A stretch of 64,000 nucleotides of DNA. Origin: Candidatus Eisenbacteria bacterium. Its GTDB lineage: Bacteria; Orphanbacterota; Orphanbacteria; Orphanbacterales; Orphanbacteraceae. The first letter of the stretch is position 1. The number at the start of each line of letters is the position of its first letter. Below, piece by piece: positions 1 to 64,000 of this stretch. The stretch spans positions 1-64,000 of the forward strand of contig JAFGGD010000008.1 in NCBI GenBank assembly GCA_016930695.1. The letters are read 5' to 3'. The notes below the pieces were generated by a model. That model did not search any database, was not told where the DNA came from, and saw only the letters and a program-made list of their open reading frames with translations. A program made the position numbers and the translations under genes.

Positions 1-254
1 AGGAGTCCTCGAGCGCGGCTCAGGAGCTGGCGGGCCAGTCGCAGGAGCTGGCGGCGATGGTCGGACGGTTCCAGCTGAACCGGCGCGCCAACGCGGCCGT
101 TTCCTCGCCCGCGGAAACCGTGAAGAAGGCGTCGCCCCGTCCCAAGCGCGCCTCCCGGAAAATGACGAGCGAGCAGAAAGCGGCGGCGGGGATTCCGCTC
201 ACCGAAGAGGAGCTGATTCCTCTTCAAGGCGATCCCGATTTCGCCGACTTCTAG
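1..254 (+). CDS. Methyl-accepting chemotaxis protein, C-terminal fragment
   Basis: The open frame enters from the left edge, so the start lies outside the window. The first residues read as the tail of a chemoreceptor signalling domain, with the repeated SSAQELAGQSQELAAMV pattern followed by a hydrophobic FQL, which is the usual end of the cytoplasmic four-helix hairpin. A Lys/Arg/Ala-rich tail of about 55 residues follows. It could be a flexible tether, and no CheR-binding pentapeptide is evident because the end is DPDFADF. The chemotaxis operon starts 154 bases downstream on the same strand, so this receptor is probably served by that CheR/CheB pair. The ligand domain is not visible. Confidence 0.85.
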   Translation, partial: ESSSAAQELAGQSQELAAMVGRFQLNRRANAAVSSPAETVKKASPRPKRASRKMTSEQKAAAGIPLTEEELIPLQGDPDFADF

Positions 255-270
255 AAGAAGACGAAGGCGT

Positions 271-335
271 GGGGCGGCGGGCGAACCGCTCGCCGCCCCG
301 TCGCCGGTTCCTCCGCGCCCCGATCCGGGGCGCGG
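271..335 (+). other. Two tandem GC-rich hairpins between the receptor gene and cheR
   Basis: Positions 271-283 pair with about 287-299 (one G-U pair), and 313-322 pair perfectly with 326-335 around a three-base loop. Neither is followed by a T run on the plus strand, so they are not canonical terminators. They may affect processing or partial attenuation between the receptor gene and the che operon. Only the base pairing is seen; the role is inferred. Confidence 0.45.
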
Positions 336-408
336 AAAAACGGGCGGCACGAACGGAGGGCGATGGCGGATCCCCACGGGATTCCCACCGCACCGGCGGA
401 ACGAAAGA

Positions 409-1251
409 ATGGATCAGGCCCTATTCCGAAAGTTCTGCAAGCTCGCCCACGACAAGGCGGGCATCCATCTGAAAGAGGGGAAGGAATCGCTCGTGCAGGC
501 GCGTGTGGCGAAGCGGCTCCGCGCCCTCGGGCTCGATCATCCCCGGGAATACCTCGAATACATGGAGAGGGACGAGAGCGGCGAGGAGCTGGTTCTCTTT
601 CTCGACGTGATCTCCACCAACTTCACCAACTTCTTTCGCGAGCCCGATCATTTCGATGTGTTGGCCGAGGACGTGAAGCGCCTCGTCCTGGAAAAGGGGC
701 GTCGCCGGATCCGTCTCTGGTCCGCCGCGTCCTCCAGCGGCGAGGAACCGTACACGATGGCGATCACCGTGCTGGAGGCCTTGGAGGGCGCTCCCGCGGA
801 CTTCCGAATCCTCGCCACCGATATCTCCACCCGGATGCTCGCGCGCGCCGAGGAGGGAGTGTACGCCGCGGGACGGCTCGAGGGTGTTCCGAAAGCCTTC
901 CGGCACAAATACTTCGAGAGGATCGGCCGGCGGGGTTCGGAGGAGGAGTCCTACCGGATCCGGCCCGCGGTCCGCGAGCGGGTGGTGTTCCGGCGGCTCA
1001 ATCTCGCCGATCCGCCCTTCCCGATGCAGGGGCCGCTGGACGTGGTCTTCTGCCGCAACGTGATGATTTATTTCGACCAACCGGTCCGACAACGGCTCGT
1101 CTCGGAAATCGAGCGGTTGCTCGCGCCGGGAGGTCTTTTATGCATCGGACATTCCGAGACGCTGAGCACGGTGAAGAATCACTTGAAGTATATCAGGTCT
1201 TCGGTTTTTCGGAATAGCGTGGATGCGGAGGTACTGCAGGGGGCTTCATGA
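409..1251 (+). CDS. cheR: Chemotaxis protein-glutamate O-methyltransferase CheR
   Basis: Transfers methyl groups from S-adenosylmethionine to glutamates of chemoreceptors, for adaptation. The 280-residue length is normal for the family. The N-terminal helical domain (about 1-80) is followed by NFFREPDHF (about 68-76), the SAM-binding region WSAASSSGEEPYT (about 104-116) and the late CRNVMIYF motif (about 212-219), all CheR hallmarks. The start ATG has only a modest purine-rich site upstream (GGAACGAAAGA). Its end overlaps the cheD start as ATGA, so translation is probably coupled. It is the first gene of a six-gene adaptation operon. CheA and CheW are not in the window. Confidence 0.95.
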   Translation: MDQALFRKFCKLAHDKAGIHLKEGKESLVQARVAKRLRALGLDHPREYLEYMERDESGEELVLFLDVISTNFTNFFREPDHFDVLAEDVKRLVLEKGRRRIRLWSAASSSGEEPYTMAITVLEALEGAPADFRILATDISTRMLARAEEGVYAAGRLEGVPKAFRHKYFERIGRRGSEEESYRIRPAVRERVVFRRLNLADPPFPMQGPLDVVFCRNVMIYFDQPVRQRLVSEIERLLAPGGLLCIGHSETLSTVKNHLKYIRSSVFRNSVDAEVLQGAS

Positions 1252-1802
1252 ACAGCGCAACAAAGGAAGCGACCGGACCGGTGTGTTCGGGGGAACACCG
1301 CGAGGAACAAGCATCGAAGAGCGCCAACCAGATCACGGTGGATATCTCCGACATCCAGGTCAGCGCGGATCCGGGCGCGGTGATCGTCACCTACGCGCTC
1401 GGCTCCTGCATCGCCGTGATGGTGCACGATCCGGTTCGCGGCGCGGGGGGCATGATTCACTACATGCTTCCCCTTTCCGCCACTTCGCCCGACAAGGCGA
1501 AGAGCAAGCCGGCCATGTTCGCCGACACGGGTATACCGTTGCTGTTCGAAAAAATGTACGAACTGGGTTGTCAGAAAAAAGACATGGTGGTCAAGGTGGC
1601 CGGCGGAGGCGCCCTTTACGACGACAAAGGGACCTTTAACATCGGCAAGAGGAACTACACGGTTCTCCGTAAGATGTTCTGGAAAAACGAGATCATCATC
1701 GCCGCCGAGGACGTGGGCGGGGCGAAGTCCCGCACGGTTCGGCTGCACGTGGGGTCCGGACGTGTCGTCGTACGTTCGCAGGGAAAGGAGGCGGACCTGT
1801 GA
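1248..1802 (+). CDS. cheD: Chemoreceptor glutamine deamidase CheD
   Basis: Deamidates receptor glutamines to glutamates and in many bacteria binds CheC/CheX-type phosphatases. The catalytic set is present: the Thr and Cys of VTYALGSC (about 44-51) and the His of MIHYMLP (about 65-71), as expected for the family. The length of 184 residues is near the usual 160-200, with an N-terminal extension of about 30 residues. The start overlaps cheR by four bases, and the end overlaps the next gene as GTGA. Its place in the same operon as a CheX-like gene supports a CheD-phosphatase partnership, though that is inference. Confidence 0.93.
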   Translation: MNSATKEATGPVCSGEHREEQASKSANQITVDISDIQVSADPGAVIVTYALGSCIAVMVHDPVRGAGGMIHYMLPLSATSPDKAKSKPAMFADTGIPLLFEKMYELGCQKKDMVVKVAGGGALYDDKGTFNIGKRNYTVLRKMFWKNEIIIAAEDVGGAKSRTVRLHVGSGRVVVRSQGKEADL

Positions 1803-2668
1803 TCGGGAAAGAAGAAATCCTGAAGCGGATCCAGAGCCTGCACACACTTCCCGCGTCCACGGCACGTTTGAGCGCGCTCGTCAACGATCCGAAGGCCGGG
1901 GCCTCGGACTTCGAGGCGGTGATCCGCCCCGATCCGGCGCTGACCGCAAACCTTCTTCGTATGGCCAACTCGGCCTATTTCGGTCTCTCCCGGGAGGTGA
2001 CTTCGGTCCGGCAGGCCATCACCCTGCTCGGAATCAAGCGCGTCTACGAAGTGGCGTCCAGCGTCACCTTCTCGAGGATGCTCCCGGCGACCGTGCCGGG
2101 TTACGAGATCGACGCGACGCACTTCTGGCTCCACTGCGTCGGTGTCGCCGTCCTCGCGGAGCGTCTTGCCGAAGAGCTGGGACGGAAAGCGCCCGACCTC
2201 ATCTTCACAGCCGGTCTGCTCCACGACATGGGCAAGCTGGCGATCGGATCGTTCCTCGTGGACGCTTCCGAGGAGGTCTTCGGTCGCGTGCTGGACGACA
2301 GCATCGATCTGGCGGCGGCGGAGAAAATCGTGCTCGGGATGGATCACGCCGATGTCGGCTCCGACCTCGCCGAGCATTGGAATCTGCCCGGTCCCGTTTC
2401 CTGGGCGGCGCGTTGGCACCACAATCCGGGCGAGGCTCCGGAGAATGTGGACCGAAACCTGGTGGATCTGGTGCATGTCGCCGACGGACTCGCTCACTCA
2501 CTCGGCCTGGGCGCCGACCGTGGGGAGCTGGCGCGGACGATTCTCCCGAGCGCCATCGAACGCCTGGGGGTCAATGTCCGGAGGTTGGAATTCACGGCGA
2601 GCGAAACGATCGGTCAGATTTACGGGATGACCGAGCTCTTCTCGAAATGCGCAGGGGGAGTGGGATGA
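1799..2668 (+). CDS. HDOD domain protein in the chemotaxis operon
   Basis: A 289-residue protein made up essentially of one HDOD domain (HD-related output domain). The N-terminal part has LPASTARLSALVNDPKA and PALTANLLRMANSAYFG, the standard HDOD opening. Later come the LLHDMGKLAIG motif (about 140), HADVGSDLAEHWNLP (about 182) and a WHHNP end. HDOD proteins are generally regulatory or scaffold modules in signalling rather than proven phosphodiesterases. The start is GTG, overlapping the cheD stop as GTGA, and its own stop overlaps cheY as ATGA, so it is locked into the operon. The specific target is unknown. Confidence 0.9.
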   Translation: MIGKEEILKRIQSLHTLPASTARLSALVNDPKAGASDFEAVIRPDPALTANLLRMANSAYFGLSREVTSVRQAITLLGIKRVYEVASSVTFSRMLPATVPGYEIDATHFWLHCVGVAVLAERLAEELGRKAPDLIFTAGLLHDMGKLAIGSFLVDASEEVFGRVLDDSIDLAAAEKIVLGMDHADVGSDLAEHWNLPGPVSWAARWHHNPGEAPENVDRNLVDLVHVADGLAHSLGLGADRGELARTILPSAIERLGVNVRRLEFTASETIGQIYGMTELFSKCAGGVG

Positions 2669-3055
2669 GTTACAGCATTCTCGTGGTGGACGATTCCCGG
2701 ATCGTCCGCACGATGGTCAAGAAAACGATCTCCATGTCCGGAATGGACGTGCGGGAGATCTACGAGGCGGAAAACGGTAAACAGGCTCTCGATGTGCTCG
2801 GCAAGGAATGGGTGGATATCGTCTTCGCCGACCTGAACATGCCCGAGATGAGCGGCGTGGAGATGGTGGAGAAGATGTCCGAGGACAACCTGCTGGTCAG
2901 CATTCCCGTGGTGATCGTGTCCTCCGAGCACAGCGAGAAGCGGATCGAGGAACTGAAGGAGCGGGGCATCCGCGCCTATATTAAAAAACCTTTCCGCCCG
3001 GAGTGTTTCACGGACGTGGTCAAGGATGTCCTGGACGGCGTCGGCGGAGGTTCCG

Positions 3056-3066
<11 letters not shown>
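2665..3066 (+). CDS. cheY: CheY-type single-domain response regulator
   Basis: A receiver domain of 133 residues with no output domain. The acidic pair is in VVDDSR, the phospho-acceptor Asp in FADLNMPEMSG, the conserved Ser in VVIVSSEHS and the Lys in YIKKPF. It most likely carries the signal from CheA to the flagellar motor or another output. The start ATG overlaps the upstream stop by four bases. A longer in-frame reading upstream exists but covers the HDOD gene in another frame and is not real. The end overlaps the next start by 11 bases. No flagellar gene is visible to identify its target. Confidence 0.92.
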
Positions 3067-4601
<1,535 letters not shown>

Positions 4602-4620
4602 CCGATTCGGTGTTTTGCCG

Positions 4621-4653
4621 CCCCGAAGCCGCGCGACGGCTCCGGGGTTTTTT
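4621..4653 (+). terminator. Intrinsic terminator after cheB
   Basis: CCCCGAAGCCG pairs with CGGCTCCGGGG with one mismatch around a short loop and is followed by TTTTTT. It lies 20 bases after the cheB stop. Confidence 0.85.
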
Positions 4654-4688
4654 ATGGGGATCGGGGCGTCTCGGAAGCGGTGATCGAT

Positions 4689-4720
4689 GAAAAAAGGCGG
4701 TCCCCGCGGGGGCCGCCTTT
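4689..4720 (-). terminator. Terminator for metK, possibly bidirectional
   Basis: An A run, GGCGGTCCCC, a short loop, GGGGCCGCC and TTTT form a stem with one bulged base, flanked by A on one side and T on the other. It can serve the minus-strand metK message and back up the cheB terminator. Confidence 0.75.
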
Positions 4721-4749
4721 TCATTCTTCGTCCGTTTGTGTAAGAACGC

Positions 4750-5880
4750 TCAGCGCTTTTCCGCCCCGGCGGAAGAGGGGACCGGCGCCCCCTCCCATGT
4801 GAAGCCGGGCCGGCCGAAATGTCCGTAGTTCACGGTGCTCTTGAAGATCGGCTGGAGCAGTCCGAGTTGATCGACGATCGCGCGCGGGGAGAAGTCGAAC
4901 CCGCAGACGAAGTCCTCGGCCCTCTTCTCGTCGCCGGTGCCGAAGGTGTCCACCTTGACGGACACGGGCCGGTTTCCACCGATCGCGTAGGCGACCTGGA
5001 TCTCCGCCCGATCCGCCAGCCCCTCCTCCACGACGCGACGCGCCACGTAGCGGCAGAAATAGGCGGCGCTCCGGTCCACCTTGGAGGGGTCCTTCCCGCT
5101 GAAGGCGCCTCCGCCGTGGCGGCCCATCCCGCCGTAGGTGTCGGCGATGATTTTCCGGCCCGTCAGCCCGCAGTCCGCCGAGGGACCTCCCTCCACGAAG
5201 CTGCCGCCCGGGTTGACGTGCACGGTCATGTCGTCGCGATGCCAATCGCCCAGCACGCGCGGGAGAAGCCCGTCCATGACGTACTCCTCGATCTTCGCCG
5301 GCGTCGCGGCGGCTTCGTGCTGCGTGGAGACCACCACCGTGGACAACCGCATCGGGGTGTTTCCATCATAGAGCACCGAGACCTGCGTCTTGCCGTCCGG
5401 CCGGAGGAAGGGGGCGCGGCCGCTCTTGCGGTCCTCCGCCAGCCCCTCCGAGAGGCGATGGGCGAGGTGGATCGGAAGGGGCATCAGCGTCTCCGTTTCG
5501 CGGGCGGCGAAACCGAACATGAGACCCTGGTCGCCGGCGCCCTGCTCGCCGCTCTCCTGGTCCACTTTGCGGGAGATCTCCGGCGACTGCTTGGAGAGGA
5601 AACGGTGGATCTCCACCGAGTCCGCGCAGAAGGGCTCGTCGGGACAGACATAGCCGACGGAGCGGATCGCGTCGCGGACCACCCGGTCCAGGTCGATTTT
5701 TCCGCGCGAAGTGATCTCGCCGCCCAGGACGACCGCGTTCCCTTTCGCCATCGTCTCACAGGCGACTCGGCTCTGCCGGTCCTGTTCCAGGTAAGCGTCC
5801 AGGATCGAGTCGCTGATCAAATCGCAGACCTTGTCCGGGTGCCCTTCGGTGATGGATTCCGAGGTGAAAACATACGCCAT
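4750..5880 (-). CDS. metK: S-adenosylmethionine synthetase MetK
   Basis: Makes S-adenosylmethionine from methionine and ATP. It has 376 residues, typical length. The N-terminus MAYVFTSESITEGHPDK carries the catalytic His of GHPDK. GAGDQGLMFGFA (about 115) and GGGAFSGKDPSKVDRSAAY (about 255) match the two family signatures. The frame is open for another 97 codons upstream, but that stretch is Arg/Pro-rich and non-conserved. The chosen ATG has GGAGGACCTCAG just before it. It is preceded by a long leader containing a SAM-I riboswitch, so the product probably represses its own synthesis. A convergent terminator separates it from cheB. Confidence 0.97.
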   Translation of the reverse strand: MAYVFTSESITEGHPDKVCDLISDSILDAYLEQDRQSRVACETMAKGNAVVLGGEITSRGKIDLDRVVRDAIRSVGYVCPDEPFCADSVEIHRFLSKQSPEISRKVDQESGEQGAGDQGLMFGFAARETETLMPLPIHLAHRLSEGLAEDRKSGRAPFLRPDGKTQVSVLYDGNTPMRLSTVVVSTQHEAAATPAKIEEYVMDGLLPRVLGDWHRDDMTVHVNPGGSFVEGGPSADCGLTGRKIIADTYGGMGRHGGGAFSGKDPSKVDRSAAYFCRYVARRVVEEGLADRAEIQVAYAIGGNRPVSVKVDTFGTGDEKRAEDFVCGFDFSPRAIVDQLGLLQPIFKSTVNYGHFGRPGFTWEGAPVPSSAGAEKR

Positions 5881-6139
5881 TCTGAGGTCCTCCAATATGC
5901 GAGCCCGGCGGGTCCCGTCGTTCCGCGGTTCCGCCGAGGCGGGGTACGCCGAGGGGCGGCGTTTACGCATGGAGCCCGAAGCTTCGCCCGATGACCGGTC
6001 GATGGGGTCCGAAACCGGACGGTGGGTCCGGTCCGGAGGTCCCGGTCCTCCTCCGGCGGGAAACGACCCGCGCCGGCGTGGCGGGACCCTCTTCCTGGCG
6101 GGACGACGATTACCTCGAAACGGTCCGATCGCTCGAAGC
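5881..6139 (-). promoter_or_regulatory. metK leader between riboswitch aptamer and start codon (expression platform region)
   Basis: About 260 bases with no supported gene. In the minus-strand RNA it holds several GC-rich stems, for example the RNA pairing at 6014-6032 (ACCGGAC with GTCCGGT around CCACC, followed by TT) and a GCGCCGGCG-type stem at about 6069-6080. Any of these could be the switching terminator, but I cannot fold it here. The Shine-Dalgarno sequence of metK is at about 5888-5893. Confidence 0.5.
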
Positions 6140-6231
6140 CGCATCGTTCCCGGTCGGGCTGGCCTGGGCACCGTGACGTCGCAGCCGGTTGCCGGGCGAG
6201 ATCAAAAGGCCTTCTCGCCTCTCGGGATGCG
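6140..6231 (-). ncRNA. SAM-I (S-box) riboswitch aptamer upstream of metK
   Basis: Read on the minus strand, the order of conserved elements is that of SAM-I. CGCATC opens P1, followed by CCGAGAGG, the P2 strands GGCGAGA and TCTCGCC around AGGCCTTTTGA, then CCCGGCAACC, then ACGGTGCCCA, a P4-like stem (AGCCCGACCGGG), and AACGATGCG closing P1 by pairing with CGCATC. GGCAACC and GGTGC are the most conserved core segments of the family. SAM-I aptamers bind S-adenosylmethionine and usually switch genes off. The downstream gene is SAM synthetase, the expected target, and a promoter fits so that transcription would begin at the aptamer edge. Confidence 0.87.
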
Positions 6232-6236
6232 ATTCC

Positions 6237-6266
6237 ATTCTATTCGGAATATCGGCCGATAGGCAA
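6237..6266 (-). promoter_or_regulatory. Predicted sigma70-type promoter of metK
   Basis: On the minus strand TTGCCT (6266-6261) is followed by 18 bases and TAGAAT (6242-6237). The expected start of RNA, about 6230, falls at the first base of riboswitch stem P1, which supports both calls. Confidence 0.6.
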
Positions 6267-6283
6267 GGGATTCAAGGGTTTTT

Positions 6284-6958
6284 TCACTCGTTGGCGAGGA
6301 TGGCCGCGGCTGTCCCCTCGGCGCCGGCGTGGCGCTCCAGCATCGCGGCGAAACGGCCCAGGATCTCCCGCAGCTCCTCCCGATCCGCGGTGGTTCGATC
6401 GGCGTAGACCGCGGCGATCACGCGGGTCGTCCCGGGGACCACCTTGGCGTCCATCGAGTCCTTCACCGGATTGCCGAGGGCCGGCCCTCCGGCGCGGGCG
6501 ACGCAGACGAGACCGGTCAGGTCGATCTCCTGGCCCGCCGGGTTGAAGACATAGGACTCCTTCGCGCGGCCGAGACGGATCTCCAGACCGGAGGCCTCGC
6601 CGAGGGAGCGGTCGGCGTCGAGCACCGAGACGGGGAGCCCGGTGAAGAGGGAGATGTGATTGCCGATGTCGACCACGTTGGCGTGGAAGGGGAAGTCGTC
6701 GGCCGCGGCGCGCCCGGCCAGATATTCGCTGGCCGGTTTGTTTCGGCCGGCGGGACGGAAGCCGCCCCGGCGGAGCATGTTCCGGATCGCCCTTTTTCGC
6801 TCCGGCGGGGGGAACTCCTCCCCGCGGCGTCGCCGAACGAGCTCCTCCATCTCGCGGCGCAGGTCATCGCTTGATTCGCCTACGCGAATCCCTTCCGCCT
6901 CCACCAAGCCGATCAGAAGATCCGGGTCGTCGATCCGTAGTTCCACGAAAGTGCGCAT
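6284..6958 (-). CDS. B3/B4 (tRNA-synthetase beta-type) domain protein
   Basis: A 224-residue protein resembling stand-alone versions of the B3/B4 domain of phenylalanyl-tRNA synthetase beta (COG3382-type). Recognisable parts are an N-terminal helical segment, the central VVDIGNHISLFTGLPVSVLDAD (its first part is the conserved core) and the ending KDSMDAKVVPGTTRVIAAVYA, which is typical of the group. Such solo domains may bind or edit aminoacyl-tRNA or amino acids; their role is unsettled. The chosen ATG follows GGAGGAAC. It lies 92 bases downstream of the JAMM-E1 fusion on the same strand, possibly one transcript with it. The metK promoter sits at its 3' end. Confidence 0.8.
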   Translation of the reverse strand: MRTFVELRIDDPDLLIGLVEAEGIRVGESSDDLRREMEELVRRRRGEEFPPPERKRAIRNMLRRGGFRPAGRNKPASEYLAGRAAADDFPFHANVVDIGNHISLFTGLPVSVLDADRSLGEASGLEIRLGRAKESYVFNPAGQEIDLTGLVCVARAGGPALGNPVKDSMDAKVVPGTTRVIAAVYADRTTADREELREILGRFAAMLERHAGAEGTAAAILANE

Positions 6959-7049
6959 GGCCGTTCCTCCGTCGCGGTTTCCGCCGTAGCCGCGGTCCGC
7001 GCCGATTCTATCGGGCGGCGGCGCCCCGGGCAAGCGGTGGACGCGATCG

Positions 7050-8813
7050 TCAGTAGCGGGGGAGTCCCGGGTCCGTCTCCTCGATCCACGCGAGTATCCC
7101 TCCCTCCAGGTTGACGATCCGCGGGAAACCGAGGCGGAGGAGGAGCATCGCCGCGCGGGCGGCCCGTATCCCCACGCGGCAGATACAGACGATCTCTGCG
7201 TCGCGGTCGAGTTCGGCGGTCCGCTCCGGCAACTCCTCGATGGGGAGGAGGCGGGAGCCTTCGATGCGGACGATGCGCGCCTCGGCGGGCCGCCGCACGT
7301 CGAGGAGGAGGATCGGATCGCCCCGGTCGAGCCGTCCGCGAAGTATTTGAGGCGTCATGGTTTCGATCGCGGGTAGCGATTCGCCGTTTTGCAGGGGCGG
7401 AAGGCCGGCGCGGGCGAGCATGGGGGCGAAAGCCCGGCGGTCCGCCCGTTCGAGGCAGGCCGCGTCCTCCTCGCCGGGGAAGCAGCCGGCGTCCCGGTAG
7501 AGGCTCCGGTCGAGGGCGCGGATCGATGGGCGCTCGCCGCAGAGCGGGCAGCCCGGGTCCCTCGGAACCTCGATGATCCGGAAGCGGGGACGGAGCAGAT
7601 CGACGAGAAGGAGGCGGCCGGCGAGCGGATCCCCCGCGCCGAGCAACGTTTTGAGCGCTTCCGAAGCGAGGAGGGCGCCGACCACGCCGGGGAGCGGGGC
7701 GAAGACGCCCGCCATCGGCGGAGGCGCCGGAACGCCGGGAGGGGGTGGTTCCGGGTAGAGGCAACGGTAGCAGGGTCCTCCCCGGCTCGGGAAGAGGGAA
7801 ACCTGGCCGCCGAAGCGATCCACGCTTCCGTGCGCCATCGGAAGGCCGAGGATTCCGCAGGCGTCGGCGAGAAGGTAACGACTCGGGAGGTTGTCGGTTC
7901 CGTCCACGACGAGATCGTACCCGCCGAGGATGTCGAGAGCGTTTTCCGGAAGGATCGGCCTCTCGTGTTCGATCACCTCCGTGTTCGGGTTGAGCGCCCG
8001 GAGCCTCTCCGCCGCGGAGGCCGTCTTCGGGCGGTCGATCCCCGGCGTGTCGTGGAGGATCTGGCGTTGCAGGTTGGTGAGGTCGACGGTGTCCGGATCG
8101 GCGACGCCGAGCCGGCCGACCCCCGCGGCGGCGAGGTAGAGGAGCGCCGGCGAACCGAGTCCGCCCGCGCCGACCACGAGAACCCGCGAGCGGCGGAGAC
8201 GCGCCTGTCCCTCCGGGCCGATCTCGGGCAGGACCAGATGGCGCGCGTAGCGGGTTTTTTCTTCGCCGGTAAAGCGTTCTTCTTCCCGTTCCGGGGCGGC
8301 GCCGGCGATCGCGCCGAGAAACGCGGAAGGGGACGGGTCGAAGCGTGCCGCGCATGGAGGGGGCGCGTCGGCGTCCGTCGACTCGATCGGTTCCTCGTCG
8401 AAGCCTCCTTCGGGTCGCGGGAGCCAGGACCGGATCGAGCGGTCCGCGCCGATGATCAGTGTGGAGCGGCCGGGCCAGGCGCGGCGGCCGTCCGCGGCGG
8501 AGGGAAGGGCCGGGCTTTCCGGGTGGGAGTGATAGAAGCCGAGGATCGCGAGTCCGGCGCGGTCGGCGCGGAGGCGCTCTCTCCAGAACGCTTCCGCGGG
8601 AATCAGAAAGCGGCGCGCGGCGCGCGGCCCCTCCTCCCGGTTTCTCTCCGGCCGGATCGCGGCGACCGTGCGTCCGGACGGCCCCGTCCATCCGACCAGA
8701 AAACCGCAGCATTCCCTCGGATCGCTCCGCTCCGCTTCGCGGATGAGGGCGTCCCGGACGCGCTTCGGGAGAAGAAGGGGGCGCGCCCCTTCTTTCGGCG
8801 CGGAGGAACGCAT
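7050..8813 (-). CDS. JAMM metalloprotease - ThiF/MoeB-type E1 - rhodanese fusion protein
   Basis: A 587-residue cytoplasmic fusion. Residues about 14-135 are a JAMM/MPN domain with a perfect zinc motif HSHPESPALPSAAD (HxHx7Sx2D) and an upstream Glu in RECCGF. Residues about 185-430 are a ThiF/MoeB/Uba4-like adenylating domain with GAGGLGS, NLQRQ, DGTDN and two zinc CxxC pairs (CYRC and CPLC). Residues about 480-587 are a rhodanese domain with active loop CRVGIR. E1s of this type adenylate the C-terminus of ubiquitin-like sulfur carriers, and JAMM domains trim or release them. The Cys that MoeB and MOCS3 carry before AGV (TCVEAGV or NCADGGV) is replaced by Pro here (APPPMAGV). No carrier gene lies nearby. 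The start abuts the upstream lyase stop with no gap. Confidence 0.88.
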   Translation of the reverse strand: MRSSAPKEGARPLLLPKRVRDALIREAERSDPRECCGFLVGWTGPSGRTVAAIRPERNREEGPRAARRFLIPAEAFWRERLRADRAGLAILGFYHSHPESPALPSAADGRRAWPGRSTLIIGADRSIRSWLPRPEGGFDEEPIESTDADAPPPCAARFDPSPSAFLGAIAGAAPEREEERFTGEEKTRYARHLVLPEIGPEGQARLRRSRVLVVGAGGLGSPALLYLAAAGVGRLGVADPDTVDLTNLQRQILHDTPGIDRPKTASAAERLRALNPNTEVIEHERPILPENALDILGGYDLVVDGTDNLPSRYLLADACGILGLPMAHGSVDRFGGQVSLFPSRGGPCYRCLYPEPPPPGVPAPPPMAGVFAPLPGVVGALLASEALKTLLGAGDPLAGRLLLVDLLRPRFRIIEVPRDPGCPLCGERPSIRALDRSLYRDAGCFPGEEDAACLERADRRAFAPMLARAGLPPLQNGESLPAIETMTPQILRGRLDRGDPILLLDVRRPAEARIVRIEGSRLLPIEELPERTAELDRDAEIVCICRVGIRAARAAMLLLRLGFPRIVNLEGGILAWIEETDPGLPRY

Positions 8814-10253
8814 CTAGATCAATCCGCCTTCGGTGAGGCGCCGGAGGTCGCCGAGCGCACGTTCCACTTCTTTCTCCGTGACCGGCCTTCCCCCTTCCCT
8901 GCGGGCGAGCGAGCCGGCGCGGGCCGCCTCCAGCGCCGCTTCCCGTACCGTCACGCCGCGGGCGGCGGCCTCCTTCACCAGCTCGGCGCCTCGGGAGTAT
9001 CCGATCAGCGGATTCAGCGCGGTGACGACGATCGCGTTTCGGTCGAGCCATTGTGCGGCGCGCTCCCGGTCCGCCTCGATACCCCGAACGCACCGGTCGG
9101 TGAAGGCGCGCACCGCGCCGATCGTCACCTGCATCATTTCGAAGAGGTCGTGCGCAATCACCGGCATCATCACGTTCAGCTCGAGCTGGCCCGACTGAGA
9201 GGCGAGGGCGACGGCGCAATCCAGCCCTACGACATGAAACATCGCCATGTCGAGCATTTCCGCGAGGACCGGGTTCACCTTACCGGGCATGATGCTCGAT
9301 CCGGGTTGCACCGCCGGAAGCCGGATCTCGGCGAGGCCGGTGGAAGGACCCGACGCGAGGAGCCGCAAATCGTTGGCGATCCGGATGAGCGTGAGCGCCA
9401 GGGTGCGGAGGGAGGCGGAGAAGTGGACGCCGTCCGCCATGGACTGCATCGACTCGAAGAGATCGTCGGAGCCCTCGAGATCCAGGCCGGTCCATTCGGC
9501 GAGGCGGGCGACCATCCTCTCGTGGTACTCGGCGTGGGCGTTCAAACCGGACCCCGCGGCGGTCCCTCCGATACCGATTCGCCGGAGAGATTCGGCGGCG
9601 GCGACGATCCGCGCGCCGTCCCGCTCCACCGCGCGCGCATAGGCGCCGAACTCCTGCCCCAGGCGGACCGGCACCGCGTCCTGCAGGTGGGTTCTCCCCG
9701 ACTTCACCACGTCGTCGAACTCCTCCGCTTTCTCGCGGAGCGCCGCGGCGAGGTCGTTCCCCGCGCCGACCAGCTCCTCCAGCCGCAGCAGACAGCCGAT
9801 GCGGATCGCCGCGGGGACCGTGTCGTTCGTCGATTGGGACATGTTGACGTGATCGTTCGGGTGGACCCGGTACTCGCCGAGGCCGGCGCCGAGGAGAAGG
9901 GCCGCCCGATTGGCGATCACCTCGTTCACATTCATGTTGTGGCTCGTGCCGGCGCCGGCTTGGAAGGGATCGACCACGAACTGATCGTCCCAGCGGCCTT
10001 CCATGACTTCCCGGGCGGCATGAGCGATCGCCTCGGCGCGCTCGCCGTCCAGGAGACCCAGGTCCCGATTGACCTCCGCCGCCGCCCCCTTGATCGCCGC
10101 CATGGACCGAATGAACGCAGGCCATGGACGGAGACCCGAGACGGGGAAGTTGCGGACCGCCCGGGCGGTCTGCGCTCCATAGAGCGCCCCGGCGGGCACC
10201 TCCACTTCGCCGAGAGAGTCCCTTTCGATGCGGAACTCCTTCTTTTCTTCCAT
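8814..10253 (-). CDS. Class II fumarase/aspartase family lyase, aspartate ammonia-lyase-like
   Basis: A 479-residue homotetrameric-type lyase that reversibly makes fumarate, from aspartate (aspartase) or from malate (fumarase). The signature GSSIMPGKVNP is present at about 335. AGAGTSHNMNVNEVIANRA and HPNDHVNMSQSTND resemble aspartase (STND, HVNMSQ) more than FumC (SSND, DVNKSQ), whereas PGKVNP is shared with fumarases. I therefore favour aspartase but cannot settle it by eye. The ATG was chosen after GGGAGGCGG; an upstream 66-codon extension is unlikely. It is the first gene of a probable operon with the JAMM-E1 fusion (stop and start adjacent). In this organism it could feed fumarate to the TCA cycle beside sdhCAB. 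Confidence 0.85.
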   Translation of the reverse strand: MEEKKEFRIERDSLGEVEVPAGALYGAQTARAVRNFPVSGLRPWPAFIRSMAAIKGAAAEVNRDLGLLDGERAEAIAHAAREVMEGRWDDQFVVDPFQAGAGTSHNMNVNEVIANRAALLLGAGLGEYRVHPNDHVNMSQSTNDTVPAAIRIGCLLRLEELVGAGNDLAAALREKAEEFDDVVKSGRTHLQDAVPVRLGQEFGAYARAVERDGARIVAAAESLRRIGIGGTAAGSGLNAHAEYHERMVARLAEWTGLDLEGSDDLFESMQSMADGVHFSASLRTLALTLIRIANDLRLLASGPSTGLAEIRLPAVQPGSSIMPGKVNPVLAEMLDMAMFHVVGLDCAVALASQSGQLELNVMMPVIAHDLFEMMQVTIGAVRAFTDRCVRGIEADRERAAQWLDRNAIVVTALNPLIGYSRGAELVKEAAARGVTVREAALEAARAGSLARREGGRPVTEKEVERALGDLRRLTEGGLI

Positions 10254-10358
10254 ATAGTGCCGCCTCCCCTTCGGAAAGGGACCAAGAGGATACATCCCGC
10301 CCAGCATACACGGAAAGGGGGCGGGAAAACATGATTTGTGGGGAGGCGGAAAGACGTT

Positions 10359-10388
10359 GTCATACATAGAGATAGAAAAACCAGTCAA
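10359..10388 (-). promoter_or_regulatory. Predicted promoter of the lyase operon
   Basis: On the minus strand TTGACT (10388-10383), 18 bases, then TATGAC (10364-10359). This leaves a leader of about 100 bases to the start codon. It is divergent from the TetR promoter. Confidence 0.5.
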
Positions 10389-10420
10389 GCGGGGCTCCGG
10401 GTTGAACGATAAATCATATT

Positions 10421-10436
10421 GTGAATGCAAATTCAT
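10421..10436. promoter_or_regulatory. Putative TetR operator, copy 1
   Basis: GTGAATGCAAATTCAT has arms TGAAT and ATTCA around four bases. It lies directly upstream of the -35 box. A second copy with the same arms and spacing is 46 bases away (10467-10482). Confidence 0.6.
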
Positions 10437-10437
10437 A

Positions 10438-10466
10438 TTGACAAACAGCATTCCACGGAGTAGTCT
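10438..10466 (+). promoter_or_regulatory. Predicted promoter of the tetR-efflux operon
   Basis: TTGACA (10438-10443), 17 bases, TAGTCT (10461-10466). It lies exactly between the two palindromic operator copies, so a bound repressor would block polymerase. Confidence 0.65.
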
Positions 10467-10482
10467 GTGAATATGAATTCAC
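10467..10482. promoter_or_regulatory. Putative TetR operator, copy 2
   Basis: GTGAATATGAATTCAC is a six-base inverted repeat (GTGAAT, ATTCAC) around four bases. It sits over the predicted transcription start, immediately after the -10 box. Confidence 0.65.
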
Positions 10483-10545
10483 GGCACGGAACGGCGTTTC
10501 TCCCCTGAACGGCCGTTCCTTGCCTGTCGGAGAGAGGAGATCGAG

Positions 10546-11250
10546 ATGGCCGGGTTCGGTTCCGAGGCGATGGAGATTCCGGCGGAAAGGTCCTCCGGCG
10601 ACTCCGGCGGCGGCGGGGAGGAAGCCCGTCTCCCCCGCAAGGAGCGGGAGAAGGAGATGCACCGGCGGGATGTCTTCGCCGCGGCGGAGCGTCTCCTCGG
10701 GAAGAAGAGTTTCGGTGAGATCACCGTCCAGGAGATCGCCGCCGAGGCGGAGTTCAGCGTCGGCTACCTGTATAAGCTTTTTCCCGGGAAGGAAGAGATT
10801 TACGGCGATTTGATTCTGGGCAAGATGGAGGAGATCGGCGATCTGGTCCGCCGGCGCCTGGAGGGGGAAGGGACGGAGAGAGAAAAAGTCTCCGGCTTCA
10901 TCCACGACATGTTCGGGTTTCTCGCGGAGAACCCGACCATCGCCATGAGCTACGTACGGGAGATGATGGTGCTGACCATGAATCATAAGGTGTACGGTCC
11001 CCGGATGCGGAAGCAGGACGAAAAGATGTTCGGGGACATGAACCGCATCTTCGAGCAGGCGATCCGCAAGGGGATTTTGTGCGACGAAGACCCGCAGTGG
11101 GTGACCCGCACCTTCGGGGCGCTCCTCTGGGGATTTATACATGAAGATATCTATCACGATCGGGTGGAAAAAGACTGGTCCGCCTATCCGGCTTTCGTGG
11201 AGAAGTACTTCTTTCGAGCATTCGCCCCCGATAAGGACGACGACAAGTGA
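10546..11250 (+). CDS. TetR/AcrR-family transcriptional repressor of the efflux operon
   Basis: A 234-residue repressor. After a Gly/Ser-rich leader of about 30 residues comes the TetR DNA-binding helix-turn-helix (about 42-88), with VFAAAERLLGKKSF, ITVQEIAAEAEFSVGYLYKLF and GKEEIY. The rest is an all-helical ligand and dimer domain. The ATG follows AGAGAGGAGATCGAG; an ATG 24 bases further on (MEIPAE) is an alternative. It starts a four-gene operon with TolC, MFP and RND components and ends overlapping the next gene. It probably represses itself through the two TGAAT-N4-ATTCA sites at its promoter and is released by a pump substrate (inference). Confidence 0.92.
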   Translation: MAGFGSEAMEIPAERSSGDSGGGGEEARLPRKEREKEMHRRDVFAAAERLLGKKSFGEITVQEIAAEAEFSVGYLYKLFPGKEEIYGDLILGKMEEIGDLVRRRLEGEGTEREKVSGFIHDMFGFLAENPTIAMSYVREMMVLTMNHKVYGPRMRKQDEKMFGDMNRIFEQAIRKGILCDEDPQWVTRTFGALLWGFIHEDIYHDRVEKDWSAYPAFVEKYFFRAFAPDKDDDK

Positions 11251-12683
11251 TGAAACAGTGTGGTCATAAAAGCGACGGAGCGGTTCCTTTCCGGGCCGCG
11301 GCGGCCGCCCCTCTTCTCTGCTTCTGCTTCCTGGCGGGTTCGGTCGTCGCGCCCGGTCCGGCCGTCTCCGCGGAACCGCTCCGCCTCACGGCGGACCGGG
11401 CGGTCGCCCTCGCGGTGGAAAGGAACGAGACGTTTCTCATGGCGCGGGAGGACGCGAGCAAGGCGGCGGGAGTCGTCAAGGAGGCGTGGGCGGGCGCGTT
11501 ACCGAACCTCTCCGTGGAAGGAACCTATCAGAACAACTTCCAGCTCCCCGCTTTCTTCGCGCCCGAGGAGTTCGGCGGCGGGAAACTGGAGATCGGGTCC
11601 GATCTCGAGGTGGAAGGACGGCTTCGTCTCGACCAGGTTCTCTATGCTTTCGGCCGGGTCGGGAACGCGATCCGCTACGCCGAGGTCTACGAGAGGATCG
11701 CCGGGCTCGGCGTGGAGCGGGCGCGGGCGGCGGTGGTCCTGGAGGCGCGAAGCGCGTATTACGGCGTGCTCCTCGCGCGGGAGGTCCTTTCGATACGAGA
11801 ACGATCCTTGGAGCAGGCGAAGTCGCAGCTGGAGGAGACGAGGCGCAAACACGATCAGGGGACGGCATCCCGTTTCGATCTGTTGCGGACCGAGGTGGAG
11901 GTGAAGAACCGCCTGCCGGAGAGGATCGCCGCCGAAAACGACCTCGCCCTGGCGATGCAGGACCTGAAGAGGGTCGTCGGCTTGGACGGCGATCCGGACC
12001 CGATCCTGACGGACACGCTTTTCTATCGTCCTTTCGCGATCGGCGAGGAAGAGGCGGTGCGGGACGCACTCGCCCGGCGGCCGGAGATTCTGGCGCTGGA
12101 GAAGAACGTGGAGGGGCAGCGGCGCGTTCTCTCGATCCGGAAGGCGGAGAGGCTCCCCATCCTCGGCCTCTACGGGCAAATCGCCCTGCAGGGTCAGGCG
12201 GATCGTTGGGACGTCATCGAGCCGTTCGACGAGAACCACCGCGCCGTCTCGAGCGCCGCGGGGATCGCCGTCTCCATGCCGATCTTCGACGGCTTCCGCA
12301 CCAAGGGGAAGGTCATGCAGGCCCGCGCCGACTTGCGGCGCGCCGAATATGAACTGGAAGGAGCGCGGAAGGCGGTTCGGCTCGAAACGACCAAGGCGGT
12401 CAAGGACCTGGAGTCGCTCCGTAAGTCGTGGGAGGCCGAGACCGCCACGGTCGGGCTCGCCGAGGAGGCGTACCGGATCGCCGAGACACGCTTCCGGAAC
12501 GGTCTCTCGACGCGCCTGGAACTGGCCGACGCGGAAACCGCCCTCGACGCGGCCCGCACGAACTACGCGAAAACCCTTTACGATTACGACGTGGCGCTCG
12601 CCCGGCTGGAGAAGACGATCGGCCGCTCTCTCGAGGAGGGCGACGGATCGACCGCCGGGGACGGGCGCGCGGAGCGGGAGTAG
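11247..12683 (+). CDS. TolC-family outer membrane efflux channel
   Basis: A 478-residue outer membrane factor. An N-terminal signal peptide has a hydrophobic core at about 17-37 and a probable cleavage after VSA. Two outer-membrane-efflux repeats follow, about 45-250 and 265-465. They are rich in long amphipathic helices such as ARSAYYGVLLAREVLSIRER and ETTKAVKDLESLRK, which form the periplasmic tunnel. The C-terminal LYDYDVALARLEKTIGR is typical of the family end. Translation may start at GTG 11247 or at the adjacent ATG 11250; both overlap the tetR stop. With the MFP and RND genes it forms a tripartite exporter. Confidence 0.92.
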   Translation: MMKQCGHKSDGAVPFRAAAAAPLLCFCFLAGSVVAPGPAVSAEPLRLTADRAVALAVERNETFLMAREDASKAAGVVKEAWAGALPNLSVEGTYQNNFQLPAFFAPEEFGGGKLEIGSDLEVEGRLRLDQVLYAFGRVGNAIRYAEVYERIAGLGVERARAAVVLEARSAYYGVLLAREVLSIRERSLEQAKSQLEETRRKHDQGTASRFDLLRTEVEVKNRLPERIAAENDLALAMQDLKRVVGLDGDPDPILTDTLFYRPFAIGEEEAVRDALARRPEILALEKNVEGQRRVLSIRKAERLPILGLYGQIALQGQADRWDVIEPFDENHRAVSSAAGIAVSMPIFDGFRTKGKVMQARADLRRAEYELEGARKAVRLETTKAVKDLESLRKSWEAETATVGLAEEAYRIAETRFRNGLSTRLELADAETALDAARTNYAKTLYDYDVALARLEKTIGRSLEEGDGSTAGDGRAERE

Positions 12684-12689
12684 ACGATC

Positions 12690-13814
12690 ATGAGTCGAGG
12701 AGCACGCATCGGCATCTGGATCGCGATCGGAGCGGCGATCGCCGTCCTCTTCGCAATCACCGCCGCGCGCAGGCTGGAAAAGAAGGAGACGCAGAGCATC
12801 CAGGCGATTCAGCAGGCGGAGGGAATCCCGGTCGACGTCGTGGAGGCCCGCGTGATTCCGGTGGAGGACTGGCGCGTCTTCACCGGCGCGGCGGAGGGCT
12901 TCGATCAGACCGATCTGGTCGCCGATTTCCGCACCCGCGTGAGCGCCGTCCACGTCCAAACGGGCGACGTGGTTCCCCGCGGAAAGGTGATCGTCTCGTT
13001 GGACCGTTTCGACCCCGGCCGCGCGGAGATGAACATGGAGACCACCCGAAGCGCCTATGAAACGGCGCGCATCGACAGCGGCCGGATGGAGGAGCTGTTC
13101 CGCGCCGGGGCGATCTCCAAGCAGCAATTGGATCATACCCGAAGCGCCTGCGACGCGGCGCGCATCGCCTGGATCTCCGCTCGCCGGGCCGTGGAGCTGG
13201 ACACGCCGATCGCCGGCGTGGTCACCGCGATCCACATGGAGCCGGGCGAGTACGCCGCCGCCGGCCAGGTGCTCGCCACCATATCTTCCTACGACCGGAT
13301 ACGGATTCCGTTGGAGTTGTCCGAATCGGAACGTGCCCTCGTCGAGAAGGGCCGGCCGGTTCGACTCTTTCTGAAGGGCTCGGCGGACGGCGGGCGGGAG
13401 ACGCGACTCGATGGAGAGGTCGTCAAGGCGGCGATCAGCGCCGACCCGCGCACCCGTCTCTACCGCGTGGAGGTGGAGATCCGGAACCCGGACCATCTCC
13501 TGAAGCCGGGCGCCCTCGTTTCGCCGGAAATTCTCGTCGATTCCTCGAAAGACCTCCCGGTGGTTCCCGCGATCGCCCTTCTCCGGCACGATCACGCGGC
13601 GCGCCTCTTCGTCCTCGCCGGTACGGGCGAGGATCCGCGCGCCGAACTGCGCGATGTCCGCCGGGGGGCGTCGAACGGCGATCTCGTCGCGATCGCCGAG
13701 GGGCTCCGTCCGGGCGAACGGGTGGTCGTCGCCGGGCAGACCAAGCTCGGGGACGGCGTGAAGGCGGCGATTCACGCGGACCGGACCGAGGCTTACCTCG
13801 GCGCGGAACGATAG
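12690..13814 (+). CDS. RND efflux periplasmic adaptor subunit (MFP/HlyD family)
   Basis: A 374-residue membrane fusion protein that joins the RND pump to the TolC channel. An N-terminal hydrophobic helix (about 8-28) serves as anchor, and no lipoprotein Cys is seen. The barrel-sandwich begins at VSAVHVQTGDVVPRGKVIVSLD (about 90), an alpha-hairpin includes the SAISKQQLDHTRSACDAARIAW-type segment (about 130-165), and the second lipoyl half has PIAGVVTAIHMEPGEYAAAG (about 172). The beta-barrel and membrane-proximal domains follow. It lies six bases after the channel gene and 12 before the pump gene, which indicates one operon. Confidence 0.93.
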   Translation: MSRGARIGIWIAIGAAIAVLFAITAARRLEKKETQSIQAIQQAEGIPVDVVEARVIPVEDWRVFTGAAEGFDQTDLVADFRTRVSAVHVQTGDVVPRGKVIVSLDRFDPGRAEMNMETTRSAYETARIDSGRMEELFRAGAISKQQLDHTRSACDAARIAWISARRAVELDTPIAGVVTAIHMEPGEYAAAGQVLATISSYDRIRIPLELSESERALVEKGRPVRLFLKGSADGGRETRLDGEVVKAAISADPRTRLYRVEVEIRNPDHLLKPGALVSPEILVDSSKDLPVVPAIALLRHDHAARLFVLAGTGEDPRAELRDVRRGASNGDLVAIAEGLRPGERVVVAGQTKLGDGVKAAIHADRTEAYLGAER

Positions 13815-13826
13815 GGGGTCCGCCCG

Positions 13827-16800
13827 ATGAACATCGCCTCCTTTTCCGTCAAACGCCCGGTCTTCACGACCATGCTCACGCTGGGGCTTGTGGTGCTCGG
13901 CGCGTACTCCTACAACCTTCTCTCCGTCGAACTCTTCCCCAACACCGACTTCCCTTTCGTGCTCGTCACCACGATCTACCCCGGCGCGGGTCCGGAGGAG
14001 GTGGAGACCCAACTCACGCAGAAGATCGAGGACGAGGTGAGCACCCTCGCCGACATCGATCTCCTGGAGTCGATCTCACGGGAAGGGGTGTCGCTCGTCG
14101 TCATGCGTTTCCGTTTGGAGGCGAGCGGCGACGAGGCGGCGAACGACGTGCGCGCCAAAGTGGACGGCATTCTGAACGATCTGCCCAACGGGGCGGAGAA
14201 GCCGGTCGTCGAGAAGTTCGAGGTCGGAGCGGCGCCGATCATCTCCCTGGCCGTCACGAGCGACCTCGGCGTGAACGCCACCTATAAGGTGGTGGACGAG
14301 ACGATGCGGGATCGTCTCTCCCAGGTGAGCGGCGTCGCCACCATCGATATCTTCGGCGGCCAGGAGCGCGAGATCCGCGTCGAGGTGGACCGGCGGAAGC
14401 TGGAGCGCTACGAGATCTCCATCGGAACGGTGACCGCCCTCATCGCCGCCGAGAACGTGAACATCCCCGGCGGCCGCGTCATCGAGCGCGACCGGGAGTA
14501 CACCATCCGGACCCTCGGCGAGTTCGAGAGCGTGGACGAAATCGGCCGAATCCGAATTCCTCTCGCGGCGGGAGGCACGATCCGCTTGGGCGAGATCGCC
14601 CGGATCCGGGACACATACGAGGAGGCCCGCTCCGTCGCCCGTTTCCGGAGCAGTCCGGCCGTGCAGGTGGACGTGATCAAGCGCTCCGGCGCGAACACCA
14701 TCGGCGCCGCCCTCGGCGTTTACGACGCGGTGCGGGACCTGCGGGCGGAACTCCCCCCGGGGTTCGTCATCGAGTACGCCTCGGACGATTCCCGGTTCAT
14801 CCAGGAGTCGGTGCGGGACGTGACGACCAACATCCTGATCGGCATTCTCCTCACCGCGCTCCTTCTCTGGGTGTTTCTCCGGAACGTGCGCGCCACGCTG
14901 ATCGTGGCGGTGGTGATGCCCGCGACGATCATCTCCACCTTCCTTCTGATGCAGATCGCCGGGTTCAGCCTGAACGTGGTTTCCCTTCTCGCGCTCGGCG
15001 TCTCGGTCGGCATATTGGTCACCAACGCCATCGTGGTGTTGGAGAACGTGATCCGCCATCTACGGAAGGGGAAGGATCCCAAGCAGGCGGCGGTGGACGG
15101 GACGAACCAGGTCGCCTTGGCGGTGCTCGCCTCGGTGGCGACCAACGTGGTCGTCTTCGTCCCGATCGCCTTCATGCAGGGAATCATCGGCAGGATCTTC
15201 ATCCAGTTCGGCCTCACCGTCGTCTTCGCCACCTTCTTCTCGCTTCTCATCTCCTTCACGCTGACGCCGATGCTCTGCGCTTTCTTCCTGAAGCGCACCG
15301 GCCGGATGGACGCGGGGGAGGCGGGCGAGGAAGATCACGGTGGAGACGCGGGCGCCGCCGCGGTGAACGGTACGCACTATTTGGATCGCCGGATCAGCCG
15401 TCTCTCGGTCTCCTATCGTTCTCTTCTCGACTGGAGTCTCCGGCGCGTTCGGAACCGGGTGATCCTCTCCGTCGCGGCGCTCCTTTTCCTCGCCTTGAGC
15501 TTCTTCCTCCTCGGGATCTCCGGCGGCGAGTTCATGCCCGAAATGGATCAGGGGTACATGAACGTGGAGATCGAGCTACCGGCGGGTTCCTCGCTTGAGA
15601 AAACGGAAGAGATCGTCGCCGAGGCGGAGGAGATCATCCGCGCCCTCCCTGAGGTGGTCTCGGTGATCAGCACCATCGGCGGAAGCGATCGCGGTGTCGA
15701 TGAAGCGATTCTGAAAGCGAAGTTGGCCGACAAGTCGGACCGGGACAGGATGGTGGACGAGCTGGTGAACGCCCTCCGCCCTCTTCTCGCCGGGCTTCCC
15801 GGCGCGGAGGTGGTCGTCGCGGGGTCGGCGAGTGAAACCGGCCGTGTGGAGTCGGACGCGGAGATCGAGGTGATGGGGGACGAGACCGACAAGCTCCGCA
15901 TGTACGCCGAGCGGGTGCGGAAGATCGTGGCCGCCGCTCCCGGCGCGGTGGACGTGAAGAGCAGCTGGAGGGAAGGGGGGGAGGAGCTCCTCTTCATCCC
16001 GGATCGGGAGGAGATCGCCCGGCGGGGGCTCACCACCGGCCGGATCGCCATGTTTCTCCGCAACTCCTTCGAAGGGAACGACGAGGCGGTGTTCCGGGAG
16101 AGAGGAGAGGAATACGCGATCCGCGTGCATTTCGACGAGGAAACGCGGAACGATCCGGCGACCCTCGAGGAAATCCGCATCCCCACCGGCGGAGGCGAAG
16201 TGCCTCTCGTCCAGCTCGGCCGGATCGAGCGCCGGACCGGTCAGGCGGAGATTCTGCACCGGGACCGGCAGAAACGGATCACCATTTCCGCGAATTTGGC
16301 GGAGGGGACGATCTCCGATTTGGTTCGTACGACCCGGCCGCAATTCGAGGCCATGAATCTGCCGCCCGGTTACAAGATCGTGTTCGGCGGGATGTACGAA
16401 TTCCAGGAGGAGTCCTTCTCCGCTCTTTTTTCCGCGATGATTCTGGCGATCGTCCTGACCTACGTGGTCCTCGCCATGATCCTCGAGTCCTTCGCCCACC
16501 CGATCACGGTCATGCTCACGCTGCCGCTCGGTCTGGTGGGCGCTTCCTTCGGGATCTTTTTCGGTGGCCAGTCGATCAACATTTTCAGCCTGATGGCGAT
16601 GGTGATGCTGATCGGGATCGTGGTGAACAACGCGATTCTCCTGATCGACTACGTGAAACAGTTGCGTGGAAGGGGGCTCGGCCTGCACGAGGCGATCCTG
16701 GAGGGGTGCCCGGTCAGGCTTCGGGCGGTGATCATGACCAACCTGGCGACCGCCATCGGTATGATCCCCCAAGCGCTCGGCACGGGACAGGGATCGGAGA

Positions 16801-16928
16801 TCCGCGTCGCCATGGCGCTGACGACGATCGGCGGCGTGCTGGTAAGCGCCCTCTTCACGCTCATCCTGATTCCTTCGCTCTATGCGGCGTTCGAGGAGCT
16901 GATCGCGCGGGCCCGGAAACGGGTATAG
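13827..16928 (+). CDS. RND efflux pump inner-membrane transporter (AcrB/HAE-like) with altered proton-relay residues
   Basis: A 1033-residue pump with the normal duplicated RND layout: TM1 (about 12-30), a large periplasmic loop, TM2-6 (about 335-490), TM7 (about 535-553), a second loop and TM8-12 (about 865-1025). The start MNIASFSVKRPVFTTMLT is typical. In TM4 the AcrB motif LLVDDAIVVVEN appears as ILVTNAIVVLEN, so both Asp407 and Asp408 equivalents are replaced (Thr, Asn). In TM10 the Lys940 equivalent is Asn (IGIVVNNAILL). Variants with Asn here exist as far as I recall, but the coupling ion of this pump cannot be assumed to be the proton. Substrates are unknown. It is the last gene of the tetR operon. 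Confidence 0.93.
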   Translation: MNIASFSVKRPVFTTMLTLGLVVLGAYSYNLLSVELFPNTDFPFVLVTTIYPGAGPEEVETQLTQKIEDEVSTLADIDLLESISREGVSLVVMRFRLEASGDEAANDVRAKVDGILNDLPNGAEKPVVEKFEVGAAPIISLAVTSDLGVNATYKVVDETMRDRLSQVSGVATIDIFGGQEREIRVEVDRRKLERYEISIGTVTALIAAENVNIPGGRVIERDREYTIRTLGEFESVDEIGRIRIPLAAGGTIRLGEIARIRDTYEEARSVARFRSSPAVQVDVIKRSGANTIGAALGVYDAVRDLRAELPPGFVIEYASDDSRFIQESVRDVTTNILIGILLTALLLWVFLRNVRATLIVAVVMPATIISTFLLMQIAGFSLNVVSLLALGVSVGILVTNAIVVLENVIRHLRKGKDPKQAAVDGTNQVALAVLASVATNVVVFVPIAFMQGIIGRIFIQFGLTVVFATFFSLLISFTLTPMLCAFFLKRTGRMDAGEAGEEDHGGDAGAAAVNGTHYLDRRISRLSVSYRSLLDWSLRRVRNRVILSVAALLFLALSFFLLGISGGEFMPEMDQGYMNVEIELPAGSSLEKTEEIVAEAEEIIRALPEVVSVISTIGGSDRGVDEAILKAKLADKSDRDRMVDELVNALRPLLAGLPGAEVVVAGSASETGRVESDAEIEVMGDETDKLRMYAERVRKIVAAAPGAVDVKSSWREGGEELLFIPDREEIARRGLTTGRIAMFLRNSFEGNDEAVFRERGEEYAIRVHFDEETRNDPATLEEIRIPTGGGEVPLVQLGRIERRTGQAEILHRDRQKRITISANLAEGTISDLVRTTRPQFEAMNLPPGYKIVFGGMYEFQEESFSALFSAMILAIVLTYVVLAMILESFAHPITVMLTLPLGLVGASFGIFFGGQSINIFSLMAMVMLIGIVVNNAILLIDYVKQLRGRGLGLHEAILEGCPVRLRAVIMTNLATAIGMIPQALGTGQGSEIRVAMALTTIGGVLVSALFTLILIPSLYAAFEELIARARKRV

Positions 16929-16956
16929 GCGCCGACGAACGCCGCGCCAAGACGCG

Positions 16957-16986
16957 ACCGGGCCCGGGAACGATCCCGGGCCCGGT
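16957..16986 (+). terminator. Hairpin after the efflux operon, probable terminator
   Basis: A perfect 13-bp stem (ACCGGGCCCGGGA with its complement) has a four-base loop ACGA and is followed by TTCTGTCTC. This is only a weak T run. It lies 28 bases after the pump stop. Confidence 0.65.
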
Positions 16987-17039
16987 TCTGTCTCGGTCTA
17001 CGGACAATCGTGTCGCGTCGTCGAATTCCCCGCAAGGAT

Positions 17040-18038
17040 TCAGCGTCCGAAGCGTCCGCGGGCGCGGAAGAGGGCGCGGACGAGGGGGGAGCGGAAGCGC
17101 CTGGTCTCCCAGTAGGGGACGAGGTCGCCGCCGAAGCCGGACTTGAAACCGGCGATGGTGGGCGTGTTGGCGCCCATCATGTCGAGGAATTCGCGGTCCG
17201 CCCGCAGGTCCTCGATCTCCTTCCAGTAGAGGAGCGGAGTGGCTCCATCGGAAAGGCGCGCCGTGTCCGCCCCCGCCACCCAGTCGTAGGCGCGTTCCCC
17301 GTCGACGAGGGCGATCCGGAAAGCGAGAGGTTCGCCCCGTTCGTCTTCGGCGAGGTAGCCGCGGGCGATCCCCTCTCGGCGGAGCCCGTCGAACCAGGCG
17401 AGGAGGCGCTCCGGCGGGATCGGAGGCGAGGCGCCGTGCTTTTCATAGCTGTCGGCGTAGAAGCGGATCGCCCCCGACAGGTCTTCCGCGCGGCGCGCCC
17501 GGATCCCCGCTTTTTCCGCCTTGCGGATTTTGTTTCGCAGGCTGCTCTTCAAACCGGACCAGAGATCGCCGTCCGCGCGGAGGGGGAGGAGGTAGGTGTA
17601 GCGGGGGATGGACTCCCACCCGTTCCAGACGAAGGGGCGAAGATCGGGCGTGGACGGATGATGAACCGTCCAGGAGAGGGCGAACCGGAGTCGCAGCGCG
17701 CTTTCCAGGACGGAGGCGCGGCGGAGCGTGTCCTCGGTTCCCTCGCAGGCTTTCTCGCTCTCGGGATCGGCGAGGACCATCCCGGCGTAGGCCGTGAGCG
17801 GCGGCGGGAGGAAGAGATCGAGGCCCGCCCGGCGTGTCGTCGCTCCGGCGCAGCCGCCGACCAAGACGCCGTTCTTGCGGCACCCGATTACGAGCCAATC
17901 CTTGCCGAGCGTCTCCCCCAAGATCCGGAACCATCGACCGGTGTTGAAGAGGGTCCCACCGGAGGCGTGACCCACGAGCCTGTCCCAGCCGTCGAGATCG
18001 CTTCGATCCAGGATCTCCGCTTCGTATCGGTCCGCCAC
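17040..18038 (-). CDS. GNAT/FemAB-like acyltransferase (BioF2-like domain)
   Basis: A 332-residue protein of the GNAT/FemAB fold class. The N-terminal segment has WDRLVGHASGGTLFNTGRW, the common opening of Fem-like and CelD/BioF2-like acyltransferases. The central part has LKSSLRNKIRKAEKAGI, a recognised feature of the group (about 185-201). A GNAT-like C-terminal half ends in EFLDMMGANTPTIAGFKSGFG. Relatives modify cell-surface sugars, lipids or peptidoglycan peptides; no substrate is indicated here. The start is GTG after GGAAAGGAGATACC; the frame is open for 48 more codons upstream without a ribosome site. It is divergent from fur. Confidence 0.75.
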   Translation of the reverse strand: MADRYEAEILDRSDLDGWDRLVGHASGGTLFNTGRWFRILGETLGKDWLVIGCRKNGVLVGGCAGATTRRAGLDLFLPPPLTAYAGMVLADPESEKACEGTEDTLRRASVLESALRLRFALSWTVHHPSTPDLRPFVWNGWESIPRYTYLLPLRADGDLWSGLKSSLRNKIRKAEKAGIRARRAEDLSGAIRFYADSYEKHGASPPIPPERLLAWFDGLRREGIARGYLAEDERGEPLAFRIALVDGERAYDWVAGADTARLSDGATPLLYWKEIEDLRADREFLDMMGANTPTIAGFKSGFGGDLVPYWETRRFRSPLVRALFRARGRFGR

Positions 18039-18087
18039 GGTATCTCCTTTCCCGGAAAGCGGATCCGCCGGCGTCCGGCGCATCGGG

Positions 18088-18093
18088 AGTATA
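18088..18093 (-). promoter_or_regulatory. Possible -10 box for the GNAT-like gene
   Basis: TATACT on the minus strand lies about 50 bases before the GTG start; no convincing -35 box is seen. Confidence 0.35.
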
Positions 18094-18214
18094 GCGTTTC
18101 GCGCGTCGGTTGGGGAGAAGAATGTGTCGCGCCACGCCCACTGGCCGGGCATCTCTCGTCGGTGTACACTGGGGTCATTCACCGGCGGCCAAGCCGGGCG
18201 GAGGAAATAGGATC

Positions 18215-18655
18215 GTGGGATCGACCAGCGAAACGGTGCTCGCCCGGTTTCGTTCTTGTCTGAAAAGCCGGGGGCTGCATTTCAGCCAGGCCCGGGAGAT
18301 CGTGGTGTGCGCGGTCTCCCGCATGGACCGTCATTTCGGCGCGGAGGAGCTGGCGGCCGAACTGGGAGGGGGACCGGATCGCGTTTCCCGAGGCACGGTC
18401 TACCGCACCCTGAATCTGCTGGAGTGGTTCGGGCTGATTCGCCGCGTGGGCGAGGTGGATGGTCCGAGACGATACGAGCGGGTCTCGGACTCCCCCCACG
18501 ACCATCTCGTATGCGAGCGGTGCGGAAGGGTGATCGAATTCACCGAGCCGGCGTTGTCGAAAGCGATTCTACGGGTCTGCCGGGAGAGGCGGTTTCAATT
18601 ACGCGCCTACAATCTGTCGGTGGTCGGGGTCTGCGAAAAGTGCGCACATAAATAA
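18215..18655 (+). CDS. Fur-family metal-dependent transcriptional regulator
   Basis: A 146-residue Fur-family protein. The winged helix (about 10-90) includes FSQAREIVVCAV, HFGAEELAAEL and VSRGTVYRTLNLLEWFGLI. The metal and dimer domain has HDHLVCERCG (about 107-116) and ends VCEKCAHK, giving two CxxC pairs as in the structural zinc site. Whether it is a Fur (iron), PerR (peroxide) or Zur (zinc) type cannot be decided by eye. The GTG start has GGAGGAAAT eight bases upstream. It is not in an obvious operon, and no Fur box was recognised. Confidence 0.92.
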   Translation: MGSTSETVLARFRSCLKSRGLHFSQAREIVVCAVSRMDRHFGAEELAAELGGGPDRVSRGTVYRTLNLLEWFGLIRRVGEVDGPRRYERVSDSPHDHLVCERCGRVIEFTEPALSKAILRVCRERRFQLRAYNLSVVGVCEKCAHK

Positions 18656-18709
18656 AAGAAGAGGTCTCGCGAAAAGGCGGCGACGGGACGGGGAGGCTCT
18701 CTTCGCCCT

Positions 18710-21379
18710 TCAACGGAGAAGAACGGCCTTTGCGGCGCCGACCGAGTGATCCGTTTCGACCCGAATCAAGTAGACTCCGGAGGCGACCGAACGGCCGTCG
18801 CCGTCCCTTCCGTTCCAGGGGAGCGTGTGTTCCCCTCCTTCCACCACGCCCTCGAAAAGAACCGAGACGAGCCTGCCGGAGGGCTCGTGCACCGTCGCGC
18901 GGACCGCGCTCCGCCGGGCCAGTTCGTAGCGTATGGCGGCGACCGGGTTGAAGGGGTTCGGCCGCACCCGGACGCGGAGCCGCGGGAGGGCCGGCGGCGG
19001 GCTTCCGCCCGGGAGCGCGGTGATTTCCAAGCGGTTCCGGATGATGTTGATCCGGCAATCCGGGTTCTTCACGTAGAATCCCGCGCCCGCCGCGATGATG
19101 TCCCGGCCGCCGATGCCGTCGAAGTCCCCGTCGACGAGATCGGAGACCCACTCCTCGGCGGCAAAGACGTATGGACCGTCGAAGGTGCCGTCCCCCGCAT
19201 CGGCCCCGCCGTTTCCGGTCAGGATGGAGAGTGTGCCGGAGAGGGAATCCGCCGTGGCGAGGTCGAGGATCCCGTCTCCGTTCCAGTCCGCGGTGAGAAT
19301 CTCGATCGGGGAGAGGCCGACGGCGTAACGGCCCGCGGTGCTGAAGGTGCCGTCGCCGACTCCCGCGGCGCCGTTTCCGAGGAGGACGACCACGCTGTCC
19401 GCGCCGGTTTCGGTCACCGCCAGGTCCGGGATTTCGTCGCCGTTCCAATCCGCGGTGATCACGTCGTGCGGGTTTTCGCCGACGGCGAAGGGGGTCGCCG
19501 CGGCGAAGGTGCCGTCTCCGATCCCGCCGGCGCCGTTGCCGAGGAGGACCGACACCGCGTTGTCGTAGAGCAGAGCGATCGCCACGTCCTCGATTTCGTC
19601 GCCGTTGAAGTCGCCGAGGGCGGCCCCCCGTGGGCCCCAACCGACCGCGTAAGCGACGGGGGCGGCGAAGGTGCCGTCTCCCACGCCGAGCAGAACGCTC
19701 ATGGTCCCATTCAGCCTCCGAGTCAAGATCAGGTCGCGGACGCCGTTGTCGTCGAAGTCGCCCGTGACGAGCGCGGCGGGCTCGTTCCCGACGGACGTGA
19801 AGAGAGGGGAGCCGAAAGCGCCGCCGCCCGCGCCGAGAAGAATGGACAGGGTTCCGTCGCCGCGGTTCAGCGAGGCGAGATCGGGGATGGAGTCGCCGTT
19901 GAAATCCTCGGTGATCATGTCCGCCGGATCGGTTCCGGTGGAACAGGTTTGGGCGTGCGTGAAGCCATGGCCGGCCTCGTCGGCCGTGAACACGAAGATG
20001 GTTCCCTCCCGGAATTCATTCCGTCCGGCCGCGGCGAGGTCGGCATGGCCGTCTCCGTTCCAATCGCCGGTCACGACGGCGCGGCAACGATCCGGCACGA
20101 TCAGGCATTCCACCGAGCGGAACGTCCCGTCTCCTTTCCCGGCGTAGAAGGTCGCGCCTTCGTCGTTGGGGGAGACGGCGACGACGTCGACAAAGCCGTC
20201 TTCGTCGAAGCGACCGGCCACCAAGGACCAGCAGGTTCCGCCGGCGAAGGAGGTCCGCGCGCTCGCGAAGGTCCCGTCACCGTAGCCGGTCAGGACGGAG
20301 AGGGTTCGGCCGTAATAGTCGCAGGTCACGAGGTCGTGAATGGAGTCGCCGTCGCAATCGGCGATGACCACCCGACGGGGCGCGTCGCCGACGGCGTAGT
20401 GCGTCGCGGCCGAGAAGGTGCCGTCTCCGACGCCCCCCGCGCCGTTGCCGAGCAGGACCGATACTCTGTCCACGTCCCAACAGGAGACGGCGAGGTCGGC
20501 GATCCCGTCTTCGTTGAAATCCTCGACGACCGCCGAGTGGGGGCCGCTCCCGACGGAATAGTCGACCCGCGGGTGAAAGGTGCCGTCTCCCACGCCGCCG
20601 CCGCCGTCGCCGATCAATACCGAAACGCTCGCGCCATGGGCGTTACAGGTGACGAGGTCGAGGATGCCGTCCTCGTTGAAGTCGTGCGCGAGAATCATCT
20701 GGGGAGTATGGTCCGTCGGGTAACCCACGGGACTTTCGAATCCGCCGTCCCAAACGCTGTCCGCGCCGGTTCCGATCAGTACCGAAACGCTGTCTCCGAT
20801 GTCGGAGGCGATGCAGTCGTTCGCCACCGCCAGGTCGACGATGCCGTCCTCGTTGAAGTCCCCCACCGCCGCGGAGTAGGCGCCGTGCCCGGAGAAGAAG
20901 TGGCTCGGCGCGGAAAAGGTGCTGTCCCACACGCCTTCCGATCCCCCGCCGAGGAACAGGTCCACTCCGTTCAGGTAGCGGATTCCGACCACGAGGTCGA
21001 GGATGTCGTCACCGTTTAGGTCGGCCACCGTGCAGAGATAGGGCTGGTCGCTCGCCGATAACGTGAGAAGAAGCGTGAAGGTTCCATCGGGCGAGTCGCC
21101 GGAGCCGTTCCCCAGAAAAAGGACCAGGTTGTCGTCGATTCGATTCGAGACGACCAAGTCGATCAGTCCGTCGCCGTTGAAATCCGCCTGTTCCACGAAG
21201 TGCGGATAATCCCCCGTGGGGAAATAGCCCGGAGCTTCGAAGTCCGGTTCGGGTGAGAAAGCGAAGGCGAGGGAAGGGAGAAGAAAGAGGAGCAGGAGGG
21301 CGGGAGCGCACCGGTGCGCGGCTCGGGCGGGTGTACCCTTATTCAAGAGAAGCAGGCCAGGGATGGCGGGCGAAGTCAC
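18710..21379 (-). CDS. Secreted FG-GAP/VCBS repeat protein with C-terminal FlgD-like domain
   Basis: An 889-residue exported protein. The N-terminal signal peptide has the core ALLLLFLLPSLAFAF. I count 14 calcium-loop repeats of the D-x-[DN]-x-D-x-x-x-D type, from DFNGDGLIDL to DFDGIGGRDI, each about 50-60 residues and usually followed by VSVLLGNG and DGTF. Fourteen would allow two seven-bladed propellers. The C-terminus (about 800-889) is a FlgD-like Ig domain with NPFNP, WNGRDGDGRSVASGVYL and a final AVLLR. A GTG at 21379 is preferred because GGAGG stands eight bases before it; a GTG nine bases upstream overlaps that site. Adhesion or surface binding is likely; no enzymatic motif is seen. 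Confidence 0.85.
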   Translation of the reverse strand: MTSPAIPGLLLLNKGTPARAAHRCAPALLLLFLLPSLAFAFSPEPDFEAPGYFPTGDYPHFVEQADFNGDGLIDLVVSNRIDDNLVLFLGNGSGDSPDGTFTLLLTLSASDQPYLCTVADLNGDDILDLVVGIRYLNGVDLFLGGGSEGVWDSTFSAPSHFFSGHGAYSAAVGDFNEDGIVDLAVANDCIASDIGDSVSVLIGTGADSVWDGGFESPVGYPTDHTPQMILAHDFNEDGILDLVTCNAHGASVSVLIGDGGGGVGDGTFHPRVDYSVGSGPHSAVVEDFNEDGIADLAVSCWDVDRVSVLLGNGAGGVGDGTFSAATHYAVGDAPRRVVIADCDGDSIHDLVTCDYYGRTLSVLTGYGDGTFASARTSFAGGTCWSLVAGRFDEDGFVDVVAVSPNDEGATFYAGKGDGTFRSVECLIVPDRCRAVVTGDWNGDGHADLAAAGRNEFREGTIFVFTADEAGHGFTHAQTCSTGTDPADMITEDFNGDSIPDLASLNRGDGTLSILLGAGGGAFGSPLFTSVGNEPAALVTGDFDDNGVRDLILTRRLNGTMSVLLGVGDGTFAAPVAYAVGWGPRGAALGDFNGDEIEDVAIALLYDNAVSVLLGNGAGGIGDGTFAAATPFAVGENPHDVITADWNGDEIPDLAVTETGADSVVVLLGNGAAGVGDGTFSTAGRYAVGLSPIEILTADWNGDGILDLATADSLSGTLSILTGNGGADAGDGTFDGPYVFAAEEWVSDLVDGDFDGIGGRDIIAAGAGFYVKNPDCRINIIRNRLEITALPGGSPPPALPRLRVRVRPNPFNPVAAIRYELARRSAVRATVHEPSGRLVSVLFEGVVEGGEHTLPWNGRDGDGRSVASGVYLIRVETDHSVGAAKAVLLR

Positions 21380-21529
21380 TGCCGGCACCTCCGGGTTTCG
21401 CCGATACCTTCCCGCGCCGGCCGGTCGAACCGTGAGGACGGTCCTTACGATAACAACGGTTCTCCCGCAAACGAACGGGAAGGGGGGACTTGCGCCGATC
21501 GTATTCTACGGAGCACATTCGACCATCTC

Positions 21530-21558
21530 ATTATCTCACATCCCAATGATCGGGTCAA
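21530..21558 (-). promoter_or_regulatory. Predicted promoter of the FG-GAP gene
   Basis: On the minus strand TTGACC (21558-21553), exactly 17 bases, GATAAT (21535-21530). It gives a leader of about 145 bases. The surrounding 21510-21600 is noticeably AT-richer than its neighbours. Confidence 0.6.
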
Positions 21559-21661
21559 GGCCGAACATGTTGTGTAATAAGCTGTTATGTAATAGATTAG
21601 AGAAACGGGGCGCCCGCCGGTCCTCTCCGCGCGCCCGGGACGAACCGTGGGCCGGACCTCG

Positions 21662-21690
21662 TTGACCCCCGCGGAACGAGGGTGATAGGC
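21662..21690 (+). promoter_or_regulatory. Possible promoter of the sulfatase-fold gene
   Basis: TTGACC (21662-21667), 16 bases, GATAGG (21684-21689). The start would be about 20 bases before the GTG codon. Confidence 0.4.
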
Positions 21691-21715
21691 TCCGTACAAA
21701 CGCGGAAAGAACACC

Positions 21716-23647
21716 GTGAAAGAAATAACGACATCCGAACAAGCCGAACGCGCCGGCTCGATCGATTGGGCTTCCGGGCCGGCGGTCGGCGCTCTCATCG
21801 GGCTCGTCGAGTTCGCCTTCCACGCGATCCGGGGGGCGCCGCTCCTCTCCGCCGCTCTCCTCCCCGGCGTGACGCTTCTCTATGTCCTCTACTGGACGGC
21901 GGCGGGATTCGTCGTCGCGGCGGCGCTCGCCGTGCTCCGCCGGGTGGGCACCGGCTTTCCGCGGGACCGGCGAACCGGACCGGCGATTCTGCTCGCCGCG
22001 GCGGTCGCCTTCGGCGTTCTCGGCGCGCTCCTCGCCCACGTTTTCGTGGATATCCGCCGTCCCTGGACCACGCTCCTGAACCTCGCCGTGCTGGCGGCGA
22101 TCCCCCCGCTGGCCGTTCTCTTTCGACGGTTCCTTCCGGTCGGGCTTTTCCGGCGGCCCGCCCGCCTTCCGCTCTTCGCCGCGGCCGTGGTTTTACTCAC
22201 GCTGCCGCTCCGCTGGATGCCGGAGGAGCGTTCCTCCGGCGCCCCGCGGCCCGCGGAGGGCGGGAGGGCGCCGAACATCCTTCTCTTCGTTTTCGACACG
22301 CTCCGTTTCGATCACGTGGGAAGCTACGGCTACGATAGGGAGACCACGCCGCGCCTGGACCGGATCGCCGCGGAGGGAGCGGTGTTCGAGCGGGCTTACG
22401 CGCCCTCTTCCTGGACGCTCCCCTCCACCGCGTCGATCCTGACGTCTCGCTACCCGTCGGGACACGGCGTGACCCATCGGGCCGCCGCCCTCCCGGGAAC
22501 GGTGACCACCCTCCCCGCCCTCCTGCGCGGGAAGGGGTACCGGACCGGGCTCTTTTCCGGTAATCCCTTCATCGAGCCTTCCTTCGGCTTCGGAAACGGG
22601 TTCGACATCGCCGTCGCACCGTCGAAACCGCTTTATTTGAAAATCTTCTATCTCCCCTATTATCTGAAGCGAACCGCCGGGCGACTGCCCGGGTGCGCGG
22701 ACACGGACCGCTGGGTGACGCGCTACGAGTCGTTCTGGCGCCCCGGGATCACCGAGGAGATCGTGCCGGCGGACCTCCTTGCGAGCAGGCTTCTTCGCTG
22801 GATCGACGACGGTGGGGACCATCCCTTCTTCGCCCACGTTCAGTTCATGGAACCTCACGATCCCTACGTGGGAGAGGGGCGTTTCGGACCGGTGGGGATC
22901 TCCCTCGCCCCTCACGTGGGCATCGCCCCGGTCCATCCTTTCGACACCGCCCCCCGTCCGGGGGGGGACGGGGTCGCCGTCATGGTGGGGCGCTACGACG
23001 ACGACATCCACCGCGCGGACCGCGCGCTCGGCGCGGTCATGGACGGGCTCGAGAAACGCGGTCTCGGGGAAGACACATGGATCGTGGTTACCTCCGACCA
23101 CGGCGAGGAGTTCTGGGATCACGACGGCTGGGGGCACGGCAATTCTCTTTTCGAGGAGCTGGTCCGGGTTCCCCTGCTTTTCCGGGGGCGCGGGATCGCT
23201 CCGGGCCGATCGACCGCGATGGCGCGGCTGGTCGATTTGGCGCCCACATTGGCGGCGGCGGCCGGGGCCGAATCCCCTCCCGAGTTCGTAGGCGTGAGCC
23301 TGTTGCCCGTGCTCCTCGGCCTCGAGAGCGATACGGGCGTCCGGGAGAGCTTCGCCGAGGTCGCCCGCGGCCACGGGAGGACGCTCCGCTCGATCCTTCT
23401 CGAGGACGGCTCCAAGTTCGTCGAGGCGCGGGTCGGCGACAGGCGGAGCCGGATGCTCTTCGATCTTTTTGCCGATGGGGAGGAGCGAGCGAACTTGTTG
23501 GATGCCGATTCCCCGGCGGCGGATCCCTGGCTCCGGCTCTTAAACGACGCGGCGGAGCGGGCGGCTCGGGGAGGCGTGGAGGCGGAACGGGCTACGGTGG
23601 ACGCCGTGACCGAGGAGAGGCTCCGCGCCCTCGGCTACGTGGATTGA
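21716..23647 (+). CDS. Membrane-anchored sulfatase/LTA-synthase-fold hydrolase or transferase
   Basis: A 643-residue protein. Residues about 20-190 hold four or five hydrophobic membrane helices. From about 195 a sulfatase-type alkaline-phosphatase-fold domain follows, with the first metal motif FDTLRFDHVG, the active-site region SSWTLPSTASILTSRYPSGHG (about 230) and the late metal motif TSDHGEEFWDH. Where true sulfatases carry the Cys or Ser that becomes formylglycine (CxPSR), this protein has Thr (TLPST), as in phosphoglycerol or phosphoethanolamine transferases. It may therefore modify surface lipids or glycans rather than cleave sulfate esters (inference). The start is GTG behind a weak GGAAAGAA. 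It is divergent from the FG-GAP gene. Confidence 0.8.
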   Translation: MKEITTSEQAERAGSIDWASGPAVGALIGLVEFAFHAIRGAPLLSAALLPGVTLLYVLYWTAAGFVVAAALAVLRRVGTGFPRDRRTGPAILLAAAVAFGVLGALLAHVFVDIRRPWTTLLNLAVLAAIPPLAVLFRRFLPVGLFRRPARLPLFAAAVVLLTLPLRWMPEERSSGAPRPAEGGRAPNILLFVFDTLRFDHVGSYGYDRETTPRLDRIAAEGAVFERAYAPSSWTLPSTASILTSRYPSGHGVTHRAAALPGTVTTLPALLRGKGYRTGLFSGNPFIEPSFGFGNGFDIAVAPSKPLYLKIFYLPYYLKRTAGRLPGCADTDRWVTRYESFWRPGITEEIVPADLLASRLLRWIDDGGDHPFFAHVQFMEPHDPYVGEGRFGPVGISLAPHVGIAPVHPFDTAPRPGGDGVAVMVGRYDDDIHRADRALGAVMDGLEKRGLGEDTWIVVTSDHGEEFWDHDGWGHGNSLFEELVRVPLLFRGRGIAPGRSTAMARLVDLAPTLAAAAGAESPPEFVGVSLLPVLLGLESDTGVRESFAEVARGHGRTLRSILLEDGSKFVEARVGDRRSRMLFDLFADGEERANLLDADSPAADPWLRLLNDAAERAARGGVEAERATVDAVTEERLRALGYVD

Positions 23648-23694
23648 GGGGCGGGCATTCGGGGGCAATTTCGGTGGTTGCCCGGGGAGGGACC

Positions 23695-24540
23695 ATGCGC
23701 ATCCGGACGATGACCGAAGAGGACCTCGATTTCGCCGCGGCCCGGACGACCGCCGAGGGGTGGCGGAACGAGACGAGGGAGGACTTCGAGAATTTCCTGG
23801 CCCACGACTCCGAGGGTTGCTTGATCGCCGAAGAGGAGGGCGGGCCGATCGGGATCGGCGTCGCCACCGCATACCGAGACTCGGGATTCATCGGCGAGTT
23901 GATCGTCCTTCCGGAGCGGCGCGGACGAGGCGTGGGCGCGAAGCTGCTGGGCGCGGCGCTCGAGCACCTCGAACGGCGCGGCGTCCGCAGCGTGCTTCTC
24001 GACGGCGTGCCCGGCGCGGTCCGGCTTTATGAACGAGCCGGTTTTCGGCCGGTTTGCCGTTCTCTCCGCTTCACCGGCCTGATCGAGGGGGAGACTCACG
24101 GCCGGGTCCGGCCGATGGAGGAGAAGGACTGGGATGCGGTCCGCGCCATGGACCGGGAGGCTTTCGGTGAAGACAGAAGCTTCTTTCTGCGGCGGCGGTT
24201 CGAGCGGGCGCCGGAGCTGTGCTTGGTTCTCGCTCCCAAAGAGGAGATTCTCGGTTTCGTGATCGGCCGGTACGGGGACGGGATCGTCTCCGCTTCCCCC
24301 TGGATCGCGCGGCCGGGATCCTATTGCCCCGCGGACCTGCTCCGTGCGTTGGCGCGCGAGGCGCCGGACACGCCGATCGAGTTGGGCGTTCTGGAGTCGA
24401 ACGGCGTCGCCATCGGCGAACTGCGCGCCTCGGGCTTCGAGGAGAAACCGACCTCTTCGCTCCGCATGGTGCGCGGTCCCTCCGGCGATCTCGGCGCCGC
24501 CCCCGCCTGCTTTTCCATCGGCACGGCGGCGAAGGGCTGA
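23695..24540 (+). CDS. Tandem GNAT acetyltransferase
   Basis: A 281-residue cytoplasmic protein with two GNAT domains. The first (about 1-135) has the acetyl-CoA motif LIVLPERRGRGVGAKLLGAAL and the ending AVRLYERAGFRPV. The second (about 140-275) lacks a clear Q/RxxGxG/A loop and resembles the degenerate C-terminal half of YitI-type double GNATs. The ATG follows GGGGAGGGACC. It lies 47 bases after the sulfatase-fold gene and is probably cotranscribed. The acceptor substrate is unknown. A hairpin with a short T run follows. Confidence 0.82.
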   Translation: MRIRTMTEEDLDFAAARTTAEGWRNETREDFENFLAHDSEGCLIAEEEGGPIGIGVATAYRDSGFIGELIVLPERRGRGVGAKLLGAALEHLERRGVRSVLLDGVPGAVRLYERAGFRPVCRSLRFTGLIEGETHGRVRPMEEKDWDAVRAMDREAFGEDRSFFLRRRFERAPELCLVLAPKEEILGFVIGRYGDGIVSASPWIARPGSYCPADLLRALAREAPDTPIELGVLESNGVAIGELRASGFEEKPTSSLRMVRGPSGDLGAAPACFSIGTAAKG

Positions 24541-24618
24541 TCGGGATCGTGGAACACGCTACGGGAAACTCCGCGTTTCCTCTTCCGTATGGTCTCCGCC
24601 CCGAGCTCCGATCCGGGG

Positions 24619-24638
24619 GGCCGCTCCGGCCGATTTTT
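24619..24638 (+). terminator. Short intrinsic terminator
   Basis: GGCCG-CTC-CGGCC followed by GATTTTT, about 80 bases after the GNAT gene. The stem is only five pairs, perhaps extended by the G run before it. Confidence 0.5.
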
Positions 24639-24768
24639 CCTCGCCCGGTGGTCTTGTAACTGTATGATTAAGCGTTAGTTGTGACGCGGTTTCCGCTCCG
24701 GCCTGTGCGATCCGGCACTCCTTCTTATATTCAGACTTACCGGCCGGCCGGTTTCCGGGAGGTGCTTG

Positions 24769-27303
24769 TTGTCCGATCGTCCGACTCGGAGTGTCCTGCT
24801 TCTGATCTCTCTCGCGGTGCTCCTCTATTCGGGGGCGTACCTGGCGCGGGAGTACACATTGGTTCACCGCTTGGTGACGGCGGTGGACATATGGAGCTGG
24901 CTCCGCCTCGGACCCGAGCCGCCCGCCGAGTTCCATGACGTGGACGAAGAGGACTTCGTCCGGCCCCCCATCCCGAAACGGGGAGACAGGCTCCTCTCCT
25001 TCAACGGCCTGCCGGCGACGAGTGAGAACTATTTTCTCGTCTTCAACCCCGAAACGCCTCCGGGCCGGGAAGTGACGATTCGCTTCGAGAGCGACGGCGA
25101 GGAGCGGACCACTCTGGTGCGGGCCCGTCCCATACCGCTGAGCCTGCGCGCGCAGATCGTCGGCCTCTTCGTGCTCCGCACGCTGATCACGGCGGCGCTG
25201 GTTCTCGTCGGTTTCTGGGCGCTCCTCCGGCGCCCCGATTCGCCGGGCGTGCGGATCCTCGCGTTTTTTTGCTATTCCATGGCGATCGGCATGCTTCTGA
25301 ACCGGATCATCGGCGCCGAAGACTACGCGGCTTTCGCGATCCCCTACGGGAGAGTCCTTCTGCAGATCTTCACCGGTTTCGCATTCTTCGCCCCCGTCTT
25401 TTGGCTTCTTCTGCAGCTCGTTTTCCCGGCGCCGGAGCCGTTCTTCCACGCCCACCGGAGGGCGGTCACGGCGGTCCTCTTCCTCCCCGGCTTGGTGATC
25501 GGCGCTCTCTACCTCACCGGCGTGGTGCGCTTGCCGGTCCCCCTGGCCGTACACCGGAGCGTGTACCTCGCCGCGGGGAGCCTCCTTCTGGCGAGGCACT
25601 ACTTCCGTGCCGACACCCTCCTCGCCCGCCGCCAAACCAAGCTGCTGATCATGGGGTCCGTTCCCGGACTGCTCCTCTATGGCGTCCTCCCCTGGGTCGC
25701 CCTTCTCGCCGGGGATTGGGCGCGGGGTTGGACGGTCACCGTGCGGCTCCTGACCGCCAACGCGAACTTCCTCCTCGTCCTGCTCATCCCGATCACGTTC
25801 GCCTATGCCTTCGGCCGCTATCGTCTGCTGGAGGTGGAAGGGAGGCTGAACCGGGGCGCGCGCCTCCTCGCGGTGAACACGGCGCTTCTCGTGGTGTTTT
25901 TCGGATTCCTTTATCTGTTCAGCGAAATCCTTCTCGATCGTCTCGGCGTGGTGAGCCGCGCCCCCACGCTGGTCGTCGCCCTCGGACTCGCCATCGGCTT
26001 CGCGCCCGCGCAGCGGCGGATCCGGCGTGAAATCGCGGACCGCCTCTATCCGGAGCGGAACCGCCTGCGCGCCTTGATACGCGATTTCCTTCGCTCACCC
26101 GATTCGAGCGCCGATCCGGATACCTTTTGGAGGGAGCTGACGCGCAAGCTCGCCGCCGGGATCGCCGCGCGGGAGGTGGCGCCTCTCCTGGAAGCGAACG
26201 GCGGCGACGCGCTGATTCTCGCGGGCGAGCCGACCCCCTTCCACCGTTCGGATCCGTCGGTGCGGGAGATCGGCGCTCTGGATCATCCCCTCTTCGTGGA
26301 CGAACTGATCGAAAGCGGCCGTTTCGACCTGAACGAGGAGCAGAAACGATGGCTCGGCGAACGGCTCGGCGCCGTGCTCCTCCCGCTCAACGCGCCTTCC
26401 GGTCGGGTCGGGTTTCTCCTTCTCGGTCCGAAGCGGGACGGCGAGGACTACACGCCGGAGGAGCTCTCCCTTCTCGGCTCCCTGGCGGCGCAGATCGGCC
26501 TCGCCGCGGAAAACATCCGGCTCCTCGAGGAGAAGGTGGAGAAGAGGAAGCTGGAGGAGCAGCTCCAGCTCGCCCGGAACATCCAGGAAGGGCTCCTGCC
26601 GGGGCGGCTTCCGCCGACGCCGGGGCTTCATGTGGCGGCGAGCATCCGGTTCTGTCTCGATGTGGCGGGGGACTACTACGACGTCATTGAAATGGAGGAC
26701 GGCCGCACCCTCCTGGCGATCGGCGACGTGGCCGGCAAGGGAGTGGGGGCGGCGCTTCTGATGGCGAGCCTGCAGGCGTCGCTGCGCACCGCCAGCGGCG
26801 TACAAACTCCGCTTCCGGATCTGATCCGCAAGGTCAACGCGCTCGTGTACCGGAACACGCCTCCGGAACTCTTCATCTCCCTCTTTACGGCGCTCTTCGA
26901 TCCGCGTACGGGGAATTTCTCCTACGTGAACGCCGGCCATAACTACCCGCTCGTGGTCCGGAAGGATGGCGGCGTGGAAGGTCTCGTGAGGAGCGGCCTT
27001 CTTCTCGGCGTGGACCCGGAGACGGAGTACGAGGAGGGCTCGACGACGCTTGAGCCGGGGGACCGCGTGTTGATGTACACCGACGGAGTCAACGAGGCGA
27101 TGGACGCGGGGGAGACCGAATTCGGCGATCTCCGGGTCGCCCGGATCGCTTCGGAGAGCGGGGGGCTTCCCCTTCGAGACGTTTTGGGGCGGCTCGAGAC
27201 GGAGGTGTTCCGCCACACCGGGCGGACGGAGCTGGAAGACGATTTCACGCTTCTCGCCGCCGAGAGGATCGACGGAAACGGCGAGGGCGACGCCGCCTCT
27301 TGA
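24769..27303 (+). CDS. Membrane PDZ-GAF-PP2C serine phosphatase (RsbU/SpoIIE type)
   Basis: An 844-residue membrane signalling phosphatase. One N-terminal helix (about 8-25) is followed by an extracytoplasmic PDZ-like domain (about 40-115, GDRLLSFNGLPATSENY). Seven or more membrane helices (about 128-400), a GAF-like region (about 420-590), a short coiled coil (EEKVEKRKLEEQLQLARNIQ) and a PP2C/SpoIIE domain (about 615-840) come next. The phosphatase metal residues are in DVAGDYYDV, IGDVAGKGVGAALLMA, YTDGVNEA and EDDFTLLA. Such enzymes dephosphorylate anti-anti-sigma factors; no STAS or anti-sigma gene is in the window. Tandem TTG codons could start; GGGAGG favours 24769. Confidence 0.88.
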   Translation: MSDRPTRSVLLLISLAVLLYSGAYLAREYTLVHRLVTAVDIWSWLRLGPEPPAEFHDVDEEDFVRPPIPKRGDRLLSFNGLPATSENYFLVFNPETPPGREVTIRFESDGEERTTLVRARPIPLSLRAQIVGLFVLRTLITAALVLVGFWALLRRPDSPGVRILAFFCYSMAIGMLLNRIIGAEDYAAFAIPYGRVLLQIFTGFAFFAPVFWLLLQLVFPAPEPFFHAHRRAVTAVLFLPGLVIGALYLTGVVRLPVPLAVHRSVYLAAGSLLLARHYFRADTLLARRQTKLLIMGSVPGLLLYGVLPWVALLAGDWARGWTVTVRLLTANANFLLVLLIPITFAYAFGRYRLLEVEGRLNRGARLLAVNTALLVVFFGFLYLFSEILLDRLGVVSRAPTLVVALGLAIGFAPAQRRIRREIADRLYPERNRLRALIRDFLRSPDSSADPDTFWRELTRKLAAGIAAREVAPLLEANGGDALILAGEPTPFHRSDPSVREIGALDHPLFVDELIESGRFDLNEEQKRWLGERLGAVLLPLNAPSGRVGFLLLGPKRDGEDYTPEELSLLGSLAAQIGLAAENIRLLEEKVEKRKLEEQLQLARNIQEGLLPGRLPPTPGLHVAASIRFCLDVAGDYYDVIEMEDGRTLLAIGDVAGKGVGAALLMASLQASLRTASGVQTPLPDLIRKVNALVYRNTPPELFISLFTALFDPRTGNFSYVNAGHNYPLVVRKDGGVEGLVRSGLLLGVDPETEYEEGSTTLEPGDRVLMYTDGVNEAMDAGETEFGDLRVARIASESGGLPLRDVLGRLETEVFRHTGRTELEDDFTLLAAERIDGNGEGDAAS

Positions 27304-27373
27304 ATCGGAGGCGCGGCGGACGCGCCCGCCACGCCCGCCGAAGCCGCCGAAGAAATTTTATGCGTAATCCGAA

Positions 27374-29857
27374 TCAGCGCAGCAGAATCATCTTGGCGCA
27401 GAGTATCTCGCCGCCGGCGCGGAGCCGGCAGAGATAGACGCCGCTCGGAAGCGGTTCGCCGTTTCGGCCGGCGCCGTCCCATGCGATCCGAACAGGTCCG
27501 GGATCGAAGGTCCCCTCGACGAGATGGGCCACGAAGCGCCCCGCGGAATCGAAGATGTCCGCCGCGACGCGCCCCGCCTTTTTCATTTCGAACGAAACGG
27601 TCGTGCTCGGATTGAAGGGGTTCGGCCGGATCGTGAGCGCCGCCCCGACCGGCGGGGGAGCGCCTTCCTCCACCGCCGTCCCCGCCTCGGAGAGCCCCGC
27701 GTCCAGCCGGACGAGGACCACGTCGTCGCCGAAGCCGCCGCTGTGATTCGCCGCCCAGGCGCCCGGCGCGCAGGGAAAGTTCGCGGAAGGGGTTTGGCCG
27801 ACCACCACCGGGTTTTCGTCGCCGTCCAGAATCATCCGTCCCGAGCTTTCCTCGCCGCTTCCGCCGAGAAAGGTGGAAGCCCTGAGTTCGGTGAGATCCC
27901 CGTCCAACCGGGAGACGAAGAGATCGCCGCCGTAATCCTGCGAACCGCCGTTGTAACCCGGATCGTAGGCGCAGGGAGCGGTCGGGAAGTCGTAGGAGAC
28001 GGTGCTCCCGGATACGAAGAGGTCCCCCTCGCTGTTTACCCGGACCGAGAGACCGATCTCGAGGCCTCCGCCTCCGAGGAAGGTGGATGCCTGCAGCGTC
28101 GAGAGATCCGGCGAAAGGCGGGAGAGAAAAACATCGTTCCGGTTGTTTCCCCCCCAGGTGTTGTAGGTCTCGTCGTAGGCGCCGGGCGTGGTGGGGAAGT
28201 CCGACGTGGAGGCCTCGCCGGTCTCTCCGGTGACGTAGACGCGGCCGGAGTCGTCCAGCGTGACGGCGTGGCCGAAATCGTTGGCGGACCCGCCGAGGAA
28301 TGTGGAGGCGAGGAGAGTGGTCAGGTCCGAATCCATCCGAGCGACGAAGACGTCGCCGCCCGCTAAAACACCGCCGTTATAAGTCTCGTCGTAGACGCCG
28401 CCGGTCGTCGGGAAATCGCTCCCGCCCGTGGAGCCGGCGATCACCGGGTTGCCCTCTCCGTCGAGGGCCATGTACCCTCCTTGCTCCCAACCGGCGGAAC
28501 CGAGATAAGTGGACGCCTCGAGCACGGTCAGGTCGGAGTCGAAACGGGTGATGAAGAGATCTCCACCCCAGGAGACGGGCCCCTGTCCGTTCCACGTGGA
28601 GTCGTAGCAACCGGGGGTGGTGGGGAGGTTGTCCGACTTGGTCCGCCCCGCCACGAAAACCCGGCCCTGATCGTCGACGAGAACCGTGTTCGCCGACTCG
28701 TACTGGCGCTTTCCGAAATAGGTGGAGGCGAGGAGCGTCGTGAGGTCCGGGTCGAACTTGGAGACGAACACGTCGCCGTTGGCCGCGTAGGTCGTGTCTC
28801 TCGCGCCGGGCGTTACCGGAAAATCGTTCGACATCGTGAAGCCGGCCACATACACGTTGCAGTCGCCGTCGAGGGCGAGACAGTCCCCCTGTCCCGTCCC
28901 TTCACTGCTCGATCCGCCGAGAAAGGTGGCGGCCAGAAGGGAGGTCATGTCGCCGCTCATTTTCACGATGAAGATATCCGTTCCCGGGCCCGAGATGGTG
29001 TCATAGGCGCCGGAGGTGAAGGGAAAGTCCATCGACTGGACCCGGGCGGCGACGTAGAGGTTTCCGGAAGCGTCCTCGGCGACGGCGTTGCAGGACCAGT
29101 CCCCCTCGTCGCTCGTCCCGCCGAGGAATGTGGAGGCGAGGAGCGGGTCGATCACCAGCTCCCGGCTCTCGTCGTAGGGACCGACGCGAAAGCCGTAGGA
29201 GAGATCCCCCTCCGCCGCCCGATAGGCGACAGCGACGCTCACGCGGACGCCGTCTTGCTCCTGGAAGGCGGCGGGCGCGGTGAAGAGTACGGGCCCGCGC
29301 GCGGTTTCGCAGACCAACCGTCCCCCCTCGTCGATCCACAGACGGTCCGCCCCCTCGACGCGCATGCGGATCCCCGCCGGATCGGCGCCCGGCGCGACGT
29401 GGAAGCGCTTTTCCACGTTGCCGCCGCCCGCGCGGAGGGTGATTCGCACGCCGTCGAAACGCTCGCCCATGTCGAGTTTTCGATAGGCGGGGGCGCCTCT
29501 TTCCCAGCGGCTCGGATCGGAGCCTCGGAATTCGCCGACGCGGAAGGAGACCGGTTCGTCCCCTTCGATTCGGGATATCCGCCCCCCTTCCGGTTTCTCT
29601 GTAAGAACCGCCCCTCCATCTCCCCGGCGGGAGCGGAGGTCGTATACGAGCGAACCGCCGTACGTTACGAAAAGTCCGCCGCCGAGGACGCGGGTGTAGA
29701 AGGCGACCTCCTCCGGCCGGGCGCCCCGGTTCTCGATGAACGGAACCGAAACGCCGGCAAGGAGTTCTGCGTTTTCGGCCGCCGCGGTGGACGCCGCAAC
29801 CGCCAGGAGCGCCGTGGCGCCCCGGGAGGCGATGGAGCGGAAAACGTTTGGTAACAT
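27374..29857 (-). CDS. Secreted SBBP seven-repeat propeller protein with FlgD-like C-terminus
   Basis: An 827-residue exported protein. The signal peptide (about 1-28) ends in STAAAENAE. An N-terminal beta domain of the DUF7948 kind (about 30-245) contains FIENRGARPEEVAFYTRV and DPLLASTFLGG. I count seven SBBP repeats (about 245-720), each beginning near LLASTFLGG and containing VYVAG.T.S.DFPTTPGAYD, which fits a seven-bladed propeller. The C-terminal Ig domain carries NPFNPSTTVSFEM, WDGAGRNGEPLPSGVYL and ends KMILLR, as in two other proteins of this window. The ATG follows AAGGAGGAAACCCG. The role is probably surface or extracellular binding. Confidence 0.86.
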   Translation of the reverse strand: MLPNVFRSIASRGATALLAVAASTAAAENAELLAGVSVPFIENRGARPEEVAFYTRVLGGGLFVTYGGSLVYDLRSRRGDGGAVLTEKPEGGRISRIEGDEPVSFRVGEFRGSDPSRWERGAPAYRKLDMGERFDGVRITLRAGGGNVEKRFHVAPGADPAGIRMRVEGADRLWIDEGGRLVCETARGPVLFTAPAAFQEQDGVRVSVAVAYRAAEGDLSYGFRVGPYDESRELVIDPLLASTFLGGTSDEGDWSCNAVAEDASGNLYVAARVQSMDFPFTSGAYDTISGPGTDIFIVKMSGDMTSLLAATFLGGSSSEGTGQGDCLALDGDCNVYVAGFTMSNDFPVTPGARDTTYAANGDVFVSKFDPDLTTLLASTYFGKRQYESANTVLVDDQGRVFVAGRTKSDNLPTTPGCYDSTWNGQGPVSWGGDLFITRFDSDLTVLEASTYLGSAGWEQGGYMALDGEGNPVIAGSTGGSDFPTTGGVYDETYNGGVLAGGDVFVARMDSDLTTLLASTFLGGSANDFGHAVTLDDSGRVYVTGETGEASTSDFPTTPGAYDETYNTWGGNNRNDVFLSRLSPDLSTLQASTFLGGGGLEIGLSVRVNSEGDLFVSGSTVSYDFPTAPCAYDPGYNGGSQDYGGDLFVSRLDGDLTELRASTFLGGSGEESSGRMILDGDENPVVVGQTPSANFPCAPGAWAANHSGGFGDDVVLVRLDAGLSEAGTAVEEGAPPPVGAALTIRPNPFNPSTTVSFEMKKAGRVAADIFDSAGRFVAHLVEGTFDPGPVRIAWDGAGRNGEPLPSGVYLCRLRAGGEILCAKMILLR

Positions 29858-29914
29858 CGGGTTTCCTCCTTATTCTCCGAGGTGAGCGGAGAGACCGTCG
29901 CACGGCCCCTCTGT

Positions 29915-29942
29915 TTGACGAATCCAGGATAGCGGGTAGAAT
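29915..29942 (+). promoter_or_regulatory. Predicted promoter of the CadC-like gene
   Basis: TTGACG (29915-29920), 16 bases, TAGAAT (29937-29942). This leaves a leader of about 100 bases before the start codon. Confidence 0.55.
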
Positions 29943-30047
29943 CGGATCGAGCCTGAGGGGAGCCTCCGGATCGGCTCCGTTTCCCATCCGGATTCCCTGC
30001 AGGAACGGGAACGCGATACAGGCGATCCGAAACCGAAGGAGACTTCC

Positions 30048-32156
30048 ATGGCGGAAGCCCCGGCGCCCGAGTACGACCGTCCCCGCCCGTTCGATCTCGC
30101 GGGTTGGTCGGTTCAACCGCAGCTGAACCGGATCAGCCGGGGGGGAAACACCCACCAGGTCGAGCCGCGGATCATGCAGGTTCTGGTGATTCTGGCGGGG
30201 CGCGCCGGGGAGATCGTCACGAGGGACGAGCTGCTGGACGCGGTGTGGGGGGAGACGATCGTCTGCGAGGACGCCCTCACCCGGGCGGTCTCGGACCTGC
30301 GCGGTCTCCTCGGCGACGATCCCCGCTCCCCGAAAATGATCGAGACGATCCGGAAGCGGGGATACAGGCTGATCGCGCCGGTTCGCTTCGCAGAAGCCGG
30401 CGCCGGGCGTTCCGCCCTCCGCCCGGGCCGCTCTCGTTCCTTCACGCTTCGCCTATTGATCCCGGCGGGGGCGCTGGTCGCCGTCTTTATCGCCGCCCTT
30501 CTCTGGCTCCGCCGCCCCTCCGAGGGACCCGCGACGGCGCCCACCCTTTCCGGCATGCCATTCACCAGCTTCCGAGGGGATGAAATCCATCCCGCCCTTT
30601 CACCGGACGGAAACCTGGTCGCCTTTGCCTGGACGGGCGAGGAGGAGGCGGGCGATTTCGATATCTACGTGAAACAGGCGAACACCGAAACGCCGCTCCG
30701 ACTGACCGATCACCCCTCCCAAGAGTACTTCCCGGTCTGGTCTCCCGACGGGAGCGCCGTCGCTTTCTACCGCTCCGGCGACAGGGGGGGAATCTATACG
30801 GTCCCCGCCATCGGCGGACCGGCCAGACGGGTGGCGTCCGTGCGCGGGATCCGCGGTTTCGATTGGTCGCCGGACGGCACGCAATTCGCTTTATCCGTAA
30901 AAGACTCCCTTGCCGACATCTACCGGATACGTCTTTATTCGTTGGAGAACGCCGGGGAGCGTTGGATCACCTCCCCCTCTCCGGGCCAGGGGGGGGATCG
31001 GGATCCCCGTTTCTCGCCGGACGGTCGATCCCTCTCCTTCGTACGGTCCGACGCGGCGCTCCGGGACGATCTTTGGCTCGTTCCGTCGGACGGCGGCGAC
31101 GAACGGCCGATCACCCGGTCGCAGCACCGGATCGCCGGCCAGGATTGGAGGGCCGACGGACGCCGGATCGTCTTCGCCGCCGCCCCGACGACCGAATACA
31201 ACCTGTGGAGCCTCTCCGTCTCCGACGGCCGGCTCACCTGGCTGCCGACCCGGGGCGGTTCGCCGCTCCGTCCCTCTCTCGCCTCGCGCGGGCGCGGCCT
31301 GGTCTTCGAAGAACTCGCCATGGACCTGAATGTTTGGCGCCTCGATCTCGCGGGCGGCGGGGACGAGGAGAACGGCCCGCTCATCGCCTCCACTCGAGAA
31401 GACTGCTGCGCCCGCTTCTCACCGGACGGGGAGCGGCTTCTCTTTCTTTCCAGCCGGTCGGGGAACCGGGAGATCTGGGTCTGCCGGCGCGACGGGTCGG
31501 ACCCGCGGCAGATCACCCATTTCGAGGGGACTTGGATTTCAGGCGCGGATTGGTCCCCCGAGGGGGGGCGGATCGGGTTCACCGCCTTTCCCGAGGGATA
31601 TTCGGCGGTTTACCTGGTCGATCCGGAGGGGGGAGCGCCTCGGCGTCTCACCGAAGGGAGGCGGCATGAAGAGTTTTGCCGCTGGTCCGCCGACGGTCGT
31701 TGGCTCTATTTTTACACGCACCGGGACGATAGCTGGGAGATCAAGCATGTCGCCGCCAAGAACGGCCGGGTGGAGCCGGTGCTCGTTCCCGGCTGCCGTG
31801 TGCTTCATGCCTCCACCGATGGCGAATGCTTCTATTATTACCGGCCGCCGGAGAACGGAATCTGGCGGCATTCCCTCGCGGGGGACGGTCCGGACGAGTG
31901 CGTTGTGCCGGCGGATCGCACCGCCTCCTGGAGCGGCGAGCGCGTCGCCGACCGGGGGGTTTACGCCACCCTTCGTGAGGGGGAACGGACCCTCCTCGTC
32001 TTCCTCGATTTCGCCTCCGGCGAGACGGACACCCTCGTCTCGTTCGCCGAGCCCGCGGGATCCGGCCTGGACGTCTCCCCGGACGGGCGCGAAGCGCTCG
32101 TCGACCGTGTGGAGCGCTCCGCGCGCGATCTCATCCTCGTTCCCGATTTCTTCTGA
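30048..32156 (+). CDS. CadC-like membrane transcription regulator with TolB/WD40-like propeller
   Basis: A 702-residue one-component regulator. The cytoplasmic N-terminus (about 14-105) is an OmpR/PhoB-type winged helix (VEPRIMQVLVILAGRAGEIV, RDELLDAVWGE, TRAVSDLRGLLGD, IETIRKRGYRLI). One membrane helix (about 140-158) precedes a periplasmic domain of PD40/TolB-like repeats with recurring SPDG motifs (for example HPALSPDGNLVAF, FPVWSPDGSAVAF, DPRFSPDGRSLSF, CARFSPDGERLLF). DNA binding is thus linked to an extracytoplasmic propeller without phosphorylation. The ATG follows GAAGGAGACTTCC. It is divergent from the SBBP gene, a plausible target (inference). Confidence 0.9.
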   Translation: MAEAPAPEYDRPRPFDLAGWSVQPQLNRISRGGNTHQVEPRIMQVLVILAGRAGEIVTRDELLDAVWGETIVCEDALTRAVSDLRGLLGDDPRSPKMIETIRKRGYRLIAPVRFAEAGAGRSALRPGRSRSFTLRLLIPAGALVAVFIAALLWLRRPSEGPATAPTLSGMPFTSFRGDEIHPALSPDGNLVAFAWTGEEEAGDFDIYVKQANTETPLRLTDHPSQEYFPVWSPDGSAVAFYRSGDRGGIYTVPAIGGPARRVASVRGIRGFDWSPDGTQFALSVKDSLADIYRIRLYSLENAGERWITSPSPGQGGDRDPRFSPDGRSLSFVRSDAALRDDLWLVPSDGGDERPITRSQHRIAGQDWRADGRRIVFAAAPTTEYNLWSLSVSDGRLTWLPTRGGSPLRPSLASRGRGLVFEELAMDLNVWRLDLAGGGDEENGPLIASTREDCCARFSPDGERLLFLSSRSGNREIWVCRRDGSDPRQITHFEGTWISGADWSPEGGRIGFTAFPEGYSAVYLVDPEGGAPRRLTEGRRHEEFCRWSADGRWLYFYTHRDDSWEIKHVAAKNGRVEPVLVPGCRVLHASTDGECFYYYRPPENGIWRHSLAGDGPDECVVPADRTASWSGERVADRGVYATLREGERTLLVFLDFASGETDTLVSFAEPAGSGLDVSPDGREALVDRVERSARDLILVPDFF

Positions 32157-32180
32157 TTCCTTGGAAATGTGGAACCGGTG

Positions 32181-32216
32181 AAAAGAAAACGGCCGCCCCC
32201 GTCGAGAGAGCGGCCG
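32181..32216 (-). terminator. Terminator after the CapA-type gene
   Basis: On the minus strand CGGCCGC pairs with GCGGCCG around about 13 bases and is followed by GTTTTCTTTT. Confidence 0.65.
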
Positions 32217-32241
32217 GCTCGAGACGCGTCGCCGCGGTGCG

Positions 32242-35200
32242 TCAGCGGAGGAGAACCATTTTACGGGTGAAGATTCCGCCCGCCGTCTCCATCCGGGCGA
32301 GATAGACGCCGCTCGGCGCCGGCCGGCCCCGGTCGTCCCTCCCGTCCCAAACGAAACGGCTCGTCTCGCCACCGGTGAGCGCGCCGTCGAAGAGGAGCGC
32401 CGTCCTCCTCCCGCGAATGTCGTAAACGGCGAGGGACGCGCGCGCCGTTCCTCGTCCCGGAGGGACGCACTCGATGATCGTGCGCGGGTTGAAGGGGTTG
32501 GGCGCGTTGCGGAGAAACGGCGCCGCCGGCGGCGGGGGCGTTCCGGCGGCGGTTTCCGTGGAGACGGCGTCGTAGGCCGTCTCGGCGTAGCGCACGCGCG
32601 CCGAGTCGATTCCGGAGGATGAGGTTCGCACCTGAAGAAATCGATGGTTGTTCGGCGACGGGACCGCCGCGCCGCCTTCCGCCGGCGTCCAAGGCTCCCA
32701 CTCGATGAAGCGGATGTCGTCGAACCAGGCGAGGCCGACGCCGGAGGAGGGCGGGTCTTGGCCGCAGCGGACCTCGAAGTAGTCCGCCCCCGCCGGCGTC
32801 TCCAGATTCCGCCACTGGCGGGTCCAATCGCAGTCGCCGTCGAAGGGGTCCGCGAGCTGGGTGCTGCTCATATAGGAAGAGGAATAGCGGTCGGCGTAGA
32901 AGCGGGCCAAAACGCGCGGATCGCCGGCGTTCTCGGCGCGCACGAGACCGGAAGAGCTGTGTTCCTTTTCCGGATCGCAGGGGAGATGCCTCTCCAGATC
33001 CGTTCCGGTCTGGCCGCCGCTGGAGGAGGTGCGCCTGAGGGCGAGGCAGCGCTTGCCCGAGTGGAAGAGAGAGTCCGTGATCCACTCGTCGGAGGTGTTC
33101 ACCTCCCAGAGGGTGGCCCCCTCCTCCTCGAAGCCGCCGTGCCAGAGGATCTCCCGTCCCCAACGGACATCCCAACCGGTCGGCGATGGGGTCTCGATGG
33201 CGACCACCTCCGAGAGATTTCCCCGCCCCTCGATTTCCAGAGGGGGCGAGAGGAACCAGCCGTCTTCCTCGACGAGGGTGTCCGAGACGGTCGCCTCGCT
33301 CACCGTCGAGTCGATTGCGGAGCGCGAGAGGTGGATCCGGGCCCGGCAGGCCTCCGGGTCGACGGCGACGAGCGCCCCCATCGGCCGGCTGTAATCCGCC
33401 ATCCGGTCCAGGATCTCGCGGCCGAGGCGGCCGGTCGCCGGATGCGGAATGGTGTCGTCGATCCAGGCGGGGACGAACGTGTAGCCGATGATCCCCGTGT
33501 CGTCGATCTCCAGGGTGAGCACGATGGTGGGCATCGTCTCCGGATAATAAAGATCAAAAATAAAATTGCCGAGGCTGTGAGCGATCAGGCGCCCGTCGTA
33601 GGACTCGAATCCCTGCAGGACGTGGGGGTGGTGGTTGATCACCACGTCGGCGCCGAGGTCGATCGCCATGCGGCGGAGCGCGCGCTCGCCGAGGGTCGGC
33701 TCGACGCGGAAGCGGAAATCCGGGTCATCTGCGGCGATCTCCGACGCCTCGATCCGCGGAGGTCCGCCCCTCTCCGGCGGCGCGGTCTGGTACTCGTCGC
33801 CGCTGTGGAGTTGGATCACCACCACGTCCGCCAGGTCCCGGGCGTATGGAATCGCCTGTTCCAGGTTGTGCGGGACGAGGTAGGCGAAACCGGGCTTGCA
33901 GGCGCCGGCGTCGAGGAAAGGCTGGTAGTTCCATTTTCTTCCGCAGCGATTGCACTGGCCGAGGAAGGCGACCCGTATCCCGCGCATGGAACGGAAGACC
34001 GGCCGGAGCGCGTAGGTTTCGTTCGCGCCGGCGCCGGAGTAGGCGATCCCCATCGCGTCCAAGGAATCGATGGTTTGCGCCATCCCCTCACCGCCGTAGT
34101 CGACGATGTGGTTGTTGGCGAGGGTGACCAGATCCACGCCCGCATAGCGGATGCCGTGGATGTTCTCAGGCCGGCTGCGGAAGACCACCGACTTGGTCGG
34201 GTGCGGTGTCCCCCGGTCGGTGTAGGAACACTCCAGGTTGCAGACGTTCAGGTCCGCAGCGTTTCCGAAGATACCGAGCGTAGGCTCGAAGAGCGCTTCG
34301 ATTCCTTGCGTTTCGATGATCCCGCCCGCGTATTCGTAGGCCCGGCCGGTGAAGATGTCGCCGACGAAGTTGATCGTGAAGGGGAGGTCCCCCTCGCCCG
34401 GCTCGACCGCCACGCGGCAGGTGTCGTGTCCGGCGAGACGGTCCGGATCATAGACGGTGAGGCCCACGGTATAGGCGTAGTCCGCCTCGATCAGGAACTC
34501 GTGATAGGGATCGGTCTCCCCGCTCCCGCCGCCGTCGCCGAAATCCCAACAGTAGAAAAGCGTGTCCGAATCGGGATCGACGACGGCGCAGTGGAACTGC
34601 ACGCCCACGCGAAACCGCTTTTCATCTAGTTGCTTGCAGCTTTTCACGTCGCGCAGAATCGTGACGCTCGGCGCCACGGGCAGGTCGTCGGTCACGTCGG
34701 CGATCTCGTCGAAGACGATCTCGCCTCCGCTTCCCCCGTCGTCGTCGTTGATGTAAAAAAGACGGTCGATCGCGGGGAGATAACCGTAGGTCGCCATCCA
34801 GTCCCGGCCGATGGGGAGGAGGTAGGCGGTCCATTCGCCGACGGGGAAGGCGCCCTGATATACGGTCCACCACTCGTTTCCCTGGGGGAGGTCCGCGCCG
34901 GCGAAAGTGTATAGAAGTTCGTTCGTCCCGTCGCCGACGCCGAAGGCCTGCATGTCGCCGGTCCTTTCGACCAGCGTCGCCACGCGCCAGACCGTCCCCG
35001 AGTCGACGGCGGCGGAGTCGATCGACTCCGTCTTCCACGTGTTTCCGTGAAGGCGGAGCGCCCATGCGCTTCCGCCCCAGGTCTCCTCGCCGGTCAGCTC
35101 CCAGGCGTCCGGCTGAACGTCCTGGCCCGGATAACCGGCGAGAATCACCGTCCCCGACTCGAAGTCCTCGATCGACGTGCCGCGCGCGGGGGGCGCGGCG

Positions 35201-35286
35201 CCGGGACGAGCGGCGACAAGGACCGCACAGCATGCGATCAACGCGGGAAGAATCGCAGAGGGAAAGAGATCGCGGAATCGTGGCAC
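32242..35286 (-). CDS. Secreted CapA-type metallophosphoesterase-like protein with PKD and FlgD-like domains
   Basis: A 1014-residue exported multidomain protein. In order: signal peptide (about 1-32), a carbohydrate-binding-like beta sandwich (about 38-205), a PKD-like domain (FYCWDFGDG, about 235-300), a CapA/PgsA-type domain (about 305-640), a second beta sandwich (about 690-850) and the FlgD-like C-terminus (NPFNPRTIIE to KMVLLR). The CapA core shows NFVGDIFTGR, NLECSYTDRG, TLANNHIVDYGG, HSGDEYQ and NHHPHVLQGFE. CapA proteins belong to poly-gamma-glutamate synthesis systems, but capB/capC are absent, so this one may act on another surface polymer. The start is GTG after GGAGCGAACGAGCC. 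Confidence 0.83.
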   Translation of the reverse strand: MPRFRDLFPSAILPALIACCAVLVAARPGAAPPARGTSIEDFESGTVILAGYPGQDVQPDAWELTGEETWGGSAWALRLHGNTWKTESIDSAAVDSGTVWRVATLVERTGDMQAFGVGDGTNELLYTFAGADLPQGNEWWTVYQGAFPVGEWTAYLLPIGRDWMATYGYLPAIDRLFYINDDDGGSGGEIVFDEIADVTDDLPVAPSVTILRDVKSCKQLDEKRFRVGVQFHCAVVDPDSDTLFYCWDFGDGGGSGETDPYHEFLIEADYAYTVGLTVYDPDRLAGHDTCRVAVEPGEGDLPFTINFVGDIFTGRAYEYAGGIIETQGIEALFEPTLGIFGNAADLNVCNLECSYTDRGTPHPTKSVVFRSRPENIHGIRYAGVDLVTLANNHIVDYGGEGMAQTIDSLDAMGIAYSGAGANETYALRPVFRSMRGIRVAFLGQCNRCGRKWNYQPFLDAGACKPGFAYLVPHNLEQAIPYARDLADVVVIQLHSGDEYQTAPPERGGPPRIEASEIAADDPDFRFRVEPTLGERALRRMAIDLGADVVINHHPHVLQGFESYDGRLIAHSLGNFIFDLYYPETMPTIVLTLEIDDTGIIGYTFVPAWIDDTIPHPATGRLGREILDRMADYSRPMGALVAVDPEACRARIHLSRSAIDSTVSEATVSDTLVEEDGWFLSPPLEIEGRGNLSEVVAIETPSPTGWDVRWGREILWHGGFEEEGATLWEVNTSDEWITDSLFHSGKRCLALRRTSSSGGQTGTDLERHLPCDPEKEHSSSGLVRAENAGDPRVLARFYADRYSSSYMSSTQLADPFDGDCDWTRQWRNLETPAGADYFEVRCGQDPPSSGVGLAWFDDIRFIEWEPWTPAEGGAAVPSPNNHRFLQVRTSSSGIDSARVRYAETAYDAVSTETAAGTPPPPAAPFLRNAPNPFNPRTIIECVPPGRGTARASLAVYDIRGRRTALLFDGALTGGETSRFVWDGRDDRGRPAPSGVYLARMETAGGIFTRKMVLLR

Positions 35287-35342
35287 GGCTCGTTCGCTCC
35301 GGGGGGGAGGCGGGTCGCGGTCTTCGTCACGGGAGCGATCTC

Positions 35343-35348
35343 ATTATA
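35343..35348 (-). promoter_or_regulatory. -10 box of the CapA-type gene
   Basis: A perfect TATAAT on the minus strand lies 57 bases before the start codon; no clear -35 box is seen. Confidence 0.45.
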
Positions 35349-35440
35349 ACACGAACGCCGTCCCTTGGGCGCCCGGCGTGCATGGTATAGGATGGGAGCA
35401 AGTCGCCCGGAGGATTCCCCGCCGGGAAGAGGAGAACGTC

Positions 35441-36754
35441 ATGCGGCGCATCGTCCCCATCCCTCGTCTCGTTCCCCTGCTCCTCATCCTCCTGGCGCCC
35501 GTTCCGGCCGCCGCGGGGGAGGAGATCCTCCCCGATTTCGCTCGGCTCGCCGCGGCGGAGGAGGCGCGGGCGATCGAGGACCGGCAATGGTTCCACGCAC
35601 GGCCCGAACTGGCGGGACGGGAGTGGGAGACCCGGGCGGGTGTGAGGGAGAGACTGTCGGCGATCCCCGGCGTGGAGCTTGTGGAGGGGGATTGGGGGAC
35701 CGGCGTGGTCGCGATCCTGCGCGGCCTTTCCGCGAAGCCGCTGGTGGCGTGGCGGTCGGACATGGACGCCCTGCCGATCACGGAGACCACGGGGCTCCCC
35801 TTCGCGTCGACGCGAACCGACACCCTGCGCGGGAAGGAGACCGGGCTCAGTCACGCCTGCGGGCACGACCTGCACATGAGCATCACCCTCGGCGCCGCGC
35901 GGGTGTTGTCGGCGGCGCGAGACCGGATGCCCGGTTCGATCCTGTTCCTGTTCCAGCCGGCGGAGGAGACCGGGGACGGCGCGGCGGCGATGCTGGACGC
36001 GGGCGTCTTCGACGGCGAAAGGAAGCCGGCCTGCGTGTTCGCCCTGCACGATCACCCCACCCTGCGGACCGGGCGGATCGGCTCCTGTCCCGGCTGGGCG
36101 ACGGCGAACGTGGACGTGTTCCGTTTGGTCGTAAAGGGTTCGGGCGGTCACGGCGCCTATCCGCATCGGGCCGTCGATCCGGTCCTGCTCGCCTCGCGAA
36201 TGGTGACCGCCTTCCCCTCCATCATCGCCCGCGAGATCGACGTCAACCATCACGCCGTGATCTCCGTCGGGTCCATCGAGGGGGGGAACAAGAGCAGCGT
36301 GATCCCCGGCGAGGTGACGTTGACCGCCACCGTGCGGAGCCACGACGAAGAGACGCGGCTGGCGCTACGGGACAAAGTGGAGCGGACGGTGCGCGGACTC
36401 GCCGCGTCGGCGGGGGCGCCGGAGCCGGAGCTGGAGTACTTCTTCGGGACGCCGGCGGGGTACAACGACCCGAAACTCGTTGAGCGCGCCCGGGAGGTCT
36501 TTCGCCGCGTCGTCGGTCCGGAGAATGAAACGCTCTACCCGCCGGGCATGGGCGGCGAGGACTTCTCCCGTTTCGGCCGCGTCGTTCCCGGTTTCCAGTT
36601 TCGTCTCGGCGTCTCGCCGGAGGGTGGGGACGCGGGACCGCTCCACAGCTCCGGCTTCGACCCGGACGAGCGCGCCATCGCCATCGGCGTCCGGGTGGTC
36701 GCGGAGCTTCTCTGGGACCGGCTCATCGTCGAGAGCGAGTCCGGCGGCCTCTGA
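35441..36754 (+). CDS. M20-family (M20D) metal amidohydrolase, exported
   Basis: A 437-residue amidohydrolase of the hippurate hydrolase/IAA-amino-acid hydrolase group. An N-terminal signal peptide has the core LVPLLLILLAPVPAAAG. Metal-site motifs are ACGHDLHM (about 145), PAEETGDGAAAML (about 172), ALHDHP (about 203) and GGEDFSRF (about 370), with the dimerisation insert between. It cleaves N-acyl or peptide-like amide bonds; the actual substrate is unknown. The ATG was chosen after GAAGAGGAGAACGTC, while a long upstream open frame is a shadow of the divergent gene. Export is somewhat unusual for this family but the leader is convincing. Confidence 0.9.
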   Translation: MRRIVPIPRLVPLLLILLAPVPAAAGEEILPDFARLAAAEEARAIEDRQWFHARPELAGREWETRAGVRERLSAIPGVELVEGDWGTGVVAILRGLSAKPLVAWRSDMDALPITETTGLPFASTRTDTLRGKETGLSHACGHDLHMSITLGAARVLSAARDRMPGSILFLFQPAEETGDGAAAMLDAGVFDGERKPACVFALHDHPTLRTGRIGSCPGWATANVDVFRLVVKGSGGHGAYPHRAVDPVLLASRMVTAFPSIIAREIDVNHHAVISVGSIEGGNKSSVIPGEVTLTATVRSHDEETRLALRDKVERTVRGLAASAGAPEPELEYFFGTPAGYNDPKLVERAREVFRRVVGPENETLYPPGMGGEDFSRFGRVVPGFQFRLGVSPEGGDAGPLHSSGFDPDERAIAIGVRVVAELLWDRLIVESESGGL

Positions 36755-36843
36755 TTCCATCCGCCCGGTCCGATCCGGCCATGCGATCCTTTCTTTCCCC
36801 GCGGCGGCGGGGCTGCTAGAATCGATTCGGACGGGAGGCTTCC

Positions 36844-38490
36844 ATGACGGATGATCGTTTGATGCTCGTGATCCGGAGCGCCGGAACGGGGCCGAACCGC
36901 GTCCGCATCGAGCCGGGCCGGGCCTATACGGTGGGGCGCACGCCGGAGAACGAGATCGTTCTCGCCCATCCGGCGGTGTCGCGCCGCCATGCCCGTATCG
37001 AATGCGATGAGACGGGCTGCGTCGTCGAGGACCTGGGGAGCACCAACGGGACGCGGAAAGAGGACCGGGTACTCGCCGGCAGGGAGGCGCTCGTCCCGGG
37101 AGAGCGGCTCGAGATCGGCCCCTTCTCGGTCCTCCTGGAATGGGAGGAGACCAGCGGCGGCGTGCGCGTCGCCGATCTCGACTCGTCCACGACCATGGGG
37201 AGCATGCCGGTCGCGTCCATCATCGGATCGGGAGAGAAGACCGAACGGTCGGCGGCGGGCGCGGTGAGGCTCCTCGAGCGCCTCGACCGCGTGGGGGACG
37301 CGCTTCTGGCGGTCCACCCGATGGAGGACCTGCTCGAAAAGGTCGTCGATCTGGCCCGTGAGCTGACCCGGGCCGAGAGAGTGGCGCTCCTCCTGATCGA
37401 CGAGGAGGGGACGCTCGTCCCGCGCGCCTTCGACCAGGCCGGGCCGGGGGGAGACGAGGAGATTCTCGTCAGCCGCTCCATCGCTCTCTCGTCGATGGAG
37501 AGGCGCGAAGCGGTGCGAATCACCGACGCGCAGAGCGACTCCCGTTTCCGCGCCATGGAGAGCGTGGCGAACCTCCGCATACACTCCGCCATGTGCGCGC
37601 CCCTCTGGAACGGGAGCGAGGTGACCGGCATCCTCTACGCCGACGACCGCAACGCCTCCACGATTTTCAGCGACGAGGACCTGCAGCTGCTCACGCTGAT
37701 CGGCCACCTCGCGGCGGTCAAGATCCGCGAGACGCTGGCCCACGAGGAGCTGGAGAGGAAGAGGCTGCTCGAGGAGGAACTGAAGGTCGCCCACTCGATC
37801 CAGCAGAAGCTCCTCCCCGAGGGAGTCTTCGAGCGCGGCGAGTACCGGGTCGCCGGGAGGAACGTCCCTTCCCTGCAGGTGGGGGGGGATTACTTCGATT
37901 ATTTCGATGACGACAGAGGCCGCCTTTGGGTATGCATCGGCGACGTCTCCGGAAAGGGGATACCGGCGGCGCTTCTGATGTCCAGCGCCCAGGCGGGGTT
38001 CCGGGCGCAGGTGGAGGCGGGCCTTCCGCTGGAGGAAGTCGTGCCGCGCCTGAACCGGACGATCCATCGCGACACCGGCGGCGAGCGTTTCATCACCCTC
38101 GTCCTTCTCAGCCTCGACCCGGAAACCCACGAAATCCGCTACGTGAACGCCGGCCACAATCCGCCGGTTCTGCTCCGCGCGTCGGGGGAGCACGAGCTTC
38201 TCGAAGCGGGGGGCGTTTTCCTCGGTGCGTTCCCGGACCTCTCCTTCGAAACCGGCGAGGCGCGCCTCGAGCCGGGCGACGCCCTCTTCCTCTACAGCGA
38301 CGGCGTGACCGAGGCGTGGGGCGAGAACGAAGAGGAGTTCGGCGAGGATCGGATGATGGCGCTCCTCCGCGAGGGGAAGATGGATGATCCCTGTTGTTTC
38401 GTGGAGCGCGTCATCGCCGCCGTGCGCGCTTTTTCCAGCGGTCGCGCCCTCTCGGACGACGTGACGGCGGTCCTCCTCTGTCGCTCCTGA
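36844..38490 (+). CDS. FHA-GAF-PP2C serine phosphatase (RsbU type)
   Basis: A 548-residue soluble signalling protein. The FHA domain (about 8-105) has the phosphopeptide-binding residues in VGRTPENEIVLAHPAVSRRHA and GSTNGT. A GAF domain (about 150-300) includes RVALLLIDEEGTLVPRAF and MCAPLWNG. A coiled-coil linker (LAHEELERKRLLEEELKVAHSIQ) leads to the PP2C/SpoIIE domain (about 320-545) with GGDYFDYF, IGDVSGKGIPAALLMS, YSDGVTEAWG and SDDVTAVLL. The FHA domain implies an upstream Ser/Thr kinase partner, which is not in the window. It starts on ATG after GACGGGAGGCTTCC and is one of two RsbU-like phosphatases within 14 kb. Confidence 0.92.
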   Translation: MTDDRLMLVIRSAGTGPNRVRIEPGRAYTVGRTPENEIVLAHPAVSRRHARIECDETGCVVEDLGSTNGTRKEDRVLAGREALVPGERLEIGPFSVLLEWEETSGGVRVADLDSSTTMGSMPVASIIGSGEKTERSAAGAVRLLERLDRVGDALLAVHPMEDLLEKVVDLARELTRAERVALLLIDEEGTLVPRAFDQAGPGGDEEILVSRSIALSSMERREAVRITDAQSDSRFRAMESVANLRIHSAMCAPLWNGSEVTGILYADDRNASTIFSDEDLQLLTLIGHLAAVKIRETLAHEELERKRLLEEELKVAHSIQQKLLPEGVFERGEYRVAGRNVPSLQVGGDYFDYFDDDRGRLWVCIGDVSGKGIPAALLMSSAQAGFRAQVEAGLPLEEVVPRLNRTIHRDTGGERFITLVLLSLDPETHEIRYVNAGHNPPVLLRASGEHELLEAGGVFLGAFPDLSFETGEARLEPGDALFLYSDGVTEAWGENEEEFGEDRMMALLREGKMDDPCCFVERVIAAVRAFSSGRALSDDVTAVLLCRS

Positions 38491-38549
38491 TCGGTTCCAT
38501 GGTGGGAAAGCGAAAGGACTCCGCCGGCGATCCGGTTCGTTCCCTCCGC

Positions 38550-38578
38550 TTGCATCACCGCGCCGGGCGGCTTATGCT
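38550..38578 (+). promoter_or_regulatory. Predicted promoter of the GT-C cluster
   Basis: TTGCAT (38550-38555), 17 bases, TATGCT (38573-38578), 45 bases before the start codon. Confidence 0.45.
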
Positions 38579-38623
38579 CGGGCGTCGAGAAGGTCCCCAC
38601 GCCCCGAAAGGGATCGAGGTCCC

Positions 38624-39937
38624 ATGGCGCGAATGAACGAACAGGGCGGCGTCCTCGCCGCGCTCCGGGAGGACCGGGCGCTTCGCGCGGTTCTGCTGCT
38701 CTGCCTGACCCTCCGCCTTCTCTACTCCTTTGCGGTCTTCCCAATAATCGGTGAACGGTTGATGTGGAAAGGGGTGGACGACAAGTACGACGAGATCGCC
38801 CGCAACCTTCTCCAAGGCGAGGGATACGTCATCCGCGCGGGGGATGCGCCGAACCTGATCACGCCGCCGGGGTACGTGTATTTTCTCGCGCTCCTCTACC
38901 GGCTCACCGGAGCGGAGGTGAACGAGGGGGTCCGGGTGCGGATCCTGCAGCCGCTCCTCGACACCGCCACCTGTTTTCTCGTCTTCCTGCTCGGCGCGCT
39001 CGTCTTCCGGAGGCGCGGCCTGGCGATTCTCGCGGCGCTCGGCTGGGCGCTCTATCCGCAGGCGATCGTCTACACCGCGCGGGTGGCGCCGGAGTCGCTT
39101 TTCATCCTTCTTCTCACCGGGATGATGTATACCCTTGCCCGCTACCGCGCCGCGGGGCGGACCGCCGATCTCGTGCTCTGCGGCCTCCTCTGGGCGGCGG
39201 CGGCGCTGGTCAAGGAGAAGGTGATCCTGCTTCCCCCTCTGCTGATCCTTCTCGCCCTTCCGGGAATGGGCGCCGGTCTCCGGCGGCGGGGGGCGCGGAC
39301 CCTCCTCCTCCTCCTCGCGATGGCGGCGCCGCTCACCCCCTGGCTCGCCCGGCAGTACGCGGTCACCGGGATGATCGTGCCGATCACCATGCGTTCCGGA
39401 AGGGCGCTGAACCAGGGGATGAACGAGAGTTTCGCCGGGGCGGACCGGTGGGTGGAGGAGCTGCCGGATCGGTTGAAGGAGAATGAGCGCCGGGAGCGGG
39501 AGCGGGCGGAGGCGGCGCTCGGCGAGGAGGAGCGGCTGGAACGCGCCCGCGCCGGCGCGCGGGACGAGCGTGGGCTGATCGGCAAAGCCCTCGCCCGGAT
39601 CGCCGGCGATCCCGGCGCCTTCGCCCGCGCCTTTCTGGTGAAATCCGCCGCGTTCTGGTACTACGGGCAGCCCCGGGTGATCTGGGGGAACGTGGCGATC
39701 CAGATCCCCCTGCTGTTGCTGGCGATCGGCGGCTACGTCCGGGGGTGGCGGCGGTACGATTTGAAGCCTTTTCTGGCCGTTACGGTTTATTTCGTGGTCG
39801 TTCATGCATTGACGATCGTGAGGATGCGTTACTCCCTCCCGATCATGCCGGAGACGATGCTCGTGGCCGTCTCGCTCGTCCTGTCGCTCCGGGGCGGCCG
39901 GGAAGGGCCGGAGGCGACGGCGCCGCGGCGGGGGTGA
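38624..39937 (+). CDS. GT-C/GT39-type membrane glycosyltransferase
   Basis: A 437-residue polytopic membrane protein resembling family 39 (ArnT/PMT-like) transferases that use polyprenyl-phosphate sugars. After TM1 (about 22-40) the first loop has KYDEIARNLLQGEGYVI and ITPPGYVYFLAL, the usual acidic-residue and PPGY-type region of the family. About eight to ten further helices follow, interrupted by a charged helical loop (about 275-325, rich in ERRERERAEAALGEEERLE). The C-terminus has the YFVVVHALTIVRMRYSLPIMP pattern common in these enzymes. The start is ATG; an ATG nine bases on is possible. The acceptor is unknown. Confidence 0.8.
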   Translation: MARMNEQGGVLAALREDRALRAVLLLCLTLRLLYSFAVFPIIGERLMWKGVDDKYDEIARNLLQGEGYVIRAGDAPNLITPPGYVYFLALLYRLTGAEVNEGVRVRILQPLLDTATCFLVFLLGALVFRRRGLAILAALGWALYPQAIVYTARVAPESLFILLLTGMMYTLARYRAAGRTADLVLCGLLWAAAALVKEKVILLPPLLILLALPGMGAGLRRRGARTLLLLLAMAAPLTPWLARQYAVTGMIVPITMRSGRALNQGMNESFAGADRWVEELPDRLKENERRERERAEAALGEEERLERARAGARDERGLIGKALARIAGDPGAFARAFLVKSAAFWYYGQPRVIWGNVAIQIPLLLLAIGGYVRGWRRYDLKPFLAVTVYFVVVHALTIVRMRYSLPIMPETMLVAVSLVLSLRGGREGPEATAPRRG

Positions 39938-39956
39938 CGTCCGGAGCGGAGGGGCC

Positions 39957-40055
39957 GTGCGAGAAGAAGCGGTGAAGAAGACTTGGATCGCCGCTTGGAT
40001 GGTTTTCGTCCTGGCCTGGTACCTCGTCTATTGCCTGCGAAACAGGCTCCTCTGA
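39957..40055 (+). CDS. Small single-pass membrane protein, 32 residues
   Basis: A short reading frame, GTG to TGA, between two GT-C genes (19-base gap before, 15 after). It encodes VREEAVKKTWIAAWMV followed by FVLAWYLVYCLRNRLL: a charged N-terminus, a hydrophobic helix of about 17 residues rich in Trp, Tyr, Phe and Leu, and a basic end. GGAGCGGAGGGG precedes the GTG; an inner GTG at 39972 is an alternative start. Hydrophobic stretch, ribosome site and snug operon position argue for a real gene, possibly an accessory subunit of the neighbouring transferases. I do not recognise a family. Confidence 0.6.
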   Translation: MREEAVKKTWIAAWMVFVLAWYLVYCLRNRLL

Positions 40056-40070
40056 GACAACGGGAGGGGG

Positions 40071-41936
40071 ATGGGCCGAACCATGTGGGATCCCCTTCTC
40101 TTTCTCTGGACCGCGGCCGCCTGCTGGGGCTCGGGGAGCTTCTTCTTGCGGCGCCTGGGCGTGGAGCCCCCCACCTTTCTTCACCGCGTTCTTTTCTCCG
40201 CCGGGCTCGGATTCGTTCTTCTCTCTTACGGGGTCCTCGCCCTCGCCGTCGTCGGTGAGCTGCGGTCCGCCGCGGTTCTCGTCCTTCTCGCGGCGCAGAC
40301 TCTCCTGGGGATGGCGGAGGGCGGGCCGCTCCTCGGCGGGACGCGCGCCTTCCTTCGCGGACGATGGGCCCGGGACCCTGTGGTGCGCGCCGCCCTGGTG
40401 ATCGCCGCGCTCTGCTCGCTCTTCATACTCGCCGGCGCCCTCGCGCCGCCGGACGAGAGCGACGCCCTGACCTATCATCTCCCCGTCGCCCGGGCGTACG
40501 CCGACGGGCATCGTCTCGCCGACCTGACCGGGGTTATCCGCTATTCCGTCTTCCCCCAGGGGATGGAGATGCTCTTCGCCGTCGGTTTTTCCCTCGGCGA
40601 AGGACCGGTGTTCGCGTCGCTTCTCAGCGCCCTCTTCGGGGCGCTTCTGGCGATCACCGCGGGAGCGCTGACACGGGAGCTGACCGGGAATGCCCGGTGG
40701 GCCGCCGTCGCCGCCGTCCTCTTCTACTCCTTCCCGTCGGTGGGCGTCTTCTCGGCGCAGCCGCTGGTCGACGCGCCGCTCGCCTTCTACGTGGTGCTCG
40801 GCCTTCTGGCCGCGCTCCGCTGGGACGAGAATCGACGCGTCGCTTGGGCCGTGCTCCTCTCCCTCTACTGCGGATTCGCTTTTGCCATAAAATATACGGG
40901 CGCGGTCACGGTGTTTCTCCCGGCGGCGCTTCTCCTGTCCCGCCGTTTCTCCCGGGAGAGCCTGCGGATCGCGCCGGTTTTCCTCCCCGTCTTCGCCGTT
41001 CTCGCCGTTCCGTGGCTCGTCCGGAACGCCCTCTTTACGGGGAATCCGGTCTCCCCCTTCCTGAACGGTTTCTTCCACGGTTCGAACCTGGACCCCTTTA
41101 CCGAAGGGGCGCTCCGGGAACACCTCGCCTCTCTCTCCCGCCACGCCGTGCGCGAGGAACTCGCCTTCCTGCGCGATTTTTTTTTCCTTCACTCCCCGGC
41201 GCCGCTTCTCCTGCTCCCCCTGCCGTTTCTGTATCGGAGAAGGCCGGGACGGCCGCTCGCCCTCGCCCTCGGCTACGGGATTCTCCTCTATGCGGTGTTC
41301 GACCTGTTTCTCCCGAAACAGTGGCGCTTTTTCCTGGCGCCGCTCGCGCTCGTGACGGCATCGTCCTTCGCCGCCCTTCCCCTTCTCGGTTCGGGGAAGA
41401 GCCGTCTCCGCGGCGCCTTTCTCGCCTTCGCCATCGGGAACGCCCTCCTTCCCAACGGGGCGATCACCGCGCGGCAGGCGAGAAAGCTCCCCGTTCTCTA
41501 CGGCGCGGAAACGAGGCGCGACTACCTCGCGCGACGCCTGGACAACCACGCCGCCGCGGAGTACGCGCGACGGGAGCTGCCGCGCGACGCCCGGATCCTC
41601 TCGCTGAACGACAACCGGCGTTTCTATTTTGAGCGTGAAGTGATTGTCGCGACCGAGAGCCCGCGCGGCGCCTTCGCCTACACGGCCCGGAGCGGAGAGG
41701 AGGCGGTCCGCAGGATGCGCGAAGAGAAAATGACCCATCTCCTGGTCAACGGGAATCCATACTGGGAAGAGCGGCGCCGTCCGAGCGTTCTCCTCGGAGA
41801 AGAAACACTCCGGCGCTTCTTCATTCCCGTTTTCGAGAAGAGCGGCGTGACCCTCTATGCCCTTCGCGCCGGCGCCGTCCCGACCGTGGAAGGGGGGCGG
41901 GCCGCGGAGACGACCACGAAACCTCCCTCTCCGTAA
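40071..41936 (+). CDS. Large GT-C-like polytopic membrane protein
   Basis: A 621-residue membrane protein with about 11-13 hydrophobic helices across residues 5-470 and a soluble C-terminal part (about 480-621). The loop PPDESDALTYHLPVARAYADGH (about 125) has the acidic residue and YH-x-P pattern of GT-C glycosyltransferases, followed by YSVFPQGMEMLFA. The soluble end (ARRELPRDARILSLNDNRRFY, then THLLVNG) resembles the C-terminal domain of such proteins. The ATG at 40071 follows GGGAGGGGG closely. The last 82 bases overlap the opposing methyltransferase gene. It is probably the third gene of a transcript with the GT39-like gene and the micro-gene. Confidence 0.75.
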   Translation: MGRTMWDPLLFLWTAAACWGSGSFFLRRLGVEPPTFLHRVLFSAGLGFVLLSYGVLALAVVGELRSAAVLVLLAAQTLLGMAEGGPLLGGTRAFLRGRWARDPVVRAALVIAALCSLFILAGALAPPDESDALTYHLPVARAYADGHRLADLTGVIRYSVFPQGMEMLFAVGFSLGEGPVFASLLSALFGALLAITAGALTRELTGNARWAAVAAVLFYSFPSVGVFSAQPLVDAPLAFYVVLGLLAALRWDENRRVAWAVLLSLYCGFAFAIKYTGAVTVFLPAALLLSRRFSRESLRIAPVFLPVFAVLAVPWLVRNALFTGNPVSPFLNGFFHGSNLDPFTEGALREHLASLSRHAVREELAFLRDFFFLHSPAPLLLLPLPFLYRRRPGRPLALALGYGILLYAVFDLFLPKQWRFFLAPLALVTASSFAALPLLGSGKSRLRGAFLAFAIGNALLPNGAITARQARKLPVLYGAETRRDYLARRLDNHAAAEYARRELPRDARILSLNDNRRFYFEREVIVATESPRGAFAYTARSGEEAVRRMREEKMTHLLVNGNPYWEERRRPSVLLGEETLRRFFIPVFEKSGVTLYALRAGAVPTVEGGRAAETTTKPPSP

Positions 41937-42517
41937 CCTTCCCGGATCTCCCCCTCGGTTTCCGGGTCGTCGAAAAGGGTCTGCCGGACCGCGCCGACGA
42001 GGAAGCCCGCGCCGAGGACCAGATCGATCGCCTCGCCGGCGGAGAGGAAGCGCGCCTCACGATAGAAGAGGTGCTTTTTCCGCGATGCGTCTCTTCGGCG
42101 GCCGGCGGGGGAGTCGCGGTCGAGAAGGCCGAGCGCGAGGGCGCCGCCGGGGCGGAGGACGCGCCGCGCTTCGACGAGCAGGGCGGCCGGATCGCGGGCG
42201 AAACAGAGGACGGTGACGATCAGCGCCCTGTCGAAGACGCCGCTCCGGAAGGGAAGGGACTCGCCCCGGCCGAGGACGACCGACACGCCGCGCCGGCGGG
42301 CGGCGGCGGCCATCGCCGGCGACGGATCGACGCCGAAGGGAACGCCGAGCGCGGCGGCGAACCGTCCGGTGCCGGCGCCGATCTCCAGCCCTCGGCCGGC
42401 GGCGGGGAAGAGGCGGGCGATCGTCTCCCTCTCGGCGCGGAAGATCTCCCGGCGCCGGTCGAACCACCCGTCGTACTCCTCCGCGTGCCTCTCGAAGGGG
42501 GAACCGGACCCTCTCAT
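41855..42517 (-). CDS. Class I SAM-dependent methyltransferase
   Basis: A 220-residue Rossmann methyltransferase of the UbiE/BioC-like type. It opens with FERHAEEYDGWFDRRREIF. Motif I is GLEIGAGTGRFAAALG (about 46-61), followed by VDPSPAMAAAARRRG, the SLPFRSGVFDRALIVTVLCF post-motif II and LRPGGALALGLLDRDS. The small-molecule acceptor is not apparent. The ATG follows GGGAGGAGCGAG; upstream open sequence is Arg-rich noise. Its 3' end overlaps the convergent GT-C gene by 82 bases, and both frames look genuinely coding up to their stops. Confidence 0.85.
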   Translation of the reverse strand: MRGSGSPFERHAEEYDGWFDRRREIFRAERETIARLFPAAGRGLEIGAGTGRFAAALGVPFGVDPSPAMAAAARRRGVSVVLGRGESLPFRSGVFDRALIVTVLCFARDPAALLVEARRVLRPGGALALGLLDRDSPAGRRRDASRKKHLFYREARFLSAGEAIDLVLGAGFLVGAVRQTLFDDPETEGEIREGYGEGGFVVVSAARPPSTVGTAPARRA

Positions 42518-42604
42518 CTCGCTCCTCCCGCGGTACGGCCGCTCCGCCGCCGCGCGCCTCCATTGTAACCGATCGGCGCGCCGGCGCCTCGCGAGACGCA
42601 CCCC

Positions 42605-42633
42605 TTGACACCCCGGCCGCCTTCCCGTTTAAT
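42605..42633 (+). promoter_or_regulatory. Promoter of sdhCAB
   Basis: TTGACA (42605-42610), exactly 17 bases, TTTAAT (42628-42633). This is the most consensus-like promoter in the window, about 110 bases before sdhC. Confidence 0.75.
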
Positions 42634-42742
42634 GAATGGCCGGATAAGGACTTCCGGTCATGTTGCTCGATGCGCGGACCGGGCCATCCCCGGCGCCCGG
42701 CGGTTGTTTTCGACTCGCCACCTATCGGAAACGGAGACGTCT

Positions 42743-43411
42743 ATGAGTTGGATCCAGAGGGTCTTCCTGGCATCGGTCGCGAAGAAATGGTGGATGGGCA
42801 TCACCGGTCTCGGGTTGTGCGGGTTCATCGCCTTTCATCTGACGGCGAACCTGCTCTTCTTTCTGGGACCGAACGCCCTGAATAAATTCTCGTGGGCTCT
42901 CGAGAAGATACCGATTCTCGCGATCATCGAAGCGGCGCTCTACGCCCTCTTCCTGCTGCACATCTTCCTCGGGGTGGTGCTCTGGTTCGACAACCGGCGC
43001 GCCCGGGCGGGATCGTACAAGAAATACGGCACCAAGAAGGGGGGCGTGGAAACCACCGTCTCCAAGACGATGATCTGGTCCGGCCTGGTCGTGCTCGTCT
43101 TCATCGCCCTGCACGTGACCGTGTTTCGATTCGGCACGGTCGACCACGACGCGTTCGGATTGAAGGACTTCCACAGCAAGAACGTGGACGTCTTTTCCAA
43201 CGGTCTCTATTCGCTCTGGTACGTTCTCGGCGTGATCGTTCTCGCCTTCCACGTCAGCCACGGTTTCCAGAGCGCCTTCCGTTCCATCGGCGTCAACCAC
43301 GACGTCTACACCCCGGCGCTGGAGTGGATCTCCCGGGCGGCGGGCGTGATCGTCGGCGTCGGTTTCGGATCGATTCCGATCTACGTCTACCTCTTCTTGC
43401 GGGGAGCTTAA
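42743..43411 (+). CDS. sdhC: Succinate dehydrogenase/fumarate reductase cytochrome b subunit (b558 type)
   Basis: A 222-residue membrane anchor with five helices, of the di-haem b558 type that needs no SdhD. Candidate haem histidines lie in FIAFHLTANLLFF (helix 1), LLHIFLGVVLW (helix 2), IALHVTVFRF (helix 3) and AFHVSHGFQSAF (helix 4). A loop has RRARAGSYKKYGTKKGG, common in Bacteroidota-like and deltaproteobacterial versions. The ATG follows ACGGAGACGTCT; an upstream extension of 46 codons lacks conservation. It is the first gene of sdhCAB and passes electrons to the quinone pool, or the reverse if the enzyme reduces fumarate. Confidence 0.93.
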   Translation: MSWIQRVFLASVAKKWWMGITGLGLCGFIAFHLTANLLFFLGPNALNKFSWALEKIPILAIIEAALYALFLLHIFLGVVLWFDNRRARAGSYKKYGTKKGGVETTVSKTMIWSGLVVLVFIALHVTVFRFGTVDHDAFGLKDFHSKNVDVFSNGLYSLWYVLGVIVLAFHVSHGFQSAFRSIGVNHDVYTPALEWISRAAGVIVGVGFGSIPIYVYLFLRGA

Positions 43412-43414
43412 GAT

Positions 43415-45324
<1,910 letters not shown>

Positions 45325-45328
<4 letters not shown>

Positions 45329-46095
45329 GCGCGGGCAACATGAAGCTGACGCTGAAGATCTGGCGGCAAGCCGGCCCGGACGCCAAGGGTCGTCTCGTCA
45401 CCTACCCGATGGACGACGTCTCGCCGGACCAGTCCTTCCTGGAGATGCTGGACGATCTGAACCGGGACCTGGTGCTGAAGGGGGAGGAGCCCGTCGCCAT
45501 CGAGCACGACTGCCGCGAGGGGATCTGCGGCTGTTGCGGGCTGATGATCAACGGCCAGGCCCACGGTCCTGTGAAGGGGACCACGGTCTGCCAACTCCAC
45601 ATGCGGAACTTCAAGGACGGCGACACGATCGTGATCGAGCCGTGGCGTTCCAAGCCTTTCCCGATCATCAAGGACCTGCTCGTGGATCGCTCCGCCTTCG
45701 ACCGGATCATCCAGGCGGGCGGTTTCGTCTCGGTCAACACCGGCAACGCGCAGGACGCGAACGCGGTCCCGATTCCCAAGAAGAACGCGGACCTCGCCTT
45801 CGACGCGGCGGCCTGCATCGGTTGCGGCGCGTGCGTCGCCTCCTGCCCCAACGGATCGGCGATGCTTTTCGTGGGCGCCAAGATCAGCCAGCTGGCGCTC
45901 CTCCCGCAGGGAGAGCCGGAGAGGAAGCGCCGCGCCGTCGCCATGGTCAAGCAGATGGACAAGGAAGGCTTCGGCAATTGTTCCAACGTGGGCGAGTGCG
46001 AAGCCGCCTGTCCCAAGGAGATCAAGCTGGCGAACATCCAGCGTCTCTACCGGGAGTACGTCCGCGCCGCCTGGTCGATCTCGGAGAAGGTCTGA
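45325..46095 (+). CDS. sdhB: Succinate dehydrogenase/fumarate reductase iron-sulfur subunit
   Basis: A 256-residue electron-transfer subunit. The [2Fe-2S] ligands are in [10 protein letters not shown] with a later Cys in TTVCQLH. The [4Fe-4S] site is [14 protein letters not shown] and the [3Fe-4S] site [15 protein letters not shown]. The GTG start is preceded by AAGGAG with ideal spacing and overlaps the sdhA stop (GTGA); an ATG five codons later is the alternative. A strong terminator follows 33 bases after the stop, which closes the operon. Confidence 0.96.
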
Positions 46096-46128
46096 CGGGC
46101 GGCGGAACGCTCCGCATGTAAACGAACG

Positions 46129-46160
46129 GGCCCCGTCCCACCGGACGGGGCCTTTCTTTT
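46129..46160 (+). terminator. Intrinsic terminator of sdhCAB
   Basis: A perfect 10-bp stem GGCCCCGTCC/GGACGGGGCC with loop CACC, followed by TTTCTTTT. Confidence 0.92.
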
Positions 46161-46252
46161 ATCGCTATCGGGATCGGGAGTGACGCCCGACAGCGCCTGA
46201 ACGGACCCGAACCCGTACATGGTTTATCTTCGTGTACGTGTGTGGGGAAGGC

Positions 46253-47821
46253 CTACCCCGCCTGATGCTCCGGCTTCAGCAGGTCCGTCACCTGTTTCAC
46301 CGGGGTGAAGGTGTGGGAGGGGACTTCGACGAAGACGGTGATCCAGCCCGCCATGGCGCCGTTCCAGAGGCCCGGCCGTTCGAGGGCTTTTAACTCTTTG
46401 CCGTCTTTGGACTTGCGAGAAATAAACACCGCCGAGGGATCGATGAAGCGGGTCAGGTCGTGGGGCTCGCCGCGATGGTTCCGCGCGCCGCAGACCAGGT
46501 CCACCGGGTTGAAATGGGTCGCCGAGCGGAGGATCTCCATCTGCTCCGGAGAACCGCGGTCGATCTGCGAGGTCTCGACGATCTGGGGGGTGACGAATCC
46601 GTTTGCGCCTCGCACCCAGAAGGGGCCGCCCCCGGGGTCTCCCTGATTCCGCACCATGCCGCACACACGGATCGGGCGGTCGAGCCGGCGAAGGAGGAAC
46701 TCCCGGAGAGCGCCGGCGCCGCGCCGCGCGATACCGTCCGTTTCCAGGTGGAGCGTCGTCCGGGCGAAGGCGGCGATCCCCTCCAGCTCCTCACCCTCCG
46801 CGCCGCCGGCCAGCACCTCCAGGTGCGCGTGGATTTTTTCCTGGAGAAGCACCAGAAGACCGGCGAGGGTCTTCTTGCTCCGCACCGCCTCGCCGCCGTT
46901 CTGCGCAGGCGAGACGTTGTCGATGTTCTTGATGAAGACCAGGTCTCCATGAAGTTCATTCAGGTTTTCGATGAGCGCGCCGTGTCCGCCGGGCCGGAAG
47001 AGGATCGATCCGTCCCCGTCGCGGAAGATCCGGTCCTCGAAGTCCACGGCGATCGTATCGGTGGAGGGCTTCTGCGCGGAGAAACCGACCCGGTAGCGCG
47101 TCCCTTCCCTCTCGCCCTTCGGGCAGGCGCGGTCCAGAACCTCCCGGAAGCGGGTCTCCTGGTCGGGGGAAATCGTGAAATGGAGGCGGACGCCGGCGTC
47201 GGCGCCGCGGGCGTAAAGCGCCGCCTCGACCAGGTGCTCCTCGAAGGCGGTCCTGGGTCCGTCGCCGTATTTATGGAATGGGATGAGTCCCTTGGGGAGG
47301 GAGGCGTATCCCATCGCCTCCGGCGCGAGGAGCGCGTCCAGAACAGGCCGATAGAGAAAAGCGGCGGCGAGGCTTTCCGCGTCCCCTCCGCCGGAGCGGG
47401 CGAGATGGACGCGCAGGTCCTCGAAGAAGGCGAACCGGGGGAGGGCGTCCAGGAAGCGGAGGAGCCCCGTGGCGCGATCCTCACCCTTCGACGCGGCCTC
47501 CTCCACATCGCGACGGGAGAGGTCACGCGGCTCGTTTCGGAACCACTGGAGCGCCCGGAACATTCGGGTCGCCGCGCCGGAGGCGGGGACGAACTTGCTG
47601 AACCGGTTGGCCGCCCGGGCCCGTTCGTACGCCGCGAGCGCTTCTTCAGTCTCCTCTTGTCCCAAAATTCGAATCCCGTCGCCGGGGCGACAGGCGCGGT
47701 CGAGGCGGGCGTAGCCCGGCGGGTTTCGGAGCAGCTCGTACTGGCGGGCCGCCTCCTCCGGCGCGACGCCGTGGCGGCGGAGCCGTTCGAGGTCGCGGTC
47801 GTCGAAGCGCAGGTCCTCCAT
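46253..47821 (-). CDS. DUF4301 family protein (nucleotidyltransferase-like)
   Basis: A 522-residue protein of the DUF4301 family, best known from Bacteroidota and relatives. The beginning FDDRDLERLRRHGVAPEEAARQ and PGDGIRILG, then KFVPASGAATRMFRALQ (about 83-99), are characteristic. The middle has RPGGHGALIENLNEL and VFIKNIDNV, which recall sugar-phosphate nucleotidyltransferases that bind a nucleotide at a G-G loop. The function is unknown. The start ATG was moved to the codon after GGGAGGAACG; an ATG ten codons upstream lacks a ribosome site. It lies downstream of the superoxide dismutase gene, beyond that gene's terminator. Confidence 0.85.
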   Translation of the reverse strand: MEDLRFDDRDLERLRRHGVAPEEAARQYELLRNPPGYARLDRACRPGDGIRILGQEETEEALAAYERARAANRFSKFVPASGAATRMFRALQWFRNEPRDLSRRDVEEAASKGEDRATGLLRFLDALPRFAFFEDLRVHLARSGGGDAESLAAAFLYRPVLDALLAPEAMGYASLPKGLIPFHKYGDGPRTAFEEHLVEAALYARGADAGVRLHFTISPDQETRFREVLDRACPKGEREGTRYRVGFSAQKPSTDTIAVDFEDRIFRDGDGSILFRPGGHGALIENLNELHGDLVFIKNIDNVSPAQNGGEAVRSKKTLAGLLVLLQEKIHAHLEVLAGGAEGEELEGIAAFARTTLHLETDGIARRGAGALREFLLRRLDRPIRVCGMVRNQGDPGGGPFWVRGANGFVTPQIVETSQIDRGSPEQMEILRSATHFNPVDLVCGARNHRGEPHDLTRFIDPSAVFISRKSKDGKELKALERPGLWNGAMAGWITVFVEVPSHTFTPVKQVTDLLKPEHQAG

Positions 47822-47918
47822 CGTTCCTCCCGGGGCGTGGGCCTGGTTCATCGTCGCCGGAGCGAACCCTTATTCTACCACGGGCGCGCAGCCGGGCGCG
47901 ACCGGTCCGCCCGCCCGA

Positions 47919-47948
47919 GAAAAGGGCCCGGTCGTTCGGACCGAGCCC
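47919..47948 (-). terminator. Intrinsic terminator of the superoxide dismutase gene
   Basis: On the minus strand GGGCTCGGTC pairs with GACCGGGCCC (one G-U pair) around CGAAC and is followed by TTTTC. Confidence 0.8.
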
Positions 47949-47979
47949 TCTCCGATTCCTTCCGGCGAAAGGCGGACCG

Positions 47980-48594
47980 CTAGACGGCGATCGCCGCGAA
48001 GCGCTTCTCCACCTCTTTCCAGTCGACCAGGTTCCACCAGCTCTCGAGGTATGTGGGGCGCAGGTTCTGATACTTGAGATAGTAAGCGTGTTCCCACACG
48101 TCCACCACCAGGATCGGCTCCAGGCCGTCGGTCATCGGCACCTCGTGGTTGAGCGTGGAGGTGACGATCAGCTTCCCCTTCTTGTCCGCCGAGAGCCAGC
48201 CCCAGCCGCTCCCGAACTGCCCCGCCGCCTTGGCGGCGAAGGCCTTCCTGAACTCGTCGAAACCCCCGAAGTCGCGGTCCAACGCCGTCGCGAGAGGACC
48301 CGAGGGCTCGCCGCCGCCGTCGGGGGACATGCTGTTCCAATAGAGCGTGTGGTTCCAGGTTCCGCCGCCGTGGAAGATCACCCCCGGCCGGACCGCTTCG
48401 GGCGCTTTCTCCGGATGGGAGATCAGTTTCTTCAAATCCATCGCGGCCAGGTCCGGGTTCGCGTCGAGAATCTTGTTCAGGTTGGTTACGTATCCGGCGT
48501 GATGTTTCGAATGGTGAATCTCCAGCGTGCGCGCGTCGATGTGGGGTTCCAACGCGTCGTACGGATAGGGCAGCTTCGGCAGTTCTTGCGCCAT
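47980..48594 (-). CDS. Superoxide dismutase, Fe/Mn family
   Basis: A 204-residue enzyme that converts superoxide to oxygen and hydrogen peroxide. The four metal ligands are the His in EIHHSKHHAGYV, the His in GTWNHTLYW, and the Asp and His in DVWEHAYYLKYQ. The second-shell position that is Gln in MnSOD (before the DVWEH strand) reads NHE here, that is His, as I recall for some archaeal and mycobacterial enzymes; so Fe, Mn or both are possible. The ATG follows GGAAGGAG at good spacing. Its neighbourhood with oxygen-sensitive PFOR suggests a protective role. Confidence 0.94.
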   Translation of the reverse strand: MAQELPKLPYPYDALEPHIDARTLEIHHSKHHAGYVTNLNKILDANPDLAAMDLKKLISHPEKAPEAVRPGVIFHGGGTWNHTLYWNSMSPDGGGEPSGPLATALDRDFGGFDEFRKAFAAKAAGQFGSGWGWLSADKKGKLIVTSTLNHEVPMTDGLEPILVVDVWEHAYYLKYQNLRPTYLESWWNLVDWKEVEKRFAAIAV

Positions 48595-48722
48595 GCCTCG
48601 CACTCCTTCCTACGGGGGATTCGTCTTCGGATGGATCCGTGGGATCCTTTCTCGTTCGTTTCGGCGCCGATGCCGGCGGGCGCCCCGCCTCGGACGTCCG
48701 CCGGCCCGGTCTCGCGCACCGA

Positions 48723-49721
48723 TCAGATCACGGGCTTCCAGCTGCGCAGGGTGCGCATGTACTGGGCACGCTCGAAGGCGGTCGGATCGCCCACCTTCCG
48801 CTGGCTCATGCTCCCCTGCATCTGGACGACGGAATCGTATTCGTTCTTCTCCATCCACTCGCGGAGGCCGCGTTCGATCACGGCGAGTTCGCCCGGCCCC
48901 TTTTTCAGGAGCGCGGCGCAGAGCATGGTGACCTTGGCGCCCGCCATGAGGAGCTTGAGAACGTCCTCGTGGGTGTGCACCCCGCCGGTGGCGGCGAAGT
49001 CCGCTTCGACCCGGCCGTAAAGGATCGCGATCCAACGGAGCGGCAGCCGGATGTCGGCGGAGGTGCTCAGCGAAACGTCCGGCTTCACCTCGAGTTCCTT
49101 CAGGTCGATGTCGGGCTGGTAAAAACGGTTGAACAGGACGAGCCCGTTCGCCCCGGCGGAGACGAAGTCCGCCGCCGCGCGGGCCGTGTTGGTGAAGAAG
49201 GGGGAGAGCTTCACCGCCACGGGAACGCCCACCAAACCCTTCACCGCGCGAACCACTTCCAGGTACGCCTTCTCGACGTCCACGCACGACGCGTCGCGGT
49301 CGGTGGGAATGGAGTAGAGGTTCAGCTCCAAAGCATCGGCGCCGGCTTCCTCCATCTTCTTCGCGTAGCCGGTCCAGCCGCCCGGCGTCGTGCCGTTCAG
49401 GCTGGCGATGATCGGGATCGACGCGGCGCCTTTCGCCTTCCGGATGTGTTCCAGATACTCCTCCGGTCCGAGCCGGAACTCGGAGGGCTCGGGGAAGTAG
49501 GTGAGCGCTTCGGCGAAGCTCTCCGTTCCCGCGGTCATGTGGTGATCCAGCTCGCGGCTCTCGTGGCGGATCTGCTCCTCGAAGAGCGAGTGGAGCACCA
49601 CGGCCGAGGCGCCGGCGTCCTCCAGCCTCTTGATCGTGTCCAGCTCGTGCATGAGCGGAGAGGCGCTGGGGACGAGCGGATTCTTCAGCTCCAGTCCGAG
49701 ATAGTGGGTCGTGAGATTCAT
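48723..49721 (-). CDS. Dihydroorotate dehydrogenase-like flavoprotein
   Basis: A 332-residue TIM-barrel protein similar to class 1 dihydroorotate dehydrogenases (PyrD). Seen are YLGLELKNPLVPSASPL, IIASLNGTT, ALELNLYSIPTD (FMN and substrate side), VPVAVKLSPFFTN with its Lys, and the phosphate-binding ending ATGGVHTHEDVLKLLMAGA. Genes of this exact type are frequently found beside nifJ, as here (101 bases downstream), so it may be a PFOR-linked oxidoreductase rather than the pyrimidine enzyme. No other pyrimidine gene is nearby. The ATG was chosen because the family begins at MNLTT; the upstream open region is noise. Confidence 0.85.
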   Translation of the reverse strand: MNLTTHYLGLELKNPLVPSASPLMHELDTIKRLEDAGASAVVLHSLFEEQIRHESRELDHHMTAGTESFAEALTYFPEPSEFRLGPEEYLEHIRKAKGAASIPIIASLNGTTPGGWTGYAKKMEEAGADALELNLYSIPTDRDASCVDVEKAYLEVVRAVKGLVGVPVAVKLSPFFTNTARAAADFVSAGANGLVLFNRFYQPDIDLKELEVKPDVSLSTSADIRLPLRWIAILYGRVEADFAATGGVHTHEDVLKLLMAGAKVTMLCAALLKKGPGELAVIERGLREWMEKNEYDSVVQMQGSMSQRKVGDPTAFERAQYMRTLRSWKPVI

Positions 49722-49822
49722 GATCGCTGCCACTCCAATCGCCGGCGCGAACCGGCCTAGCGAAGCCCGGCGGGACCGGAAACGGCGCGGAGCCGGTCCG
49801 GTCCGCCGGGCGGGACGCGTTC

Positions 49823-53401
<3,579 letters not shown>

Positions 53402-53500
53402 TTCTATACCCCTCCTTGGGCGCCCCACCCCGTGCCGGGAACCGCGTTGGGGCTCCTATCTTCGAGTTGAAGGAAACCGGTTCGGTAGAATGTCGCGTCC

Positions 53501-53529
53501 ATTGTAGGTAGGGAGCCCGGAAAATCCAA
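53501..53529 (-). promoter_or_regulatory. Predicted promoter of nifJ
   Basis: On the minus strand TTGGAT (53529-53524), exactly 17 bases, TACAAT (53506-53501), about 100 bases before the GTG start. Confidence 0.6.
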
Positions 53530-53713
53530 GGATTTCCCCGGGAGTGGGGGGGGAGGCGGGATAAGGGAGGGGAGGTGTGTAACGGCGCAACTCCTTGCCG
53601 GGAAAGCCGTTCGTTTCGGAGGGGCGCCTTGTGTTCCCCGGGACCGTTCCCTTGCGCCGCGCCGGTCGGACCGTTAATCTGGAAAGGGACGCCGCCGGGC
53701 GGAGGAGAAGCGG

Positions 53714-54253
53714 ATGTGGTCTGAAATCGGCATGACCGCGCTCCGGATCGTGGGGCTCGTTCTTCTCGACGCCGTTCTTCTGGCGGGGCTTCTCGCCATT
53801 CCTCTCGGGCTGGGGGGAAATTTCATCCTGCTCGGGGCGGTGGTCGTGGTCGGAATCGTCACCCGTTTCACCCTCTTCTCTTGGGTCGCCTTGCTCGTGC
53901 TCGCGGCGCTGACCGCGGCGGGGGAGGTGCTGGAGGCGCTTCTCGGATCGCTGGTGGCGAGGCGCTACGGCGCCACCGGATGGGGGATGGGAGGCGCCTT
54001 CGCGGGGGGGCTGGCCGGCGCGGCGATCGGCAGCGTCATCTTCCCGCTGGTGGGGACGCTGATCGGTTCCTTCGCGGGGACGGCGCTCGGCGCGGTTCTG
54101 GGGGAGCGGTTGGGCGGTACCGACGAGGATCGCACCGCGCGGGCGGGATGGGGCGCTTTTTTGGGAAGATCGCTCGCCTCGGCGATCAAACTCGCCATCG
54201 GCTTCGGCATGACCGTCTGGCTGGTGCGGGTCACGCACTTCCCCGGAGGCTGA
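53714..54253 (+). CDS. DUF456 family membrane protein
   Basis: A 179-residue integral membrane protein of the DUF456 type. Four or five hydrophobic segments are visible: about 10-30, 33-50, 55-75, the Gly/Ala-rich stretch about 90-135 (GMGGAFAGGLAGAAIGSVIF, GSFAGTALGAVLGE) and about 150-172. The central GEVLEALLGSLVARRYGAT is the usual family core. The function is unknown. The ATG follows GGCGGAGGAGAAGCGG. It is convergent with the hybrid kinase gene, 35 bases away. Confidence 0.82.
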   Translation: MWSEIGMTALRIVGLVLLDAVLLAGLLAIPLGLGGNFILLGAVVVVGIVTRFTLFSWVALLVLAALTAAGEVLEALLGSLVARRYGATGWGMGGAFAGGLAGAAIGSVIFPLVGTLIGSFAGTALGAVLGERLGGTDEDRTARAGWGAFLGRSLASAIKLAIGFGMTVWLVRVTHFPGG

Positions 54254-54288
54254 TCGGAACGGGGGCGAGGCGAGGATCGGTCCGGCGG

Positions 54289-56115
54289 TTATCGCCGCGG
54301 AGCCTGGCGCTCGATGGCGGCGGTCAGTTCCTTCATCTGAATCGGTTTGCTCACGTAATCGTCCATCCCGGCTTCGAGGCAACGCTCCCGGTCCCCGCTC
54401 ATGGCGTGGGCGGTCATGGCGATGATCGGCACGTGCACGCCGGTTTCCTTCTCCCGGGCGCGGATGGCCGCGGTCGCCTCAATGCCGTCCATCTTCGGCA
54501 TCTGCAGATCCATCAACACCAGGTCGAAAGGTTCCTCCCCGAATGCGGCGACCGCCTCCATTCCGTCGGAGGCGATCCGGTAGGTGTGGCCCTTCTTGCG
54601 CAGAAACGCCTCCGCCACCTGCTGGTTGATCACGTTGTCCTCGGCGAGAAGGATGCGAAGCCCCGCCTTTTCCGTCCCATCCGCCTCCGATCGCGCCGCC
54701 GACAGCGCTCCTAGAGGCAGATCGTTCACCGAGCGGATCAGAATCTCGAGGAGGCTGGACGGCTTGACCGGTTTCAGAAGAATGGAGAAGACGCCGAGAC
54801 GTTTGCACTCGTCGGTTTGGCCGGGCCGCGGGCTGGAAGTCAGCATGATGATGCGCGGGGCGCCGCCGGCGGGGTTCATCAAAATGCGGCGCGCCACTTC
54901 ATACCCGTCCATGGCGGGCATCTCCCCGTCCAGAAGGACGAGGGGGTAGGGTTCGCCGCGGGCCGCCGCCCGCGCCAGCTCCGCAAGCCCCTCCGGGCCG
55001 CTCGCGACGCACAGGGTCTCCATCTTCCACTGGCGAAGCATGTCCTGGATGTAGCGCCGGTTGGTCGGGTTGTCGTCCACCACGAGAGCCCGGAGGCCGT
55101 CCAGAACGCGCATCCCTCCCGAGTTGAGATCGGGACGCGTTTCCGCGGCCGCTTCCTCGAAGAGAACGGTGAAAGAGAAGGTGCTCCCTTCGCCGACGCG
55201 GCTCTCCACGGAGATCTCTCCTCCCATCATGCGGACCAGGCGCGTGCTGATGGTGAGACCCAGGCCGGTGCCGCCGTATTTCCGGGTCGTCGAGCCGTCC
55301 GCCTGGGAGAAGGCGTGGAAGATGAGCGCCCGTTTCTCCGCCGGGATTCCCGCGCCCGTGTCCCGCACGCGGAAGAGGAGGCGGACCCGCCCCGGCTCCG
55401 CTTCGGGGAGGCGTTTCACGGTGACCGCCACTTCACCCGACTCGGTGAACTTGAGGGCGTTCCCCACGAGATTGGTGAGCACCTGCCGGAGCCGCCCGTC
55501 GTCGCCGATCAACCGGTCCGGCACGGTCGGCTCGACATGATGGACGAAACGGATCCGCCGTTCCTGGCCCTGCAGGGCGATCGCCTGGACCGACTCGGCG
55601 ACCAGATCGCGCAAGTGGAAGGGGACCAAATCGAGGGAGAGTTTTCCCGCCTCGATCTTTGAATAGTCGAGAATATCGTTGATCACCTTCAGGAGGCTGT
55701 CGGCGGAGGACTGGGCGATACGGAGGTATTCCCGTTGGTCGTCCCTGAGATCGCTCTCGAGGACGAGGTGGAGCATCCCCATCACGCCGTTCATCGGGGT
55801 GCGGATCTCGTGGCTCATGTTGGCGAGAAACTCGCTCTTGGCGAGGTTCGCCGCTTCGGCCCTTTCCTTGGAGGTCTGGAGCTGCGTGTTGGTCTCCTCC
55901 AGCTCGCGCATCGCCGCTTCCAAAGCGCGCGTCCTGTCCCGGACCTTGTCCTCCAGAAGAATCGCCGTTTGGAACATGGAGAAGGCGTTCCCCTGCGAAT
56001 CCATGCTCCGCTCGACACGGTCCATCAAGACCCGGTTGATCTTCTCGAGCTTGGCGATCCGCTCCTCGAGGAGATGGATCTCCTCCGTCCGGCCCGCCGT
56101 CTCCGGAGGGTTCAT
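54289..56115 (-). CDS. Soluble hybrid histidine kinase with two receiver domains
   Basis: A 608-residue kinase without membrane segments. An N-terminal coiled coil (about 10-90, [21 protein letters not shown]) leads into HisKA with the phospho-His in [20 protein letters not shown]. The HATPase domain follows ([36 protein letters not shown]). Receiver 1 has [10 protein letters not shown] and [10 protein letters not shown], and receiver 2 has [12 protein letters not shown] and [10 protein letters not shown]. There is no sensor domain of its own; the preceding FIST gene overlaps its start as ATGA, so FIST is the likely sensor. No histidine phosphotransfer domain is visible. Confidence 0.93.
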
Positions 56116-57275
56116 TCCGCGTCGCCTTCCTTCTTCGATCCGATCGCGACCCCGGTGAAGGTCTGGTTGACGTGCATGGCGTTGAATTGCTCTCCGTAGG
56201 TGCTGAAGCCGATTACGTGGTTCTCGCTCATGATCCGGCCGACCTCGTCCTTGATCCCTCTCCGGTCCAGTTCGAGATTCCGGAGGATGCAGTCGCAGCC
56301 GATGACGATCCGCGGCTCGCCCACCCGGTCCCGCACATGTCGGAAGAGATCGTGAAGATCCTTCACCAGGTCCATCCCGCGCGCCAGGGAGAGCACGATC
56401 CCCTCGTCGATGGCGCAATAGAAGGAGAGGCTGCGGTCCTCGTTCATCTTCTGTATGGAACGGACGTAATAGGCGCCGCCGATCTTGACCACCACGGGAT
56501 GGGTGGCGAAAACGGTCGGGTCCAAAGCGTTCACGGGGACATCGACCATTTGCGCGTAGGCGTCCGCCGCCGGTTCGCCGTTCAGCTCGTAGACCACGCG
56601 CAGGGGGGAATCGGCCCCGGTCACCACCAGCTTGTTGTCGGTGCTGATGAAGTGCTGGGTCTTGAAGACGGAAAAGGGGGCGGAGGTGTGCACCAGGGTG
56701 AGAACCGCGGCATTCGCCCGGAAGGCGCCTTCGTGGAAGATCCAGGTGCGCCCGAATTCGAGGCCGTCGCCCGCGGAACCGCCGAAGAGGGGGATTTCAC
56801 CCAGGCTGTTGTAGATCGTACTGACCAGCGACTCTTCCCGCAGGCTGAGCCCGTCCACCAGGAGCATGGCGAACACGTTCTCGCGCCGGAAATCCTTCAC
56901 CGCTCCGCGAAGCTCCGCGAGTGCGGACTTGGCGATCTCCAGCCCGCCGCCCACCTCGAACCCGGCCAGGTTCTCGATCCGCCGGGTCACCGCGTGGAAT
57001 TCGCGGGAAGAGAATCCGACGCCGGATATCGAGTCGTTCCGGTAGCCGGCGGGTGTGATCTCACCGGCGGTGGTGCACCCGATGAGGTTCACGTCGCCGA
57101 AGCGCGCCGCCAGTTCCCTTTCCAACGCGTTCAAGTCGTACCGGGGCGAGCAGAAGAAAATGCCGAGCGCCGTTTCTTCGCAGTGGATTTGTTCGTGGAG
57201 TTCGCGCGCCGCCTCGGCGGGATCATCGTTCGCGGTGTAGCCTCTCCGCGCGAGCGGCAAGGTGCTTGTATGCAT
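56112..57275 (-). CDS. FIST domain sensor protein
   Basis: A 387-residue protein composed of FIST-N (about 30-220) and FIST-C (about 225-365). Features are [64 protein letters not shown] and [20 protein letters not shown], all standard FIST segments. FIST domains are predicted sensory modules thought to bind small ligands such as amino acids, and are often fused to kinases or receptors. Here the module is a separate gene that overlaps the hybrid kinase by four bases, so a FIST-kinase complex is likely (inference). The ribosome site before the ATG is weak (GAGGCGACACA). Confidence 0.9.
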
Positions 57276-57711
57276 TGTGTCGCCTCGCTTTAGCGGCTGC
57301 CGGCGCGGCTTTGGAGCGCGCGGCGCCCTCTCCCGGTCTTCCCGTCTCGTTTTCCGTTCGGGCCGGCCGGCCCGTTCCCGCGCGGACTCTTCGGTGCGGC
57401 GAAATCCCCGATGGATGCCGCCCTTCCGACTAGTCCAAGTTTCGGCATATTCGTCGATTACTTGACGATCGGGGGCTTCGGAGGGAGGGGGGGCGCCGCG
57501 GAGGGCTCACGGGGGGGCCACGGCGTACGCTCGAACGGGGGCGGATGGAAGGCGAAATGTATAACCCGCTGTGGAAAAGGCGGCTAAGGGTTTTCCTGGG
57601 CCGCAATACCGGTTAAGCCGCGGGAAAGGTCTGCCGAAAAACCGAAAGAGACGCGAATCGCCGGATGAGCCTTCGTTCCCGCGGAAGAGGCCTCGAGGAG
57701 AGAGAAGATAC
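57276..57711. other. Non-coding gap between FIST and receiver genes
   Basis: 436 bases between divergent genes. I see no convincing gene. There is an isolated TTGACG at about 57462 and a TATAAC at about 57559, neither with a good partner box. The receiver gene's Shine-Dalgarno sequence (GAGGAGAGAGAAG) is at the right end. Both promoters should lie here but are not obvious. Confidence 0.5.
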
Positions 57712-58353
57712 ATGCGTGTTCTGATCGCGGACGATGACCCCACCTATCGGATCTTCCTGGAAGAAGCGCTGAAGAAGTGGGGCTATGAAGTGGAGGCGGT
57801 CGACGATGGAGAAAAAGCCTGGTCGGCTTTGTGCGGCTCGCTCCCGCCTCGCCTCGTTCTTCTCGATTGGGTGATGCCCGGCCTGGACGGCGTCGAGTTA
57901 ATCGAGAAGATCCGCGGCGAGGAGAAGCTCGCATCGTCTTACGTGATTCTTCTCACCGCGCGGGACGGAAAGGAAGACGTGGTGCGTGGTCTGGACGCCG
58001 GTGCGAACGACTACATCACCAAACCTTTCCATCACGCGGAGCTTCGGGCCAGGGTCGCCGTGGGGGATCGGGTGCTCGGCCTGCAGGAACAGTTGGCGAA
58101 ACGCCTGCGCGATCTGGAGGGGGCGCTGGCCCACGTCAAGACGCTCCAGGGGCTCATCCCGATTTGCATGCATTGCCACAAGATCCGCGACGATCAGGAG
58201 TCCTGGCAAAAGATCGAGTCCTACATCGAGGACCATTCGGCGGCGGAGTTCAGTCACAGCATCTGCCCCGAGTGTCTCGAGAAATATTACCCACCCGAGA
58301 TCCCCGAAGGCGAGTCGGCGCCGGTCGGAAACGCGACCCCGAATAGCGACTGA
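57712..58353 (+). CDS. Response regulator with C-terminal Cys-rich zinc-ribbon-like tail
   Basis: A 213-residue protein. The receiver (about 1-120) has IADDDPTYR, the acceptor Asp in LLDWVMPGLDG, Thr in ILLTARDG and Lys in YITKPFHH. A helical linker (LQEQLAKRLRDLEGALAHVKTLQ) follows. The tail (about 145-195) has LIPICMHCHKIRDD, WQKIESYI and HSICPECLEKYYPPE, which gives C-x2-C and C-x2-C. The same tail ends many receiver, GAF and HAMP proteins in other bacteria; it may bind zinc, but its role is unestablished. The ATG follows GAGGAGAGAGAAGATAC. Confidence 0.88.
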   Translation: MRVLIADDDPTYRIFLEEALKKWGYEVEAVDDGEKAWSALCGSLPPRLVLLDWVMPGLDGVELIEKIRGEEKLASSYVILLTARDGKEDVVRGLDAGANDYITKPFHHAELRARVAVGDRVLGLQEQLAKRLRDLEGALAHVKTLQGLIPICMHCHKIRDDQESWQKIESYIEDHSAAEFSHSICPECLEKYYPPEIPEGESAPVGNATPNSD

Positions 58354-58428
58354 CGGAAATCGGGTGGGGGATACGCCATACCCGCCGCCACCGATCGAGC
58401 CGCCGCTGTTTCCCGGTTTCCTAACGGT

Positions 58429-58737
58429 TTACTCGTAATAGTCTACGCGGCAGCCGCAGCCGTCCCACATCCGGTCATAGGTGTCCATCCTGTCCCGGAC
58501 GAAGGCGTCCGCCTCTTCGACGCCGGCAAACCGGCGGAGAAGAATCTCCTTCCGGTTCGACGTCTCTTGAACCACGATACGACCGCCGATCCGAAGCACG
58601 CGTATCGCCTCGGAGAGAATCGGTTTCTCCTCACGGATCTTCTCCGCCTCCGCGAGGAACCCCTCCCATTCCTCCAAGGTCACCTCGAGGACACTCTCCT
58701 CCTCGAGCCGCGCCAAGATTTCGTTCGGTTGCGCCAT
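58429..58737 (-). CDS. Small uncharacterised protein, 102 residues
   Basis: A soluble, acidic, mainly helical start (MAQPNEILARLEEESVLEV) is followed by a likely beta strand (IRVLRIGGRIVVQETS), a helix (EADAFVRDRMDTYDRMW) and a C-terminal GCGCRVDYYE with two Cys. The ATG follows GGAGAGGAGAA, a strong ribosome site, and base composition is like that of the neighbours, so it is probably real. I do not recognise a family. It is divergent from the large PAS kinase. Confidence 0.7.
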   Translation of the reverse strand: MAQPNEILARLEEESVLEVTLEEWEGFLAEAEKIREEKPILSEAIRVLRIGGRIVVQETSNRKEILLRRFAGVEEADAFVRDRMDTYDRMWDGCGCRVDYYE

Positions 58738-58981
58738 TTCTCTCCTCTCCGGTGGTGTCCCGTCTCCCGTCCGTTCCCCTTAGGATAAAGATAATCCGGT
58801 TTTCCGTCCGATCCAATCCCGCGCTCGAACGCCCCCGGGATTCCATCGCCGATCGATCGTCACTTGGTGTATGGTTAGTGTCGGGCTCCGGGTCCTCAGC
58901 GCACGAACATCACGCCGCGAGCGGGCGCCCCCCTCATCGAGCCGCGAACCCGACGGGGGGCCCGCCCCCGGGGGGACGACG

Positions 58982-61900
58982 TTGAACGAGAGAGAGAACC
59001 ATAGGGGCGAACATCCGGAGCGGACGGAAGGCTACGAGTCGGTCGAGCCGGGCGGCGCCGTCGAGGCGCTCCTCGACGGTGTGGCCGTCGTCGACGGCAA
59101 GGGACGTTTCCTCAGGGCCAACGGCCGATTCTGCGCCATCGTGGGCTACGAAGAGCGGGAACTCCTCGAGCGATCCGTGTTCGACCTCATGGAACAATCC
59201 ACCGCTTCCGAAGCGCGGGCGGAGGGAGACCGTCTCCGGCAGGGGGAGGCGATCAGCGGTAAAACCGTCTTCCTGCGTAAAACGGGCGGAACGGTCCCGG
59301 TCGCCTTTTCCATTCTCCCGCTCGTCGACCCTACTGGCGATCTCCTCGGCGTGGTCGTCACCATCTCCGATCAAGCTCGCTACACGAGGCTCGAACGGGA
59401 GAAACTGGAGAAGGAAGCGCGGTTCCGTACCCTCGCCGATCACGCCAACGACGGAATCATCATCAGCCTCAAGGGCGGAAAGCACGTCTACGCGAACCCG
59501 CGAATGGAGCAGATCTCCGGTTACTCCATCGAGGAACTTCTCCGTCTCAACCTGTTCGACCTGGCCCACCCCGACGAACGGGACCGGCTCCGGGCGAACA
59601 ACGAGCGGCGGCTCAGCGGAGAATCGGTGGAGACCGGTTACGAGACGGCGATCCGTCACAAGTCGGGGCGGAAAATCGTCGTCGAGATCACTCCTTCTCG
59701 AACGGAGTGGGGGGGGCATCCGGCGAATCTGGTGATCGTTCGGGACGTCTCCGTTCGTATTCGGACCGAAAAGGTGCTCCGGGAGGAACGGGACCGGGCG
59801 CAGCGTTATCTGGACGCCGCCGAAGTGATCCTCGTCGCTCTCGATCGTTCCGCGGGGATTCGGCTGATCAACAGGAAGGGGTGCAGCGTTCTCGGTTGGG
59901 GGGAATCCGACCTCCTGGGGCGGAACTGGATCGACACGTGCGTGCCCGAGCGGCGCCGGCCGTCCCTCTGGGAATTCTTCCATAAAATTCTCAAACAAGA
60001 AGATATATTGGAGGGCGCGTACGAGAACGAGGTTTTAACCCGGTCCGGCGAGGAACGCCTGGTCTCCTGGACCAACACGATTCTCACCGACGAGAAGGGG
60101 AAGCCGACGGGCGTGCTCAGCTGCGGCGAGGACGTGACGGAGCGACGGCAGGCGGAGCGGGCTCTCCGCGAGAGCGAAGAGCGTTACCGCCTTCTGGTGG
60201 ACAATTCACCCGTGCCGATCCTGATCCACTGCGAGGAGAAGGTCGTCTTTCTCAACCGGGCGGCGGCGGAGATGCTCGCCGTTTCGGGAAAAGAGCTGGT
60301 CGGAACGAACATATTGAATATCGTTTCCCCCGCCTACCACGAGATCGCGCGGAAGCGGATGCGCTGGGTGTACGGAAGGGAGAGTAAAGCCCCGAAGATC
60401 GCCTTGCGATTCATCCGGAAGGGCGGCGAGGAGATCGACGTGGAAACGGAAGCGACTTCCGTCGTGTTCCAGGGGCGTCCCGCCGCGCAGGTCGTCTTCT
60501 GGGACGTCACGGAGCGGGTGCGGGCCGAGGAGGTCCGCCGGGAAGAGGTTCGGCGGACGGACATCCTGGGCCGGATCACCACGATCGGAAACCGGGCGGA
60601 GAATGTGGACTCTCTCCTCCGCGAGGTGCTCGCCGCCACCGCCGGACTCCTCGGTTTCGACGCCGGAGGGATCTACCTTGTCGACGCCGCGGAGCGAAAA
60701 GCCTTTCTCGAGATCGAACACGGCCTTCCCGAAGAGTTCCCCGATCGCCTGCGCGGCCTGCCGATCGAGACGGAACCCTTCCGTAGGATCTTCATCGACG
60801 GCGAGCCGATCATCGACACGGATCTCCTGGAGGACGGGCGGGAGAGGATCGGCGCCTACGGCTTCGGTGCCGGCGCCTCCCTCCCTCTTTGGATGAACGG
60901 GCGGGTGGTCGGCTCTCTCAATCTCGCCTGTCGGGGGGAGCGTCGTATCATTCCCCGGGATCGAGAGATCCTCCGGGCGATCAGCCGTGAGTTGAGCGCC
61001 GCCTACACCCGGCTCCGCGCACAGGAAGCGCTTCGCGAGAGCGAGATCCGTTTCCGTACCATTTTCGATAAGGCGCCGGTGGCGATTTACCTGGAGAACA
61101 TGAACGGGGACATCCTGGACGCCAACGCGGAGGCGGAAAAACTCACCGGATTCCGGCGGGAAGAGCTGATCGGAATGAACGCCCGCGATCTCGTCCCCCC
61201 CGATTTGGCGGGGCACATACCGGAGATCATCCGGCAGACCGTCGAGCAGAACGGATATTCGGCGGAGGTGACCAATCTGAACCGTGAGGGGAAATCGATT
61301 CCCTGCCGGGTCGAATCGACGGTGATCCGCCTGGGCGGACGGACCTACTTCTTCGTCATCACGCAAGACATTACCAAGGAGGTAGAGGCGAGAGCGATTT
61401 TGGAGGAGAGCGAACGCCGTTTCCGGACCCTCTACGAAAACGCGCCCCTCGCCTACCAATCGATCGATCCGGCGGGATGTCTGATCGGGGTGAACGACGC
61501 ATGGCTCGATCTTCTCGGCTATGAGCGGGAGGAGGTCATCGGCCGCCCCTTCCGGAACCTGGTCGCGCCGGAGGCGAGGGAAAACTACGACGAGTGGTTC
61601 CGCGTTCTTTTCTCCACCGGCGCCATCGACGCGGAGTTCCCGATCGTTCGGGTGACCGGCGAACCGCTGGTCGTTTCCTTCAACGGCCGAACCGGAGTGG
61701 ACTCCCTGGGCCGGATCGACCGCGCCCACTGCATCCTCGCGGACGTGACCGAGAGGAAGCGGCGCCAGAACGAGCTGGAGGATCTGGTGGAGGAGAGGAC
61801 GCTCCGTATCCGGGAGCTGGAGCGCCGGCAGAGGGCGGTGGACCGTCTCGCCGCAACGGCCCGTCTCGCCGCGGGGATCGCCCACGAGATCAACAACCCA

Positions 61901-62527
61901 TTGGCGGCGATCAAGAACTCGATCAGCCTGATCCGCGACGCCGTTCCGCCGGACCATCCCAATTTGGAGTTCGTGGAGATCGTGCAGAACGAGATCGAGC
62001 GCCTCGCCGAGATCGTCCGTTTGATGTATACGATCTACAAGCCGAGCGAGTCGACGATCCGTACATTTCGGATCGCGTCTCTCCTCGATGACGTGGTGAA
62101 GCTCATCGCTCAAGGGGAAAAGGGGAGGGGGGGCGAGGTGGAGACGGCGATCGATCCCCCGAACCTCACCGTTCGTCTCGGCGAGGGGGCGCTCCGCACG
62201 GCGATCTTCAACGTGATCCGTAATGCGTTGGAAGCCTCGCCCGACCGTTCCACGGTGAGCGTGAGGGTAAAGAAATCGGGAAGGGACCGGTTCGTTATCG
62301 AGGTCGAGGACCGGGGCGAGGGAATCGCCGAAGAGATCGCGGATAAAGTGTTCGAACCATTTTTCACGACGAAAACGTCCGGGCCCACATCGGGCATGGG
62401 GCTCGGCCTGTCCCTGACCCGGACCTTGGTGGAGAGCATCGGGGGCACCATCGACTTCACCGGCGGGGCCGGAGGGGGAACCGTTTTCCGGATTCGACTT
62501 CCTATAGAGGATCAGGGGAGGAACTGA
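58982..62527 (+). CDS. Large soluble multi-PAS/GAF sensor histidine kinase
   Basis: An 1181-residue kinase without membrane segments. In order: PAS1 (about 18-130), PAS2 (about 140-255), PAS3 (about 270-385), PAS4 (about 390-510), GAF (about 535-680), PAS5 (about 690-810), PAS6 (about 815-930), a coiled coil (EERTLRIRELERRQ), HisKA with phospho-His in GIAHEINNPLAAIKNSISL (about 965) and HATPase (VIRNALEASPD, VEDRGEGIAEE, GMGLGLSLTRTLVE). The start is uncertain: TTG 58982 follows a G run, whereas ATG 58871 has no ribosome site and a disordered leader. It lies two bases before a receiver gene, which is its probable partner. Ligands are unknown. Confidence 0.9.
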   Translation: MNERENHRGEHPERTEGYESVEPGGAVEALLDGVAVVDGKGRFLRANGRFCAIVGYEERELLERSVFDLMEQSTASEARAEGDRLRQGEAISGKTVFLRKTGGTVPVAFSILPLVDPTGDLLGVVVTISDQARYTRLEREKLEKEARFRTLADHANDGIIISLKGGKHVYANPRMEQISGYSIEELLRLNLFDLAHPDERDRLRANNERRLSGESVETGYETAIRHKSGRKIVVEITPSRTEWGGHPANLVIVRDVSVRIRTEKVLREERDRAQRYLDAAEVILVALDRSAGIRLINRKGCSVLGWGESDLLGRNWIDTCVPERRRPSLWEFFHKILKQEDILEGAYENEVLTRSGEERLVSWTNTILTDEKGKPTGVLSCGEDVTERRQAERALRESEERYRLLVDNSPVPILIHCEEKVVFLNRAAAEMLAVSGKELVGTNILNIVSPAYHEIARKRMRWVYGRESKAPKIALRFIRKGGEEIDVETEATSVVFQGRPAAQVVFWDVTERVRAEEVRREEVRRTDILGRITTIGNRAENVDSLLREVLAATAGLLGFDAGGIYLVDAAERKAFLEIEHGLPEEFPDRLRGLPIETEPFRRIFIDGEPIIDTDLLEDGRERIGAYGFGAGASLPLWMNGRVVGSLNLACRGERRIIPRDREILRAISRELSAAYTRLRAQEALRESEIRFRTIFDKAPVAIYLENMNGDILDANAEAEKLTGFRREELIGMNARDLVPPDLAGHIPEIIRQTVEQNGYSAEVTNLNREGKSIPCRVESTVIRLGGRTYFFVITQDITKEVEARAILEESERRFRTLYENAPLAYQSIDPAGCLIGVNDAWLDLLGYEREEVIGRPFRNLVAPEARENYDEWFRVLFSTGAIDAEFPIVRVTGEPLVVSFNGRTGVDSLGRIDRAHCILADVTERKRRQNELEDLVEERTLRIRELERRQRAVDRLAATARLAAGIAHEINNPLAAIKNSISLIRDAVPPDHPNLEFVEIVQNEIERLAEIVRLMYTIYKPSESTIRTFRIASLLDDVVKLIAQGEKGRGGEVETAIDPPNLTVRLGEGALRTAIFNVIRNALEASPDRSTVSVRVKKSGRDRFVIEVEDRGEGIAEEIADKVFEPFFTTKTSGPTSGMGLGLSLTRTLVESIGGTIDFTGGAGGGTVFRIRLPIEDQGRN

Positions 62528-62529
62528 TC

Positions 62530-63285
62530 ATGGTCGCGGTGGCGCAGGGACGCGTGTTGATCGCGGACGACGACGCGAATTACTTGAAAACGATTTGCAG
62601 GCTGCTCGAGCGCGCGGGGTACGAGTGCGACGGAGTTCCGGACGGGTCGGCCGCTCTCGCCCGCCTGGAGAAGGACGCCTACGACCTCTTGATCGCCGAC
62701 ATCCGCATGCCCGGAAACGAACACCTGGAGTTGGTGGATCACACCCGCCGGGTCGTGGAGGGGCTGCCGATCATTCTGATCACCGGTTATCCGTCGGAGG
62801 AGACCGCCCGGGACGCGATCGGAACTTCCGTCGTGAAGTATCTGGAGAAGCCCTACGACAACCAGGCGCTGATCGACGCGGTGGGGCGCTCCATCGCCCG
62901 CTATCGCACCGCCCAAGCGATCCGCCGGTCGAGCGAAAGGATGCGGGAGTGGAGCGGTGAGATGGAACAGCTGATGCATCGGATCGCCGAGCCGGAACCG
63001 GACACCGCCCGTCCCCTCCCGCTCGTGGAGTTCATCGACCTCTGGCTCAGAAGCATCATGGCCGCCCTCGCCGATCTGCGGCACCTCACCGAGGGAATGC
63101 TCTACTCTCCCGACTCTTCCGACGTTTGCCGCCTGATGGAGTGTCCCCGGCTGGACAACCTGACACGGAAGATCCGCCGGACCATCGATGTACTCGAGGA
63201 GACCAAGGGTTCCTTCAAGTCGAAGGCGCTGGGCGATCTCCGAAGGGATCTCGAAACCACGCTGAAGGAGATGGGCGAACTATAA
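62530..63285 (+). CDS. Response regulator with unclassified helical C-terminus
   Basis: A 251-residue protein. The receiver (about 8-125) has LIADDDANYL, the acceptor Asp in LLIADIRMPG, Thr in ILITGYPS and Lys in YLEKPYDN. The rest (about 130-251) is helical and without a DNA-binding or enzymatic motif that I recognise. It includes WSGEMEQLMHRI and FIDLWLRSIMAALADLRHL, and ends with a Lys-rich coiled segment. The ATG follows GGGGAGGAACTGATC at the very end of the kinase gene, so the two are cotranscribed. The output may be through protein contact. Confidence 0.88.
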   Translation: MVAVAQGRVLIADDDANYLKTICRLLERAGYECDGVPDGSAALARLEKDAYDLLIADIRMPGNEHLELVDHTRRVVEGLPIILITGYPSEETARDAIGTSVVKYLEKPYDNQALIDAVGRSIARYRTAQAIRRSSERMREWSGEMEQLMHRIAEPEPDTARPLPLVEFIDLWLRSIMAALADLRHLTEGMLYSPDSSDVCRLMECPRLDNLTRKIRRTIDVLEETKGSFKSKALGDLRRDLETTLKEMGEL

Positions 63286-63497
63286 GTCCCGCCTGGAGTT
63301 CTCAAGTAGGGCCCGCTGTTTGCCGATTGTCCGGACGGAGGGATTCCGCGTCGTAGCGGAACGCCGCGTCGGAGGTCGCGTGAAACGGCTTGCGGGCGCG
63401 GCGCGCGGCCTCCGGTCGGTGGGGCGGCGGTCGCGCCCTTCGCCTGTAAGGCGGATTCCGGGAACGGCGCACACCCGTGCGCGGGAGAACGTCCATC

Positions 63498-64000
63498 GTG
63501 GAGCGGAACAAGAACGGCCCGAGCGGCGCGAATCGCGCCCCCTTCCCCGATCCCTTTTGGGAAGAACAGCTCCGTTATCTGCTCGCTTTCAGCGGCGGCC
63601 TGCTTGATCTGATCCCGGACGGCGTTGCCGTGTTGGACGACGGATTGCGGGTCCGTTCGGCGAACCGGTGTTTCCGCGAGGCGTTCGCCGCCGCCGCCGC
63701 CGAGGACGGCCCCCCCGCCCCCTTCGATCATCCTCTGCTCGATGCGCCCGTCCGCCCGACCGGCGGCGCACCCTCCCTCCGTGATGAGCTTCTGGGGTTG
63801 CTCCGCGACGGTGGCGGGGAGCGCCCCCGCCGATTCACCCTCTCCCTCCAGAGCCCGGAAGGGGAGCGCCGTTGGGTCGTGGAGGCACGCGCCTGGGATC
63901 GGGACGACCCGGAGGGGCGCCGGCTGCTCCTCTGGATCCGCGAAGAAGGCCGCGCGGAGGAACCCCACACCGCCGTCCTGGTCGGCGCCTCCGAAGAGGA
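63498..64000 (+). CDS. PAS-domain sensor protein, N-terminal fragment
   Basis: An open frame from GTG 63498 to the right edge (167 codons) that continues outside. It reads VERNKNGPSGANRAPFPDPF, then a helix (WEEQLRYLLAFSGGLLDLI) and a PAS-like core (PDGVAVLDDGLRVRSANRCF, REAFAAAA, later RRFTLSLQSPEGERRWVVEARAW). It is probably the start of another sensor kinase or sigma-54 activator belonging to this signalling cluster. GCGGGAGAAC lies nine bases before the GTG; an in-frame GTG seven codons earlier is possible. Confidence 0.72.
   Translation, partial: MERNKNGPSGANRAPFPDPFWEEQLRYLLAFSGGLLDLIPDGVAVLDDGLRVRSANRCFREAFAAAAAEDGPPAPFDHPLLDAPVRPTGGAPSLRDELLGLLRDGGGERPRRFTLSLQSPEGERRWVVEARAWDRDDPEGRRLLLWIREEGRAEEPHTAVLVGASEE

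Follow-up and report, generated by a model that had tools for sequence, protein, structure and literature searches.

The locus considered here raises the question of which kind of SAM-sensing RNA, if any, stands ahead of metK in Candidatus Eisenbacteria bacterium (assembly GCA_016930695.1). The window, that is, the whole stretch of DNA analysed, comprises nucleotides 1 to 64,000 of contig JAFGGD010000008.1. A first-pass annotation had proposed a SAM-I riboswitch with a fitting promoter ahead of metK. A riboswitch of the SAM clan, the promoter and metK were all borne out, whereas the assignment to plain SAM-I was not, the RNA having no k-turn, a score below the family cut-off, and P5 and a probable PK-2 in addition. 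The features are listed in Table 1.

Table 1. Features of the metK leader and adjacent genes, in window coordinates
Feature	Position	Strand	Evidence or remark
Gene upstream of riboswitch, B3/4-domain protein	6961-6284		domain search
Sigma-70-like promoter TTGCCT-N18-TAGAAT	6266-6237	-	promoter scan, 9/12 matches; RNA start at or just before P1
SAM-clan aptamer	6231-6140	-	RF00162 search; all ligand-contact motifs
P1, 5' strand CGCAUC	6231-6226	-	pairs with 6145-6140
J1/2 CCGAG, with SAM-contacting G11	6221..6225	-	RF00162 alignment, comparison with T. tengcongensis
P2, unbroken 7-bp helix, no k-turn	GGCGAGA 6219-6213 / UCUCGCC 6201-6195, loop AGGCCUUUUGA 6212-6202	-	100% paired
PK-1, P2-loop strand GGCCU	6207..6211	-	duplex test p 0.0055; comparison with L223
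P3 with SAM-binding core	GGCAACC 6193-6187, GGUGCC 6172-6167	-	whole P3 6167..6193
PK-2 (probable), P3-loop strand GCGACG	6177..6182	-	duplex tests p 0.02-0.04
PK-1, J3/4 strand AGGCC	6161..6165	-	duplex test; comparison with L223
P4, 3-bp hairpin CCC(GACC)GGG	6149..6158	-	alignment, pair check
P1, 3' strand GAUGCG	6145-6140	-	pairs with 6231-6226
P5 hairpin GCUUCGAG...UUUCGAGGU, 8 pairs	6112..6139	-	100% paired; orthologues have G-C for one G-U
PK-2 (probable), 3' tail strand CGUCGU	6103..6108	-	alternatively pairs with P4/J4/1/P1 3' strands
Shine-Dalgarno GGAGG of metK	5889..5893	-	read from sequence
metK, S-adenosylmethionine synthetase, 376 aa	5880..4750	-	Pfam PF00438, PF02772, PF02773; gene under control

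A permissive search of the window with RF00162 (SAM) gave a full-length match at 6233-6138 on the minus strand (41.9 bits, E 2.9e-8). When the whole 3.78-Mb genome was searched with the same model, the metK-leader RNA ranked top (E 5.5e-8), and the next match, in C34 (19.7 bits, E 0.16), was taken as chance. The gathering thresholds are 44.4 bits for RF00162 and 41.1 bits for RF01725 (SAM-I/IV), and a scan of the window with all Rfam families at these thresholds reported no match. Two orthologues described below scored 38.1 and 34.7 bits with RF00162, and the RF01725 scores were 34.5 bits here and 38.3 and 37.4 bits in the orthologues, all under the cut-off; the RF01725 match of the metK-leader RNA extends past P1. 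With RF00634 (SAM-IV), the genome contained no match even when E values up to 10 were admitted. A covariance score below threshold, which the first-pass annotation had named as counting against its proposal, is formally what was obtained for RF00162, but the core is intact, and the low score is ascribed to the missing k-turn and the short arms rather than to a missing core. Free-energy folding on its own showed no preference for the aptamer (z -1.0) and did not recover it; plain free-energy folding was left out of structure decisions.

The elements reported in SAM-I order on the minus strand (P1 CGCATC/GATGCG, GAGAGG, the P2 stem, CCCGGCAACC, ACGGTGC and AACGATGC) were all found again. The SAM-contact residues are the same as in T. 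tengcongensis SAM-I (A6 U7, G11, C44-A45-A46-C47, U57 G58, A87 U88), a list that we take to be established by the crystal structure of that RNA. P4 is present between J3/4 and J4/1 as in SAM-I, with 3 bp only. U64-A85, a tertiary pair of SAM-I known from covariation and visible in the crystal structure (PMC2258182), is replaced here by G-C; this compensated change lies immediately 5' of PK-1 and of the 3' strand of P1. The same compensated pair was observed in a SAM-I match below threshold in L136 (214-349, minus strand, 41.1 bits; J1/2 CC, J3/4 G64, J4/1 C85), but in that RNA P2 is k-turn-like and P3 contains a large insertion.

The promoter, said to be placed so that the RNA would begin at P1, is present at that place, in the short gap between the B3/4-domain gene and the riboswitch; the scan found two promoter-like sites in the region against 0.1 expected. 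At the same placement, TTGCGC-N17-TATGCT was recognised by eye in the orthologues, under the threshold of the scan, and TTGACA-N18-TAGACT in the distant example L223. The metK leader transcript very probably begins at P1, as judged from these sites.

Relatives were sought in seven genomes of the same class and phylum. In two of them (G005 and G006, another genus of the same family) the same RNA stands ahead of a MetK that is 68% identical, with promoter position and gene order conserved, and in three other genomes of the phylum MetK is more divergent (51-54% identity) and no such RNA precedes it. The core, whose absence from related metK leaders had been named beforehand as adverse, is present in both genomes of the other genus. 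In the aligned leaders, conservation covers the position of the promoter, the aptamer and some 40 nt past P1 but not the remaining ca. 200 nt to the start codon, so that the conserved stretch exceeds the canonical SAM-I aptamer in length. Comparison of L088, L089 and L090 with window 4750-5880 revealed two divergent metK forms in one family (51-54% versus 68%), the riboswitch occurring with the 68% form only; this suggests that the metK-riboswitch unit was replaced or horizontally transferred. L005, a MAG labelled Desulfobacteria, contains the closest MetK relative (63%); a SAM-I of the regular type, having both k-turn and terminator (1796-1943), stands there before an unrelated ORF preceding metK (2944-4095).

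That the match is due to chance, or is a decayed and functionless relic, would agree with its scores under the curated cut-offs. This explanation is nevertheless highly improbable in view of the E value in the window, the position of the RNA ahead of metK, its retention across genera while the flanks diverge, and the conserved promoter.

A feature that separates the RNA from SAM-I is P2, which has neither the three-base bulge nor tandem G-A pairs. In SAM-I the k-turn is conserved and is described as essential, bending P2 back so that its loop is brought to J3/4 (PMC3651934), and P2 was interrupted in SAM-I controls sampled from 386 genomes. The P2 found here is unbroken and without internal loop, as in SAM-I/IV. 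A search with a model, R1, built from the three orthologues yielded no other RNA of such kind in 386 domain-wide genomes, and L223 among 396 sampled genomes of another phylum (47.7 bits, E 3.8e-7). The relatives known are three in number, two of them near and one distant. The L223 RNA, which stands ahead of a Cys/Met-metabolism PLP enzyme, agrees in spacing and likewise has a straight P2 of 7 bp (CCCGGGA/UCCCGGG), together with P4 and a P5-like hairpin. Three of the seven P2 pairs differ between the two RNAs on both sides, as compensatory double changes; since the straight P2 is kept with such changes in a second lineage, it is not regarded as decay. On sequence comparison the k-turn-less layout is real, the independent L223 case being the main evidence.

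The P2 loop is also complementary to J3/4 over 5 bp with no broken pair, as expected of PK-1 in SAM-I. The duplex energy was more favourable than that of shuffled sequences (p 0.0055 here, 0.006 in an orthologue and 0.015 in L223). The L223 loop starts with AGGCCU as in the window and faces AGGUU in J3/4, by which two G-C pairs become G-U. Among SAM-I/IV matches (28 from one phylum and a handful in a wider sample) P2 loops are small, and no convincing pairing of P2 loop with J3/4 was found by script and by eye in the parsed members, a few of which were misparsed. In L222, SAM-I and SAM-I/IV riboswitches were observed on the minus strand in one locus of about 3 kb (1501-1629 and 2934-3052).

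The conserved RNA reaches about 40 nt past P1, to about 6103. In all three orthologues pairing is complete both in P5 (GCUUCGAG...UUUCGAGGY) and between CGUCGY and GCGACG of the P3 loop, and one G-U/G-C change occurs in each of the two helices. Duplex tests of PK-2 gave p 0.04 and 0.017; with a wider tail the values, 0.32 and 0.12, were not significant, in a broad-window test of low power even for SAM-I/IV (median p 0.10 versus 0.63 for SAM-I). No clear PK-2 was found in L223 (duplex p 0.41). The P3 segment is UGCGACGGCACGGUGCC in the orthologues and UGAGACGGCACGGUGCC in the SAM-I/IV member L206, one base apart, and this difference is matched in the tail, the PK-2 pair being A-U in L206 and C-G in the orthologues. 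PK-2 is graded as probable in the metK-leader RNA, with somewhat better than even confidence. The tail after P5 may alternatively form a helix with J4/1 and the 3' strands of the flanking P4 and P1 (p 0.09-0.18 here, 0.0045 in L223), a pairing that appears in folds of G000, G006 and L223. The interval 6140-6266 first delimited for the element holds the aptamer and the promoter, but with the conserved P5 and the probable PK-2 strand the element is longer, extending to about 6103.

What distinguishes SAM-I/IV from SAM-I is that P2 is unbroken, that a P5 hairpin is present, that the P3 loop pairs with the strand after P5 as PK-2, and that PK-1 is lacking; SAM-IV combines both pseudoknots and lacks P4 (PMC6890682, PMC2864571). 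The RNA shares with SAM-I (S box, RF00162) the SAM-binding core, P1-P4, a pseudoknot in the place of PK-1, J4/1 and the control of a methionine/SAM gene; it differs in the straight 7-bp P2 without k-turn, in the shifted register and greater length of PK-1 (A62-C66), and in the extra P5 and probable PK-2. With SAM-I/IV (RF01725; env87, PDB 4L81) it has in common the straight P2, P4, P5, the probable PK-2 and a similar P3 segment, but it has PK-1, a long J3/4 and a J4/1, and its RF01725 score is 34.5 versus 41.1 bits. In having PK-1, a probable PK-2 and P5 together, the RNA resembles SAM-IV; in the latter, however, P2 is of the P2a/P2b type, containing an internal turn, P4 is missing, and the family model misses this RNA. 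As the k-turn is absent the RNA is not a standard SAM-I, and as PK-1 is present by complementarity it is not SAM-I/IV; by its sequence we regard it as a variant inside the SAM-I/IV superfamily, predicted to work like both SAM-I and SAM-I/IV.

The conserved 40 nt past P1 might instead be an ordinary expression platform (an anti-terminator or anti-sequestor hairpin) of a plain SAM-I with a drifted P2, in which case there would be no P5/PK-2 domain. The RNA of L005 is a normal SAM-I with k-turn whose J3/4-P4 (GCCAGCCCG) is nearly the same as in the window and which is followed by a P1-proximal strand that can base-pair with an intrinsic terminator's 3' arm, and the alternative tail pairing in the three folds mentioned above would likewise suit such a platform. 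This explanation deserves weight but is on the doubtful side, because the straight P2 is retained with compensatory changes in the second lineage, no U-run or terminator follows the RNA in the window, the P3 segment resembles that of SAM-I/IV members, and the orthologues score about equally with RF01725 and RF00162. Less plausibly, the RNA belongs to SAM-I/IV proper and the apparent PK-1 is a coincidence of GC-rich sequence. The straight P2, P4, P5 and probable PK-2 do match the SAM-I/IV parts list (PMC6890682), and RF01725 detects all three members, though with a score that stays under its cut-off. Such membership is unlikely given the small p values of PK-1 in two lineages (0.006 and 0.015) with G-C to G-U changes in L223, the lack of a convincing PK-1 among parsed SAM-I/IV members, and the P4 of those members, which mostly abuts P1; here, with a J3/4 of 8 nt and AAC as J4/1, the arrangement is that of SAM-I. 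Tentatively, at a little under even confidence, the RNA may represent a distinct SAM-clan architecture occurring in at least two phyla, with PK-1 but without a k-turn, maybe with P4, P5 and PK-2, which would link SAM-I to SAM-I/IV and in which a single strand following P5 would choose between PK-2 and invasion of P1/P4.

For function, the RNA is assigned with good confidence to the SAM-I/SAM-IV superfamily as an OFF riboswitch predicted to sense SAM and to control metK alone, the switching proposed here included. metK is convergent with a cheB-like gene of the opposite strand, from which control of metK alone follows. A chemotaxis-like cluster on the plus strand (409-4601), convergent to metK, comprises CheR-, CheD-, CheY- and CheB-like ORFs as identified by visual inspection of their translations, and a terminator-like hairpin lies between the cluster and metK (4692-4721).

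From P1 to the metK ATG at 5880, 259 nt were measured, in agreement with the leader of roughly 260 bases noted at first. A terminator scan covering the metK (minus) strand from P1 to the start codon did not detect the terminator that the first-pass annotation had suggested looking for in this leader. With no intrinsic terminator detected, the read-out is most likely control of translation or else termination by Rho. The excess of C over G 3' of the aptamer in the leaders is modest. With the aptamer forced, computed occlusion of the Shine-Dalgarno sequence became stronger in G000 (partner CUCC 5974-5971) and was hardly altered in two relatives; long-range sequestration of the Shine-Dalgarno sequence is not claimed, the computed occlusion being inconsistent between relatives. 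By homology, SAM very likely switches metK OFF. When SAM is plentiful, it would clamp P1, P4 and PK-2; at low SAM, the tail beyond P5, acting as the switching strand, would form the alternative helix with P4, J4/1 and P1 described above and dissolve the aptamer. The conformational change would lower metK expression at high SAM.

Lying below both Rfam cut-offs, the metK-leader RNA and its relatives are missed by automatic annotation. If the distinct architecture is real, a contact of the P2 loop with J3/4 on a straight P2 would represent an alternative construction of the same pocket, and would bear on the divergence of SAM-I, SAM-I/IV and SAM-IV.

Follow-up and report, generated by a model that had tools for sequence, protein, structure and literature searches.

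Organisation of the fusion gene

The window, that is the whole stretch of 64,000 nucleotides analysed here, carries on its reverse strand a gene whose single open reading frame joins a JAMM protease domain, an E1-like adenylating domain and a rhodanese domain (Table 1). The original prediction of three activities on one polypeptide agrees with the domain search, in which the Pfam models Prok-JAB, ThiF and Rhodanese match in that order from the N- to the C-terminus, all well above cutoff. The motifs that had been read by eye are likewise all present according to Pfam and motif reading: the JAMM zinc motif, the nucleotide site, both zinc CxxC pairs and the rhodanese loop CRVGIR. The JAMM signature (Glu and HxHPx(n)SxxD) is complete, with E34, H95-S-H97, S105 and D108, and the E1 domain retains its catalytic residues R191, R250, K263 and D307 together with an intact GAGGLGS motif and both zinc pairs. 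The protein misses the NCBIfam MoeZ/MoeB equivalog cutoffs (scores of 372.7 vs 449, 337 vs 647 and 254.2 vs 266). A structure model was built from a 43-row alignment and is of low confidence over a good deal of the linker and in a portion of the JAMM domain; its E1 domain superposes on MoeB 1jw9 (TM 0.95 over the target, rmsd 1.2) and also matches ThiF.

Table 1. Features of the fusion gene and its immediate neighbours (positions in the window)
Feature	Position	Strand	Evidence
Whole gene, JAMM-E1-rhodanese fusion, 587 aa	7050..8813	(-)	single ATG-to-stop ORF; continuous high GC3
JAMM/MPN+ (Prok-JAB) domain, residues 16-130	8424..8768	(-)	Pfam 3.5e-20, above cutoff
JAMM glutamate E34	8712..8714	(-)	motif reading
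JAMM zinc motif HSHPESPALPSAAD, residues 95-108	8490..8531	(-)	direct reading
Linker, residues 131-180	8274..8423	(-)	low pLDDT over much of linker
E1 adenylating domain (ThiF/MoeB type), residues 189-423	7545..8249	(-)	Pfam ThiF 1.8e-70; MoeB 1jw9 fold match
Nucleotide-binding motif GAGGLGS, residues 215-221	8151..8171	(-)	motif reading
Zinc pair 1, CYRC, residues 348-351	7761..7772	(-)	motif reading
Crossover loop PPGVPAPPPMAGVFA, residues 358-372, rewritten	7698..7742	(-)	departures from near-invariant columns
Pro365 replacing E1 cysteine	7719..7721	(-)	Cys in 83/83 aligned relatives, 80/80 loci
Zinc pair 2, CPLC, residues 422-425	7539..7550	(-)	motif reading
Rhodanese domain, residues 487-578	7080..7355	(-)	Pfam 5.5e-16
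Rhodanese active-site loop CRVGIR, residues 545-550	7164..7181	(-)	motif reading
Aspartase/fumarase-family (lyase) gene	8814..10451	(-)	
B3/4-domain protein gene	6284..7033	(-)	

Most relatives encode the protease and the E1-rhodanese as two separate genes and the assembly of the window genome is in 60 contigs, so that an artefact of assembly or a frameshift joining neighbouring genes had to be considered. However, the frame is continuous and third-position GC stays high across the linker, which gives no sign of a frameshift, and the same fusion occurs independently in an acidobacterium (L180, see below); we regard an artefact as extremely improbable. Also within the linker, the segment IAGAAPE was examined as a possible fossil of a lost carrier tail (IAGGAPD in relatives) and rejected as too weak, the shuffle p being 0.05-0.06 in the comparison with G002 and G001 and 0.36 in that with G004, three genomes of the same phylum.

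Loss of the crossover cysteine

The absence of the conserved E1 cysteine, also claimed originally, is upheld by the alignment: PGLVPSCAEGGVLG aligns without gaps to PGVPAPPPMAGVFA of close relatives and places Pro365 at a position that is Cys in every one of the 83 aligned relatives and also in each of the 80 loci that were read separately. A cysteine elsewhere in the crossover loop was looked for, and PEPPPPGVPAPPPMAGVFAPLPG contains none between the zinc pairs. Uba4 reportedly forms a thioester on the equivalent residue ahead of thiocarboxylation (PMC7527816), and the Uba4 C225S mutant is left with only about 25% of tRNA thiolation (PMC5349211), whereas the equivalent cysteine of MOCS3 is reported not to be essential in vitro (PMC5349211). 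The partial activity left in C225S likewise speaks for sulfuration in the absence of this cysteine. Because of the MOCS3 report, a route in which the rhodanese Cys hands its sulfur directly to the adenylated carrier, by analogy with MOCS3, is plausible for the window protein, and the loss of the cysteine weakens the case for Uba4-like thioester chemistry and not that for membership of the E1 fold family.

Carriers and E1 enzymes of the window genome

The window genome (G000) is 96% complete, and the fusion protein is both its sole ThiF-family (PF00899) match and its only strong Prok-JAB match. Two carriers were found. The first, ThiS, is encoded at 104037 of the same contig, has the C-terminus MGGG and is adjoined by ORFs reading as ThiG and ThiH; the second is a MoaD fused to MoaE in one frame on a different contig (L001, 1066-1848 (-)), with the junction VSGG/APED. 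A CysO-like carrier was not found in this genome, and the fusion gene lies near neither carrier gene. The original remark that no carrier is encoded nearby is thus correct for the window but does not extend to the genome. As ThiS already ends in GG and MoaD-MoaE has an internal GG, only MoaD-MoaE needs proteolysis. The compact machine that had been proposed, for processing, adenylating and sulfurating a carrier of the MoaD/ThiS type, is still the best-supported reading in view of the MoaD-MoaE fusion, ThiS and the lone E1 and strong JAMM, with the amendment that the protease is needed by just one of the two carriers.

Fast evolution of the E1 domain

The window protein departs from the consensus at 25 of 140 near-invariant E1-rhodanese columns (next row 14, median 1), eight of these departures falling within residues 362-372, and it has the longest branch of the tree (2.33 vs a median of 0.16). 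The tree joins it with the E1-rhodanese of G005, from the same phylum, both being long branches and the placement of the window protein not being firm. In relative-rate counts against G005, the E1 domain has 51 vs 17 unique changes (chi-square 17 with G002 as outgroup; 12.5 with G003 and 13.6 with G004), whereas the rhodanese has 14 vs 12 and MetK zero excess; the acceleration is therefore specific to the E1 domain. As read from these sequences, the E1 domain evolves unusually fast, and the loss of the cysteine is one of its numerous changes.

An E1 domain on so long a branch could be impaired, and the window protein might have kept the cutting of MoaD-MoaE and the movement of sulfur while no longer activating carriers efficiently. 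The branch length, the number of departures from near-invariant columns and the excess of unique changes in the E1 but not in the rhodanese all suit such a degeneration. Yet the residues R191, R250, K263 and D307, the GAGGLGS motif and both zinc pairs are retained, the structure model fits MoeB, and the search found no second E1 in a genome that still has ThiS and MoaD; we consider degeneration improbable.

The E1 domain of the window protein is also poor in lysine, with three residues against a median of 11 in the aligned set and 10 and 9 in the GC-matched relatives G003 and G005. The Uba4 cysteine protects against self-conjugation on nearby lysines, and Uba4 lacking it self-conjugates under oxidation (PMC7527816); the low lysine content would fit an enzyme living without this protection, which we offer as a suggestion only.

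JAMM proteases and carriers extended past Gly-Gly

We compared 50 further genomes, those of relatives and mostly MAGs, counting as extended any carrier that is a MoaD-MoaE fusion, a carrier-E1 fusion or bears a short tail. A carrier extended past GG is present in 36 of 38 JAMM-positive genomes but in only 1 of 12 JAMM-negative ones (Fisher p 2e-8, shared ancestry ignored), and in the latter nearly every carrier stops exactly at GG. JAMM is present in 19/19 of the genomes with a MoaD-MoaE fusion (p 0.0015, shared ancestry ignored). Within the phylum of the window, MoaD-MoaE lies in one frame in all five JAMM genomes; G006, in which MoaD is separate and ends in GG, and G005, where MoaD is absent and MoaE is matched only below threshold, both lack a strong JAMM. 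No extended carrier was found in JAMM-positive G037 and G040. G032 and G033 had been candidates for MoaD-MoaE fusions without JAMM and were rejected, since the genes are separate and a stop follows GG, as is likewise the case in G019. An exception to the rule proposed below is G049 (Gemmataceae; L152, L158), where MoaD ends in GGQSA and no strong JAMM was detected; in the same genome, ThiS shares one open frame with an ORF reading as ThiG.

The JAMM domain of the fusion protein is thus probably a maturation protease, to judge by this co-occurrence. DRJAMM cleaves MoaD-MoaE (PMC8832034) and QbsD uncaps its own carrier (PMC6006322). For MoaX, cleavage after GG is required, the protease being unidentified at the time (PMC4326299). 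As a candidate rule, a JAMM protease of this kind would be kept when the sulfur carrier bears residues past Gly-Gly, and this points to a protease class as candidate for the MoaX processing enzyme left unidentified in PMC4326299.

A JAMM domain could also act mainly as a deconjugase, reversing the attachment of carriers to protein lysines, including those of the fusion E1 itself, in the manner of HvJAMM1, which reverses the SAMP1 conjugation inhibiting molybdopterin synthase (PMC4443979). Since Cys-less Uba4 self-conjugates under oxidation (PMC7527816), a Cys-less enzyme could need such an activity. We nonetheless think this unlikely as the main function: JAMM presence tracks carriers extended past GG, and the scarcity of lysine in the window E1 would limit self-conjugation.

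Gene order in relatives and origin of the fusion

Among 80 named loci from many phyla, none has JAMM in the same frame as E1. In relatives, JAMM is usually a separate gene upstream of E1, often followed by a CysO-like carrier, which in these loci is fused to E1 in 29 and separate in 27. The carrier-E1-rhodanese fusions (29/80, from several phyla and archaea, including L048, L050-L053, L055, L058, L060, L066, L072, L082 and L109) are in frame, with the CysO/MoaD-like carrier N-terminal and its Gly-Gly internal. Separate CysO-like carriers frequently have extra residues past Gly-Gly (L056, L061, L067, L070, L077, L104, L112), usually in a genome with JAMM.

The pairing of JAMM with a CysO-like carrier and an E1-rhodanese in many relatives, and the likeness to operons of JAB, carrier and cysteine synthase genes described by Iyer et al. 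2006 (PMC1779556), would suit a role as in the CysO/Mec route, where JAMM frees cysteine from the carrier in cysteine synthesis. As the window genome was found to contain only ThiS and MoaD and no CysO-like carrier, this role is very unlikely here.

The phylum of the window holds only seven genomes, and Acidobacteriota were surveyed instead of a phylum-wide comparison. In three genomes of the phylum (G001, G002 and G004), JAMM is a gene of its own and precedes a gene in which carrier, E1 and rhodanese are fused; in G003 the carrier is absent and JAMM is followed by E1-rhodanese, and G005 has E1-rhodanese and no strong JAMM. In the acidobacterial survey, the three-domain order, for which relatives were to be searched, recurs independently in L180 (1498-3156 (-)), a JAMM-E1-rhodanese fusion of 552 aa that keeps the cysteine (PSCAEGGVLG); this is one fusion, and thus at least one, among the matches listed for the 182 Acidobacteriota genomes in which a strong match was obtained. 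As it is independent of the window fusion, the fusion arose at least twice, while the loss of the cysteine was seen once, in the window protein. No match covering 80% of the fusion protein was found in plasmid records.

Since relatives order JAMM, carrier and E1-rhodanese as neighbours, the fusion gene probably derives from such a neighbourhood; the CysO-like carrier would have been lost, as in G003, and JAMM would then have been fused to E1.

On one side, the end of the lyase gene directly abuts the start of the fusion gene. The counterpart of this lyase gene (L184, 5443-6867) is 77% identical and is found some 6 kb away from the G005 E1-rhodanese gene, in support of the orthology of the two E1-rhodanese genes. 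The gene of the B3/4-domain protein is found just downstream of the fusion gene, and relatives of it lie within about 9 kb of JAMM genes in G002 and G004.

Proposed mechanism

We propose, as a probable reading, that the fusion protein is a sulfur-carrier maturase in a single polypeptide, severing MoaD from MoaE, adenylating MoaD as well as ThiS, and sulfurating from the rhodanese persulfide without an E1-thioester. The JAMM domain would cut MoaD-MoaE after the internal Gly-Gly and expose the MoaD tail, which the E1 domain would adenylate; it would probably also adenylate the tail of ThiS, because the genome has no other E1. The persulfide on rhodanese Cys545 would then turn the adenylate into a thiocarboxylate, without a covalent thioester to a crossover-loop cysteine of the E1. 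The small carrier protein so released, activated and charged with sulfur is probably the one used in molybdenum cofactor synthesis. More tentatively, cutting, adenylation and thiocarboxylation may be gathered on one Cys-less protease and E1-rhodanese chain in which three features, the missing cysteine, a tail-binding loop that has been rewritten and the scarcity of lysine, are linked adaptations to a sulfuration-only, non-conjugating enzyme; we hold this further step to be possible and somewhat doubtful.

The need for the E1 cysteine in E1-rhodanese sulfuration has so far been argued from Uba4 and MOCS3 mutants. A natural enzyme with Pro for Cys, being the sole E1 of its genome, makes this need directly testable.

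Comparison with known systems

With enzymes of the MoeZ/MoeBR and MOCS3/Uba4 type, the window protein shares the E1-then-rhodanese order, the zinc pairs, the nucleotide site and the CxxGxR loop, but it adds an N-terminal JAMM, has Pro for the crossover Cys and misses the nearest NCBIfam cutoffs. The operons described by Iyer et al. 2006 (PMC1779556, rows 4a-4c) bring these three activities together with a MoaD/ThiS-like carrier; in them, JAMM and E1-rhodanese are separate proteins, often encoded next to the carrier gene, whereas the window has a single fused gene with no carrier beside it. In Deinococcus, with DRJAMM and MoaD-MoaE (DR2607), and for mycobacterial MoaX, a cut after the Gly-Gly of MoaD-MoaE frees active MoaD; DRJAMM is described as the product of its own gene, while the candidate protease of the window is part of the E1 protein. 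The MoaD-MoeB-rhodanese fusions (PMC11237513; 29/80 loci, G001, G002 and G004) also extend the E1-rhodanese N-terminally by a part of the pathway, this part being the carrier in those proteins and the protease in the window protein. The acidobacterial fusion of L180, of 552 aa, has the same three domains in the same order but, with its cysteine kept, differs from the window protein and its Pro365.
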